NCBI GenBank assembly: GCA_028873535.1
Contig: JAGWIJ010000001.1
Span: forward strand, 39,179 to 103,178
Direction: 5' to 3'
From: Pseudomonadota bacterium
GTDB lineage: Bacteria; Pseudomonadota; Gammaproteobacteria; Burkholderiales; Ferrovaceae
DNA length: 64,000 bases
A program made the translations under genes and the position numbers. Below are positions 1 to 64,000 of this stretch, piece after piece (positions within the stretch are counted from its first letter, which is position 1; every line of letters starts with the position of its first letter). Under the pieces are notes generated by a model. That model saw nothing but the letters and a program-made list of their open reading frames with translations. It did not search any database and had not been told where the DNA came from.

Positions 1-1476
1 CGCACCCTGGATCTGCCCGACCACCTCGCGCAAGCGCTGCACGGTGGAGTTGGCGTCGTCGCGCAAGGTTGCCAGCGTGCCCTGGTAATCCCCCTGCATG
101 GCCACATTGAGATCGCCACGTGCCACCGCACCCAGCACGCGCCCCAGCTCGCTCATGCCCGAAGCGGTGTTCTGCATCAGGCCGTTCAGCATGTTGACGA
201 GATCAAGGTAGAAGCCCTGCTTGCCGTCGGCATCCAGCCGCTTTTCATAGTTGCCGCTGGCTGCCGCCGCGATCAGGTCCTTGAGTTCCTGCTCGACCCG
301 GAGTTGCTCGGTGCGATCCACCCATTCGCCAACCGTGCCGATCTTGCGACCGTCGGCATCCAGGATGGGATTGGTCACCACGTCGAAGGTGCGCCCGCCG
401 ATGTCCATGCGCGTCGATACCGCGCTGTTGAGGTTGCGCAAACGTACCAGTGCAGCCTGCGGGTCGGCGTAGAAGATCCCGATCGAGCGACCGATCACGG
501 TATCGACGCTGAAATCGGGGATGGTCTGCCGCAATCGTGGCGTGACCTCGTGCAGGGTCGCGCGCAGCGCCTGGTTGATGTAGATGATGGTGCCTTCATT
601 GTCGACGATGCGCACATTGGTGCGCGCGCAGTCGAGTGCGCTCAGGATGCGCTGGTTGCCGAGCAGCACCGCGTGCTCCGCGTCGTGCCGCTCGCGCAGG
701 TTCTGGCACATGCGGCCCAGCGCCTGCAGCATGCGTGCCGGTTCATCGTTCCCGTCGGCATGCATGTTGCGGCTGAGATCCCCTGCTGCCACGGCATCGG
801 CGAATTCCGCCGCCTGGCGCAGGCGCGTCGTGATCTGTGCCGCCAGCACCCAGCCCAGACCGATCAGCAGGCCACTGATGCCGATCAGCCACGGCGCCAG
901 GTGGCGCACGTCGGCCCAGAATGCCGCATCGACGTCGTCGACGTAGACGCCCGAACCGACGATCCAGCCCCAGGACGCCAGGCCCTTGACGTAGGAGATC
1001 TTGGGCACCGGAGCCTCGGAGCCGGGGCGCGGCCAGACGTAGCGGATGTAGCCGCTGCCATTCCGGCGCACCATGTCGGCGATTTCGACAAACAGGGCCT
1101 TGCCTTCCGGTGTGCGCATGGCCGCCAGGTTCTGCCCGTTGAGTTCGGGCTTGGTGGGATGCACCACCATGCGCGGCTCGGCATCGTTGATCCAGAAATA
1201 TTCCTTGGCGCCGTAGCGCGCCGCATTCACGGCGGCGATGGCACGCGTGCGTGCCTCCTGCTCGCTGATGGCGCCGGAGGCAGCCTGGCGCTGATAAAGA
1301 TCGAGCGTTGACCACATCGACTCGACGGCGGCGGCAACGGCGTTCTTGCGTTCCTCCAGCAGGCGCTCGCGCTTGCCCTCCAGCATCAGCAGGCTGACTG
1401 CCAGCACCGCCAGGACACACGACGCAATCAGGAGGGAGAGTTTCGCGCGCAGGCTGACGCGATTCAGGAGAGACAT
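1..1476 (-). CDS. Methyl-accepting chemotaxis protein with Cache-type sensor and PAS domain (3' end outside the window)
   Basis: Minus-strand reading from ATG at 1476: MSLLNRVSLRAKLSLLIASCVLAVLAVSLLMLEGKRERLLEERKNAV... with YFWINDAEPRMVVHP (single Cache-like), a TM, PAS-like segment and HAMP-like helix; open at the window edge so absent from the ORF track. Confidence 0.85.
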   Translation of the reverse strand, partial: MSLLNRVSLRAKLSLLIASCVLAVLAVSLLMLEGKRERLLEERKNAVAAAVESMWSTLDLYQRQAASGAISEQEARTRAIAAVNAARYGAKEYFWINDAEPRMVVHPTKPELNGQNLAAMRTPEGKALFVEIADMVRRNGSGYIRYVWPRPGSEAPVPKISYVKGLASWGWIVGSGVYVDDVDAAFWADVRHLAPWLIGISGLLIGLGWVLAAQITTRLRQAAEFADAVAAGDLSRNMHADGNDEPARMLQALGRMCQNLRERHDAEHAVLLGNQRILSALDCARTNVRIVDNEGTIIYINQALRATLHEVTPRLRQTIPDFSVDTVIGRSIGIFYADPQAALVRLRNLNSAVSTRMDIGGRTFDVVTNPILDADGRKIGTVGEWVDRTEQLRVEQELKDLIAAAASGNYEKRLDADGKQGFYLDLVNMLNGLMQNTASGMSELGRVLGAVARGDLNVAMQGDYQGTLATLRDDANSTVQRLREVVGQIQGA

Positions 1477-1570
1477 TGAGCGGCTCCAGTGGCAGGGAGT
1501 AAAGACGGTGGCCATGGGATCTACGGCACGGTGGCGCGAATCTTCAACAAATATCAGTCCTGCCTGCGCG

Positions 1571-1602
1571 CAAAAAAAAACCACGGACCGAAGTCCGTGG
1601 TT
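1571..1602 (-). terminator. Rho-independent terminator downstream of the DUF5666-like gene
   Basis: Minus strand CCACGGACTTCGGTCCGTGG followed by a run of T (plus strand caaaaaaaaaccacggaccgaagtccgtgg). Confidence 0.85.
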
Positions 1603-1659
1603 CATTGGCCTGTCAGGCCCCCGCCGCCAGAGGCGGCGGGGGACTCAGTCCGAAGGCGC

Positions 1660-3360
1660 TCAGTCGCCGTGCATGGGGTTGTTGCCGAAATCCTTGATCG
1701 TGCTGGCGCTCACCCCGGTCACGCTGCTGCCGGTGAGCGTCTCGCTGCCAGTCACAAGCACGAAGTCCCCGACTGCGATCGACGCCGCAGTGCCGGCCAT
1801 GCCGGTGACCGTGGTGCCGCTGCCGACCGCGACGGTGAGGCCGTCGACCTGCAGGCTGCTGCCGGTGCCCAAAGCGCCGGTGACCACCCCGCCCAGGCGG
1901 ACGTTGCTGGTGGGCGCGACCACCTCAAGGGCCACCGCATGGAAGGTTGCCGGGGTGGTGCTGGTGTCCTGATAACCCACCACCACCACACTCGGGCCGC
2001 TCAGACCATTGAGGTAGCTGCCCGCCGTCATCACGTTGAAGGGATTGCTGCCGGACATCATGCTCATCGATGCCGTGCGATCGATGAAGCGCGTGTGTGC
2101 ATCCAGCACCACATGAGTCCCCAGGATGGACAGGTCATACGGCGCGGCGCTGCCGGTCACGGCCCCGCTGACCAGGGTGTCCTGGATCAGGAAGGGAGTG
2201 CCCTGCTGCGCGTGGCTTTCCTCGGTGCTGATCGAGGTGGCCGTGATGCTGAGATCGCTGTTGACCGTGCCCAGCACTTCCACGCGGTCGCCCGCCGCCG
2301 GCAACGTCAGGCCGCTGCCAACCTGGATGGTGACGCCATCCAGGGTGAAGGTTGCCGGCGTCGCGGTGCTGACCACATTGGCGGCCAGTCCCTCGAGTTC
2401 AACGGTAGAACCACTGGTCAGGGTGGCGGCATGGCGCGCCATCATGACGTCGGGCTTGAAAGCCACGTTGATGGCAGCGGGACCGCACGTGATGGTCGGC
2501 ATGGCCGAGCCACGCGCGGCGATCAGGGCGCCAGCGCTGAAGGCGCAGCTGCCCGCCGCAGTGCAGGCAACGGAAGGGTCAAGGCTCAGGCCCCCCATCA
2601 TGAAGCTTGCCGGCGGCGTGCCCATGCCCACGGCCGTGACACTGCCTTCAGCCTTGAACACCGGCGTGGCCCCGGCGTCCAGGAAGCGCACCAGCGTGGC
2701 CTGGATGGTCGAGGCGCCGCTGCTGCTGGTGCTGAGCAGGCCGAACACCTGCGCATAGCGGCCGGGCGTGAAGGTGCTGCCGCCGCCCTGGTTCTGGAAG
2801 CCGCTGCCCGAAACCGCACACGACTGGTCGGTCGCCAGCAGTTGGCTCTGGGCCGTGATGGCCGTGCACGTGCTGGCGCTGACACAGGCACGGTCATCGC
2901 GGAACACCGTGCTGCTGGAGAGGGCAACCGTCTGCCCCATGATCTGCAGGGTGCCGGCGCTCGTGTTCGAAGCGTCGATGTAACCGCGCGCCAGCGGATG
3001 GATATGGATTTCGCCGGCATGCGGAGCAGCCGAACTGCTGTCGTCAGCGGCTTTCACGTCCACGGTCATGCCGACTGTCAGACCGTTGCTGCTGGCGTTG
3101 GTGTTGCTGAGGGTGGCCGTGCTGCTGTTGCTGACGTCGTCATCGAACACCTTGGCCGATGCCGTGCTGAACTCGTGCCCGTTCACGAACACGCTGCCAA
3201 ACGCGGTCAGCGTGCCCGAGGACGTGGATCGGGCTGCGGCGGCCGTGGCGGCCGGCGCGCTGCTGGTGGCGGAACTGCCGCTGCCGGAACCGCCGCCACA
3301 GGCGGCTAGCACCAGCGCAGTCGTCATACAGATCACTGCATGGTTAGTGGTCAATCGCAT
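1660..3360 (-). CDS. DUF5666-type secreted lipoprotein
   Basis: ORF 1660..3483 with internal start MRLTTNHAVICMTTALVLAACGGGSGSGSS (lipobox LAAC); repeated beta-rich modules such as VTAVG, VEVLGTV, VVVVGYQD. Confidence 0.7.
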   Translation of the reverse strand: MRLTTNHAVICMTTALVLAACGGGSGSGSSATSSAPAATAAAARSTSSGTLTAFGSVFVNGHEFSTASAKVFDDDVSNSSTATLSNTNASSNGLTVGMTVDVKAADDSSSAAPHAGEIHIHPLARGYIDASNTSAGTLQIMGQTVALSSSTVFRDDRACVSASTCTAITAQSQLLATDQSCAVSGSGFQNQGGGSTFTPGRYAQVFGLLSTSSSGASTIQATLVRFLDAGATPVFKAEGSVTAVGMGTPPASFMMGGLSLDPSVACTAAGSCAFSAGALIAARGSAMPTITCGPAAINVAFKPDVMMARHAATLTSGSTVELEGLAANVVSTATPATFTLDGVTIQVGSGLTLPAAGDRVEVLGTVNSDLSITATSISTEESHAQQGTPFLIQDTLVSGAVTGSAAPYDLSILGTHVVLDAHTRFIDRTASMSMMSGSNPFNVMTAGSYLNGLSGPSVVVVGYQDTSTTPATFHAVALEVVAPTSNVRLGGVVTGALGTGSSLQVDGLTVAVGSGTTVTGMAGTAASIAVGDFVLVTGSETLTGSSVTGVSASTIKDFGNNPMHGD

Positions 3361-3611
3361 GAGTTCTCTCCTCAAGCCGTGGGCCTTGTTGATTCGGCGT
3401 ACGAAGCCGCGGACATGCGCGGCATCGCATCGTGCCGGATTGTAAACACGAAACCCGGTGCGAGGGATAGTTTCCCACGCCATTTACATCAATTTTCACC
3501 TTCCAGAAACTGGCACTGAATCCATTTATCACTCATAATTCATGCATCAACAGGGCATTTCTCCTGTTTCACTTAATATATTGAGCCGCGCCGAACGGTT
3601 CGGGACAAACC

Positions 3612-3998
3612 ATGAAAAAGATGCTGGATGGCCTCTATGTCGTGCTTGGTACCCTGTTCATGTTCGGCCTGCCATCGGCAGCCCTGGCACTGTCCGCCTG
3701 GTTTGGAGATGGCGTGATCGCCATGCTGCACACCAGTTCCTCGGCGATGCACTCCATCACTTTCCAGCTCGAAGCCATGGCCATCGTGTTCGGAACCAGC
3801 GCCGGCGGACTCGCCGCAGCCCTGGCACTCTTCACTGCCCTGTGGCTGGGTGCACGCACTGTCAAGCATATGGCCGAACGCATGGCGGAGGCGCCGGCGC
3901 CGCGCGTCAGCGCCGCCACGCGCACGCCGGAAGCGGCAACGGTCGGCCGCATCGACCATTCCGGCACCCACCAGCGGCGCCGTCAGCGCGCCGCCTGA
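3612..3998 (+). CDS. Small membrane protein, function unknown
   Basis: ORF 128 aa MKKMLDGLYVVLGTLFMFGLPSAALALSAWFGDGV... with two or three hydrophobic segments. Confidence 0.6.
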   Translation: MKKMLDGLYVVLGTLFMFGLPSAALALSAWFGDGVIAMLHTSSSAMHSITFQLEAMAIVFGTSAGGLAAALALFTALWLGARTVKHMAERMAEAPAPRVSAATRTPEAATVGRIDHSGTHQRRRQRAA

Positions 3999-4014
3999 AC
4001 GCCCTCCCCTCGAC

Positions 4015-4701
4015 TCAGCCGCCGGCGCTGTAGCGCCGCGGCACGGCCAGGGTCGCGGCCGAGATCTGCTCCTCGCTGAGTTCCGGCGATGCGATCGAGA
4101 GCCCCAGATCGTGCACCACTCCGTCCGCCAGCCCGTAGCACCAGGCATGCACGGTCACCGACTGGCCCCGGGCCCAGGCATCCTGAAGCACCGTGGTGCG
4201 CGTCGTGTTCATCACCTGTTCCAGCACGTTGAGTTCGCACAGTGCATCGAGGCGCGTCTCAGGCGGCAGGCTCTCCAGCAGCCCGGCATGCTTGTACTTG
4301 ACATCCTGCACGTGCCTCAGCCAGTTGTCGCTGAGACCCAGGCGGCGATCCACCAGCACGCAATGGACGCCGCCGCAGCCGTAGTGCCCGACCACCATGA
4401 TGTGGCGCACCTGCAGCACATCGACCGCGAACTGCATCACCGACAGGGCATTCAGGTCGCTATGGTTGATGACGTTGGCCACGTTGCGATGCACGAACAG
4501 CTCGCCTGGCAGCAGCCCCACGATTTCATTGGCCGGAACCCGGCTGTCCGAACAGCCGATCCACAGGTATTCGGGCGCCTGCTGGCGCGACAGGGTGGGA
4601 AAAAATTCCGGATCGCTGCGTCGGATATCATCCGACCAGCGGCGGTTGTTCTCGAACAGATGCTGGAGATCAGCGCTCATGGGTGTCGTTGATGTCGTCA
4701 A
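4015..4701 (-). CDS. can: Beta-class carbonic anhydrase
   Basis: ORF 228 aa with IGCSDSRVPANEI and VVGHYGCGGVHCVL zinc/active-site motifs. Confidence 0.95.
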   Translation of the reverse strand: MTTSTTPMSADLQHLFENNRRWSDDIRRSDPEFFPTLSRQQAPEYLWIGCSDSRVPANEIVGLLPGELFVHRNVANVINHSDLNALSVMQFAVDVLQVRHIMVVGHYGCGGVHCVLVDRRLGLSDNWLRHVQDVKYKHAGLLESLPPETRLDALCELNVLEQVMNTTRTTVLQDAWARGQSVTVHAWCYGLADGVVHDLGLSIASPELSEEQISAATLAVPRRYSAGG

Positions 4702-4767
4702 AGGAGAAACGCGAAGCTACCCGGACTTGCGTTTCGAGTCCATCGCCCGCACTCTGCGCTGTCCCCG

Positions 4768-6216
4768 ATGACCGACGCTCCCCGGATGGCCAACCGCGAA
4801 CAGATCGCAAACTTTGCGCGCCGACTGAAGAGCAGCCGCGACAGCCTGATGCGCATATCCCCGAGTTACCTCGCAGCCGTCATCCTGCCACCGTTGGCCG
4901 TGGCTGCGCTGGTGCTCTTTCTCACCTTCCACTTCCTGCGGCCACTGCCGCCACGCGACATGTCGATCGCGGTTGGCAATCTGCGCGGCAGCTACGCGCG
5001 CTACGGCGCGCGCTACCAGGCGGCATTCAAGCGCGCCGGCATCCGGCTGCATCTGGTGCCCACCGAGGGCGCCAGCGATGCGCTCCAGCTGCTGCATACG
5101 CCAGGCTCGGGTGTCGATGCCGCCATCCTGCAGGACGGGATTGCCGACGGACAGACCGAAGGCCTGGCATCCCTGGGAGCCATCGGCTATGAACCGATCT
5201 GGGTGTTCTACCAGTCACACCAGGACTGGACCCGACTGTCGGACCTGGCGGGGCGCCGCATCAATATCGGCCCCTGGGGCGCCGGCACCCAGCCTTTCGC
5301 GATCGAACTGCTGCGCGAAGGCGGCCTGGACTACAACGTCGAAGCCTTCGATCCGCCCGGCCACAACGTCCACCTCGCCATGCTCTCCACCCTCGACGCC
5401 CTGGACGAACTCAAGGCGCATCGCATCGACGCGCTGGTGACGCTTGGCGAGCCCGATTCACCCGCGATCCAGGCGCTCTTCCACATGCCAGGCATCAAGG
5501 TCATGCCTCTGCTGCAGGCAGATGCCATCGCGCGCCACCGGCCGTTCCTGCACGCCATCCGCATTCCGCGTGGCGGCATCGACCTGCACACGGCACTGCC
5601 CGCGCAGGACCTGCCGACGCTGGCAACCACTTCGGTGGTGTACGTGCGCGAGAATCTGCATCCGGCACTGGTGAGCCTGCTGACCAGCGCCATGGTCGAG
5701 ACCCACCAGGAAGGCAACCTGCTGTCCGCCAAGCACGAGTTCCCGTCGGACATCGACGTCTCGACACCCGAGCATCCTGTCGCGGCGCGCTACCTGAAGA
5801 ACGGCCCGTCTTTCCTGTCGCGCTACCTGCCATTCTGGCTGGCGACCTTGCTCGACCGCACGCTGGTCGTGCTGCTGCCGCTGTTCGCGCTGTTGCTGCC
5901 AGTCAGCCGGGTCATCCCGCAGGTCTATGCCTGGCGCATCCGCCGTCGCCTGGACCGCTGGTACGCGGAACTCAAGTTCCTGGACGACGAACTCGATCGC
6001 AACGACAGCGCCACTGACCGCGGCATGCTGCTCGACCGCATCGCCTGGATCGAGCAGCAACTCTCGCAGCTCAAGCTTCCGCTGTCCTTTGCCAATCAGC
6101 TCTATGTGCTCAAGGAACACCTGGACCTGGTGCGCCGGCGCATTCTGCGCGTGCGCCGCAACGTGACCTCGACGCCCGCCGGGAACGCTAGCGAAGCTGG
6201 CGTGCTGGCCGACTGA
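4768..6216 (+). CDS. TAXI-family TRAP solute-binding-like protein, membrane anchored at both ends
   Basis: ORF 482 aa: N-terminal TM, SBP-like core (GSYARYGARYQAAFKRAGIRLHLVPTEGASDALQLLHTPGSGVDAAILQDG), second TM near the C terminus and charged helical tail. Confidence 0.75.
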   Translation: MTDAPRMANREQIANFARRLKSSRDSLMRISPSYLAAVILPPLAVAALVLFLTFHFLRPLPPRDMSIAVGNLRGSYARYGARYQAAFKRAGIRLHLVPTEGASDALQLLHTPGSGVDAAILQDGIADGQTEGLASLGAIGYEPIWVFYQSHQDWTRLSDLAGRRINIGPWGAGTQPFAIELLREGGLDYNVEAFDPPGHNVHLAMLSTLDALDELKAHRIDALVTLGEPDSPAIQALFHMPGIKVMPLLQADAIARHRPFLHAIRIPRGGIDLHTALPAQDLPTLATTSVVYVRENLHPALVSLLTSAMVETHQEGNLLSAKHEFPSDIDVSTPEHPVAARYLKNGPSFLSRYLPFWLATLLDRTLVVLLPLFALLLPVSRVIPQVYAWRIRRRLDRWYAELKFLDDELDRNDSATDRGMLLDRIAWIEQQLSQLKLPLSFANQLYVLKEHLDLVRRRILRVRRNVTSTPAGNASEAGVLAD

Positions 6217-6234
6217 GCCCGGCCATGGCGCGCT

Positions 6235-6429
6235 TCACGCCTCCGGCGGCAGCTCGCGCCAGCGGCGCATGGCCACGCGCATCAGCTCAAGCTGACGCCT
6301 GAAGCGCGGACAGGCACCGCACACCAGCAGGTGCCCCCACAGCAGCACGCGTTCGGCGCGGCCCAGCGCGCGGTCCTCGCCGGCCACCATCACGGCGACC
6401 GCCTCTTTGCAGCTCAGTCTGAATGTCAT
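6235..6429 (-). CDS. Small zf-HC2-like anti-sigma factor
   Basis: 64 aa MTFRLSCKEAVAVMVAGEDRALGRAERVLLWGHLLVCGACPRFRRQ; HxxxCxxC-type motif; ATGA overlap with the upstream sigma gene. Confidence 0.7.
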   Translation of the reverse strand: MTFRLSCKEAVAVMVAGEDRALGRAERVLLWGHLLVCGACPRFRRQLELMRVAMRRWRELPPEA

Positions 6430-6989
6430 GGCATGGCGTGGTTGAACCACTTGATCTCAAGGCAGGCCCGCAAACGCAGACGGGCCCGGTGCAGCAATAC
6501 CCACAAGTTGGTCGTGGTGATGGCCAGCTCCTTACAGATTTCATCGCTGTCCAGTTCCAGCCACTCGCGCATCAGGAAAACGCGTCCCATCTGTGTCGGC
6601 AGGTCCTCGACACAGGCCTCCATGACCTTGAGGAACTGTCCCTCGCGCGCCGCGGCCTCCGGATCGCCCCAGTCGGCCGGCGGATGGGCAAAATGACCGT
6701 CGGGAAGGAATTCGATCAGTTCCTCGTGATCCGCCTCGACCTCCCAGCTCAGCGGCTCTTCGCGTGCGCGCCGTCGCAGCTGGTCGATGATCTTGTGCTT
6801 GAGAATGCCCACCAGCCAGGTCGACAGCTGCGAGCGCCCGGCAAACGACTGCGGACGCTCCAGTGCGGCGAGCACGGTTTCGGACACCGCATCCTCGGCC
6901 CAGGCATCATTGCGCAGCTGCAGGCGCGCAAAGCGCAGCAGCATGGCACGCTGAGCCTCCAGCTGGCGCGCCAGTCCCACATCGGTCAT
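6426..6989 (-). CDS. Sigma-70 family RNA polymerase sigma factor (ECF type)
   Basis: MTDVGLARQLEAQRAMLLRFARLQLRNDAWAEDAVSETVLAALERPQSFAGRSQLSTWLVGILKHKIID...; region 2 and region 4 motifs. Confidence 0.88.
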   Translation of the reverse strand: MTDVGLARQLEAQRAMLLRFARLQLRNDAWAEDAVSETVLAALERPQSFAGRSQLSTWLVGILKHKIIDQLRRRAREEPLSWEVEADHEELIEFLPDGHFAHPPADWGDPEAAAREGQFLKVMEACVEDLPTQMGRVFLMREWLELDSDEICKELAITTTNLWVLLHRARLRLRACLEIKWFNHAMP

Positions 6990-7085
6990 GCCTCGTCTCC
7001 AGAGGGCGGCGTCCGCTGCGTCTTCCCCAGGCGGCGCCAAACCGGCAAAGTGTAAGCGATGCCCACCCTGCAACGACAGAGGCGC

Positions 7086-7679
7086 ATGAACATCACCGTG
7101 CAATTTCATCCGATCTGGCTGCGTATCAACCACTGGCTCAATGCCGTGGCCTTCCTGGTGCTGATGAGCAGCGGCTGGCGCATCTACGACGCCTCGCCCT
7201 TTCTCGGGTTCCGCATCCCTTCCAGCCTGACCCTGGGCGGCTGGCTCGGCGGGGCGCTGCTGTGGCACTTTGCGGCCATGTGGTTGCTCGCTGCCAATGG
7301 CCTGGCCTACCTGCTGAGCGGGATTGTCAGCGGCCGGCTGCGGCAGCGCCTGTTGCCGATTGGCGTGACGGCCCTGCTGTCCGACCTGCGCGCCGCGCTG
7401 AGCGGCCAGTTGGCGCACGAGCGGCTCGACCACTACAACCAGGTGCAGCGCCTGGCGTATCTGGCGGTGATCCTGGACCTGCTCGTGCTGGTGCTGTCGG
7501 GACTGGTACTGTGGAAGTCCGTCCAGTTCCCGCTGCTGCGCACGCTGCTGGGCGGCTATGAACAGGCACGCCGCATCCACTTCCTGGCCATGGCCGGCGG
7601 CGGTCTCTTCCTGCTGCTCCATCTGCTGATGACCGCGCTGCATCCGCGTACCCTGCTTGCCATGCTGCGCGGCCACTGA
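7086..7679 (+). CDS. Cytochrome b/b561-type membrane subunit
   Basis: MNITVQFHPIWLRINHWLNAVAFLVLMSSGWRIYD..., four TM segments with conserved His. Confidence 0.85.
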   Translation: MNITVQFHPIWLRINHWLNAVAFLVLMSSGWRIYDASPFLGFRIPSSLTLGGWLGGALLWHFAAMWLLAANGLAYLLSGIVSGRLRQRLLPIGVTALLSDLRAALSGQLAHERLDHYNQVQRLAYLAVILDLLVLVLSGLVLWKSVQFPLLRTLLGGYEQARRIHFLAMAGGGLFLLLHLLMTALHPRTLLAMLRGH

Positions 7680-7700
7680 TCACGTCCTGCCGGAGAAAAC

Positions 7701-8489
7701 ATGCGCACACCACCCACCGCCTCCCGCCTGGACCTCAGCCGCAGCGATCGTGCTGACCTGCTCGCCGAAGCGCGCCGGTTGCTGCCATCGCCGCTGCGCC
7801 GTCACCTGTTGGGCAGCTCGCTCAGCCTGGGCGGCCTGGCCATGCTCACCGGCTGCTCGCTGTCCGGCGGCGCCAGTGCCGAGACACTGCTGCGTGCCGT
7901 CTCGCGCCTCAACGACGACGCCCAGGCCTGGCTGTTCGATCCCTCGCGGCTGGCGCCGGTCTATCGCGAAGCCGACGTCGCGCGCCCCTTCCCTTACAAC
8001 GCCTACTATGGCGTCGAGCAGATCCGGCGCGTCGACGACCGCAACTGGCGCCTGGAACTCGGCGGGCTGATCGCGCACAAGGCCAGCTGGACCCTGGCTG
8101 GCCTTGCGGCCTTGCCGCAGGACGAGCAGATCACCCGGCACATCTGCGTGGAAGGCTGGAGCGCCATCGGACGCTGGGGCGGGGTGCGCTTCAGCGACTT
8201 CCTCAAGCGCGTGGGCGCCGACCTCGGCGCGCGCTATGTGGGCTTCCGCTGCTTCGACGACTACTACACCAGCATCGACATGGCCACCGCCCTGCATCCG
8301 CAGACACTGCTGGCGCTGAGCTTCGACGGACAGCCACTGCCGGCCGAGTTCGGCCATCCGGTCAAGCTGCGCATGCCGACCAAGCTCGGCTACAAGAACC
8401 CCAAGTACCTGGCGGAAATCTTCGTCAGCAATGTCTACCCTGGCGGATACTGGGAGGACCAGGGCTACAACTGGTTTGGCGGCAGTTGA
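7701..8489 (+). CDS. Molybdopterin-dependent oxidoreductase, sulfite-oxidase/YedY fold
   Basis: ORF 262 aa; RRHLLG...LTGCS leader; HICVEGWSAIGRWGGVRFSDFL Mo-cofactor motif; NVYPGGYWEDQGYNWFGG C terminus. Confidence 0.9.
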   Translation: MRTPPTASRLDLSRSDRADLLAEARRLLPSPLRRHLLGSSLSLGGLAMLTGCSLSGGASAETLLRAVSRLNDDAQAWLFDPSRLAPVYREADVARPFPYNAYYGVEQIRRVDDRNWRLELGGLIAHKASWTLAGLAALPQDEQITRHICVEGWSAIGRWGGVRFSDFLKRVGADLGARYVGFRCFDDYYTSIDMATALHPQTLLALSFDGQPLPAEFGHPVKLRMPTKLGYKNPKYLAEIFVSNVYPGGYWEDQGYNWFGGS

Positions 8490-8501
8490 AGCCCTGCTGC
8501 A

Positions 8502-9170
8502 TCAGGGGCTGACCTTGAGCCACTTCTGCGTGCAGGTCGGGACCTCCGGGTAGTAGCCCTTGTCCGGACAGTACCAGCGCGATTCGCCGCTGGGGGTGGG
8601 CGCGGCCTGTGGTGCTGCCTGCGGCGCACTGCCAGCCGGCGGCACAGTGCTGGCAGGCGCCGGTGCGCTGCCCGGCGGCGGCGGCGCAATGTTCAGCGCC
8701 GAACCCGCAGCGACCTTGGTCACCCGGGTCACGCCACCGCCCGAGGTGACCATCACGCGGTCACCGACCTTGAAACTCTCGTCGGCGCCCTGCGTGATGG
8801 CGGACAGGCGCCCGTTGTCGTACTGGACCGTCACTTCGACACCGTTCTGGCCGGTCGAACCCTGCTCCACCGCAGAGCCAATCAGTGCGCCGGCAAGGGC
8901 GCCACCGATGGTGGCGATGTCATTGCCACGCGCCTGGCCTACCGTATGTCCCGCCAGCCCGCCAACCGCGGCACCAGTCAAGGCACCGGCACCACTGTGC
9001 GTGCCTTCGATGCGTACCGTACGCACGCTCATCACCGTCGCAAGTCGCACACTCTGTTCGCCGCGCACCGCACCGCGGTCATAGTCGCCACCACCCAGGC
9101 CGGGCGTGGTACATGCGCTCAGGCTTGCACATCCCACGGCAACGGCGAGCGCCATCATCCTGATCTTCAT
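8502..9170 (-). CDS. Glycine-zipper 2TM outer-membrane lipoprotein (SlyB/Pcp-like)
   Basis: MKIRMMALAVAVGCASLSACTTPG lipobox; GAGALTGAAVGGLAGHTVG...IGGALAGALIGSAVEQ. Confidence 0.85.
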   Translation of the reverse strand: MKIRMMALAVAVGCASLSACTTPGLGGGDYDRGAVRGEQSVRLATVMSVRTVRIEGTHSGAGALTGAAVGGLAGHTVGQARGNDIATIGGALAGALIGSAVEQGSTGQNGVEVTVQYDNGRLSAITQGADESFKVGDRVMVTSGGGVTRVTKVAAGSALNIAPPPPGSAPAPASTVPPAGSAPQAAPQAAPTPSGESRWYCPDKGYYPEVPTCTQKWLKVSP

Positions 9171-9182
9171 CTCGAAACCTCT

Positions 9183-9548
9183 TCAGTGAACGGAACCGTC
9201 CGGCACCACCCGCAGCCAGGGCTGGTTGCAGGTCGGCACGGCCGGATAATACGCGTTGCTGCCAGGACAGTAATACTGGTAATACACTTCGGATGGCGCC
9301 TGCTGCACCACGATCGGCTGCTGCACGATGACCGGCCGCGGCGGCGCGTAGTAGTACGGCGCAAAGGGCGCGTAAGGTGCGTAGGGCGCGTACGGGTAGT
9401 AGGGATAGCCCGGGTAATAGGGGCCGAATCCCAGACTCAGTCCGAACTGCACCCGCGGACCACCGTCATGCGCCTGTGCCACGGCGCTGGCCCCCAGCAT
9501 GGTCAAGGCCAGCAGCTGCAGCAAGCTGTTCCTGACGGTCTTCATCAT
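9183..9548 (-). CDS. Secreted Tyr/Pro-rich small protein
   Basis: MMKTVRNSLLQLLALTMLGASAVAQA signal; YPGYPYYPYAPYAPYAPFAPYYYAPP repeat; C-terminal YYCPGSNAYYPAVPTCNQPWLRVVP. Confidence 0.7.
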   Translation of the reverse strand: MMKTVRNSLLQLLALTMLGASAVAQAHDGGPRVQFGLSLGFGPYYPGYPYYPYAPYAPYAPFAPYYYAPPRPVIVQQPIVVQQAPSEVYYQYYCPGSNAYYPAVPTCNQPWLRVVPDGSVH

Positions 9549-9788
9549 CGTGTCCCTCGTCTGAACGGCCGTGGCCGCGGGAACGGACGTGCCCTGCAAG
9601 GTCGCCCTGTGCGCTACAACGTATGTGACCACCATTCAGGTTGACAGGTCCTGAAGCCGCCCGGAGGCTTGTAACAGAATATTGCAGGCTGACGCGAGGT
9701 CCACAAGTTTTGGCGCACCACGGCCAGTCCTGATACCCTCAGCGACCGGGAATCGCACTCCCCTGCCCCTCTTCTTTCAGCACATCCG

Positions 9789-15711
<5,923 letters not shown>

Positions 15712-15851
15712 AATACGGCAGACATAACCGGATAGTGTACATCAGCACCGTGACGAACCTCATCGCTGCGGCCGGGGCCGCTTGCCAGCGCGGCGACTGC
15801 CCGCCTACCATCGGGGAATTGCCGCCACGGGGACTGCGCAGAGCGCGAAAC

Positions 15852-16649
15852 ATGGAAAATCTGGTCGAGATCGAGGGTCTGCATTTTGCCTATGGCGAAC
15901 GCCAGGTGCTGCGCGGACTCGACCTGGTGGTGCCGCGCGGCAAGGTGATCGGCATCCTCGGCACCAGCGGCAGCGGCAAGTCCACGCTGTTGCGCCTGAT
16001 CGGCGGCCAGCTGCGCCCCGATCGCGGCACCGTGCGCTTCAAGGGCGCCGATGTGCATGCCCAGGACACCGACGGTCTGTACCGGCTGCGCCGTGACATG
16101 GGCATGATGTTCCAGGCCGGCGGGCTGTTCAGCGACCTCAGCGTTGCCGAGAACGTGGCCTTTGCACTGCGCGAACATACCCGGCTCGACAACCGGCTGA
16201 TCCAGGCACTGGCGGCAATGAAGCTCGAATCGGTCGGGCTGCGTGGCGCAGCCGGGTTGATGCCGGGCGAGCTGTCCGGCGGCATGGCACGGCGCGTCGC
16301 GCTGGCACGCGCCATTGCGATGGACCCCCTGCTCACCATGTATGACGAGCCCTTCGCCGGACTCGACCCGATCTCGCTCAATGCCGTCGCGCGGCTGATC
16401 CGTCGCCTCAATGATGCCCTCGGCACGACGTCGATCGTGGTCACCTACGACGTCACCGAATCGCTCAAGGTAGCCGACTACATCTACCTGATCGCCGACG
16501 GCAGCGTGGTGGCGCACGGCACGCCGGACGAGCTTGCGAAATCCGGGGACCCCTATGCCAACCAGTTCATCCACGCGGAGCCCGAAGGCCCGGTCCCCTT
16601 CCACCTGCCGGGCGTCGCGCTGGGCCAGGACCTCGGCCTGCGCCGCTGA
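15852..16649 (+). CDS. mlaF: MlaF-like phospholipid-transport ABC ATPase
   Basis: MENLVEIEGLHFAYGERQVLRGLDLVVPRGKVIGILGTSGSGKST...LSGGMARRVALARAIAMDPLLTMYDEPFAGLDP; MlaF-like PEGPVPFH tail. Confidence 0.85.
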   Translation: MENLVEIEGLHFAYGERQVLRGLDLVVPRGKVIGILGTSGSGKSTLLRLIGGQLRPDRGTVRFKGADVHAQDTDGLYRLRRDMGMMFQAGGLFSDLSVAENVAFALREHTRLDNRLIQALAAMKLESVGLRGAAGLMPGELSGGMARRVALARAIAMDPLLTMYDEPFAGLDPISLNAVARLIRRLNDALGTTSIVVTYDVTESLKVADYIYLIADGSVVAHGTPDELAKSGDPYANQFIHAEPEGPVPFHLPGVALGQDLGLRR

Positions 16650-16793
16650 CGCTGCCGTTGCCGCACTGCGGCAAGCTTTGTTACAAATCGGCCAGGGGCA
16701 GCACAGCGTTGTGAGTGCGCACGATGGCATGATCCGCTGCGCGTCGTTGCTCGCCCTGGACGTCCGCGTCTTCCCATCCAGAGATTCCCTTCA

Positions 16794-18092
16794 TTGAGCA
16801 AGCTCGCCAACGACGCCGTCGCCCCGCCTTCCCGCAGCGGTCACGGCCGCATCCTTGTCCTGGCCGTCACGCTGATCGCCGCTGCAGCCGGCACCGGATG
16901 GTGGTGGACCCATCGCACAGCGGCCGCCGAAGCCGGCGGCACCGCCACTCAGGCGAAGCCTGCCCCCTCCGGCACGGCTGGCGCCAGCCCGTCCGCCAAC
17001 GGCAACGCCGCGCGCAAATCCGGGCGCGGCGGCGCACCCAGCGTGGTGGTCGCGCGGACCCGGCGTGGCGCGCTCGACATCTGGTCCGACGCCCTGGGGA
17101 CCGTGACACCGCTCGCCAACGTGACCATCCACAGCCGCGTCGACGGCCAACTGATGCGCGTGCTGTTCCATGAAGGCCAGCAGGTCAGAAGCGGCGATCT
17201 GCTGGCGGAAATCGATCCCCGTCCCTACCAGGTGATCCTCGACCAGGCGTTGGCGCAGCAGGCGCGCGACCGCGCCCTGCTCGACAATGCGCGCGTCGAC
17301 CTGAGCCGCTATCACGACCTGGCAGACCATGATGCGGTGCCACGCCAGCAACTCGACACCCAGATCTCGCTGGTGGCGCAATACCAAGCCGCCGTGCGTA
17401 CCGACCAGGCGGCCATTGACAGCGCACGCCTCAATCTGGAGTTCTGCCGCATCGAATCGCCGCTCGCCGGACAGGTCGGCCTGCGCCAGGTGGATCCCGG
17501 CAACATCGTGCATGCCGCCGACACCACTGGCCTGGTGGTCGTGGCCCAGATGGACCCGATCAGCGTGCTGTTCAGCCTGCCGCAGGACCAGCTGCCGCAG
17601 TTGCAGCAGCGCCTGCGCAGCCATCAGGCGATCGCGGTGCAGGCACTCGATCGCAGCGGCGCGCGCGTGCTGGCCGACGGCAGCCTGGCGAGCGTCGACA
17701 ATCAGATCGACACCACCACGGGAGCGATCAAGCTGCGCGCGCGCTTCAGCAATCGCAGCGGCGCGCTCTATCCCAACCAGTTCGTGAACCTGCGCGTGCT
17801 GCTCGACACGCGCACCGGCGTCGTGATCGCGCCGACGGCCGCGCTGCAGCGCGGTGCCCAGGGCACCTATGTCTACGTCTTGAAAGTCGACCATACCGTG
17901 ACCGTGCGGCCGGTCACCACGGGGCCGGTGAACCGCGGCGACATGGTGATCGATGCCGGGCTCGCCGACGGCGAACAGGTGGTCATCGACGGCATCGACA
18001 AGCTGCGCGAAGGCCTCGCCGTCGAGGTCGCCGACGCTGCCGGCGGCGGCGCCGCCCCCGCGCCCGGCAAGGCGGCACGGGGATCGCGTTGA
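16794..18092 (+). CDS. mdtA: RND efflux periplasmic adaptor, MdtA-like
   Basis: TTG start; [62 protein letters not shown]. Confidence 0.92.
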
Positions 18093-21000
18093 ACCCATCG
18101 GCGCCGTTCATCCTGCGGCCGGTCGGCACCGCGCTGCTGATGGTGGCGCTGCTGCTGAGCGGGCTGGTGGCACTGAACTTCCTGCCGCTGTCGGCACTGC
18201 CCGAGGTCGACTATCCGACCATCCAGGTGACCACGCTGTATCCCGGCGCCAGTCCGGACGTCACCACCTCGTCGATCACCGCCCCGCTGGAGCGCCAGTT
18301 CGGCCAGATGCCGGGGCTGAAGCAGATGCTGTCCACCAGTTCCGGCGGTGCTTCGGTGGTCACGCTGCAGTTCTCGCTGCTCACCAGCCTGGACGTTGCC
18401 GAACAGGAGGTGCAGGCCGCCATCAACGCCGCCACCAGCCTGCTGCCCGCCGACCTGCCGCTGCCGCCGGTGTACAGCAAGGTCAATCCTGCCGACGCGC
18501 CGATCCTGAGCTTCTCGATCACCTCGGACACGCTGCCGCTGCCGCGCATCTACGATCTGGTCGACACGCGCATCGCACAGAAGCTGTCGCAGGTCTCCGG
18601 CGTCGGCCTGGTGAGCATCGCCGGCGGGCAGCGTCCGGCCGTGCGCGTGCAGGTCAATCTGCCCGCGCTGGCCACCCTCGGCCTGGGCCTGGAGGACGTG
18701 CGCACGGCCATCGGCAATGCCAACGTCAACAGCGCCAAAGGCAGCTTCGACGGCCCCCAGCGCGCGTCCACCATCGATGCCAATGACCAGATCAAGTCGG
18801 CTGCCGAGTACGCCGACGTGATCGTGGCCTGGCGCAACGGCGCCGCAGTGCGCCTGGGCGACGTCGCCCAGGTGGTCGACGGCGCCGAGAACAGCCGGCT
18901 GGCCGCCTGGGACGGCCGTCACGCGGCGGTGATCGTCGATGTGCAGCGCCAGCCCGGTGCCAACGTGATCGCCGTGGCCGACCGCATCAAGACGCTGTTG
19001 CCCGGTTTGCAGGCAACGCTGCCGGGTGATCTGCACATCACGCCGCTCAGCGATCGCACGGTCACCATCCGGGCCTCGGTCACCGATGTCGCCTACGAAC
19101 TGGCGCTGGCGGTCGCGCTGGTGGTGCTGGTGATCTACATCTTCCTGGCCGACCTGCGTGCCACGATGATCCCCGGCGTGACGGTGCCGCTGTCCCTGAT
19201 CGGCACGCTGGGGGTGATGTACCTGGCGGGCTACAGCATCAACAACCTCACGCTGATGGCGCTGACCATTGCGACGGGCTTCGTGGTCGATGATGCCATC
19301 GTGATGATCGAGAACATCAGCCGCTATCTCGAGGCCGGGGAGCGTCCGCTGCAGGCGGCCCTGCGCGGCTCCGCACAGATCGGCTTCACGATCATCTCGC
19401 TGACCTTCTCGCTGATCGCGGTGCTCATTCCCCTGCTGTTCATGGGCGATGTGGTGGGACGCCTGTTCCGCGAATTTGCCGCCACGCTGGCGGTGGCGAT
19501 CCTGATCTCGGCGGCCATCTCGCTGACCCTGACGCCGATGATGTGCGCACATTTGCTGCACGCCCGGCCGCGCCATGGCAAAGGCAAGGGCGAAGCAGCT
19601 ACCGGCGGCGTGGAGCCGGCCGAGGAAGGCAACGAACCGCTGGGCGGCCGCCTGATGCAGACCACCATCCGCCTGTACGCACGCATCCTGGACCGCGCGC
19701 TGCAGTTCCGCTCGGTGACCCTGCTGATCGCCGCCGCCAGCTTCGCCCTTACCGTGGCACTGTACCTGTCAGTCCCCAAGGGATTCTTCCCGGTACAGGA
19801 CACCGGCCTGCTCTCCGGCGTCACCGAGGCCCCGCAAAGCATCTCCTTCCAGGCCATGAGCCAGCGCCAGCAGGCGCTGGCCGCCGCGTTGCTGGAGGAT
19901 CCCGCCGTGGCGCGGGTGTCCTCGACGGTCGGTATCGACGGTGTCAATGCCACGCTCAACACCGGACGCATGTCGATCAGCCTGAAGCCGCTCGACCAGC
20001 GTCCGGGCATCAGCATCTCCGCTTTGATCCGGCGCCTGCAGGCCAGGATGGACGGCGTCGCCGGCATCCACGCCTATCTTCAGCCGGTGCAGGACCTGTC
20101 GGTCGAAGACCGTGCCACCCGCTCGCAGTACCAGCTCACGCTGGAAGATCCCGATGCCACCGAACTCGCCACTTCGGTGCCGCGACTGGTCGAGCGGCTG
20201 CGGCAGTTGCCTGAACTGGCCGATGTCGGCAGCGACCTGCAGAACGAGGGGCTGCAGGCCTACGTGAGCATCGATCGCGATACCGCCGGCCGGCTCGGCA
20301 TCAGCGCGGCGGCCATCGACAATGCCATCTACGATGCCTTCGGCCAACGCCTGGTGTCCACCATCTTCACCCAGACCAACCAGTACCGCGTGATCCAGGA
20401 GGCGGGCCCGGATTTCCAGCAAGGCATGGCGGCGCTGGCCTCGCTCTATGTGCCCACCGCCAGCGGCACCCAGGTCAGGCTGGACAGCGTGGCACGCATC
20501 AGCGAGAGCAGCGGGGCCCTGGTGGTGAACCACCTGGGCCAGTTCCCGGCCGCCACCGTGAGCTTCAACCTCGCGCCGGGCGTGGCCCTCGGTGACGCCG
20601 TCGCGGCGATCGAGCGCGCACGCTCCGGGCTGGCACTGCCGGTTTCGCTGCAGAGCGATTTCCAGGGCGCCGCGCTGGCCTACCAGGCCTCGCTGTCCAA
20701 TACCCTGCTGCTGGTGCTGGCAGCCGTGGTGACCATGTACATCGTGCTCGGCGTGCTCTACGAGAGCTACATCCATCCGGTGACCATCCTGTCCACGCTG
20801 CCCTCGGCCGCCGTGGGTGCGCTGCTGGCGCTCAAGGTGAGCCGCAGCGATCTCGGCATCCTCGCCGTGATCGGCATCATCCTGCTGATCGGCATCGTCA
20901 AGAAGAACGCCATCATGATGATCGACTTCGCGCTCGACGCCCAGCGCCGGCGCGGCATGACGCCGCTCGAAGCGATCCGCAGCGCCTGCCTGCTGCGTTT

Positions 21001-21241
21001 CCGGCCGATCCTGATGACCACCTGTGCCGCGCTGTTTGCCGCCATCCCGCTGATGCTGAGCCACGGCGTGGGCGCCGAGCTGCGCCGCCCGCTGGGCATC
21101 ACCATGGTCGGCGGCCTGCTGGTGAGCCAGGTGCTGACCCTGTTCACCACCCCGGTGATCTACCTGGCTTTCGATGCCATCGCGCGGTGGCTCGGAATGG
21201 CCGAGAGGCCACCCGCCAATGCCGAAGCCGACGCCGCCTGA
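18089..21241 (+). CDS. mdtB: RND multidrug efflux permease, MdtB-like
   Basis: TTG start overlapping the mdtA stop (TTGA); [20 protein letters not shown]...; [18 protein letters not shown]. Confidence 0.92.
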
Positions 21242-21248
21242 GACCGTC

Positions 21249-24200
21249 GTGAACCTGTCCCGACCGTTCATTCTGCGCCCGGTGGCGACCACCCTGCTCA
21301 CCCTGGGCATCTTCCTGGTCGGTCTGGTCGCCTTCTTCCTGTTGCCGGTGTCGCCGCTGCCGCAGGTGGATTTCCCGGTGATCTCGGTGGCCGCCTCGCT
21401 GCCCGGCGCCAATCCGGAGAACATGGCTGCGACCGTGGCGACCCCGCTCGAAAGGGCGCTCGGGCGTATCGCCGGCATCAACGAGATGACCTCGCAGAGC
21501 ACGCTCGGCAACACGCGCATCAATGCGCAGTTCGACCTGGCGCGCAACATCGACGGCGCCGCGCGCGACGTGCAGGCGGCGATCAACGCGGCGCGCACAC
21601 TGCTGCCCACCGGCCTGCCCAGCAATCCCAGCTACCACAAGTTCAATCCGGCCGATGCGCCGATCATGGTCATGGCGCTGACCTCGGGTTCGCTGAGCCA
21701 GGGCCAGCTCTACGATGCCGCCTCCACCATCCTCGCGCAGAAGCTGTCGCAGATCGACGGCGTCGGGCAGGTGCAGGTGGGCGGCAGTTCACTGCCGGCC
21801 GTGCGCGTCGATGTCAATCCGCAGGCACTCGCGCGCATGGGACTGTCGATGGAGGCGGTGCGCGCCACCGTCGTCCAGGGCAACGTCAACCGGCCCAAGG
21901 GCGTCCTCGAGGAGGGCGACCGGCGCTGGCAGATCCAGGCCAATGACCAGGCAATGCGCGCACGCGACTACCGGCCGATGATCGTGGCGTGGCGCAACGG
22001 CGCCCCGGTGCGTCTGCAGGACGTCGGCACCATCAGCGATTCGGTGCAGGACATCCGCAATGCCGGCCTGTTCAACGGCAAGGACGCGGTGCTGCTGATC
22101 ATCTCGCGCCAACCGGGCGCCAACATCATTTCCACGGTCGATCGCGTCACCGCGTTGATGCCGGTGCTGCGCGCCGAGATCCCGCCCGCTGCCACGCTGT
22201 CGATCGTGATCGACCGCACACCGACCATCCGTGCCTCGCTGCGCGACGTCGAACGCACGCTGGTGATCTCGACGGTGCTGGTCATCGGCGTGGTGTTCCT
22301 GTTCCTGCGCAGCCTGCGCGCCACGCTGGTGCCGATGGTGGTCGTGCCGGCCAGCCTGATCGGCACGTTCGCGGTGATGTACCTGCTCCACTACAGCCTC
22401 GACAACCTGTCGCTGATGGCCCTGACGGTGGCCACCGGCTTCGTGGTCGACGACGCCATCGTCGTGCTGGAGAACATCCAGCGCCACATCGAAGGCGGGC
22501 AGACGCCTGTCCAGGCGGCCCTGCGCGGTGCGCGTGAGGTCGGTTTCACGGTGCTGTCGATCAGCCTGTCGCTGATTGCCGTGTTCCTGCCGATCCTGGC
22601 CATGGGCGGACTGGTCGGCCGACTGTTCCGCGAATTCGCCGTGGTGCTTTCGGCCGCCATCCTGGTATCGCTGCTGGTCTCGCTCACCACCACCCCGATG
22701 ATCTGCGGCCGCCTGCTGCGCCGGCCGGCCGGCCCGGTCGAAACCGAACACGGTGCCGCCATGGTGCTGGCCAGGACGGGTGGCGCGTTCGGCTGGCTGC
22801 TGCGCGGCTATGCGCACAGCCTCGAATGGGCCCTGCGGCACCGGCGCCTGGTCCTGGTCGGTCTGCTCGCCACGGTCAGTCTCAACATCTGGCTCTACAC
22901 CATTGTGCCCAAGGGCTTCTTCCCGCAACAGGACACCGGCCGCCTGATCGGCCAGGTGCAGGCCGACCAGAGCATCTCTTTCCAGGCCATGCGCGAGAAG
23001 CTGGCGCGCTACATTGCCATCATCGGCAAGGATCCGGCCGTGGAGAACGTGATCGGCTTCACGGGCGGCGGTCAGCGCAACGGGGCCACGGTCTTCGTCG
23101 CGCTGCGTGAGCAGCGCCAGCGCAAGCTCAACGCCGACGCGGTGATCAATCGGCTGCGCAAGCCACTGGCCATGGTTCCCGGCGCCAGCATCTACCTGCA
23201 GTCGGTGCAGGACCTGCGTGTCGGCGGGCGGCCGGGCAACGCGCAGTACCAGTACACCCTGCAGGGCGAGGATCTGGACCAGCTCAAGCAGTGGGCGCCG
23301 CGCATCCTCGCCGACCTGCAGCAGGACCGGCGTCTGGCCGATGTCAGCGCCGACCAGCAGGATCGCGGACTCAGCAATTCGCTGCACATCGACCGCGACA
23401 GTGCCAGCCGGCTCGGCATCACGCCGGCCATGATCGACGCCGTGCTGGGTGACTCCTACGGTCAGCGCCAGATCTCGGTGATCTACAACACCCTCAACCA
23501 GTACCAGGTGGTGCTGGGCAGCAGTCCGGACCAGTTGCAGAGCCAGCGCAGCCTGGACGACACCTACATCGTGACGGCCGCCGGCCTGTCCGTGCCGCTG
23601 CGCGCGATCGCGACACGCAGCGTCTCTGCGAGTGCGCTCACCGTCAACCACCAGGGCCAGTTCGCCGCCACCACCTTCAGCTTCAACCTTGCGCCCGGCG
23701 TGGCACTGGGCGAGGCTACCAAGGCGATCGACGGCGTGATGAACCGGCTCGGCGTGCCTGCCACCATCATCGGCGGCTTCCAGGGCACAGCCAAGGTATT
23801 CCAGGATTCACTGGCCAACCAGCCGCTGCTGCTGGTGTGCGCGCTGCTCGCGATCTACATCGTGCTCGGCATCCTGTACGAGAGCCTGATCCACCCCGTC
23901 ACCATCCTGTCGACCCTGCCCTCCGCCGGCGTCGGCGCCCTGCTGGCACTGCTGGCCAGCCACGTCGAGTTCAACCTGATCGCGCTGATCGGGGTGATCC
24001 TGCTGATCGGCATCGTCAAGAAGAACGCCATCATCATGATCGACTTCGCACTGTCCTGGCAGCGCGAGCATCAGGGCAGCGCCTTCGAGGCCATCCGCGA
24101 GGCCTGCATCCTGCGCTTCCGGCCCATCATGATGACCACCGCTGCCGCCATGCTGGGCGCGGTTCCCCTGGCCGTCGGCTTCGGCGAAGGCGCCGAGCTG

Positions 24201-24317
24201 CGTCAGCCGCTTGGCATATCGATCGTCGGCGGCCTGCTGGTCAGCCAGTTGCTGACCCTGTACACCACCCCCGTGGTCTATCTCTACCTGGACCGACTGC
24301 GCAGGAACCGGACATGA
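21249..24317 (+). CDS. mdtC: RND multidrug efflux permease, MdtC-like
   Basis: Likely GTG start VNLSRPFILRPVATTLLTLGIFLVGL (ATG at 21219 also possible); [19 protein letters not shown]. Confidence 0.92.
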   Translation: MNLSRPFILRPVATTLLTLGIFLVGLVAFFLLPVSPLPQVDFPVISVAASLPGANPENMAATVATPLERALGRIAGINEMTSQSTLGNTRINAQFDLARNIDGAARDVQAAINAARTLLPTGLPSNPSYHKFNPADAPIMVMALTSGSLSQGQLYDAASTILAQKLSQIDGVGQVQVGGSSLPAVRVDVNPQALARMGLSMEAVRATVVQGNVNRPKGVLEEGDRRWQIQANDQAMRARDYRPMIVAWRNGAPVRLQDVGTISDSVQDIRNAGLFNGKDAVLLIISRQPGANIISTVDRVTALMPVLRAEIPPAATLSIVIDRTPTIRASLRDVERTLVISTVLVIGVVFLFLRSLRATLVPMVVVPASLIGTFAVMYLLHYSLDNLSLMALTVATGFVVDDAIVVLENIQRHIEGGQTPVQAALRGAREVGFTVLSISLSLIAVFLPILAMGGLVGRLFREFAVVLSAAILVSLLVSLTTTPMICGRLLRRPAGPVETEHGAAMVLARTGGAFGWLLRGYAHSLEWALRHRRLVLVGLLATVSLNIWLYTIVPKGFFPQQDTGRLIGQVQADQSISFQAMREKLARYIAIIGKDPAVENVIGFTGGGQRNGATVFVALREQRQRKLNADAVINRLRKPLAMVPGASIYLQSVQDLRVGGRPGNAQYQYTLQGEDLDQLKQWAPRILADLQQDRRLADVSADQQDRGLSNSLHIDRDSASRLGITPAMIDAVLGDSYGQRQISVIYNTLNQYQVVLGSSPDQLQSQRSLDDTYIVTAAGLSVPLRAIATRSVSASALTVNHQGQFAATTFSFNLAPGVALGEATKAIDGVMNRLGVPATIIGGFQGTAKVFQDSLANQPLLLVCALLAIYIVLGILYESLIHPVTILSTLPSAGVGALLALLASHVEFNLIALIGVILLIGIVKKNAIIMIDFALSWQREHQGSAFEAIREACILRFRPIMMTTAAAMLGAVPLAVGFGEGAELRQPLGISIVGGLLVSQLLTLYTTPVVYLYLDRLRRNRT

Positions 24318-25729
24318 AGCTGCTACCCGTCACCCTCGTGTTGCTGCTCGCTGCCTGCGCCGGTGCGCCGGTGCTCCAGCGCCCGACGCCACTCGGCGTG
24401 GCGCCGGCATGGCACGTGCCCGAGGGCTTCAAGCTGGCCCAGCCGGGCACGGCCAGGCTGCCGCCAGACTGGTGGCGGGCTTATGGCGATGCCCTGCTCG
24501 ACGAACTCGAGCAGGCGGTGGCGCCGGCCAACCAGACCCTGGCGCAGGCCGACGCCCAGTACCGCCAGGCACTCGCCGCCGTCGGCACGGCACGCGCCAG
24601 CCTGTATCCGGGTGCCACCCTGAATGCCGGCGCCGCGCGCTCGCAACAGCCGATCCTGACCAACGGCGGCGGCCTCGCCGCCAGCCAGCCGGCGAGCAAT
24701 CTCTATACGCTCACCGGACAGGTGAGCTGGGAGCCCGATCTGTGGGGCGCCATCCACGCCAACGTCAGTTCGGCCGAGGCCAGCGCCGAAGCCAGCCTCG
24801 ACGCGCGTGACGCCATGCTGCTCAGCCTGCAGGCGCAGCTGGCCGTCGACTACTTTCAGTTGCGCACCAGCGATGCCAGCATCCAGCTGCTCGACGCCAC
24901 GGCCGCCTCCTACCGCCGCTCGCTCGACATCACGCGAGTGCGCCAGCAAGGCGGCGTGGCGACGCGCGCCGACGTCACCCAGGCCGACACCCAACTGCAG
25001 GGCGTGCTGGCCCAGCTGGCCGACGCGCGCATCACGCGCGCCACGCTGGAACACGCCATCGCGATCCTGCTCGGCCGTTCGCCTTCGGAATTCAGCATCG
25101 CAGCGCTCGCCTGGCAGGCGCCCGCGTGGCCGGCGCTGCCGATCGCCCTGCCCTCCACGCTGCTGGAGCGCCGCCCCGACATCGCCAACGCCGAACGTCA
25201 GGTCGATGCTGCCGCTGCCAAGCTGGTCACCACGCGCGCGGCCTTCTTTCCGGTGCTGAACCTCAATGCCAGCACCGGCTTCGAAAGCCGCTCGCTGGCG
25301 AACTGGCTCAGCCTGCCCAAGTCCTTCTGGTCGATCGGCCCGCAACTGACCCAGTATCTGTTTGACGCCGGCGCGCACGTCGATGCCGAGAATCAGGCCG
25401 TGGCCGTCGTCGATCAGGCCACGGCCAACTATCGCGAAGTGGTGCTGGAGAGCTTCCAGGCCGTGGAGGACAATCTGGCCACCCTGCAGTGGCTCGACGA
25501 GGAGCAGCAGCGCCAGCAGGCGGCCGCCGCCTCGGCGGGCATCACGCTGGACATCGTGACCCGGCAGTACCAGGCTGGCACGGTCGACTACCTCAACGTG
25601 ATCACAGCCGAGGCCGCGTTGCTGAGTTCGCAGTCGGCCGTGATTGCGCTGGAAGGGCGCAGAGCGGCGGCCCATGTGCAACTGATCAAGGCCCTGGGAG
25701 GCGGCTGGCAGCTCGCAGAAAAGCCCTGA
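24314..25729 (+). CDS. Outer-membrane efflux lipoprotein, NodT family
   Basis: ATGA overlap with mdtC; MKLLPVTLVLLLAACAGAPVLQRP lipobox; LLERRPDIANAERQVDAAAAKL. Confidence 0.92.
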   Translation: MKLLPVTLVLLLAACAGAPVLQRPTPLGVAPAWHVPEGFKLAQPGTARLPPDWWRAYGDALLDELEQAVAPANQTLAQADAQYRQALAAVGTARASLYPGATLNAGAARSQQPILTNGGGLAASQPASNLYTLTGQVSWEPDLWGAIHANVSSAEASAEASLDARDAMLLSLQAQLAVDYFQLRTSDASIQLLDATAASYRRSLDITRVRQQGGVATRADVTQADTQLQGVLAQLADARITRATLEHAIAILLGRSPSEFSIAALAWQAPAWPALPIALPSTLLERRPDIANAERQVDAAAAKLVTTRAAFFPVLNLNASTGFESRSLANWLSLPKSFWSIGPQLTQYLFDAGAHVDAENQAVAVVDQATANYREVVLESFQAVEDNLATLQWLDEEQQRQQAAAASAGITLDIVTRQYQAGTVDYLNVITAEAALLSSQSAVIALEGRRAAAHVQLIKALGGGWQLAEKP

Positions 25730-25856
25730 CACGTGCACGTCCACGAATGGGGAGTTGACGGACCGGCTCGGGCTTTGGAAAACTCAAGGGGTCGCAGGTA
25801 CAGCAGCACAAGAAGCGCAGAGCCACCCGAGCGAATGTCGACCGACGGAGGCACCC

Positions 25857-26540
25857 ATGGTGATCCTAGTCGTCTCAGAACCCACCTTGTTCCGCGAGGG
25901 CATCGGACTGCTGCTCCAGGCCCGTCTGCCGCGCTCGGAACTGCAGTTTGTCGATACGGCGCAGCGCGCAGTGGCCAACCGCCGGCTGGGCAAGCCGCCG
26001 GTGCTGCTGCTGGTCGACCTGTCGCATCCCGACGTAAGCCTGCGTCAAGGTCTCGAGCAGCTCACCGCCACCTACACCGGGATTCCCCTGGTGGGTCTGG
26101 CCGAGGACCGTGACCAGCCTGAAATCCGCCGTGCGCTGGCGCTGGGCGCGCGCCTGTGCGTGCTGAAGTCGGCCTCTGCCGACGACCTGATGTCGGCCTT
26201 GCAGATCGCGCAGTCCAACGCCGTCTGCCTGACCGCGCCGGGCTGGAATGCCGCGCTGGGTGACGACATCCCGGTCCACGTCGAGATCCGCACGCCGCAC
26301 TTGGCCAATGGCAACAATCCGACCCCCGCCGATCTCGGTCTCACGCCCAAGCAATCGCGCGTGCTGCTGCTGCTGCTGCAGGGCAAGTCGGCCAAGGGCA
26401 TCGCACGCGAACTGGGTCTGTGCACCGGCACCGTGAAGACCCATACCACGGCCGTGCTGCGTGCCCTCAACGTCAACACGCGCGTTCAGGCGGTGCTCGC
26501 GGCGCGGCGCATGGGCCTGCAGGTCGATCTGTGCCATTGA
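25857..26540 (+). CDS. LuxR/NarL-family response regulator with atypical receiver
   Basis: MVILVVSEPTLFREGIGLLLQ...; HTH LGLTPKQSRVLLLLLQGKSAKGIARELGLCTGTVKTHTTAVLRALNVNTRVQAV. Confidence 0.88.
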   Translation: MVILVVSEPTLFREGIGLLLQARLPRSELQFVDTAQRAVANRRLGKPPVLLLVDLSHPDVSLRQGLEQLTATYTGIPLVGLAEDRDQPEIRRALALGARLCVLKSASADDLMSALQIAQSNAVCLTAPGWNAALGDDIPVHVEIRTPHLANGNNPTPADLGLTPKQSRVLLLLLQGKSAKGIARELGLCTGTVKTHTTAVLRALNVNTRVQAVLAARRMGLQVDLCH

Positions 26541-26618
26541 GGAACCGGCAGCGACCGGGTTTGCCACGCCGCTGCCGCTGATGCAGACTCGGCTGAGGTT
26601 CAGCCTCCAGCCCTGCCA

Positions 26619-28685
26619 ATGCCGTCCGATATCGCCTTCCACAATCTCTACTGTCACGACCTGATCCGTGCCGCCGTCGCGGTTCCGCGGGTACATCTGG
26701 CCGATCCCGCCGCCAACGCCGCCGAGACGGTGCGTCTGCTGCAGGATGCGCGTTCCCAGGGGGCCTGCCTGGTGGTATTTCCCGAACTTGGACTGACCGG
26801 CTACAGCTGCGAGGACCTGTTCCATCAGGAGGTGCTGCTGGATGCGGCACTGCAGGCGCTGCAGACCGTGGTCGAAGCCAGCAGCGCCATCGATGCGGTC
26901 GCCATCGTCGGCCTGCCCCTGCGGCGCGACGACCAGCTCTACAACGTGGCCGCTGTGGTCCACCAGGGTCGGGTGCTGGGCCTGGTCCCCAAATCCTACC
27001 TCCCCAACTACCGCGAGTTCTATGAGGCACGCCAGTTCACGCCCGCGCGCGCGGCAGCGACGGGCGAACTGCCGCTGGAACCCTGGGGCGTGCTGCCCTG
27101 GGGCACCGACCTGCTGTTCCGCTGCGATGGCGACGCGCGTTTCACCTTTGCTGTCGAACTGTGCGAGGACTTGTGGGTGCCGGTGCCACCGTCCTCGCTG
27201 GCCGCCTTGCGCGGTGCACAGGTGCTGGTCAACCTGTCGGCATCGCCGGCCAGCCTGGGCAAGGCCGGCTACCGCCGCGACCTGGTGGCACAGCAGTCAG
27301 CGCGCTGTCTGGCTGCCTACCTGTTCAGCGCGGCCGGATTCGGCGAATCGACCACCGATCTGGCCTGGGACGGTCACGCCCTGATCTGCGAAAACGGCAG
27401 CTGCCTGGCCGAATCCGAGCGCTACGCACCGGGCGGACAGTTGCTGCTGGCGGATCTCGACATCGGCAAGCTGTCGCAGGAGCGCATGCGCCAGAACACC
27501 TTTGCCGAGAACGCCCAGGCGGTGGCGGCAAACCCCGCCTATCGCACGGTCGGGGTCACGCTGCACGCGCCGGTCCTTGGCCGGCTCGACCTGCTGCGGC
27601 CACGCTCGCGTTATCCCTACGTGCCGTCGCTGCTGGCCGAGCGCGAGGAACGCTGCCGCGAAGTGCTCGCGATCCAGGTGCAGGGACTGGCGCGCCGGCT
27701 GGAGGCTTCGGGCCTGCGGCGTCTGGTGCTGGGCGTCTCGGGGGGCCTCGATTCCACCCTGGGGCTGATCGTGGCAACACTGGCACTGCAGCGCCTGGGT
27801 CTCGACCGCGAACACCTGCTGGCCTACACGCTGCCGGGCTTTGCCACCAGCACGCGCACGCGCGACCAGGCCTGGCGGCTGATGCGCGCCCTGGGCTGTT
27901 CCGCATCGGAAATCGATATCCGACCGGCCTGCCTGCAGATGCTGCGCGACATCGCCCACCCGTATGCCAAGGGCGAGAAGCGCTACGACGTGACGTTCGA
28001 GAACGTCCAGGCCGGCGCACGCACCAGCCTGCTGTTCCGCCTCGCCAACCAGCACGGCGCCCTGGTGGTGGGCACCAGCGACCTGAGCGAACTGGCGCTG
28101 GGCTGGTCCACCTACGGTGTGGGCGACCATATGGCGCATTATCACGTCAATGCCAGCGTGCCCAAGACCCTGGTGCGCCACCTGATCGAGTGGTCGGCCG
28201 ACAGCGGCATCTGGAATCCCGACTTCAGCACAGCGCTGATCGATGTGGTGGCGACCGAAATCAGCCCCGAACTGGTGCCCGGCGACAGCGATGATCAACC
28301 GGCGCAGTCCACCGAGGACGTGCTGGGCCCCTATGCCCTGCACGATTTCTTCCTCTACGGTCTGCTGCGCCACGGCTATGCGCCGGCCAAGCTCGCCTTC
28401 CTGGCGGCGCAGTCCTGGTGCCGCCCCGGGCCGGCCGGGCGCGACGATGCGCCGGGGCAGGCGGAACAGGAAAACGGGGAATACAGCTTTGCCGAAGTGC
28501 GCGCCTGCCTCGGAACCTTCCTGCGGCGCTTCTTTGTCGGCAGCCAGTTCAAGCGCAGCTGTATCGCCAATGCCCCCAAGGTCGGCTCGGGCGGATCGCT
28601 GTCACCGCGCGGCGACTGGCGCGCGCCGAGCGATGCCGAAGCAACGGTGTGGCTGGCGGCGCACGCCGCCTTGCCGGAAAGCTAG
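26619..28685 (+). CDS. nadE: Glutamine-hydrolysing NAD+ synthase
   Basis: ORF 688 aa: nitrilase-like N terminus (VVFPELGLTGYSCEDLF) and synthetase GVSGGLDSTLGL. Confidence 0.95.
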   Translation: MPSDIAFHNLYCHDLIRAAVAVPRVHLADPAANAAETVRLLQDARSQGACLVVFPELGLTGYSCEDLFHQEVLLDAALQALQTVVEASSAIDAVAIVGLPLRRDDQLYNVAAVVHQGRVLGLVPKSYLPNYREFYEARQFTPARAAATGELPLEPWGVLPWGTDLLFRCDGDARFTFAVELCEDLWVPVPPSSLAALRGAQVLVNLSASPASLGKAGYRRDLVAQQSARCLAAYLFSAAGFGESTTDLAWDGHALICENGSCLAESERYAPGGQLLLADLDIGKLSQERMRQNTFAENAQAVAANPAYRTVGVTLHAPVLGRLDLLRPRSRYPYVPSLLAEREERCREVLAIQVQGLARRLEASGLRRLVLGVSGGLDSTLGLIVATLALQRLGLDREHLLAYTLPGFATSTRTRDQAWRLMRALGCSASEIDIRPACLQMLRDIAHPYAKGEKRYDVTFENVQAGARTSLLFRLANQHGALVVGTSDLSELALGWSTYGVGDHMAHYHVNASVPKTLVRHLIEWSADSGIWNPDFSTALIDVVATEISPELVPGDSDDQPAQSTEDVLGPYALHDFFLYGLLRHGYAPAKLAFLAAQSWCRPGPAGRDDAPGQAEQENGEYSFAEVRACLGTFLRRFFVGSQFKRSCIANAPKVGSGGSLSPRGDWRAPSDAEATVWLAAHAALPES

Positions 28686-28696
28686 GGCGCGCCTGC

Positions 28697-29866
28697 TCAG
28701 CGCAGGCGGAAGGCCTGCACCTGGCCGTTCAGGCGCAGCGCGAGGTCATTGAGGCGCTGCACGTCGCGCTCCACGCCCTGGGTGGCAGCCGTGTTCTCGC
28801 GCGCCAGCGCAGCGATGGCGTCGACATGACCGCCGATGCATGCCGTGGACGCACGCTGGGCTTCGATGGCAGCGGCGATGTCGGAAACCTCCTGCAAGGT
28901 CAGCTGCGCGCTGGCATCCAGCCGCGCAACGCTCTGGTCTGCCGCGCCGGCCAGCAGCACCCCCTGCTCCACCCGTTGCACGCAACGCGCCATGCCCTCG
29001 ACCGCGCGCTGCGTATCCAGGCGGGTGGCTTCGATCTTGAGGGTGATGTCCCGGGTCGCCTGAGCCGTGCGCTCGGCCAGTTTGCGCACTTCATCCGCCA
29101 CCACGGCAAAGCCGCGCCCCTGCTCGCCGGCACGTGCCGCTTCGATGGCCGCATTCAGGGCCAGCAGGTTGGTCTGGTCGGCAATCTCCTTGATCACCTT
29201 GACGATGGAGCTGATGCTCTCGGACTGGCGTCCGAGTTCCTGAATGGCTGTCGAGGCCTCGCCGACCGTGGCGGCACTGGCCTTGATCTCACTCATCATG
29301 GTGTCGATATTGCCGCGGCCCTCCTGGGCCGCTTTGCCGGCATCTGCTGCGATCGTGTGCGCCTGACTCGCGCTGGTGGCGACATCGTCGACGCGTGCCG
29401 AGGCCTGGCCGACGCTGCTCGCGATCTGCTCCGAGGCAGCACTCTGGCGGCTCGCCGTCTGCAGGATGCCGGCTGCAATCGCGCTCAGCTCCGCTGCGAG
29501 GCCTCCCACCTCGGCGGCGCCGTCGGAAATCGCACTGACCAGCCCCTTGATCTTCTTCCGGGTTGTATCGTATTCATAGGCAAGCCATGCAAATTCGTCG
29601 CGCCCTGGCAGACTGAACTTGTGCGCCAGATCGCCCTCGGCCATGGCGTGCAATGCATTGACGATCACCTCGGCGCGCGAGCCGTAGTGCCGGCCGACAT
29701 ACCTTGCAAACGCAAGCGCCGGCACGGCGCCAGCCGCGAGGCCGAGCAGGAATCCGCCAATTCCGGGGCCGATGAGGCTTCCGGCGAACCAATATGCCAG
29801 TGCCTGCAAAACGATGGCCGTGAGGGCCACCAGCAGCATCGCCTTGCGCAGATCAAGTCGTCCCAT
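28697..29866 (-). CDS. Methyl-accepting chemotaxis protein without a clear periplasmic sensor domain
   Basis: Two adjacent TM segments then signalling domain [41 protein letters not shown]. Confidence 0.92.
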
Positions 29867-29979
29867 CACCGAGTTCTCCCCGACTGTGTGCCCAATTGGC
29901 ATCAGGTTTCCGTGTTGTGGAGTTCTTAACGGCGGCTGTCACACGATATTTAGGCAAACTTTGGGTAGAATCCTCAGCC

Positions 29980-30717
29980 ATGCATGGAATTCAACCAACC
30001 ACCGCCCTGAATCTCGCCGCCTTGCGTGGCGTCTGCGGCAATTGCTCGATGCGCGAGTTGTGCCTGCCCGTCGGGCTGGACCAGGACGAGATCGCCACGC
30101 TGGATCGTCTGATCAGCACACGGCGCACCTACCGTCGTGGCGATTCGCTCTACCGCGCCGGCGACAGCTTCAACTCGCTGTATGCGGTGCGGCGCGGATT
30201 CTTCAAGACCTTCATCCTGCATGAAGACGGCCGCGAACAGGTCACCGGCTTCCAGATGACCGGCGAGATCCTGGGCATGGATGCGATCAGCACCGACGCC
30301 CACGCCTGCGACGCCATGGCGCTGGAGGACTCCGAGGTCTGCGAGGTGCCGTTCACCGAACTCGAGCGCCTGAGCGGCGAGATTCCCGCCCTGCAGCGCC
30401 ATTTCCACAAGACCCTGAGCCGCGAGATCGTGCGCGACCAGGGCCTCATGCTGCTGCTCGGCAGCATGCGCGCCGAGGAAAGGCTGGCCGCCTTCCTGCT
30501 GAATTTCAGCCAGCGCTTTGGCGACCGCGGTTACTCGCGCTCCGAATTCAACCTGCGCATGACGCGCGAGGACATCGGCAGCTACCTGGGCATGAAGCTC
30601 GAGACGGTCAGCCGTACCCTGTCCAAGTTCCAGGAGGAGGGGGTGATCGAGGTGCATGGCAAGTCGATCCGCCTGCTCGACTTCGCACGCCTCAAGACCA
30701 TCACCACCTGCCGCTGA
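29980..30717 (+). CDS. fnr: FNR-type oxygen-responsive transcriptional regulator
   Basis: N-terminal GVCGNCSMRELCLP and distal SEVCEV cysteines (4Fe-4S ligand pattern), Crp fold, HTH TREDIGSYLGMKLETVSRTLSKFQEEGVIEV. Confidence 0.93.
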   Translation: MHGIQPTTALNLAALRGVCGNCSMRELCLPVGLDQDEIATLDRLISTRRTYRRGDSLYRAGDSFNSLYAVRRGFFKTFILHEDGREQVTGFQMTGEILGMDAISTDAHACDAMALEDSEVCEVPFTELERLSGEIPALQRHFHKTLSREIVRDQGLMLLLGSMRAEERLAAFLLNFSQRFGDRGYSRSEFNLRMTREDIGSYLGMKLETVSRTLSKFQEEGVIEVHGKSIRLLDFARLKTITTCR

Positions 30718-30753
30718 ACCGCCCGCTGCGCGCACGCCTGGCTCGCACCGGCT

Positions 30754-30975
30754 TCAGTCACCGGCCGGACGCTGCTGCGTGCCGCGTTCCAGCTTCTGCC
30801 CATCCTGCCAGGCATGCTCGGTCACCAGCGGATCGCGGTACTTGATGGCGATGTAGAGTGTCGCCGCGCCCCACAGCACCGCCGTCAGCGGCGCCAGCAT
30901 CAGCAACCACGGCCAGGGATGGCGGTGCCAGGGCTTGTGTGCGGGATTGCGGGCGCTTGCGCTGGCTGCGTTCAT
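30754..30975 (-). CDS. Short FixH/CcoH-like membrane protein
   Basis: 73 aa HPWPWLLMLAPLTAVLWGAATLYIAIKYRDPLVTEHAWQDGQKLERG, matches the remembered FixH N terminus; position after ccoG. Confidence 0.6.
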   Translation of the reverse strand: MNAASASARNPAHKPWHRHPWPWLLMLAPLTAVLWGAATLYIAIKYRDPLVTEHAWQDGQKLERGTQQRPAGD

Positions 30976-30979
30976 GGTG

Positions 30980-32491
30980 TCATCTCGAAAAGAACTGGGT
31001 TTCACTGCGTGCCACCACCTTGCTGCTGTCGGTGGCCTGCACCTGCAGCGTGATCGGGAAGCGGGGATGCGGGATGCGTCCCGGATCGGCGTCGACATCG
31101 ATGGCCACCAGCGCCGAGCCCAGCGCCGGCACCGTGGTCAACTCGGTGCCGCCGTGGATGGCCACGCTTTCCGGACCTGTGACGCTGAGCCGGAAGCTGC
31201 GCGGGTGCTCGCTCATGTTGACGATCTGCAGCCGGTAGACGTTTTCAATCATGCCGCTATCGGTGTCGCGCGCCAGCACACTGCGGTCACGCATCACGTC
31301 CAGCCGCACCGGCACGCGCACCACCAGCGCCACCACGATCGCACCGGTCACCACGGTCAGCAGGCTGCCGTAGAGCGCCAGACGGCGCAAGTGCACGCGC
31401 GGTCCGGTGCCGGCGAGGTCGGCGCGCGCAGCGTCGTTGATCATGGCCGTGGTGATCACCCTGGCGGCCTCGGAGCCCTTGGAGTCCGGCATGTAGGGCA
31501 AAGGTGCGCGCTCCGGATTGGCCGTCACCTGGGCGCTGTAGCGGCGCCGCAGGGCATCCTCGCTGGTGTAGCTGATCAGGCTGCGTGGATAGCCGAGGTG
31601 CTCCATGATGCCGTTGCAGGCATCGACGCACAGGCCGCAATTGATGCAGTCGATCTGCAGGCCGCGGCGGATGTCGATGCCGGTCGGACAGACCTGCACG
31701 CACTGGTTGCAGTCCACGCAGTCACCCAGTCCGGCAGCACGCGGATCGGCCTTGCGCGAGCGGCCGCCGCGCGGTTCGCCACGCACCGCATCGTAGGTCA
31801 CGGTGAGCGTGCCGGCATCCATCATCACGCCCTGGAAGCGCGCATAGGGACACATGTACTTGCAGACCTGCTCACGCATCCAGCCGGCGTTGCCGTAGGT
31901 GGCAAAGCCGTAGAAAGCGACCCAGAAGGTCTCCCAGGGTCCCATCGTGAAGCTCGTGAAGGAGTGGGCCAGCGTGCGGATCGGGGTGAAGAAGCCGACG
32001 AAGGTGAAGCCGGTCCAGATCGAAAACGCGATCCAGGCGCCGTGCTTGGCCAGCTTGTGGCGCCACCAGTCGATATTGCGGCTGCCAGCATCGCGCTTGC
32101 GGCGCGCCGTCCATTCGCCTTCGGTCTTGCGCTCGATCCACAGGAAGATCGAGGTATACACCGTCTGCGGGCAGGCATAGCCACACCACAGGCGCCCGGC
32201 CACTGCCGTGAACATGAACAGCGCCAGCGCGCAACACACCAGCAGGCCGGTGAGCAGGATGAAGTCCTGCGGCCACAGCACCAGCCCGAACAGGTGGAAG
32301 CGGCGCGCCTCGATGTCGAACAGTACGGCCTGACGGCCGTTCCAGGTCAGCCACGGCGTACCGTAGAACACCAGCTGGGTCACCCACACCATCACCCAGC
32401 GCAGGCGCGCGAACGGTCCGCTGACGTGCCGAGGGTAGACCTTGGCGGCGGCCTCGTAGAGGCTGCCGCTGTCCTGTGGCTCAGTGGCCAA
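30980..32491 (-). CDS. ccoG: Cytochrome c oxidase accessory protein CcoG (FixG)
   Basis: WCGYACPQTVYTSIFLWIERKTEG; CVDCNQCVQVCPTGIDIRRGLQIDCINCGLCVDAC. Confidence 0.96.
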   Translation of the reverse strand: MATEPQDSGSLYEAAAKVYPRHVSGPFARLRWVMVWVTQLVFYGTPWLTWNGRQAVLFDIEARRFHLFGLVLWPQDFILLTGLLVCCALALFMFTAVAGRLWCGYACPQTVYTSIFLWIERKTEGEWTARRKRDAGSRNIDWWRHKLAKHGAWIAFSIWTGFTFVGFFTPIRTLAHSFTSFTMGPWETFWVAFYGFATYGNAGWMREQVCKYMCPYARFQGVMMDAGTLTVTYDAVRGEPRGGRSRKADPRAAGLGDCVDCNQCVQVCPTGIDIRRGLQIDCINCGLCVDACNGIMEHLGYPRSLISYTSEDALRRRYSAQVTANPERAPLPYMPDSKGSEAARVITTAMINDAARADLAGTGPRVHLRRLALYGSLLTVVTGAIVVALVVRVPVRLDVMRDRSVLARDTDSGMIENVYRLQIVNMSEHPRSFRLSVTGPESVAIHGGTELTTVPALGSALVAIDVDADPGRIPHPRFPITLQVQATDSSKVVARSETQFFSR

Positions 32492-33383
32492 GGCTGTACA
32501 CGTAGCCGGCCAGCAGGTGCACGCGCGGCGCGCCCAGGCGTTCGAGGTGCGCCGGCATCTGGCCGTGGCGGCCGTTGGTCACGCTTTCGGTGATGTCGCG
32601 CTCGGTTCCACCGTACAGCCAGATGTGGTCGGTCAGGTTGGGCGCGCCCACGGCCGGGTTGCCCTTGCCTTCCGGACCGTGGCAAGCCGCGCAGATGGTG
32701 TCGAAGCGCGCCTTGCCAGCCGTTGCCAGTGCCGCGTCGTGCGGCGAGCCACTCAGCGACAGCACGTAGTTGACCGCCTCCTTGACGCCCTGCTCACCCA
32801 GCACCGGTCCCCAGGCCGGCATCTGGCCCTGGCGGCCGTTGGTGATGGTCAGCTCGATGTTCTCGGGCTCGCCCCCCCACAGCCAGTCCTGGTCGCGCAG
32901 ATTGGGGAAGCCACGCTGGCCGCCGCCGTCCGAACCGTGGCATTGCGCGCAGTTGTTGAGGAACAGGCGTTGCCCGATGGCATGCGCTTCGGCGTCCTTG
33001 GCCAGGGTCGGAATGTCCATGGCCGCGTAGCGGTCGAACATCGGCTTGAGCTGCGCGTCGGCGGCGTCACGCTCGGCCTGGTACTGGCCCTTGGAGGTCC
33101 AGCCCAGCATGCCGGCATAGGAACCCAGACCCGGGTAGAGCGCCAGGTAGCCCAGCGCGAACACGATGGTGATGTAGAACAGCTGCAGCCACCAGCGCGG
33201 CAGCGGATGGTTGAGTTCCTGCAGATCCTCGTCCCACACATGGCCGGTACTGCCCACCTTGCCATCCGGTCCGACTTCCTTCTTGCCGGACAGCTTGAGC
33301 AGCAGCAGCAGGCAGAAGGCGATGCCCCCGAGGGTCAGGCCGATCACCCAGAATTGCCAGAAATCACTGATGAAATCGCTCAC
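32481..33383 (-). CDS. ccoP: cbb3-type cytochrome c oxidase subunit III (dihaem)
   Basis: NNCAQCHGSDGGG and ICAACHGPEGKG haem motifs; N-terminal TM. Confidence 0.96.
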   Translation of the reverse strand: MSDFISDFWQFWVIGLTLGGIAFCLLLLLKLSGKKEVGPDGKVGSTGHVWDEDLQELNHPLPRWWLQLFYITIVFALGYLALYPGLGSYAGMLGWTSKGQYQAERDAADAQLKPMFDRYAAMDIPTLAKDAEAHAIGQRLFLNNCAQCHGSDGGGQRGFPNLRDQDWLWGGEPENIELTITNGRQGQMPAWGPVLGEQGVKEAVNYVLSLSGSPHDAALATAGKARFDTICAACHGPEGKGNPAVGAPNLTDHIWLYGGTERDITESVTNGRHGQMPAHLERLGAPRVHLLAGYVYSLGH

Positions 33384-33589
33384 GGAAGGGACTCCTTGCT
33401 CTCGTGGGACATTTCCGTACGCCCGGACACGGGCATGCTGACGGAAAGGTCCTCGTCTTCATGGAACGGGATGCTCGCAGCTTCGCTGAAGCCCCTGGAC
33501 TGGCGGCTGCTGTAGGCCCACCACATGATGCCCAGGAACACCACGAAACTGATCAGGGTGAATGCGCTGCGCAGCGCGATGAAATCCAT
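33380..33589 (-). CDS. ccoQ: cbb3 oxidase small subunit CcoQ
   Basis: MDFIALRSAFTLISFVVFLGIMWWAYSSRQSRGFSEAASIPFHEDED between ccoO and ccoP. Confidence 0.85.
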   Translation of the reverse strand: MDFIALRSAFTLISFVVFLGIMWWAYSSRQSRGFSEAASIPFHEDEDLSVSMPVSGRTEMSHESKESLP

Positions 33590-33591
33590 GA

Positions 33592-34206
33592 TCAGTTCAC
33601 CCCCTTCAGCGCCAGGCCCAGGCCCTGCAGGTAGGCGATCAGCGCCTCCTGTTCGGTCTTGCCGGCCACCGCCGCGCTGGAACCGGCGACATCCGCATCC
33701 GTATAAGGCACGCCGACCGTGCGCAAGGCACGCATCTTGGCCGGCGTATCCTTGCCGTCCAGCACCGAGGTGGCCAGGAAGGGATAGCCCGGCATGTTCG
33801 ATTCGGGCACCACGTCGCGCGGATTGTTCAGGTGGGCACGGTGCCAATCGTCGGAGTAGCGGCCGCCGACCCGCGCGAGATCCGGACCGGTGCGCTTGGA
33901 ACCCCACAGGAAGGGGTGATCCCACACCGACTCGGCAGCCACCGAGAAATGGCCATAGCGCTCGGTCTCGGCGCGGAAGGGACGGATCATCTGGCTATGG
34001 CAGTTGGAGCAGCCCTCGCGGATGTAGATGTCGCGACCTTCCAGTTGCAGCGCGGTATAGGGGTGCATGCCGGGCAGCGGCTCGGTGGTGGACTTCTGGA
34101 AGAACAGCGGCAGGATTTCCACCAGTCCACCGACACTCACCACCAGCACCACCAGCACCACCAGCCAGGGCATGCTGGTTTCGATTTTTTCGTGTGTGAA
34201 GCTCAT
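33592..34206 (-). CDS. ccoO: cbb3 oxidase subunit II (monohaem)
   Basis: [59 protein letters not shown]. Confidence 0.96.
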
Positions 34207-34242
34207 CGTCTTGTCTCCGTGATCTCGAATGGTTCGCCAGGC

Positions 34243-35721
34243 TCAGGCATGGGCCGAGGCAGAGACCGGGATGCGCGCCTCGACAGGGCGGCCCCCTGCG
34301 ATGGTCTTCCACACATTCCACGCCATCAGCAGCATGCCGGACAGGACGATGGCGCCGCCCAGCAGACGCACGGCGTAATAGGGATAGGTGGCCTTGACGA
34401 CCTCGACAAACGCATAGGTCAGCGTGCCGTCGGCGTTCATGGCACGCCACATCAGGCCTTCCATCACGCCGGCAATCCACATCGAGGCGATGTACAGCAC
34501 CACGCCGATGGTGGTGATCCAGAAGTGCACCGCGATTGCCGGCACGCTGTACATCTGCTCGCGGCCGAACAGGCGCGGGATCAGGTAGTAGATGCTGCCG
34601 ATCGAGATCATCGCCACCCAGCCCAGCGCGCCGGAATGCACATGGCCGATGGTCCAGTCGGTGTAGTGCGAAAGCGCGTTGACGGTCTTGATCGACATCA
34701 TCGGGCCTTCGAAGGTGCTCATGCCGTAGAACGACACCGACACCACCAGGAACTTGAGGATCGGGTCGGTGCGCAGCTTGTCCCAGGCACCCGACAAGGT
34801 CATGATGCCGTTGATCATGCCGCCCCAGGAAGGCGCCAGCAGGATCAGCGAAAACACCATGCCGACGCTCTGGGTCCAGTCGGGCAAGGCGGTGTAGTGC
34901 AGATGGTGCGGACCCGCCCACATGTAGGTGAAGATCAGCGCCCAGAAGTGCACCACCGACAGGCGGTAGGAGTAGACCGGACGGCCGGCCTGCTTGGGAA
35001 TGAAGTAGTACATCATGCCGAGGAAGCCGGCGGTCAGGAAGAAGCCCACCGCGTTGTGGCCGTACCACCACTGCACCATGGCGTCCTGCACGCCGGCGTA
35101 GGCCGAATACGACTTCCACATGGTGACCGGGATCTCGGCACTGTTGACGATGTGCAGCAGTGCGACGGTGAGGATGAAGCCGCCGTAGAACCAGTTGGCC
35201 ACATAGATGTGCTTGACGCGACGGATCGCCAGCGTGCCGAAGAAGTTGATCGCGTAGGCCACCCACACCAGCGCGATGGCGATGTCGATCGGCCACTCGA
35301 GTTCGGCGTATTCCTTGGAACTGGTGTAGCCCAGCGGCAGCGTGATCGCCGCAGCCAGGATGATCAGCTGCCAGCCCCAGAAGTGGAAACTGGCCAGCTT
35401 GTCGCTGAACAGGCGCGTCTGACAGGTGCGCTGCACGACGTAGTAGGAAGTGGCCATCAGCGCGCAGCCGCCGAAAGCAAAAATCACCGCATTGGTGTGC
35501 AGCGGCCGCAGCCGCCCGTAACCCAGCCAGGGCAGGTGCATGCTGAGATCCGGCCAGATCAGCTCGGCGGCGATGTACACGCCGACCAGCATGCCGACGA
35601 TGCCCCACACCACGGTCATCACCGCGAACTTGCGGACGACATCGTAGTTGTAGGTCTCGGCCCTGGCATGGCCGGTCAGTGCGGCCGTGCCGTCGGCCGC
35701 CGGGGGACGCGTTGCATTCAT
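34243..35721 (-). CDS. ccoN: cbb3 oxidase subunit I
   Basis: ORF 492 aa; multi-TM haem-copper oxidase: [51 protein letters not shown]. Confidence 0.97.
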
Positions 35722-35800
35722 GGGTGGCTCACCTCTCTTCTTAGTGGGTACAAGTCTTCATGCGACGCCGAATTGTCAGGGTTGCGACAGATTTTCCGCC

Positions 35801-35814
35801 TTGATCCATGTCAA
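35801..35814. promoter_or_regulatory. FNR-type box upstream of ccoN
   Basis: TTGATCCATGTCAA (arms TTGAt/GTCAA), about 80 bp upstream of the ccoN ATG; overlaps the ccoS stop codon; GACAAT at 35777-35772 (minus) could be the -10. Confidence 0.8.
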
Positions 35815-35987
35815 GCGACGGGCGGGTCATGCTGGTCGGCGTGGACGCTGTCGTCGTCGGCGATCACGCTGAACGCCGGGCTTTCCAGGTCGTCGAACTG
35901 ACCCTGCCGGTTCATGTACAGGAACATGCCCGCCGCCAGCAATGCCAGCACCACGCTCATCGGGATCAGGATGATCAGGATGACCAT
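35811..35987 (-). CDS. ccoS: cbb3 oxidase maturation protein CcoS
   Basis: MVILIILIPMSVVLALLAAGMFLYMNRQGQFDDLESPAFSVIADDD. Confidence 0.92.
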   Translation of the reverse strand: MVILIILIPMSVVLALLAAGMFLYMNRQGQFDDLESPAFSVIADDDSVHADQHDPPVA

Positions 35988-38518
35988 GGACGCATTCCAT
36001 TGACGACCACCAGCAGGCTGCTGAGCGACATGCCCAGACCGGCCTCCCAGGGCGTCAGCCAGCCGCTGGCAGCCAGCGGGATGGCGCACAGGTTGTAGAC
36101 CAGCGCCCAGGCCAGGTTCTGCCGGATGCGCGCCAGCGCGCTGCGCGATTCGCGGATGGCGGCAGCCAGGCTGGCCAGATCGCCGTCGGGCACGATCGCG
36201 CCGGCACCACGCGCCAGCGCCTGCGTCACACGTCCCACCGCCACCGCCACATCGGCCGCGCCGAAGCCTGGGGCATCGTTGAGGCCGTCACCGACCATCA
36301 CCACCGGACCGTCACCGCGCAAGGCGGCGATGCCTTCCAGCTTGTCCTCGGGCGAAAGCCCGCCGCGCGCGTCATCGATGCCGAGCTGGCGCGCCAGGAA
36401 GGCCACCGCCGCCGGCCGATCGCCGCTCAGCAGCGCGACATGCGCGCCGCGCGCACGCAGACCGGCCACCAGTTCGGCCGCCCCCGGACGCAGTGCATCG
36501 ACAAAGCGGAAACGCAGCGCCAGCCCGTCGCTGCTGCCCAGCCAGGCCTCGCCCGAATGGGCGTCCTCGACAACGGCGTCCACTGTGCGCCCGTCCGCCG
36601 CCAGATTTCCGTCCGCTTCAGGACACAGCGCCGCAACGAACTCGCGCTTGCCGATACGCCACACGCGTCCGTGGAACTCCGCCTCCACCCCCTGGCCCAG
36701 CACGCTGCAGCGCCGTTCGACAGGCTGCACGCCGAGCACCGGGAAGGCGGTGCGCAAAGCCTTGTCCACAGCGGCCGCAAAGGGATGCGGCTGGTGCGCT
36801 TCGAGCGCCACGGCGATGGCGGCGAGCAGCGGCCGCCGTTCAACCGGCGTACCACGCCAGTCGATGTCCACGCGCGGATCCCCCATGGTCAAGGTCCCGG
36901 TCTTGTCGAACACGAAGGTGCGCGACCTGCCCAGCGTTTCGAGTGCATGCCCGTCGAGCAGCAGCAATCCGCGCCGGGCAAGCCTGGCCGTGCTCGCTGC
37001 CAGCGTGGCCGGTACGGCCAGCGACAGCGCGCATGGGCACGACACTACCAGCACCGCGATGGTGATGCCAAGCGCACGCGCAGGTGCGAACCAGCACCAC
37101 CACAGGGCGGTCGCCAGCGTGATCAGCAGCAGTGCGGCGACGAAGCGCGCCGCCGCCGCATCCGCCAGTCCGGCCAGCGGCGCACGTTCGGCCACCGCCT
37201 GGTCCATGCGGCGCAGGATCCGCGCCAGCGTCGAATCGGCGCCGATGGCCTCGACTTCGATATCGAGCACTTCACCCAGATTGAGACTGCCAGCCAGCAC
37301 GCGCTCCCCGATGCCGCGCCAGTTCGGCGTGCTTTCGCCGGTGAGCAGCGCCTCGGCGACCGGCCCGGCACCTTCGACGATGCGGCCGTCGACCGGGATC
37401 ACCTCCCCCACCGGCACCCGGATGCGGTCGCCGGTGCGCAGCCCGACCACCGCCACCGGACGCGTCGCATGCGCCTCGGGATCGATCTGCAGCGCCTGTG
37501 CCGGCACCGCGGGTGCCAGCCTGCCGGTCATCGCCAGCGCATGCCCGCGCACCCATTGCTCGAGCCAGCGGCTGGTCAGCAGCAGGAACACGAACATGGT
37601 CACCGAGTCGAACCACACCGGACCGCTGCCCTGCCACAGGCTGAACAGGCTGCCGGCGAAGGCGGCCAGCAGACCGATGGCGACCGGCACATCCATGCCC
37701 AGGTGGCGCGCGCGCAGGCCGCGCCAGGCGTTGCGGAAGATGCCCTGCGCCGAGAACAGCATCACCGGCAGCGTCAGCACCAGGCCGGCCCAGTTCATCA
37801 GGCGCATCTCGCCCGCCGTCATGTCGCCGCTGTCGGCAATGTAGATCGGCCAAGCGTACATCATGACCTGCATCATCCCCAGGCCCGCCACCACCATCTC
37901 GGCCAGCCGCCGGCGCTGCTGGCCTTGCGCCACCGCCGCCTGCGCACCCGCCTGCCAGGGCGTCGCATCGTAGCCGATGCCGCGCAAAGCCTGCACCAGC
38001 CCCGCCAGGCCGGTGCGCGCCGGATCCCAACGCAGCACCAGGCGAGCGGCCAGCGTATTGACCTGCGCTGCGACCACGCCCGGCTGCTTGCGCAGGTGGC
38101 CTTCGATCAGCCAGCTGCACGCGCCGCAACGCAGGTGATGCAGCTGCAGGTGGGCTTCGCTGGCGTGGCCGGGTGCGCCGGCCGCCACGAAGGCGCGCTG
38201 CAGCACCGGGTCATCGAACAGGTCGATGGCAATCGCCTGGTAGGCACTCTCGCCGGGCGCCACGCTGCCGGCGCCGGCCTCACCTGATTGGCGGCGCGCC
38301 GGCGCAGTGCGTGCGCGATAGTAGCCCGCCATGCCGGTGGCTTCGATCAGATTGGCCACAGCGGCGCAGCCCGGGCAGCACATCGGCCGCTGCTGTCCAC
38401 CGATATGCGCCAGCACGCGTTCGCCGGCCGGCACAGGTCCGGCGCAATGGAAACAGAGTTCGGGTCCTGTGCCGGGGTCTGGGGAAGCCGTCACCGGGAG
38501 CAGCGGCCCGGTGGTCAT
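35975..38518 (-). CDS. ccoI: Copper-translocating P-type ATPase CcoI/FixI
   Basis: LRCGACSWLIEGHL (HMA), SCPCALSL, DKTGTLTMGDPRV, GDGLNDAPGFGAADVAVA; start MTTGPLLPVTASPDPG at 38518. Confidence 0.95.
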   Translation of the reverse strand: MTTGPLLPVTASPDPGTGPELCFHCAGPVPAGERVLAHIGGQQRPMCCPGCAAVANLIEATGMAGYYRARTAPARRQSGEAGAGSVAPGESAYQAIAIDLFDDPVLQRAFVAAGAPGHASEAHLQLHHLRCGACSWLIEGHLRKQPGVVAAQVNTLAARLVLRWDPARTGLAGLVQALRGIGYDATPWQAGAQAAVAQGQQRRRLAEMVVAGLGMMQVMMYAWPIYIADSGDMTAGEMRLMNWAGLVLTLPVMLFSAQGIFRNAWRGLRARHLGMDVPVAIGLLAAFAGSLFSLWQGSGPVWFDSVTMFVFLLLTSRWLEQWVRGHALAMTGRLAPAVPAQALQIDPEAHATRPVAVVGLRTGDRIRVPVGEVIPVDGRIVEGAGPVAEALLTGESTPNWRGIGERVLAGSLNLGEVLDIEVEAIGADSTLARILRRMDQAVAERAPLAGLADAAAARFVAALLLITLATALWWCWFAPARALGITIAVLVVSCPCALSLAVPATLAASTARLARRGLLLLDGHALETLGRSRTFVFDKTGTLTMGDPRVDIDWRGTPVERRPLLAAIAVALEAHQPHPFAAAVDKALRTAFPVLGVQPVERRCSVLGQGVEAEFHGRVWRIGKREFVAALCPEADGNLAADGRTVDAVVEDAHSGEAWLGSSDGLALRFRFVDALRPGAAELVAGLRARGAHVALLSGDRPAAVAFLARQLGIDDARGGLSPEDKLEGIAALRGDGPVVMVGDGLNDAPGFGAADVAVAVGRVTQALARGAGAIVPDGDLASLAAAIRESRSALARIRQNLAWALVYNLCAIPLAASGWLTPWEAGLGMSLSSLLVVVNGMRPWSS

Positions 38519-39216
38519 GCGCACACCCCGGCCAGCAGGCGCGAGCCCGACAGCACGCCGATCACCCCGAGCAGCCCGGTGCCGGCCACCAGCAAGCCGA
38601 ACACGAAACGCAGACGCTTCTGGCGCAGCAGGCCGAGCCGGATGCCGCTGGCAGCCATGAACAGCATCGGCATGGTGCCCAGTGCGAATGCGGCCATCAT
38701 CAGCGCCCCCTGCAAGGGCCGCCCGAAAGTGGCAGCCGCAGTCAGCATGGTATACAGGAAACCGCACGGCACCAGACCCCACATGCAGCCCATCACGGCG
38801 GCGCGCCAGGGGGTGCGCGGCGGCATCCAGCGGCGCACCAGCGGCAGCAGCCGGATGAAGCCGATCGCACCGCGCTGCTCCAGCGCCGCCAGCGGACTGC
38901 GCCAGCCCATCAGCTGGCCGCCGGACAGCACCAGCGCCACGCTGGTGACGACAACCAGACCTGCCTGAACCAGTGTGAAAGCGGGCAGATGACGCAGCGC
39001 CAGACCGAAGCTGCCGGCCACCGCACCGAACAGCGCGTACGACACCGTGCGTCCGCCCTGCCAGGAAAACAGCCACTGGTACTGGGCGCGCGGCGCATCC
39101 TGCACCAGCATGGCCATGCCGGCCACACCGCCGCACATGCCCAGGCAGTGCAGGCTGCCGGCCAGTCCGAACAGGAAGGCGCCAAAGATGGCGCCTGGAT
39201 GGAGGAATTCAAACAT
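38515..39216 (-). CDS. SafE/TauE-like (UreH-domain) membrane protein
   Basis: MFEFLHPGAIFGAFLFGLAGSLHCLGMCGGVAGMAML...; ATGA overlap with ccoI. Confidence 0.85.
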   Translation of the reverse strand: MFEFLHPGAIFGAFLFGLAGSLHCLGMCGGVAGMAMLVQDAPRAQYQWLFSWQGGRTVSYALFGAVAGSFGLALRHLPAFTLVQAGLVVVTSVALVLSGGQLMGWRSPLAALEQRGAIGFIRLLPLVRRWMPPRTPWRAAVMGCMWGLVPCGFLYTMLTAAATFGRPLQGALMMAAFALGTMPMLFMAASGIRLGLLRQKRLRFVFGLLVAGTGLLGVIGVLSGSRLLAGVCA

Positions 39217-39251
39217 GTGCAGGACTTTGCCGAAACAGGCTTCGCAAGGCC

Positions 39252-39265
39252 TTGATGCACGTCAA
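39252..39265. promoter_or_regulatory. FNR-type box between the safE-like gene and nudC
   Basis: TTGATGCACGTCAA (TTGAt/GTCAA arms, 4-nt spacer). Confidence 0.75.
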
Positions 39266-39330
39266 GGAAGAACTGGGAAGCCAGCCTTGCGGCTTGGTAG
39301 AATCGTGCACATCCCGTGATCAAAGCCGCC

Positions 39331-40221
39331 ATGCCCCTTCCCCACCGCCTGAACAGCCCCGGCGGCTTTCCCGACTGGGTCGGCGAAGGCCGCTTCGTGC
39401 CGGGACATCGCCACGCTGTTGACGATGCCGCCGACGGACCAGCGGCGAGCGCGCACGACGCGCTGCATTTCGTATTCCAGGAACAGCGCCTGCTGTTTCC
39501 CGATGACCCTGCCGCGGCATGCTTTGGTGCGCCGCCACCCGAACTGCCGGAGTTGCGCCGCAGCATGCTGGGCTGGCTGGATGGTCGCAGCTGCCTTGCC
39601 ATCGACATTGCCGCCGATACGCCCGCCCCGCCCGGCTTTTCCTGGCAGGGTTTGCGCGCCCTGTTTCCACAGCTCGAAGCCGGCATGATCGCACTCGCCG
39701 GCCGCGCCTTCCAGGTGCTCGAGTGGGAACGCACCCACCAGTACTGCGGACGCTGCGCCACGCCCATGCTGCCACGCACGGACGAACGCGCGCGCGCCTG
39801 CCCGGCGTGCGGATTCACGGCCTATCCGCGCATTTCACCGGTGGTGATGGGCCTGGTGGTGCGCGGCCGCGAACTGCTGCTGGCGCGCTCGCCGCACTTC
39901 GCGCCCGGCATGTACAGCGCCGTGGCCGGCTTTGTCGAGACCGGCGAAACCCTGGAACACGCGCTGGCGCGCGAGATCCTCGAAGAGACCAGTATCCGCG
40001 CGCGCAATTACCAGTATTTCGACAGCCAGCCCTGGCCCTTTCCGCATTCGCTGATGGTCGCGTTCACCGCGGAATACCTGAGCGGCGAGCCGGTGCCGCA
40101 ACCGGACGAGATCGAAGACGTGCGCTGGTTCGACATCGCCGAACTGCCGCAGCTGCCGCCGACCCTGAGCATCGCCGGACGTCTGATCCGCGCGGTGGTC
40201 GAACACCTGCGTCATGCCTGA
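39331..40221 (+). CDS. nudC: NAD(+) diphosphatase (Nudix)
   Basis: YCGRCATPMLPRTDERARACPACGFTAYPRISPVVM zinc ribbon; GFVETGETLEHALAREILEETSI Nudix box; SQPWPFPHSLM. Confidence 0.95.
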   Translation: MPLPHRLNSPGGFPDWVGEGRFVPGHRHAVDDAADGPAASAHDALHFVFQEQRLLFPDDPAAACFGAPPPELPELRRSMLGWLDGRSCLAIDIAADTPAPPGFSWQGLRALFPQLEAGMIALAGRAFQVLEWERTHQYCGRCATPMLPRTDERARACPACGFTAYPRISPVVMGLVVRGRELLLARSPHFAPGMYSAVAGFVETGETLEHALAREILEETSIRARNYQYFDSQPWPFPHSLMVAFTAEYLSGEPVPQPDEIEDVRWFDIAELPQLPPTLSIAGRLIRAVVEHLRHA

Positions 40222-41638
40222 CGCATCCGCCCGCCTCGCCACCGACCTGCAGGCAGCCTTCGGGCCACCGCGCGTGCTCGCCGACGCCGCAGCGCGCGCA
40301 CCCTACGAACGCGACTGGCGTGGCCGCACCGCGGCCGCCTGCGTGGCCGTGCTGTTGCCGCGCAGCGTCGCCGAGGTCCAGGACATGGTGCGCTGGTGCC
40401 ACCGGCACGGTGTCGCCATCGTGCCGCAGGGCGGCAACACCGGCCTGTGCGGCGGTTCGGTGCCCCACCCTGGCACGCAACGGCCGCAGGTGATCCTGGC
40501 GCCAGGACGCCTGCAGACGGTGCGCGCGGTCGATCCGGACAACGACGCCATCACCGTCGAAGCCGGTTGCACTCTGCAGTCGGTACAGGAGCTGGCCGCG
40601 CGGCACGACCGCCTGTTCCCGCTCAGCCTGGCCTCCGAAGGCAGCTGCCAGGTGGGCGGCGCACTCTCGACCAACGCCGGCGGCGTGCAGGTGCTGCGCT
40701 ACGGCAGCATGCGCGCGCTGACGCTGGGACTCGAGGTGGTGCTGCCCGACGGCGCGCTGTGGAGCAGCCTGCGCGGGCTGCGCAAGGACAACACCGGTTA
40801 CGACCTCAAGCAGCTGTTCATCGGCGCCGAAGGCACGCTGGGCATCATCACCGCGGCCACCTTGCGCCTGTTCCCGCTGCCGCAACGTCAGGCCGTGGCC
40901 TGGATCGCCCTGGCCGACGTGCGCCGCGCCCTCGACCTGTTCCATGCCCTGCGCCATCAGATCGGCGACCGCCTGTCGGCCTTCGAGCTGATCGGCAGGC
41001 TGCCGCTCGATCTGGCGATCCGCCATCTGCCGGGTGCGCGCGATCCCCTGTCCGCCGTCCATCCCTGGCAAGTGCTGGTGCAGGCCGACGGCATCGCCGC
41101 CGGCGAATTCGGCGAGCATCTGGCCGCGGTGCTGGCGCGCGTGCCCGACCTGGCCAGCGACGCCGTCATCGCGCAGAGCGAAGCCCAGGCCAGGACCCTG
41201 TGGCAGCTGCGCGAGAACCTGTCCGAGGCGCAGCGCCTGGAAGGGCCCAGCCTCAAGCACGACATCTCGCTGCCGCAGTCGCGCATCGCAGCCTTCATCG
41301 AGCAGGCGCGCACGGCGCTGGAGGCCAGCGAGCCTGGCGTGGCCATCGTGTGCTTCGGCCACCTGGGCGACGGCAACCTGCACTACAACCTGTTTCCCGC
41401 CCGGCGCGACAGCAGCACGGCCGACATCGCGCAGCGCCACGCCAGCCTCACGCGCATCGTGCATGATCTGGTGGCAGCCCACGGCGGCAGCTTCAGCGCG
41501 GAACACGGCATCGGCCAGTTCAAGGTCGACGAACTCGAACGCTACGGCGATCCCGTCGGGCTGCATCTGATGCGCCGCCTCAAGCAGACCTGGGATCCCG
41601 ACAATCTCTTCAACCCCGGAAAGCTCTTTCCACTGTGA
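40214..41638 (+). CDS. FAD-binding oxidase/dehydrogenase (D-2-hydroxyglutarate/glycolate oxidase-like)
   Basis: VPQGGNTGLCGGSVPHPG; GGALSTNAGGVQVLRYGSMR; SAEHGIGQFKVDEL. Confidence 0.92.
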   Translation: MPDASARLATDLQAAFGPPRVLADAAARAPYERDWRGRTAAACVAVLLPRSVAEVQDMVRWCHRHGVAIVPQGGNTGLCGGSVPHPGTQRPQVILAPGRLQTVRAVDPDNDAITVEAGCTLQSVQELAARHDRLFPLSLASEGSCQVGGALSTNAGGVQVLRYGSMRALTLGLEVVLPDGALWSSLRGLRKDNTGYDLKQLFIGAEGTLGIITAATLRLFPLPQRQAVAWIALADVRRALDLFHALRHQIGDRLSAFELIGRLPLDLAIRHLPGARDPLSAVHPWQVLVQADGIAAGEFGEHLAAVLARVPDLASDAVIAQSEAQARTLWQLRENLSEAQRLEGPSLKHDISLPQSRIAAFIEQARTALEASEPGVAIVCFGHLGDGNLHYNLFPARRDSSTADIAQRHASLTRIVHDLVAAHGGSFSAEHGIGQFKVDELERYGDPVGLHLMRRLKQTWDPDNLFNPGKLFPL

Positions 41639-42741
41639 ACTATCCCCACGACGATCTGGCGCTGCACCCGTTGCGCTGGCATGCCGACGGCAGCGCCATC
41701 GAAGTCATCGACCAGACCCGGCTGCCGCACCGCGAAGAGCTGCGGCGCCTGTCCGACCGCAACGCCGTCGCCCAGGCCATCCGCAGCATGGTGGTCCGCG
41801 GCGCCCCGCTGATCGGCGCCTGCGCCGCCTGGGGCCTGGTCTTCGCCTTGCGCGAGGACCCCAGCGACGCCGCGCTGCAGGCATCGGTCCGTATCCTGGC
41901 CGAGACCCGGCCCACCGCCGTCAACCTGGGCTGGGCACTGGCGCGCATGCTGGCGCGCGTGCAGGGCATCGCGCCGGCCTTGCGCGAACAGGCCGCCGTC
42001 GAGGAGGCCATCCAGATCTGCCTGGAGGACATCGAACAGAACCGCCGCATCGGCGAGCACGGCCTGGCGATCCTGCGCCGGCTCCACCATGAGCTGCACC
42101 GCCCGCTGCGCGTGCTCACGCATTGCAATGCCGGCTGGCTCGCCACCCTGCGCTGGGGCACGGCGCTGGCACCTCTGTATCTTGCGCAGCAGGCCGGGCT
42201 GCCGATCGAGGTGTGGGTCGACGAGACGCGGCCGCGCAACCAGGGCGCACTCACCGCCTGGGAGCTCGGGCGTGCCGGCATCGCGCATACCGTGATCGTC
42301 GACAATGCCGGTGGCCACCTGATGCAGCACGGACAGGTCGATCTGGTCATCGTCGGTGCCGACCGCGTCACCGCCACCGGTGACGTGTGCAACAAGATCG
42401 GCACCTATCTCAAGGCCCTGGCGGCGCGCGATTGCAGCGTGCCGTTCTACGCCGCAGTGCCCTCGCCCAGCATCGACTGGCAGGTACGCGACGGCCTGCG
42501 TGAAATCCCGATCGAGGAGCGCCACGCCCAGGAGGTTGCCGGCGTGTCCGGCCTGGACGCCAGCGGTGCCGTCGGCACGCTGCGCCTGTTCCCGGCCCAC
42601 AGCCGCTGCGCCAATCCGGCCTTCGACGTGACGCCGTCACGCCTGGTCGACGGCATCATCACCGAGCACGGCGTCTACCAGGCCAGCGCCGAAGGCCTGG
42701 CGCCGCTCGGCGCCCTGCTGGCGCTGGCAGCCCGACGCTGA
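41635..42741 (+). CDS. mtnA: S-methyl-5-thioribose-1-phosphate isomerase
   Basis: GTG start overlapping the upstream stop (GTGA); MVVRGAPLIGACAAWGL, THCNAGWLATLRWGTALAPLYLAQQAG, GADRVTATGDVCNKIGTY. Confidence 0.95.
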   Translation: MNYPHDDLALHPLRWHADGSAIEVIDQTRLPHREELRRLSDRNAVAQAIRSMVVRGAPLIGACAAWGLVFALREDPSDAALQASVRILAETRPTAVNLGWALARMLARVQGIAPALREQAAVEEAIQICLEDIEQNRRIGEHGLAILRRLHHELHRPLRVLTHCNAGWLATLRWGTALAPLYLAQQAGLPIEVWVDETRPRNQGALTAWELGRAGIAHTVIVDNAGGHLMQHGQVDLVIVGADRVTATGDVCNKIGTYLKALAARDCSVPFYAAVPSPSIDWQVRDGLREIPIEERHAQEVAGVSGLDASGAVGTLRLFPAHSRCANPAFDVTPSRLVDGIITEHGVYQASAEGLAPLGALLALAARR

Positions 42742-42822
42742 CGGGCCGGCAGCCGGGCCACCTGCGACAGCCGGATGGCGCTATCATCCAGGCAAATTTT
42801 TTCCATTCGCCCTGGAGCCATC

Positions 42823-43314
42823 ATGCTGCCCTCACGCGTCGATACTCTGCTGGCCATGCCGATCTTCGGCGGCATCCGTCCCGAGGTGATCGCCGGCCTG
42901 CTTGACCATGCCGCGACCGTCAACGTGGCACCCGGCGAATTCTATTTCCGCGAGGGTGACCGTTCGGAAAGCATGTATGTGCTCGAAACGGGCAAGGTCT
43001 CGCTGCTCAAGCACTGGGGCGGTGCCGCGCATGTCCTGGGCGAACTGCACGAAGGCGACTGCTTCGGCGAAATGGCCCTGCTCGACCTGTTCCCGCGCAG
43101 CGCCTCGGTGCTGGCCGAAACGCCGTGCAGCGCAATCGAGCTCAACACCAGCAGCTTCCACGATCTGTACCAGATCGACATGGAGCAGTTCGCGTTGATC
43201 CAGATGAACATCGCGCGCGAACTCAGCCGGCGTCTGCGCGCAGCCGACGAGCGCCTGTTCCGGGCGTATATCGGCGCCGACGATCCGGCGGCACCCTGGG
43301 CCTACATCGCCTGA
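42823..43314 (+). CDS. Stand-alone cyclic-nucleotide-binding domain protein
   Basis: FREGDRSESMYVLETGKVSLL...GDCFGEMALLDLFPRSASVLA; no HTH in 163 aa. Confidence 0.85.
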   Translation: MLPSRVDTLLAMPIFGGIRPEVIAGLLDHAATVNVAPGEFYFREGDRSESMYVLETGKVSLLKHWGGAAHVLGELHEGDCFGEMALLDLFPRSASVLAETPCSAIELNTSSFHDLYQIDMEQFALIQMNIARELSRRLRAADERLFRAYIGADDPAAPWAYIA

Positions 43315-43349
43315 TCCCCCTGCCACTGGCAGGCTCCGCGGCATCACCG

Positions 43350-46300
43350 TCAGTGGAAATCGCGTGACGGCGTGCTGAGGCCGCCCAGCCAGGGGCTGCG
43401 ATCGACCAGCCGACGTGCCACCAGATGCAGCACCGGGCCATCGCGCTGGATCACGCCATAGACCGCCAGCAGCGAGGCACCCAGCAGTTCGCGGCGCTGG
43501 CGATCGGCGATGTCGCGCCACACCACCACGTTGACCAGGCCGGTCTCGTCCTCCAGGGTCACGAAGGTCACGCCCGCGGCCGTGCCGGGGCGCTGGCGGC
43601 AGGTCACGATGCCGGCGGCACGCGCCACCTGGCCGTCCGCCAGGCCTTCGAGTTCGGCCGCGCTCAGCAGACGCTCGGCGCTCAGGCGCTGGCGCAGCAG
43701 GGCCAGCGGATGGCGGCGCAGCGTCAGACCCAGCGTGCGGTAGTCCTCGAAGATGTCGCGCCCTTCGCGCGGCACCGGCAACTGCTCCGCCCCTTCGGAC
43801 GCCACCGTGGCGTCGAGCGCGGCGAACAGCGGCAGCGGCTCCTCCACCGCCTGCACCGCCCAGCGCGCGGCATGGCGATGGCCGGCCAGACCGGCCAGGG
43901 CGTCGGCCGCCGCCAGGGCTTCGAGCGCCGGCCGCGTCAGGCCGGCACGGCGCGCCAGATCGGCCACATCGCCGAAAGGACGTTCGGCACGCGCCGCCAG
44001 CACGCGCCGGCCGGCCGCCTCGCCCAGGCCGTGCACGCGCTGCAGTCCCAGGCGCAGCACCTGCTCCGAGGCCAGCGTGGATTCCCAGTCGCTGGCTTCC
44101 ACGCGCACCGGCAGCACGTTCACGCCGTGGCGCTGGGCATCCTGCACCAGCTGCGAGGCCGAATAGAAACCCATCGGCAGCGAATTCAGCAGCGCACAGG
44201 TGAAGGCCGCCGGATGGTGGCGCTTGAGCCAGGCCGAGGCATACACCAGCAGCGCGAAACTCGCGGCGTGCGACTCCGGAAAGCCATACTCGCCGAAGCC
44301 CTGGATCTGCAGGAAGATCTGCTCGGCAAATGCCGCCTCGTAGCCGCGCGCGGTCATGCCGTCGACGATGCGGCTGCGGAAGGGATCCAGGCCGCCCTTG
44401 CGCTTCCACGCCGCCATCGAACGACGCAGCTGGTCGGCTTCGCCGGGCGTGAAGCCGGCGGCGACAATCGCCAGCTGCATCACCTGCTCCTGGAAGATCG
44501 GCACGCCCAGGGTGCGCTCCAGCACCGACTGTACCGCCGGGCTGGGATAGCTGACCGGCTCCAGTCCGCGCCGGCGGCGCAGGTAGGGATGCACCATGCC
44601 GCCCTGGATCGGCCCCGGGCGCACGATCGCCACCTCGATCACCAGATCGTAGTAGGTGCGCGGCTGCAGCTTGGGCAGCATCGCCGTCTGCGCGCGTGAT
44701 TCGATCTGGAACACGCCCACCGTGTCGCCCTGCGACACCATGCGATAGACCTCGGGATCCTCAGGCGGAATGTCGGCCAGGCCGAAGGGGCGTCCGCGCA
44801 GGCCGGCGACCAGTTCGAGGGCGCGACGCAGCGCCGAGAGCATGCCCAGCGCCAGGCAATCGACCTTGAGCAGACCCAGGGCCTCCAGATCATCCTTGTC
44901 CCACTGGATCACGGTGCGACCGCTCATGGCGGCGTTCTCGACCGGCACCAGTTCGGACAGGGGACCACGCGCGATCACGAAACCGCCCACATGCTGCGAC
45001 AGGTGGCGCGGAAAACCGACCAGCGCATTGACCACATCGGCCAGGCGCCTGAGCAGCGGCGCCTCGGGATCGAAGCCCGCCTCGCGCAGGCGCTCGCCGA
45101 CCACGCTGCGGCCGTCCCACCACGCCAGCGAGCGCGCCAGCCGGTCGACCTGGGCCGGGTCCAGTCCCAGCGCCTTGCCGGCATCGCGCATGGCGCTGCG
45201 CGGCCGGTAGCAGATCACGGTGGCCGCCAGCGCGGCACGTTCGCGGCCGTACCTGGCGTAGATGTACTGCATCACTTCCTCGCGCCGCTGGTGCTCGAAA
45301 TCGACGTCGATGTCCGGCGGCTCCTGGCGCTCGCGCGAGATGAAGCGTTCGAACAGCATGGCCATGCGCGCCGGATCCACTTCGGTGATGCCCAGGCAGT
45401 AGCACACCACCGAGTTGGCGGCCGAGCCTCGCCCCTGGCACAGGATGCCGCGGCTGCGTGCGAAGCGCACGATGTCGTGCACGGTCAGGAAGAAGGCCTC
45501 GTAGGCCAGCTCGGCGATCAGTGCCAGCTCATGCTCGATCTGATCCCGGATGCGCGCATGACGCTCGGGTTCCTGCTGCGCCAGGGCGCCGCAGCGGCGC
45601 GCGAAGCCCTGCTCGGTCAGGACGCGCAACTGACCGGTCGGCGTCTGGCCCTCCGGCACCAGTTCGGCGGGATATTCATAGCGCAACTCGTCCAGGCTGA
45701 AGCTGCAGCGGCGCGCGATCTCGACGCTGGCCGCCATGCGCGCCGGACCGTGGATGCGCGCGATGCGCGCGCGTGCGCGCAGGTGACGCTCGCCGTTCGG
45801 GAACAGCGCATAACCGGCCTGCGCCAGGGGAACGCCCAGGCGCACCGCGCTCAGCGTGTCCTGCAGGAAGCGCCGCCCACGCCGGTGCATGTGCACATCA
45901 TTGCTGCACACGCAGGGCAGTCCGCAGTGCGCCGCCAGTTCTTCGCGCAGGGCCTCGCGCGCCGAGCGTCCGGCCGCGGCGAATTCCTCGCAGCCCAGCC
46001 AGATCCGCTCGGCAAAGCGGTCAGCCAGCCACAGCCCCTGTTCGAGCAGGTCGTCGGCGGCCGCGCGCAGCTCGGGATACCAGATCAGCAGGCAGCCCGG
46101 CAGGCCATCGTCCAGATCCTCGAGCAGCACCTGGTACTGCCCCTTGGGGGCGCGCCGACGCGCACGCGTGATCAGGGCGCTCAACCGGCCATAAGCGGCA
46201 CGGTCGCTGGCCAGCACCACCAGATGGAAGACCGGGAGCAGCGAACCCGCGCCCCCCCAGGAAAAACGCAACTCGCTGCCCAGCAGCAACTGCAGCCCCA

Positions 46301-46493
46301 GGCGCCGGGCTTCGACATGCGCGCGCACCACCCCGGCCAGGGAGCATTCGTCGGTCAGCGCCAGGGCCTGGTAGCCCAGGGCATGCGCCTGCGTCACCAG
46401 TTCCTCCGGGTGCGAGGCACCGCGCAGGAAACTGAAATTGCTCAGGCAATGCAGTTCGGCGTAATCGGGTGGGTCGGATTCAGGAGCAGACAT
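43350..46493 (-). CDS. dnaE2: Error-prone DNA polymerase DnaE2
   Basis: ORF 1047 aa: [23 protein letters not shown] (PHP), [45 protein letters not shown], C-terminal OB fold. Confidence 0.96.
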   Translation of the reverse strand: [1047 protein letters not shown]

Positions 46494-46497
46494 GATG

Positions 46498-46513
46498 CTG
46501 TATATTTATACAG
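46498..46513. promoter_or_regulatory. LexA (SOS) box of dnaE2
   Basis: CTGTATATTTATACAG; CTGT-N8-ACAG within the longer palindrome TGATGCTGTATATTTATACAGCATCA; ends 4 nt before the dnaE2 start codon. Confidence 0.9.
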
Positions 46514-46547
46514 CATCAGCGCACCCGATCAAACCAGGGTCCCCCCG

Positions 46548-48647
46548 TCACCAGAGATGCACGCGCCGCTCCGGAGCCAGCCACATGGGATCGCCAGCCT
46601 GGGTGCCGAAGGCGACATGGAAGGCATCCTGGTTGCGCACGGCCAGATTGGTGCGCACCGCGGCCGGCGCGTGCGGATCGGCCTTGAGCCTGGCCACCAG
46701 GTCGGCCTCGCGCTGCTTCGTCATCCAGCTCTGCGCGTAGCTCACGAAAAAGCGCTGGGCGCCGCTCATGCCATCGATCACCGCCGGCTCATGCCCGTTC
46801 AGCGAGGCCTGATAGGCCTTCCACGCGATGGTCAGGCCGGCATTGTCGGCGATGTTCTCACCCAGCGTGAGTTCACCGTTGAGATGGATGCCGGGCACTG
46901 GCGTGACCGCGGCATACTGCTGCACCAGCAGCGCGGTGCGCGCGCGGAAGTGCTCGTGGTCGGCGGCGCTCCACCAGTCGCGCAGATTGCCGGCGCCGTC
47001 GAACTGGCTGCCTTCGTCGTCGAAGGCATGCGACAGCTCGTGTCCGATCACGAAGCCGATGTTGCCGTAGTTGGCGGCGTCATCCACCGCCACATCGAAA
47101 TACGGCGCCTGCAGCTGCGCCGCCGGAAACACGATCTCGTTGAGGGTGGGGTTGTAGTAGGCGTTGACCGTCTGCGGCGTCATGTCCCATTCCTCGCGGT
47201 CCACCGCTTGCCCCAGGTGCGCAAGCTCCCGGCGTGCCTCGAAACGCTGGGCACGCTGCACGTTTTCAAGCAGGTGGCCCGGCACCAGACGCAGCCCGCT
47301 GTAGTCGCGCCAGCGGTCGGGATAGCCCAGCTTGGCGCGGATCTGCGCGAGCTTGGCATGCGCCGCCTCACGCGTCGGCGCTTCCAGCCAGTCCAGGTGA
47401 TCGATGCTGTCGCCATACGCCGCGATCAGGTTGGCCACCAGCTGCTGGATATGCGCCTTGGCCTGCGGCGGAAAATGACGCGCCACATACAGCCGTCCCA
47501 TCGCCTGGCCCAGCGTGCCTTCGATCACCCCCAGTCCGCGCTTCCAGCGCGGCTTCTGCTCGGGCACGCCGCGCAGCACGCCGGATTCGAAGGCGAAATG
47601 CCGGTTGGCCGTCGTGCTGTCCAGCAAGGGCGCGTAGGCGCGCAGCAACTGCCAGCTCAACCAGCTTTTCAGCACCGGCAGCGGCGTGGTCTGCAGGATG
47701 CGGTCCAGGCTGCTGGCATAGCCCGGCTGGCCCACGATCACCGTGCCCGGATCGGCCGGCAGACCCAGCGCGGCGAACCACGCGTCCCAGCGCAGGTGCG
47801 GCATCAGCGCATGCAGTTGCGCCAGCTGGCGTGGATTGTAGGTGCGCACCGGATCGCGATTGGCGACACGGTCCCACTGCGCGCCTGCCAGGCGCGTCTC
47901 GAATGCCAGGATGTCGCGCGCCGCGCGGCGGGGCGCCGGGTCACCGATGCGCCGCAGCTGGGCCTCGGCGTAGCGCACGAACGCCGTGCGCACGGTCCGG
48001 AAGCGCGCCTCGCGCCGGTCCAGGTAGTAGTCGCGGTCGGGCAGCGACAGGCCGCTCTGCGCCACATGCACCAGATAGCGCGTGGCATCGCGTTCGTCCT
48101 GATAGACGCCGAGGTCGATCGGCAGCGCCACCCCCAGCATGCCGAGCTCGCCGAACAGCGCGCCCAGCTCGTCGCGGCTGCGCACGCCATGGATGCGCGC
48201 CAACAAGGGCGCCAGCGGCGCCACCCCGAGCTGGTCACAGCGCGCCTCATCCATGAAATCGCGGAACACGGCGGCGATCATGCCCTCCTCGCTGTCGGAC
48301 GCCAGATCGCGGCGCTGCAGCAGGTCTTCGACCAGGGCGCGCAGTTGCAACTCGGTGCGATCCTGGGTGATGGCATCGATGCCGTAGACCGCGCGATCGA
48401 CCGGGATGGCGGTGCTGTCCAGCCAATGGCCATTGCCGTGGCGGAACAGGTCGACCGTTGCCGGAACGGCGGGATCCATGTAGTCGAGGTTGATGCCCGA
48501 GCGCGGCGTCGCCGCACCCGGTGCCAGGCCTTCGCCATCGGCAGCGAAAGCGCCGGGCTGCGCCAGGCACAAGGCCCCCAGCAGCAGCCCGGTCCACCAG
48601 CGGCACCCACCGCTGGTACGCCTGCCGGCCGGCGAGATCGGGCTCAC
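46548..48647 (-). CDS. M13-family metallopeptidase (neprilysin-like), second copy
   Basis: Zinc motif IGHELSHAFDDEGSQFD, VNAYYNPTLNEIVFPAA; likely GTG start VSPISPAGRRTSGGCRWWTGLLLGALCLAQPGAFA overlapping the upstream stop (GTGA). Confidence 0.93.
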   Translation of the reverse strand: MSPISPAGRRTSGGCRWWTGLLLGALCLAQPGAFAADGEGLAPGAATPRSGINLDYMDPAVPATVDLFRHGNGHWLDSTAIPVDRAVYGIDAITQDRTELQLRALVEDLLQRRDLASDSEEGMIAAVFRDFMDEARCDQLGVAPLAPLLARIHGVRSRDELGALFGELGMLGVALPIDLGVYQDERDATRYLVHVAQSGLSLPDRDYYLDRREARFRTVRTAFVRYAEAQLRRIGDPAPRRAARDILAFETRLAGAQWDRVANRDPVRTYNPRQLAQLHALMPHLRWDAWFAALGLPADPGTVIVGQPGYASSLDRILQTTPLPVLKSWLSWQLLRAYAPLLDSTTANRHFAFESGVLRGVPEQKPRWKRGLGVIEGTLGQAMGRLYVARHFPPQAKAHIQQLVANLIAAYGDSIDHLDWLEAPTREAAHAKLAQIRAKLGYPDRWRDYSGLRLVPGHLLENVQRAQRFEARRELAHLGQAVDREEWDMTPQTVNAYYNPTLNEIVFPAAQLQAPYFDVAVDDAANYGNIGFVIGHELSHAFDDEGSQFDGAGNLRDWWSAADHEHFRARTALLVQQYAAVTPVPGIHLNGELTLGENIADNAGLTIAWKAYQASLNGHEPAVIDGMSGAQRFFVSYAQSWMTKQREADLVARLKADPHAPAAVRTNLAVRNQDAFHVAFGTQAGDPMWLAPERRVHLW

Positions 48648-50671
48648 CAGATCGTCACCCTTTGCTCCGGGGGCAGATAGAGCTGATCGCCCGGCTTGAC
48701 GCCAAAGGCTTCGTAGAAGCCCGGCTGGTTGACCAGCGGCGCGTTGCCGCGCACTTCCATCGGCGAATGCGGGTCGATCTTGAGCAGGCGGATGGCTTCC
48801 GACTCGCGCGCCTTGCCGCGCCATACCTGGGCCCAGCCCATGTACAGGCGCTGCGGACCGGTGAGTCCGTCGATCACCGGCGCGGGCTTGCCGCCCAGCG
48901 CCAGCTGATAGGCCTTGTAGCTGATCGCCAGTCCCGAGTTGTCGGCGATGTTCTCGCCCAGGGTCAGCTTGCCGTTGACGTGGTAGCCCTTCACCGGTTC
49001 GTAGCGTTCGTACTGCGCCACCAGCACATTGGTGCGCGCCTCGAAAGCCTGGTGGTCCTCGGGGGTGAACCAGTCGCGCAGATTGCCGTCGGCGTCGTAC
49101 TGGCTGCCCTTGTCGTCGAAGCCATGGCTGATCTCATGCCCGATCACGGCGCCGATGCCACCGTAGTTGACCGCATCGTCGGCCTCGAAATTGAAGAACG
49201 GCGGCTGCAGGATCGCGGCCGGGAACACGATTTCGTTGAGCGTGGGGTTGTAGTAGGCATTGACCGTCTGCGGCGTCATGTGCCACTCGTCGCGGTCCAC
49301 CGGCTGGCCCAGATGACTGATCTCGCGGCGTGCCGCGAACTCCTGCGCGCGCGCCACGTTGCCGCTGAGGTCATCGGGCATGATCTCGAGACTGCTGTAG
49401 TCGCGCCACTTGGCCGGATAGCCGATCTTGACGGTCAGGCGCGCCAGTTTCTCGCGCGCGCCGGCCCGCGTGCTCTCGCCCATCCAGGGCAGGCCGTCGA
49501 TGCTCTTGCGATAGGCCGCCAGCAGGTTCCCGACCAGGGCATCCATGCGCGCCTTGGCAGTCGGCGGGAAATGCCGTTCCACATAGACCTTGCCGACGGC
49601 TTCGCCCAGCGCGTGTTCGACCACTTCGACCCCGCGCTTCCAGCGCGGACGGTTCTCCGGGATCCCGCGCAGGGTCTTGCCATAGAATTCGAAATCGGCC
49701 GCGACAAAGCGCTGGCTGAGCAGGGGCATCTGCTCACGCAGCACCTGCCACTTGAGATAGGCCTTGAGGTCGGGCAGCGGCGCCTTGTCGACCAGCGGGA
49801 TCACGCCGCTGAAAAAGGACGGTGTGGTCACGATCACTTCGTCGATGAGCGGCAGCGGCAGGCCGCCGGCCGCAAGAAAGCTGTCCCAGTCGAAGCCCGG
49901 CGCGAGGCTCGCGAGTTCGCTGCGCTTGAACTTGTTGTAGCGCCTGACCGGATCGCGCAGTTCCACCTTGGTCCATTGCAGCCTTGCCAGCGCCGTCTCG
50001 AAGGTCATCACACGCGCCGCCATGGCATCGGCATCGTGTTCGCCGGCCATCGCCAGCGCAGCCGCCACATGGTGGACATAGGCTTCGCGCACCTTGACCA
50101 GTTCGTCCTCGCTGCCCAGGTAGTAGTCGCGATCGGGCAGCCCCAGGCCCGCCTGCGCCACATGCAGCAGATAACGCGTCGAGTTGCGCTCGTCCTGCTG
50201 CACGTCGAAGTCGAACGGCGTGGCGACCCCGGCCAGCCCCAGGCTGCCCAGCAGCGCCGGCAGGCCAGCGTGCGAATCGAGCGCGTCGATGCGCGCGAAG
50301 CTGCTGCGCAGCGGCTGCGCGTCCAGCTTCTCGATGCGCGCCTCGTCCATGAAGCTGCGGTACAGGTCGGCGATCTTGCGTGCTTCGCTGCCGGCCGGCA
50401 GGTCCCGGCGCGCCGCCAGGTCCTCGATGATCGCGCGCACCTGCAGTTCGGCGCGGTCGCGCACCTCATCGAAGGCGCCGAAGCGGCCGCGGTCTGCCGG
50501 CAGGGTCGTCTCGCGCAGCCATTTGCCCGAGGTGTAGCGGTACAGGTCGTCCTGGGGACGCACCGCGGCATCGCGGAACTTCAGCTCGATCCCGGCCGGC
50601 TGCGCATCGGCCGCCTCGGCGGCGGCGTGGAAAAAGCACATGGCAATCACTCCCAGGTGGTGCAGTTTCAT
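48644..50671 (-). CDS. M13-family metallopeptidase (neprilysin-like), first copy
   Basis: Zinc motif IGHEISHGFDDKGSQYD, VNAYYNPTLNEIVFPAAI; start MKLHHLGVIAMCFFHAAAEA. Confidence 0.94.
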   Translation of the reverse strand: MKLHHLGVIAMCFFHAAAEAADAQPAGIELKFRDAAVRPQDDLYRYTSGKWLRETTLPADRGRFGAFDEVRDRAELQVRAIIEDLAARRDLPAGSEARKIADLYRSFMDEARIEKLDAQPLRSSFARIDALDSHAGLPALLGSLGLAGVATPFDFDVQQDERNSTRYLLHVAQAGLGLPDRDYYLGSEDELVKVREAYVHHVAAALAMAGEHDADAMAARVMTFETALARLQWTKVELRDPVRRYNKFKRSELASLAPGFDWDSFLAAGGLPLPLIDEVIVTTPSFFSGVIPLVDKAPLPDLKAYLKWQVLREQMPLLSQRFVAADFEFYGKTLRGIPENRPRWKRGVEVVEHALGEAVGKVYVERHFPPTAKARMDALVGNLLAAYRKSIDGLPWMGESTRAGAREKLARLTVKIGYPAKWRDYSSLEIMPDDLSGNVARAQEFAARREISHLGQPVDRDEWHMTPQTVNAYYNPTLNEIVFPAAILQPPFFNFEADDAVNYGGIGAVIGHEISHGFDDKGSQYDADGNLRDWFTPEDHQAFEARTNVLVAQYERYEPVKGYHVNGKLTLGENIADNSGLAISYKAYQLALGGKPAPVIDGLTGPQRLYMGWAQVWRGKARESEAIRLLKIDPHSPMEVRGNAPLVNQPGFYEAFGVKPGDQLYLPPEQRVTIW

Positions 50672-50685
50672 TGCAAAAGGTCTCC

Positions 50686-52737
50686 TCAATCGCCCGATAT
50701 GAACAGACGGGCCTTCAGGTCTTTGAGTTCATCGCGCAGCTTGGCTGCACGCTCGAACTCCAGGTTGCGCGCGGCTTCGTACATCTCCTTTTCGAGACGC
50801 TTGACCGCCTGTGTGAGCTGCTTTTCGTCCATGGCGTCGAAGCGCGCCCCGCTCTCGGCGGCCTTGAGCTCCTGGCGCGCCGACTCGGGATCGTAGATGC
50901 CTTCGATCATGTCCTTGATGCGCTTCTGCACGCCGCGCGGGACCACGCCGTGCGCCTCGTTGTGGGCCACCTGCAGCGCACGCCGCCGGTCGGTCTCGCG
51001 GATCGCCGCGTTCATCGAATCGGTGAGACGGTCGGCATACAGGATCGCCTTGCCGTTGATGTGGCGCGCCGCGCGGCCGATGGTCTGGATCAGCGAACGC
51101 TCCGACCGCAGGAAGCCCTCCTTGTCGGCATCCAGGATCGCCACCAGCGACACCTCAGGGATGTCGAGGCCCTCGCGCAGCAGGTTGATGCCCACCAGCA
51201 CATCGAACACCCCCAGGCGCAGGTCACGGATGATCTCGACGCGCTCGACTGTGTCGACATCCGAATGCAGGTAGCGCACCTTGACCTGATGCTCGGTCAG
51301 GTAGTCGGTCAGGTCCTCCGCCATGCGCTTGGTCAGCGTGGTCACCAGCACGCGCTCACCGGCCCCGGTGCGCACGCACACCTCGGACAGCAGGTCGTCG
51401 ACCTGGCGCTGCGCCGGCCGCACCTCGATCACCGGATCGATCAGGCCGGTCGGCCGCACCACCTGTTCGACCACCTGCCCCGCATGCCGCGCCTCGTAGT
51501 CGGCCGGCGTGGCCGAAATGAACACCGTCTGCGGCATCACGCCTTCGAACTCGTCGAAGCGCAAAGGCCGGTTGTCCAGCGCCGACGGCAGACGGAAGCC
51601 GTAGTTGACCAGGTTCTCCTTGCGCGCACGGTCGCCCTTGAACATGCCGCCGATCTGCGGAATGGTCACATGGCTCTCGTCGATGAACATCAGCGCGCGC
51701 TTCGGCAGGTACTCGAGCAGGGTCGGCGGCGGCTCGCCCGCCTTGCGCCCCGACAGGTGGCGCGAGTAGTTCTCGATGCCCTTGCAGAAGCCGATCTCGG
51801 CCATCATCTCGAGGTCGAAACGCGTGCGCTGCTCGATGCGCTGCAGCTCGACCAGCTTGTGCTCCTGCGCGAAGTACTCGCGCCGCTCTGCCAGTTCGAT
51901 CTTGATCGCCTCGATGGCATCGAGCGTGGTCTGGCGCGGCGTGACGTAATGGCTGGACGGGTACACGGTGAACCGGCCTACGCGCTGCAGCACCTGCCCC
52001 GTCAGCGGATCAAAGGCGGTGAGCGTCTCGAGCTCGTCGTCGAACATGGTCACGCGCAGCGCCGTGTCGCTGTTCTCGGCCGGGAAGATGTCGATGACGT
52101 CGCCGCGCACGCGAAAGGTGCCACGCCGGAAATCCATGTCGTTGCGCGTGTACTGCATTTCGGTCAGGCGCTTGATGATTGCGCGCTGGTCGATGTGCTC
52201 CTTCTCGCGCAGGTGCAGGATCATCTTGTGGTAATCGTCGGGATCACCGATACCGTAGATCGCCGACACCGTGGCCACGATCACGCAGTCCGGCCGCTCG
52301 AGCAGCGACTTGGTCGCCGACAGGCGCATCTGCTCGATGTGCTCGTTGATGCTCGAGTCCTTTTCGATGAACAGGTCGCGCGACGGGACGTAGGCTTCCG
52401 GCTGGTAGTAGTCGTAGTACGAGACGAAATATTCGACCGCATTCTCCGGCAGGAACTCGCGCATCTCGGAGTAGAGTTGGGCTGCGAGCGTCTTGTTCGG
52501 CGCCATCACCACTGCGGGCCGCCCCTGACGGGCAATCACGTTGGCCATGGTGAAGGTCTTTCCGGAGCCGGTCACCCCAAGCAGGGTCTGGTACTGCAGG
52601 CCGTCCTCGATGCCCTCGCACAGCTTGTCGATGGCCTGCGGCTGATCGCCCGCAGGCGAGAACGGCAGGTGCAGCCGATAGGGGCTATTCGGAAAGGTTT
52701 CAACCACTTGTGTTATAATTCCAGGTTGCTTGAGCAA
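50686..52737 (-). CDS. uvrB: Excinuclease ABC subunit B
   Basis: [63 protein letters not shown]-terminal UVR domain. Confidence 0.98.
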
Positions 52738-52822
52738 CTTTGCAGTGTAGCACGGTCAAGCTGTACCCCTGCTGCACGCCTGATCTCCCACTCCACACAC
52801 TCTCACGCACGCCCATCCGACC

Positions 52823-54031
52823 ATGACCGCTGCCTCCACCCTGCTCTCCCACGTAGACCTGGCCCCCCGCGACCCCATCCTGGGCATCACCGAGGCGTTC
52901 AACCAGGATGCCAACCCACGCAAGGTCAACCTGGGTGTCGGCGTATACACCGACGAGAACGGCAAGGTGCCCCTGCTGGACTGCGTGCGTCAGGCCGAAG
53001 CGCAATTGACAGCGATTCCGTCACCGCGTTCCTACCTGCCCATCGATGGCCTGGTGGCCTATGACCGCCTGGTCCAGCATCTGGTGTTCGGCGCCGAGTC
53101 GCCGGTGGTCACCGAAGGCCGTGCCGTCACCGTCCAGGCCCTGGGCGGCACCGGCGGCCTGCGCATCGGCGCCGACTTCCTGGCGCGTTTCAGCCCCGAT
53201 TCCGAAGTCTGGATCAGCGATCCCAGCTGGGAGAACCACCGCGCGCTGTTCGAGGCCGCCGGCTTCACGGTGCGCAACTACCCTTACTACGATGCCGCCA
53301 GCCACGGCGTGAACTTCCCGGCGCTGCTCGCCGCGCTGGACGGTGCCCCTGCCGGCACCGTGATCGTGCTGCACGCCTGCTGCCACAACCCCAGCGGGGT
53401 GGACCTCGACGACGCGCAGTGGGCGCAGGTGATTGACGTCATCGCACGTCGCGACCTGATCCCCTTCCTGGATCTGGCCTACCAGGGCTTCTCGCGCTCG
53501 ATCGAGGAAGATGGCGCCGTGGTGCGCCGCTTCGCCGCCACCGGGCGTCCGCTGCTGGTCTCGAATTCCTTTTCCAAGTCCTTCTCGCTGTACGGCGAGC
53601 GCGTCGGCGCCTTCTCGCTGGTCACCGCCAGCAAGGACGACGCCGTGCGTGCGCTGTCGCAGTTGAAGCGCATCGTGCGCACCAACTACTCCAATCCGCC
53701 CGCCCATGGTGCCCAGGTGGTCGCCGCCGTGCTCGGCAACAGCGACCTGCGCGCGCTGTGGGAACAGGAACTCGGCGGCATGCGCGACCGCATCAAGCGC
53801 ATGCGCGCGCTGTTCGTTGAAAGGCTGCGCGCCAAGGCGCCCAGCCACGACTTCAGCTTCGTGGCACGCCAGAACGGCATGTTCTCCTACTCGGGCCTGA
53901 ACAAGGCCCAGGTGGAACGCCTGCGCAGCGAGTTTTCGGTCTACGCCGTCGACACCGGCCGTATCTGCGTGGCCGCGATGAACGAAAAGAACATCGACGC
54001 CGTGGTCGATGCCGTGGCCGCCGTGCTCTGA
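52823..54031 (+). CDS. tyrB: Aromatic amino acid / aspartate aminotransferase
   Basis: DPILGITEAFNQDANPRKVNLGVGVYTDENGKVPLL; VLHACCHNPSGVDL; SNSFSKSFSLYGERVGAFS. Confidence 0.93.
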   Translation: MTAASTLLSHVDLAPRDPILGITEAFNQDANPRKVNLGVGVYTDENGKVPLLDCVRQAEAQLTAIPSPRSYLPIDGLVAYDRLVQHLVFGAESPVVTEGRAVTVQALGGTGGLRIGADFLARFSPDSEVWISDPSWENHRALFEAAGFTVRNYPYYDAASHGVNFPALLAALDGAPAGTVIVLHACCHNPSGVDLDDAQWAQVIDVIARRDLIPFLDLAYQGFSRSIEEDGAVVRRFAATGRPLLVSNSFSKSFSLYGERVGAFSLVTASKDDAVRALSQLKRIVRTNYSNPPAHGAQVVAAVLGNSDLRALWEQELGGMRDRIKRMRALFVERLRAKAPSHDFSFVARQNGMFSYSGLNKAQVERLRSEFSVYAVDTGRICVAAMNEKNIDAVVDAVAAVL

Positions 54032-54077
54032 AGACAACGCCAGCGCGCGGCCGCCGCAGCTTTCAGGCGCCCGGGCG

Positions 54078-54107
54078 TTGACAACATCTTCGATTGGCGT
54101 CCATAAT
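54078..54107 (+). promoter_or_regulatory. Sigma-70 type promoter of tRNA-Asn
   Basis: TTGACA (54078-54083), 18-nt spacer, CATAAT (54102-54107); predicted start near 54114, just before the tRNA. Confidence 0.7.
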
Positions 54108-54121
54108 TGGGGTTCTACTGT

Positions 54122-54197
54122 TCCCCGATAGCTCAGTCGGTAGAGCGACGGACTGTTAATCCGCAGGTCCCTGGTTCGAGCCCAGGTCGGGGAGCCA
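54122..54197 (+). tRNA. tRNA-Asn (GTT), CCA encoded
   Basis: Cloverleaf: TCCCCGA...TCGGGGA acceptor arms, anticodon loop ACTGTTAAT, T arm CTGGTTCGAGCCCAG, GCCA end. Confidence 0.97.
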
Positions 54198-54205
54198 AAA
54201 TTCGG

Positions 54206-54239
54206 AAGCCCTGCCACGCAAGTGGTGGGGCTTTTGTTT
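54206..54239 (+). terminator. Intrinsic terminator after tRNA-Asn
   Basis: AAGCCCTGCCAC-GCAA-GTGGTGGGGCTT followed by TTGTTT; 12-bp stem with two G-T pairs. Confidence 0.8.
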
Positions 54240-54244
54240 GAGGC

Positions 54245-55966
54245 TCACGCCGACGTCAGCGACGGCCACAGCAACTGCAGGATCTCCGCCGTGGCGGCGT
54301 CCTGCATCGCACCCTGCAGGGCGCCGTCGTCGAGCACCTCGAGCCGGCCGGCCGCCCAGCGCAAATAGGGCGGATCGCCCTCGGCGCGGCAGAATTCGAT
54401 GCGCGCCATCCGGCGCAGGCACTCGCGCAGGAAGCCCAGGTTGGCATGGGTGGCCGCGTCCTCGGCCGACGGCCCGGTCTGCCCGGCGCACTGCGCGTAG
54501 ATGTTGATCTTCTGATAGCGCTCGATGTCGACGAATACCGCCGGCCGCAGGATGGTCATGCCCGCATGGTCGCCAAAGGCGCACACCGCCGGGAAGGTGC
54601 CCTTGGGCACCATGTTGTCCAGGAACCAGAAGCGGTAGCGCGGACGCTCGAAACTCAGCCACTTGAACAGCAGCCGCGGCATGCCCCGGTAGGCTTCCAC
54701 GCTGTGCGCCAGGAAGTCCTCCACCGCCTTGTAGCGGCCGCGCTGCAGGGCGCGCGTCCAGCCCCGTTCGACGGTGACCGCCGGCGGGACGACCAGGAAG
54801 TACATGTACATGGTGTCGACATAGCGCGCGTAGGTGGCATCGAGCGCGCGCGCCACCATGCTGCTGGAGAAGCTGTCGAAGCGGAAGCGATCCACCACCA
54901 CATGGGGAATGCCGGCGGCCTCGTCTGCCACCTTGCGGATGTAGCGGTCCAGTTTGGCATCGATCAGTGCCACCTCGCGGCTGGTCAGGTAACCGGCGTA
55001 CTTGTGCGCCTCCCCCAGCGACTCGTAGTCCAGCAGCAGGCGCCGCCAGATGTCGGGGCTGATGGTCACGCTGGTCTCGTTGGAGATGCCGTGGTCCAGC
55101 ATCAGCTGCTTGAGCATCGGCCGCACCGAACTCTTGCCGCTGGCCGATGCCCCTTTCAGGCTGATCAGCGTGGGTCTGGCCTGGCCATCGATGCGTACCA
55201 GACCGGCGTCGCGGATGGCGCGGTCGACCAGGGGGTCGAGCAGTTCGCCGATGCGCTGGGCACCGAAGCGGTTGGCCACCTGGATCGTGGCCAGCCTGGC
55301 CAGCAGCTCGAGGTCGACGGGCAGCTGCCCGCAAGCATGCGTGGCCGAGGCCACGACGCGATGCAGGCTGCGCGCGAGCGCCTGGCCCAGGGGATCGGTT
55401 TCCTGGTGGACGGCCGCCTCCAGCACCGCGAAGACGCGGTGCTGGCGCTCGGCAGCCGATTCCGCTGGCAGCGGCGGCGGACGGCGCGCGAACCAGCGGC
55501 GCAGGCCGCTCGCGGCAGGCGCTGCCGGCGCCTCGCGCTGGAAGGCGCGCTCCAGCCGCTCACGTGCCAGCCGTCCCGCCTGCTCGCGCAATTCCTGGTG
55601 CGTGCGCACGAGCCGCGGCAATTCCGGACACACCTGCTGCTGCCAGATGCGCAGGGCGGTGTCGCGGAAATTGCGCCCGAAGGCCTCCTCTTCAGCGCCC
55701 TCGGCCACCGCCACGTGCGTGGTGACACGCAGGATCAGCTCGTGCAGGGCAAGCCGCTCGGCGTGGAAGGCCACCAGCTGCTCCTGCGGCAGTCCGGTGA
55801 AACGCGCGTGCTCGCGTGTCTCGTCGAAGGTGCTGGAAGTGGATTCCGGCCGGAAGATGCTCTCCAGCGCGCGGAAGCGTGCCGGGATGTCGGGCAGCAC
55901 ACCGGGATTCCAGGCATGGCAGTCCGCGTCGGCCGTGCCGGCGGGCATCGGGGCTGCGTTGGTCAT
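54245..55966 (-). CDS. Protein with C-terminal zeta-toxin-like P-loop kinase domain and uncharacterised N-terminal half
   Basis: 573 aa; Walker A LISLKGASASGKSSVRPML, then TISPDIWRRLL...YLTSREVALIDAKLDRYIRKVADEAAGIPHVVVDRFRFDSF in a zeta/PezT-like arrangement. Confidence 0.65.
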   Translation of the reverse strand: MTNAAPMPAGTADADCHAWNPGVLPDIPARFRALESIFRPESTSSTFDETREHARFTGLPQEQLVAFHAERLALHELILRVTTHVAVAEGAEEEAFGRNFRDTALRIWQQQVCPELPRLVRTHQELREQAGRLARERLERAFQREAPAAPAASGLRRWFARRPPPLPAESAAERQHRVFAVLEAAVHQETDPLGQALARSLHRVVASATHACGQLPVDLELLARLATIQVANRFGAQRIGELLDPLVDRAIRDAGLVRIDGQARPTLISLKGASASGKSSVRPMLKQLMLDHGISNETSVTISPDIWRRLLLDYESLGEAHKYAGYLTSREVALIDAKLDRYIRKVADEAAGIPHVVVDRFRFDSFSSSMVARALDATYARYVDTMYMYFLVVPPAVTVERGWTRALQRGRYKAVEDFLAHSVEAYRGMPRLLFKWLSFERPRYRFWFLDNMVPKGTFPAVCAFGDHAGMTILRPAVFVDIERYQKINIYAQCAGQTGPSAEDAATHANLGFLRECLRRMARIEFCRAEGDPPYLRWAAGRLEVLDDGALQGAMQDAATAEILQLLWPSLTSA

Positions 55967-56050
55967 TGCTGGCTGGCTTCGAGGATCCACGGTGCGAAGC
56001 TAGCACGATCCGCCGTCGCGCGCGGACACGTGCGCTCAACTCCGCACCAC

Positions 56051-57004
56051 TCAATGCCGCGTCGCGCCCGCCGTCACCGACGGCAGTGACACGGTGCCGC
56101 CGAATTCCGCCTGCAGCAGGCTGTCGATGCCGTTGGCGATCTGGAAGAACTCGTTCACGGCCCACACCACGTGCGCCGCCACCAGGGGCTCGGCGGCGAC
56201 TTCGGTGATCGCGACCACCGCCTCGTTGCGCCAGAACAGATGCAGGTACCCCAGGGCCGCGTTGATCTCGTTGATGCGCGCCAGCAGCTCCGGCGATCCG
56301 GCGACAGCAGCCACCAGGAAGGCGAAGATCCGCACATGCGGCAACGGTCCGCTCAGACGCACATAGCCGCGCACGCTGCCGTGGCTCAGCGCGATATCAC
56401 CGTCACGGTCATAGGCCAGGTCTGGCAGTCCCGTCATGTCCTTGAGCGTGGCCAGCAGCTGTTGTTCGGGGTCAGGACCGCTGGCGGCGGCCGGGTCCTT
56501 GTGCAGGCGCTTGAGACCAAGGTCCGGCAGCTCGAGGGACGGTCCACGGATCTCGCCGGCATCGTATTGCAGGTAACCGGGGTGCGGCACCATGAAGATC
56601 ACGGCCAGGGTCCTCACGGCCAGATCCGCGATGGCCTGGACATCCACCGGCGCCGGGAAATCGGCAAAGAAATTGGGCGAACCGTCGGGATCGGCCTGCG
56701 GCGTCGAGCTGCCTGGCGATCCGGTCGGCGCCTGCCAGCCGGCTGCGACCAGGGCGCGCTCGACGCCGGCATCAAGGCGTTCGCCCTTGTCGAGATAGCC
56801 GTTGCTCACGGTTTCCGCGCGCATGCCGTGCGCGCCCTGAGCCGCGAATTGCACGTAGCGGCTGCCGTGCTTGAGGTCGATGACCAGGAACTGGTCCTCT
56901 TCGAGTTGCGCCAGTGCCTTGGCCAGTCTGGCGGCGAAACCCGGCCATGCCGCTGAAAGGCTCCGTGTCACTTCGGGCGCCGCCGTCGTCTGCGTGCTGT
57001 CCAT
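56051..57004 (-). CDS. TY-Chap-like (YbjN/CesT-fold chaperone-like) protein
   Basis: 317 aa; RYVQFAAQGAHGMRAETVSNGYLDKGERLDAGVERALVAAGWQAP then a second domain GLPDLAYDRDGDIALSHGSVRGYVRLSGPLPHVRIFAFLVAAVAGSPELLARINEINA. Confidence 0.55.
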   Translation of the reverse strand: MDSTQTTAAPEVTRSLSAAWPGFAARLAKALAQLEEDQFLVIDLKHGSRYVQFAAQGAHGMRAETVSNGYLDKGERLDAGVERALVAAGWQAPTGSPGSSTPQADPDGSPNFFADFPAPVDVQAIADLAVRTLAVIFMVPHPGYLQYDAGEIRGPSLELPDLGLKRLHKDPAAASGPDPEQQLLATLKDMTGLPDLAYDRDGDIALSHGSVRGYVRLSGPLPHVRIFAFLVAAVAGSPELLARINEINAALGYLHLFWRNEAVVAITEVAAEPLVAAHVVWAVNEFFQIANGIDSLLQAEFGGTVSLPSVTAGATRH

Positions 57005-57139
57005 TGTTCCCCCGTAAATTGCCGGTCGATCGCTGCCGTGCCGCTGCGTCTGCACACGCAGGCCTGTCGCTCATGGCATGATCGCCGTGCCGGGGCTCAT
57101 CAGCCGAGCCCTCCCCTGACGAGACCATCGGAATTCACC

Positions 57140-58129
57140 ATGAGTGCCATGGAGCGCCTGTATCAGATCGACCAGATCCTGGCCAACCGGGCCTTCGTGC
57201 CGCGCCAGGAGCTGCAGGAACGCCTCGGCATATCGTGGGCGACGCTCAAGCGCGACCTGAGCTACCTCAAGGACCGGCTCAACGCCCCGGTGATCTTCGA
57301 CCGCGATCTGGGCGGCTACCGTTACGACCGGGAAGCCAGACACGTCGGCCCGCAGTTCGAGCTGCCCGGACTGTGGTTTTCCGCCGAGGAAATCCATGCC
57401 CTCCTGACCATGCAGCATCTGCTGTCGAATCTCGACAGCGGCGGCCTGCTGGGACCGCACGTCAAACCGCTGCTGGCGCGCCTGACCGGCCTGCTGGGCA
57501 GCGCCGACAATCCCGCCGAGGAGGTGCAGCGGCGCATCAAGGTCCAGACCGTCGGCGCACGGCATTTCCATCTCGACCATTTCCAGGCCGTGGGCTCGGC
57601 CCTGCTGCGGCGCAAGCGCCTGGTGATCCGCTATCACGCGCGCGGCAGCGACGAGACCACCGAGCGCGAGGTCTCGCCGCAGCGCCTGGTCTACTACCGC
57701 GACAACTGGTATCTCGACGCCTGGTGTCATCTGCGCCAGGACCTGCGCGCCTTTGCGGTGGATGCCATCGAACGCGCCGAGATCCTCGATACGCGCGCCA
57801 AGGATGTGTCGGAAAAGCGTCTCGACGCGGTGCTGGGCTCAGGCTACGGCATCTTCACGGGCGACCAGGTGAGCTGGGCCACGCTGCGTTTCACGCCCGA
57901 GCGCGCCCGCTGGGTGGCGAGCGAACGCTGGCACGGCGCGCAGGAAGGCCATCTGCGCCGGGACGGCAGCTACGAGCTCAAGGTGCCGTATAGCGATGAC
58001 CGCGAACTGCTGATGGACATCCTGAAGTACGGCGGCGACTGCGAGGTGGTCTCGCCCAAGGCCCTGCGCGAGCGCGTCAGCAGCGAACTCGATCGCGCGC
58101 GCGCACGCTACCCGGCCCCGCCGCCCTAG
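57140..58129 (+). CDS. WYL-domain (YafY-like) HTH transcriptional regulator
   Basis: MSAMERLYQIDQILANRAFVPRQELQERLGISWATLKRDLSYLKDRLNAPVIFDRDLGGYRYD; DNWYLDAWCHLRQDLRAFAVDAIERAEIL. Confidence 0.92.
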   Translation: MSAMERLYQIDQILANRAFVPRQELQERLGISWATLKRDLSYLKDRLNAPVIFDRDLGGYRYDREARHVGPQFELPGLWFSAEEIHALLTMQHLLSNLDSGGLLGPHVKPLLARLTGLLGSADNPAEEVQRRIKVQTVGARHFHLDHFQAVGSALLRRKRLVIRYHARGSDETTEREVSPQRLVYYRDNWYLDAWCHLRQDLRAFAVDAIERAEILDTRAKDVSEKRLDAVLGSGYGIFTGDQVSWATLRFTPERARWVASERWHGAQEGHLRRDGSYELKVPYSDDRELLMDILKYGGDCEVVSPKALRERVSSELDRARARYPAPPP

Positions 58130-58159
58130 GCGGTGCGCGCCACGCGCCCGGCAACGTCC

Positions 58160-58783
58160 TCAGGCCACGGCGCCCGGCGCCGAACCTGCGATCAGCGCCT
58201 CGATCTCGGCGAAGGTCCTGGCCATTTCGTGGGTATCGAGGCGAATGCCCAGCTGGCGCGCGATCTGCGAAGCCGAGAAGATCCCGACCAGGGTCTGCCG
58301 GCCATCCGCACCGGTCTGCACCACCAGGGCGTGCGCGCGGCCGGAATCCCGCAGCGTGCTGACCACGTTGCCGACGGCGGCACGGCTGACTTCGTCCATG
58401 TGCAGCACTTCCACCTGGTCGGTGGGCGTCATCACATCCTGCACGCGCAGGTCGGCGTGACGCATGCGCTGGCGTGTGGCGATCTGGGTCGGCCGCTCGC
58501 CGAGCACATCGGCTGAACTCAGCACGCCCTGGATGCGGTGGGCGCCATCCACCACCAGCAGCAGGCGCACGCCGCGCTGGATCATCGACTGGTTGGCCTC
58601 GGCGAGGCTGGCTTCGGAATTGATGCTGGCCGGCGCCACCTTGCTGAGGTCGGTCATCGCCTGGGTGGCAGGCGAGCCTGGTTCGACGCGTGGCGGGTTG
58701 AAAACGTCGCGCACGTAGCAACCCGAGGGCGCGAGACTGGCATGGGCAAGCGAACGAAAGGTCACGGCAGCATCCACTGACAT
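58160..58783 (-). CDS. CBS-domain pair protein
   Basis: ASLAEANQSMIQRGVRLLLVVDGAHRIQGVLSSADVLG and VQDVMTP...LVGIFSASQIARQLG. Confidence 0.88.
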   Translation of the reverse strand: MSVDAAVTFRSLAHASLAPSGCYVRDVFNPPRVEPGSPATQAMTDLSKVAPASINSEASLAEANQSMIQRGVRLLLVVDGAHRIQGVLSSADVLGERPTQIATRQRMRHADLRVQDVMTPTDQVEVLHMDEVSRAAVGNVVSTLRDSGRAHALVVQTGADGRQTLVGIFSASQIARQLGIRLDTHEMARTFAEIEALIAGSAPGAVA

Positions 58784-58880
58784 TCTCCCCGGCTAAGCGC
58801 GGAATCCGCAGGCAAACAGTCTGCCGCGCTCACCGTGCTTGCGCAACATCGAAGAGACGCATTCCGCAGCACGGGCGGAT

Positions 58881-59195
58881 TCAGTCCCAGGCCTTGAGCA
58901 ACATCCAGGCCGTGCAGCACACCGTCAGCACCGGCACGGTCAGCGCCGAGGACACATACAGGGCCGTGAACACCAGATGATGCGCGTGCCACGCTTCGCA
59001 GCATGCGGCGATGCTGAACAGCGAGACCGCCATCACCGACCAGCGCCGCATATAGACCGGCAACCAGCGCGACTGCGACTTGTTGTGGATCCACGCGGCA
59101 TTGCGCTCCCACATGTTGCCGTAGTCGGCATTGCGGAACAGCCAGCCGAAAAAGAAATAGCGGTACAGCAGTGCCCTGAGTGGAAGCGTGTCCAT
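58881..59195 (-). CDS. Small conserved-looking membrane protein
   Basis: MDTLPLRALLYRYFFFGWLFRNADYGNMWERNAAWIHNKSQSRWLPVYMRRWSVMAVSLFSIAACC, two TM segments. Confidence 0.65.
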   Translation of the reverse strand: MDTLPLRALLYRYFFFGWLFRNADYGNMWERNAAWIHNKSQSRWLPVYMRRWSVMAVSLFSIAACCEAWHAHHLVFTALYVSSALTVPVLTVCCTAWMLLKAWD

Positions 59196-59342
59196 GTGAT
59201 GGCCGGCCTCGGAAGGAAAATGCCACAGTCCCTGAAGGCGATAACGGCACAGGCACTTCAGAGTTGACAGCATTTTGCGCTCAGCCGCAGCGCCTGGCAG
59301 CGCCCGGCTGCTGGCGATGGCGCGCGTGCCGTGCCGCCGCCA

Positions 59343-60365
59343 CTACCACGCCGGAAACGCCAACTGCAGCGCGCACGCCAGTTGCTGCCAGATGCGCAGG
59401 CCACGCTCGCGTGCCGGTCCCGCCATCCAGGGCATCAGCGTGGCACGCAGCGCCTCGGCGGAGGCATCCGGCAGCGCCAGCGGATGGATCAGCGCCAGCC
59501 CGCCAGGGTCCGCCACGATGGGCGTCGGCCCGGTCAACAGGACCACGCAGCCACGCTGGCGCGCCTCGCGCCTGGCCATTGCGAGAAGGTCCAGGCGTGG
59601 ACCCGGCGCCGGGCCACGCACGATGGTCCAGCCGCCATGCGCCAGCGCCAGGCCAAGCGCGCCGCTGCGCGGCAGCAGTCGGCGCACCGGCAGCGTCGCC
59701 GTGTTGAGCAGGGTATCGAGGCCGATCAGATCGAGCACGCTGGCGGGAATGCCGATGTCACACACCTCGATCTCACCGCACAGACGCGGTCCCTGTCCGA
59801 GCAGGTGGCCCGGCTTGGCGCGGAAGAAGGTCACGGTGAGCTGCGCCGGCACGGCGCCGCCGTCGGCACCGGTATCGCCATCGAGGCCACTGGGCACGTC
59901 GATGGCCACCATCGGCAGGCGGCGCGCCCGTACACTCAGCAGCACGCGCGCGTATTCGCCTTGCAGCGGGCGGTTCAAGCCGGCGCCGAACAGGCCATCG
60001 ATGACGAGTTCGGCACCATCGAGGACGCCGCCACCCACGGGCTCGAACGCACCGCTCCAGCGCGCCGCCTGGGCCTGCAGCGCCGGCGGCAGACGGCTGG
60101 GTGGCGTGCACAGGGCAAGGCGCACCGGCCAGCCAGCGGCGAGCAGGCAACGCGCCGCCACCAGTGCGTCACCGCCGTTGTTGCCGGGACCGCACAGCAC
60201 CGCCACCGGGCGGGGTGTCCAGCGCGCTGCCAGCGCGTCCGCCACGGCAGCACCGGCATGCTCCATGAGATCGGCAAAGGCAAGGCCGGCCGCCATTGCG
60301 AGCCGGTCGGCCTGCCCCATCTGCGCCACGGACAGAAGTTCATGGGGCAAAGCGGCAGGCTTCAT
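59343..60365 (-). CDS. nnrE: NAD(P)H-hydrate epimerase (YjeF N-terminal domain) with short degenerate dehydratase-like tail
   Basis: VLCGPGNNGGDALVAARCLLAAGW; VIDGLFGAGLNRPLQG; VAIDVPSGLDGDTG; T.TFFRAKPGHL. Confidence 0.9.
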   Translation of the reverse strand: MKPAALPHELLSVAQMGQADRLAMAAGLAFADLMEHAGAAVADALAARWTPRPVAVLCGPGNNGGDALVAARCLLAAGWPVRLALCTPPSRLPPALQAQAARWSGAFEPVGGGVLDGAELVIDGLFGAGLNRPLQGEYARVLLSVRARRLPMVAIDVPSGLDGDTGADGGAVPAQLTVTFFRAKPGHLLGQGPRLCGEIEVCDIGIPASVLDLIGLDTLLNTATLPVRRLLPRSGALGLALAHGGWTIVRGPAPGPRLDLLAMARREARQRGCVVLLTGPTPIVADPGGLALIHPLALPDASAEALRATLMPWMAGPARERGLRIWQQLACALQLAFPAW

Positions 60366-60371
60366 CGCACC

Positions 60372-60947
60372 TCAGGTCGGATGGCGGGCGCCGTAGTGGC
60401 CGCCGCGTCGCTTGCTCACCCAGTCGGCCAGGCCGCGATAGCGCGCCTCGGCCACCTCGGCAATCAGCGGATCATCGATTGCCGGGCCGGCCGCCACCAC
60501 CGCCTTCCAGTCATCCTCGCCGAGCAGGCCGCGCGCCTTGGGCAACACTTCACATTCTTCGGTGTTGAGGTGGTGGCGGTAGTAGACCAGATAGGTGGCG
60601 GCCGCGGCCTCGACCTCGGAGCGGCTCACCATGGCGTCGGACGCACTCTCTTCCAGGCGACGCAGCAAGGCTTCGCCGGCCCAGGCGATGACGCGGTGTT
60701 CCTGCATCAGGCGGCTCAGCACCGGCGACAGCGCAGCATCGCGCTCGGCCATGCGCGTGAAAGCCACGTCCTCGCGCGGATGGTGCACCAGGTCGCTGTA
60801 GCTGCGCAGGTACTGGATGATGTCCACCATCACATCATAGTCCGGACGGTCCCCGGCGTGGAAGGCGGCAAGCTGGAGCTCGAGCAGATCGAGCAAAGCC
60901 GAGAAATTGAGATGTTCTGCATGCCAGCGCGCGAGAGGGTCGTCCAC
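60372..60947 (-). CDS. Hemerythrin HHE-domain protein
   Basis: ORF 191 aa (GTG start); WHAEHLNFSALLDLLE, LVHHPREDVAF, MQEHRVI, YYRHHLNTEECEVLP iron-ligand spacing. Confidence 0.9.
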   Translation of the reverse strand: MDDPLARWHAEHLNFSALLDLLELQLAAFHAGDRPDYDVMVDIIQYLRSYSDLVHHPREDVAFTRMAERDAALSPVLSRLMQEHRVIAWAGEALLRRLEESASDAMVSRSEVEAAAATYLVYYRHHLNTEECEVLPKARGLLGEDDWKAVVAAGPAIDDPLIAEVAEARYRGLADWVSKRRGGHYGARHPT

Positions 60948-61004
60948 GGTGGGGTGCTCCTGCCAGTTAAAAACCCACAGTAGGCGGGCACCGGAGGTCC
61001 TGCC

Positions 61005-61018
61005 TTGACCCAGGTCAA
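61005..61018. promoter_or_regulatory. FNR/Dnr-type box upstream of the hemerythrin gene
   Basis: TTGACCCAGGTCAA; TACTGT at 60982-60977 (minus) as -10 puts the box near -41.5 of a start at about 60970. Confidence 0.7.
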
Positions 61019-61081
61019 CTCGGGCTGGCGCACGCGCCGACCTCGGTCAGGCACGCCGTCGGGGGCTCCTCAAAAATTGTT

Positions 61082-61096
61082 TTGTGCGCCGCACAA
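61082..61096. promoter_or_regulatory. Inverted repeat upstream of the phasin gene, candidate PhaR-type operator
   Basis: TTGTGC-GCC-GCACAA immediately upstream of a TTGACT -35-like element (61103-61108). Confidence 0.5.
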
Positions 61097-61246
61097 TTTT
61101 TCTTGACTTTGATTCAAGACCGGTTCATTCTGGCGTTGTTGCGATGCAGCATCTCCCGCCAACGTCCTTCGGAAAGGTGCGCTGGCGACCAACGGCACCA
61201 CGGTGCCACTGACCACCTGAGCCCCACCCGACCAAGGAGAAACACC

Positions 61247-61786
61247 ATGCAAGTCAACCTGCCCAAGAACATCACCGAAGCCCAGACCGCCGCCGTCGAC
61301 CTGATCACCGCCACCGGCCATGCCGTGCTGAACGGTGTCGCCGAAATCGCGCCGCTGAGTGTCGAAACCGCGCGCAACGTGTTCAACGAAGCTGCGACCC
61401 TGGCCACCACCCTGCCGGCCGTCAAGACGCCGCAGGACCTCGTGACCCTGAACACCAACTACCTCGAAGCCCTGCGCGACAGCGCCACCAGCTACAGCCG
61501 CAGCGTGTACGAAGTGGCCAGCGAAACCCAGGCCAAGCTGAACAGCCTGTTCGAAGCCCACGTCAGCGAACTGCAGAAGGGTGTCCACAAGGCCATCGAA
61601 GAAGCCGCCAGCCACGCCCCCGCCGGCGCCAATGGCGTGGTCGACTTCCTGAAGTCCTTCACCACCGCCAGCGTCAACAGCTTCCAGGAAGCCAGCAACA
61701 CCCTGCGCAAGGCCACCGAGACCGCCGTGGCCAACGCCACGGCAGCGCCGGCCGCCGCCGCACGCAAGGGCAAGACCGCCGCCTGA
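61247..61786 (+). CDS. phaP: Phasin family protein
   Basis: MQVNLPKNITEAQTAAVDLITATGHAVLNGVAEIAPLSVETARNVFNEAATLATTLPAVKTPQDLVTLNTNYLEALRDSATSYSRSVYEVASETQAKL. Confidence 0.93.
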   Translation: MQVNLPKNITEAQTAAVDLITATGHAVLNGVAEIAPLSVETARNVFNEAATLATTLPAVKTPQDLVTLNTNYLEALRDSATSYSRSVYEVASETQAKLNSLFEAHVSELQKGVHKAIEEAASHAPAGANGVVDFLKSFTTASVNSFQEASNTLRKATETAVANATAAPAAAARKGKTAA

Positions 61787-61800
61787 TCGGCGTCTTGCGA

Positions 61801-61839
61801 CCGGGCAGTCGGTTTTGGCCGGCTGCCCGGTTTTTTTTT
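61801..61839 (+). terminator. Intrinsic terminator after phaP
   Basis: CCGGGCAG...CTGCCCGG stem followed by TTTTTTTTT. Confidence 0.9.
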
Positions 61840-61936
61840 GCGCTCGAATGTCATGCGCATCAGCGCCCAATCCTGTCCTTGAACCGAAGGGCCCACTGAC
61901 CGCAGGCGCCTGGCAGCGCGTCCGGCCAGCGCTTGT

Positions 61937-62440
61937 TCAGCCGACGACCAGGATGTCGTCCAGGCGCGCGCGCTCCAGGATGCGCTGAACGGCCACCAGG
62001 TCGGCGGCACGACGCGCACGCACGGCCAGCAGCAGACAGCCGTCGCGAACCTTGGATTCGTAGTGCAGGGCTTCGACTTCCGACAGGCCCATGCCGACCA
62101 GCACGCCAGACACGCCGCCGACAGCGGCCCCCAGCGCGGCGCCACTCAATGCCGCCACGATCGGTCCGGCAGCCAGATACAGACCCATGCCGGGAATGGT
62201 GAGAATGCCAGCACCGGCCAGCAGGCCCACCACGCTGCCGGCAATGCTGCCGGCGCGACGCGCAGCCTTGACAGTGGGCCGGCGTGCGATCCGGGTGGCC
62301 AGGCTGTCGGCGATGCTGCCGGGCCGGTCGGCCACCAGCAGCGAAATTTCGACGGCCGAGGCCGCAACCCGGCGCAAGCGGCTCACCACGGCATCGATAT
62401 CGAAGGATTCCGGGGCAGTACAGATGATGGCGGTCGACAT
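61937..62440 (-). CDS. DUF1269-like membrane-associated protein with glycine-zipper hairpin
   Basis: MSTAIICTAPESFDIDAVVSRLRRVAASAVEISLLVADRPG; GSIAGSVVGLLAGAGILTIPGMGLYLAAGPIVAALSGAALGAAVGGVSGVLVGMGL. Confidence 0.65.
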   Translation of the reverse strand: MSTAIICTAPESFDIDAVVSRLRRVAASAVEISLLVADRPGSIADSLATRIARRPTVKAARRAGSIAGSVVGLLAGAGILTIPGMGLYLAAGPIVAALSGAALGAAVGGVSGVLVGMGLSEVEALHYESKVRDGCLLLAVRARRAADLVAVQRILERARLDDILVVG

Positions 62441-62591
62441 CATGCTCTCCTGGTTTGAAGGGACTGCCTACCCCCGTGCGCAGTCTATTTGTGCATTACA
62501 CGCTTATCTGCGGGGAAGTGAAAGACCATCTCCCCTGAGGAATGTTTCAAAACGTTACTAAAGCGCGACCGGCAAAAACCGCTGCAAACCA

Positions 62592-63635
62592 TCATTTTTC
62601 CCAATCAGTGCTCGGTGCCCGCCACAGGTCCACGCCCCCTTCCTGGGCGTGCGCGTCGATGGCGGCAAGCTCTTCGGAACTGAAATCGAGGCGTGCCAGC
62701 GCAGCGACATTCTCGCGGATCTGGGCCGCGCTGCTGGCGCCGATCAGGGTCGAACTCACCCTGGGATCGCGCAGCACCCACGCCAGCGCCATCTGCGCCA
62801 GGCTCTGTCCGCGTGCCTGTGCGATGCCATTCAAGGCATTGATGCGCGCCAGGTTTTCCGGCGACAGATGGCTGCGCGCCAGCGAATCACCGCCGGGCCG
62901 GTTGATGCGCGCATTGTCGGGAATCCCGCGCAGGTACTTGTCGCTCAGCAGGCCCTGCGCCAGGGCCGTGAAAGTGATGCAGCCGGCGCCGACCTCCTGC
63001 AGCGTGTCCAGCAGGCCCTGCTCGATCCAGCGGTTGAGCAGGTTGTAGGACGGCTGGTGGATCAGCAGCGGCACACCTTCCGCCTTCAGCAGGCGCGCCA
63101 TCTCGGCGCTCTTGCCCGGCGAATAGGACGAGATGCCGACATACAGTGCCTTGCCCTGGCGCACGGCGCTGGCGAGCGCGCCGACGGTCTCCTCGAGCGG
63201 CGTGTGCGGGTCGAAGCGGTGCGAGTAGAAGATGTCGACGTAATCCAGACCGAGCCGGCGCAGCGACTGGTCGAGACTGGCCAGCACGTATTTGCGCGAG
63301 CCGCCGCCCTGTCCATAGGGCCCCGGCCACATCTCCCAGCCGGCCTTGGTGGAGATCAGCAGTTCGTCCCGATGGGCGTGCAGGTCCTCGCGCAGGATGC
63401 GACCGAAATTGCGCTCGGCGCTGCCGAAGGGGGGCCCATAGTTGTTGGCGAGGTCAAAATGCGTGATGCCGAGGTCGAAGGCGGTCCACACCATTTCACG
63501 CTGCTGCGACAGCGGCGTGGTGTCGCCGAAGTTGTGCCACAGCCCGAGTGACAGCAGTGGCAGTTGGAGCCCGCTATGTCCGCAGTGCCGGTAGTGCATC
63601 TGTGCATAGCGCTGCGCGTCGGGAAGGTAACTCAT
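62592..63635 (-). CDS. Aldo/keto reductase, L-glyceraldehyde-3-phosphate reductase-like (YghZ)
   Basis: MSYLPDAQRYAQMHYRHCGHSGLQLPLLSLGLWHNFGDTTPLSQQREMVWTAFDLGITHFDLANNYGPPFGSAERNFGRIL. Confidence 0.93.
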   Translation of the reverse strand: MSYLPDAQRYAQMHYRHCGHSGLQLPLLSLGLWHNFGDTTPLSQQREMVWTAFDLGITHFDLANNYGPPFGSAERNFGRILREDLHAHRDELLISTKAGWEMWPGPYGQGGGSRKYVLASLDQSLRRLGLDYVDIFYSHRFDPHTPLEETVGALASAVRQGKALYVGISSYSPGKSAEMARLLKAEGVPLLIHQPSYNLLNRWIEQGLLDTLQEVGAGCITFTALAQGLLSDKYLRGIPDNARINRPGGDSLARSHLSPENLARINALNGIAQARGQSLAQMALAWVLRDPRVSSTLIGASSAAQIRENVAALARLDFSSEELAAIDAHAQEGGVDLWRAPSTDWEK

Positions 63636-63746
63636 CAGGAAATCCTCGTTGCGGCGTCCGAAATGACAGCGGACCACGACGCAGGGCGTTCGTGGTCCGG
63701 CGGGCGGCCAGCGTTCCGCGCGATGCGGAACGGCCGTGGCGCGATG

Positions 63747-64000
63747 TTACTGCTTGCAGGCCTTGCCGTGGTCGGCCTTGAAACCTTTTGCAACGGCATC
63801 GGCTTCGCTCATGTATTCGCCTTGCTTGGTTTTGCCATACCAGCGATCGCCTTGGCAGTGATAGACCTTGGTCCCTTCGTTGGCCCACACCTTGCCAACC
63901 CCACCGCCAGGGGCGGCCGCGGCAGCCGGCTTCGGCATGTCCTTCCTGGAAGCAGCCGGTGCCGCAGCGGCGGGCGCGGCAGCAGCGGCAGCAGGCGCGG
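63747..64000 (-). CDS. Ala/Pro-rich secreted-type protein, C-terminal part (5' end outside the window)
   Basis: [48 protein letters not shown]; Ala-rich frame stays open to the window end. Confidence 0.7.

Follow-up and report, generated by a model that had tools for sequence, protein, structure and literature searches.

A stand-alone dnaE2 gene with a LexA operator reaching its start codon and a predicted leaderless-type SOS transcript in a member of the Ferrovaceae

Among dnaE2 systems, split cassettes are known (PMC8072749, PMC3323433). In Burkholderia cenocepacia, 114 transcripts carry a leader of 10 nt or less (72 at 0 nt and 42 with up to 10 nt); the leaderless set includes 24 tRNAs, and a TA-rich motif lies directly upstream (PMC4603805). 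In Cupriavidus metallidurans, 4.67% of primary transcription starts are leaderless, and genes for replication, recombination and repair are enriched among them (PMC7563307). A proven leaderless SOS mRNA is that of lexA in Mycobacterium tuberculosis, the transcription start of which is the start codon (PMC2897130). The open-access literature searched yielded no report of a leaderless SOS transcript encoding a proteobacterial translesion polymerase. Leaderless is used herein in its usual sense, namely, a leader of 10 nt or less.

The present study analyzed a stretch of 64,000 nt from a Ferrovaceae genome (the window), in which a LexA box adjoins the start codon of dnaE2. We consider it likely that this dnaE2 is a LexA-regulated SOS gene with a leaderless-type transcript, and that a single segment of approximately 25 bp serves it as operator, -10 element, transcription start and start codon. 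The LexA box, the fixed start codon, the lack of a Shine-Dalgarno sequence and of any other nearby -10 element, the conservation within the genus and the recurrence elsewhere are all read from the sequence; LexA binding, the transcription start site and the mode of translation at dnaE2 are predicted from them.

The dnaE2 (imuC) gene (43350–46493, minus strand) encodes an error-prone DNA polymerase of 1047 aa. Its product matched NCBIfam NF004225 over residues 9–1047 with 1470 bits (curated cut-off, 939) and scored 591 bits against the DnaE model NF004226, under the cut-off of 1002; the replicative DnaE is encoded separately on contig C37. The ATG at 46491–46493 (minus strand) is the sole in-frame start between an in-frame stop and the PHP motif. 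This stop, a TAA at 46506–46508 (minus strand), lies within the LexA box as the fifth codon upstream of the ATG, and the ATG at 46493 is, therefore, the earliest possible start. Downstream, the next in-frame ATG, GTG or TTG is a GTG at codon 33, past the PHP motif, which starts at codon 11. A dnaE2 start at any other codon in the window was ruled out on these two grounds, and the start codon is fixed as judged from the reading frame. No Shine-Dalgarno sequence was found before the ATG.

On the minus strand, GGTTTGATCGGGTGCGCTGATG is followed by the LexA (SOS) box CTGTATAAATATACAG (46498–46513; 15/16 match to CTGTATATATATACAG), CATC and ATG, such that 4 nt separate the end of the box from the start codon. 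The LexA 16-mer occurs at one place in the window, where 0.01 matches within 3 mismatches are expected by chance. The genome (3.43 Mb) contains three sites within three mismatches, and the reversed-pattern control gave 0. The box is embedded in a perfect palindrome of 26 nt with 12-bp arms, TGATGCTGTATA-AA-TATACAGCATCA (46493–46518), the last base of which is the A of the ATG. These features support a LexA operator before dnaE2, to which LexA is predicted to bind. The earlier note on this DNA had identified dnaE2, placed a LexA box against a start codon with little room to move and seen no Shine-Dalgarno sequence between them, all of which agree with the above results. The palindrome that it described is present at the position given; however, the perfect repeat is longer and reaches the A of the ATG. 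Similarly, a conserved PHP motif does begin soon after the ATG, but at a distance of 10 codons instead of 11.

Of the other two sites in the genome, one precedes lexA. The third LexA-like site of the genome (L123:1500-1516; G000:C173:15031-15046) is part of a long perfect repeat, GGGCTATA-CTGTACACGTATACAG-TATAGCCC, and the gene 51 nt after it resembles, by eye, a PA0069-type radical SAM protein.

The SOS partners of dnaE2 are located elsewhere in the genome. The lexA gene on contig C79 (249 bits; cut-off, 110.95) has an AGGA sequence and a box, CTGTATAAAAATACAG, 50 nt upstream of its ATG, which is of the same operator type as that of dnaE2. Thus, the genome contains a CTGT-N8-ACAG operator of the beta/gamma LexA regulon and a cognate lexA that itself carries this type of operator. 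An imuA gene (NF033429, 218 bits; cut-off, 150) is followed by a gene whose Y-family (IMS) match is degenerate (33.9 bits) and which we assign as putative imuB by position and similarity, in place of a dedicated model. The lexA, imuA and imuB-like genes are together on C79, apart from dnaE2. No LexA-like box was found upstream of recA in three genomes of the genus (L184, L185 and L186), and recA, which has AGGA, may thus be outside the SOS regulon in them. A second LexA-family protein (L082; G000:C26:14493-15143) scored 98.5 bits, below the LexA cut-off, and is perhaps a prophage repressor or LexA paralogue.

The predicted -10 element of dnaE2, TATAAA (46505–46510, minus strand), lies within the LexA box and, as a 5/6 match to TATAAT, is unique in the vicinity of dnaE2. 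The 226 nt upstream of the box are devoid of TA dinucleotides, and the sole credible sigma-70 -10 element consequently sits in the box. A possible, weak -35 element, TTGATC (46527–46532, minus strand; 4/6 match), is separated from it by a 16-nt spacer; approximately 10% of shuffled upstream sequences yielded a -35 element as good or better. A strict promoter scan found no promoter because TATAAA has no T at -7. Every LexA box resembles a -10 element, and such a match by itself means little. With a 6-nt discriminator after TATAAA, transcription is predicted to start at a G at 46498 (minus strand), with an uncertainty of several nt, giving a 5-nt leader, GCATC. The locus also has the hallmarks of leaderless genes, namely, an AUG start, no Shine-Dalgarno sequence and a -10 element directly upstream, the match of the latter arising in part from the LexA consensus.

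An alternative is that the transcript is strictly leaderless, with TATACA (46499–46504, minus strand) as the -10 element and the A of the ATG as the first base of the RNA. The spacing between TATACA and the ATG suits a leader of 0 nt, and the 72 B. cenocepacia genes whose transcripts begin with the start codon itself (PMC4603805) provide a precedent. However, TATACA is only a 4/6 match, and no usable -35 element was found 15–19 nt from it, the best being TCGGGT at 18 nt. TATAAA is thus the better -10 element and favors a leader of approximately 5 nt over one of 0, which makes a strictly leaderless transcript improbable. The dnaE2 mRNA is, therefore, predicted to be leaderless in the usual sense, with a leader that is probably not exactly 0 nt. 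The earlier note had the correct positions for TTGATC, TATAAA and TATACA and the correct 16-nt spacer, and its proposal that LexA would cover the -10 element agrees with the present finding that this element can only be in the box. It had placed the transcription start 0–6 nt from the ATG; a start near the ATG is also predicted here, whereas the exact 0 through TATACA appears less likely.

We compared these features with 69 genes, with crude start calling, in 346 kb of the same genome (the window and other stretches, partly overlapping). A Shine-Dalgarno match of 3 nt or less was found in 42 of the 69 with this crude start calling; the lack of such a sequence is common in the sample and, hence, says little by itself. 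In contrast to this, -10-like hexamers near the start codon occurred in at most 2 of the 69, and a leaderless layout looks rare in the sample. Since the lexA box is 50 nt from its gene, recA has no box and start-proximal -10 elements are rare in the sample, the short spacing between box and start looks like a property of dnaE2 and not a habit of the genome.

We propose the following model. In undamaged cells, LexA would lie over the -10 element and transcription start of dnaE2, as in ordinary SOS repression. Following DNA damage, LexA would be cleaved and RNA polymerase would take the TATAAA inside the box. The resulting mRNA would have a leader of approximately 5 nt (range, 0–6), and because a leader this short has no room for a Shine-Dalgarno sequence, ribosomes would have to initiate in a leaderless manner at the near-5'-terminal AUG.

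The gene upstream of dnaE2 encodes an M13-type (PepO-like) peptidase in the same orientation (ORF extent, 46548–48824, minus strand; NF052391, 303 bits, below the curated cut-off), and is a possible source of read-through. It is one of two tandem M13-type peptidase genes on the minus strand (46548–50689) between uvrB and dnaE2. An alternative to the proposed model is that dnaE2 is mainly expressed by read-through from the peptidase gene, with a long leader and with LexA as a roadblock. The peptidase stop codon is only 54 nt from the dnaE2 ATG on the same strand, and the intergenic region showed no plausible terminator. However, an 81-nt stretch of the read-through RNA is predicted by folding to form a hairpin that reaches the AUG (-35.8 kcal/mol; z, -4.0), and this RNA has no Shine-Dalgarno sequence. 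Genomes of the same genus also argue against this explanation. Two further dnaE2 genes were found in this genus, in G001 and G002, and in each an in-frame ATG lies 1 nt after the LexA box (CTGTATATTTATACAG-T-ATG in G001 and CTGTATATTCATACAG-T-ATG in G002); in G001, TGGACA-16-TATATT predicts a leader of 2 nt. The upstream gene is a divergent gene in G001 and a transporter gene in G002, and the placement of box and start is unchanged. The layout of dnaE2 is thus kept independently of the upstream gene. Furthermore, read-through from the adjacent gene is impossible in G001 because it is divergent, and dnaE2 needs its own promoter there. We consider read-through unlikely to be the main source of dnaE2 expression, although it may provide basal expression in the present species.

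G001 has a second ATG 22 nt after the box, likewise without a Shine-Dalgarno sequence; in G002, the GTG 58 nt downstream, which has an AGGT, is a possible, less likely, start. From G003 and G004, which also belong to the genus, only DnaE-type matches were obtained. Near the 3' end of dnaE2 lies mtnA, which, unlike the changing upstream genes, also adjoins dnaE2 in G001 and G002; in the window, a CRP-like gene is located between mtnA and dnaE2 (features at 41635–42741 and 42775–43314).

The layout recurs in other lineages. We collected 40 dnaE2 loci with a LexA box from the closest relatives and from scans of the order (399 genomes) and class (369 genomes), and defined the trait as an in-frame ATG inside the box or within 10 nt after it with a Shine-Dalgarno match of less than 4 nt. 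The trait was present in 15 of the 40 loci examined, a proportion biased towards short spacing because the scans of the order and class restricted the distance between the box and PHP motif; in the first, less biased set, it was present in approximately 10 of 22. Among its carriers are Duganella sp. BJB476 (L074; 4 nt), a second Duganella (8 nt), a Zoogloea MAG (7 nt) and other relatives (3–5 nt). In one genus of the same order (L096 in G032 and L194 in G081), the dnaE2 ATG lies within the LexA box (CTGTATTAAATGACAG and CTGTACATAATGACAG, respectively), 8 nt after TATACT, with a predicted leader of 1 nt; the layout is at its most extreme in these two. A quick tree of 111 DnaE2 proteins, the deep branches of which are weak, requires 10 changes of the trait, at least 3 of them forced by well-supported branches. 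The extended LexA consensus ACAGTA easily creates an ATG, and a box beside an ATG is, thus, little evidence in itself; many of the scan matches with a LexA box next to an ATG open no clear gene. Longer-spaced dnaE2 genes with a box also exist, a few with a clear Shine-Dalgarno sequence (AAGGAG in L197 and AGGTGA in L196).

A promoter upstream of the box that is read by an alternative sigma factor, with a normal leader and with LexA blocking elongation, might be suggested by the weak sigma-70-type -35 element and by the 15–30 nt that separate box and start in other boxed dnaE2 genes, but is very unlikely given that the 226 nt upstream hold no sigma-70-like -10 element, that there is no Shine-Dalgarno sequence to exploit a leader and that the short spacing is conserved in three species of the genus.

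A LexA box 2–7 nt from an ATG is likewise present at other SOS-type genes of the order (L138, L143, L144, L157 and L161); these genes are lexA, umuD-like, rSAM_link_UDG (553 bits) and dinB-like genes. Short-leader SOS genes may, therefore, extend beyond dnaE2. The DnaE2 of a MAG labelled Klebsiella pneumoniae (L041) falls among those of uncultured gammaproteobacteria, and the label of this MAG is probably wrong.

The inverted repeat often extends beyond the box. Across the 40 dnaE2 loci, the box flanks formed 190 pairs, compared with a mean of 141 (sd, 9.5) for flanks swapped between loci, and a value as high as 190 was reached in 0 of 5000 permutations. At 8 of the 40 loci, the arms continue for 8 nt or more past the core (one mismatch allowed), versus 0.5% of exchanged pairs. 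The ATG is inside an arm in L029, L085 and L198, as are both the Shine-Dalgarno sequence and ATG in L196. Long inverted repeats surround the dnaE2 boxes of L029, L196, L209, L002, L061, L056 and L085, with arms of up to 15–16 nt beyond the box, and often include the start codon or Shine-Dalgarno sequence. The extension is absent in G001, and 5 of 89 LexA-like boxes outside dnaE2 also have it; the idea that the extended hairpin is unique to dnaE2 was, therefore, rejected.

In fold-back inhibition of the IS10 transposase and phage T4 gene e, a repeat hides the start site only in mRNAs that enter from upstream. We tentatively speculate, at odds below even, that the operator of stand-alone dnaE2 genes acts similarly at two levels. 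As DNA, it would shut the promoter through LexA; as RNA, transcripts entering from upstream would fold over the start codon, and over the Shine-Dalgarno sequence where present. The SOS transcript, which would start inside the repeat and be leaderless or nearly so, is predicted by folding to be almost unstructured in the present dnaE2 and would alone be translatable, such that no mutagenic polymerase would be made accidentally. Since the hairpin is neither universal (G001) nor restricted to dnaE2, we keep this as a hypothesis. It differs from the IS10 and T4 gene e cases in that the dnaE2 repeat would, in addition, serve as the operator of a repressor and in that folding alone suggests it.

If the proposed model is true, the synthesis of a mutagenic polymerase would depend on leaderless translation, and the dnaE2 operator would be unable to drift without altering the start codon. 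Since the layout recurs in several lineages, the model can be tested in culturable relatives, such as Duganella. The ingredients are known; the open-access papers searched appear to contain no description of a translesion polymerase gene with operator, promoter and start codon fused, or of the repeated occurrence of such a fusion.

The present locus shares with known dnaE2 systems a DnaE2 with a CTGT-N8-ACAG LexA box and the presence of lexA, imuA and an imuB-like gene. However, dnaE2 stands alone here and its operator runs into the start codon, whereas theirs lies upstream of a leader. Similar to M. tuberculosis lexA, dnaE2 is a probable SOS gene with a start site predicted at or near the start codon; the two differ in phylum and LexA box, and the M. 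tuberculosis gene encodes a regulator instead of a polymerase. As in betaproteobacterial leaderless mRNAs, a TA-rich element directly before the start codon takes the place of a Shine-Dalgarno sequence. In contrast to these mRNAs, the 5' end of dnaE2 is predicted from sequence, and its TA-rich element doubles as the putative LexA operator.
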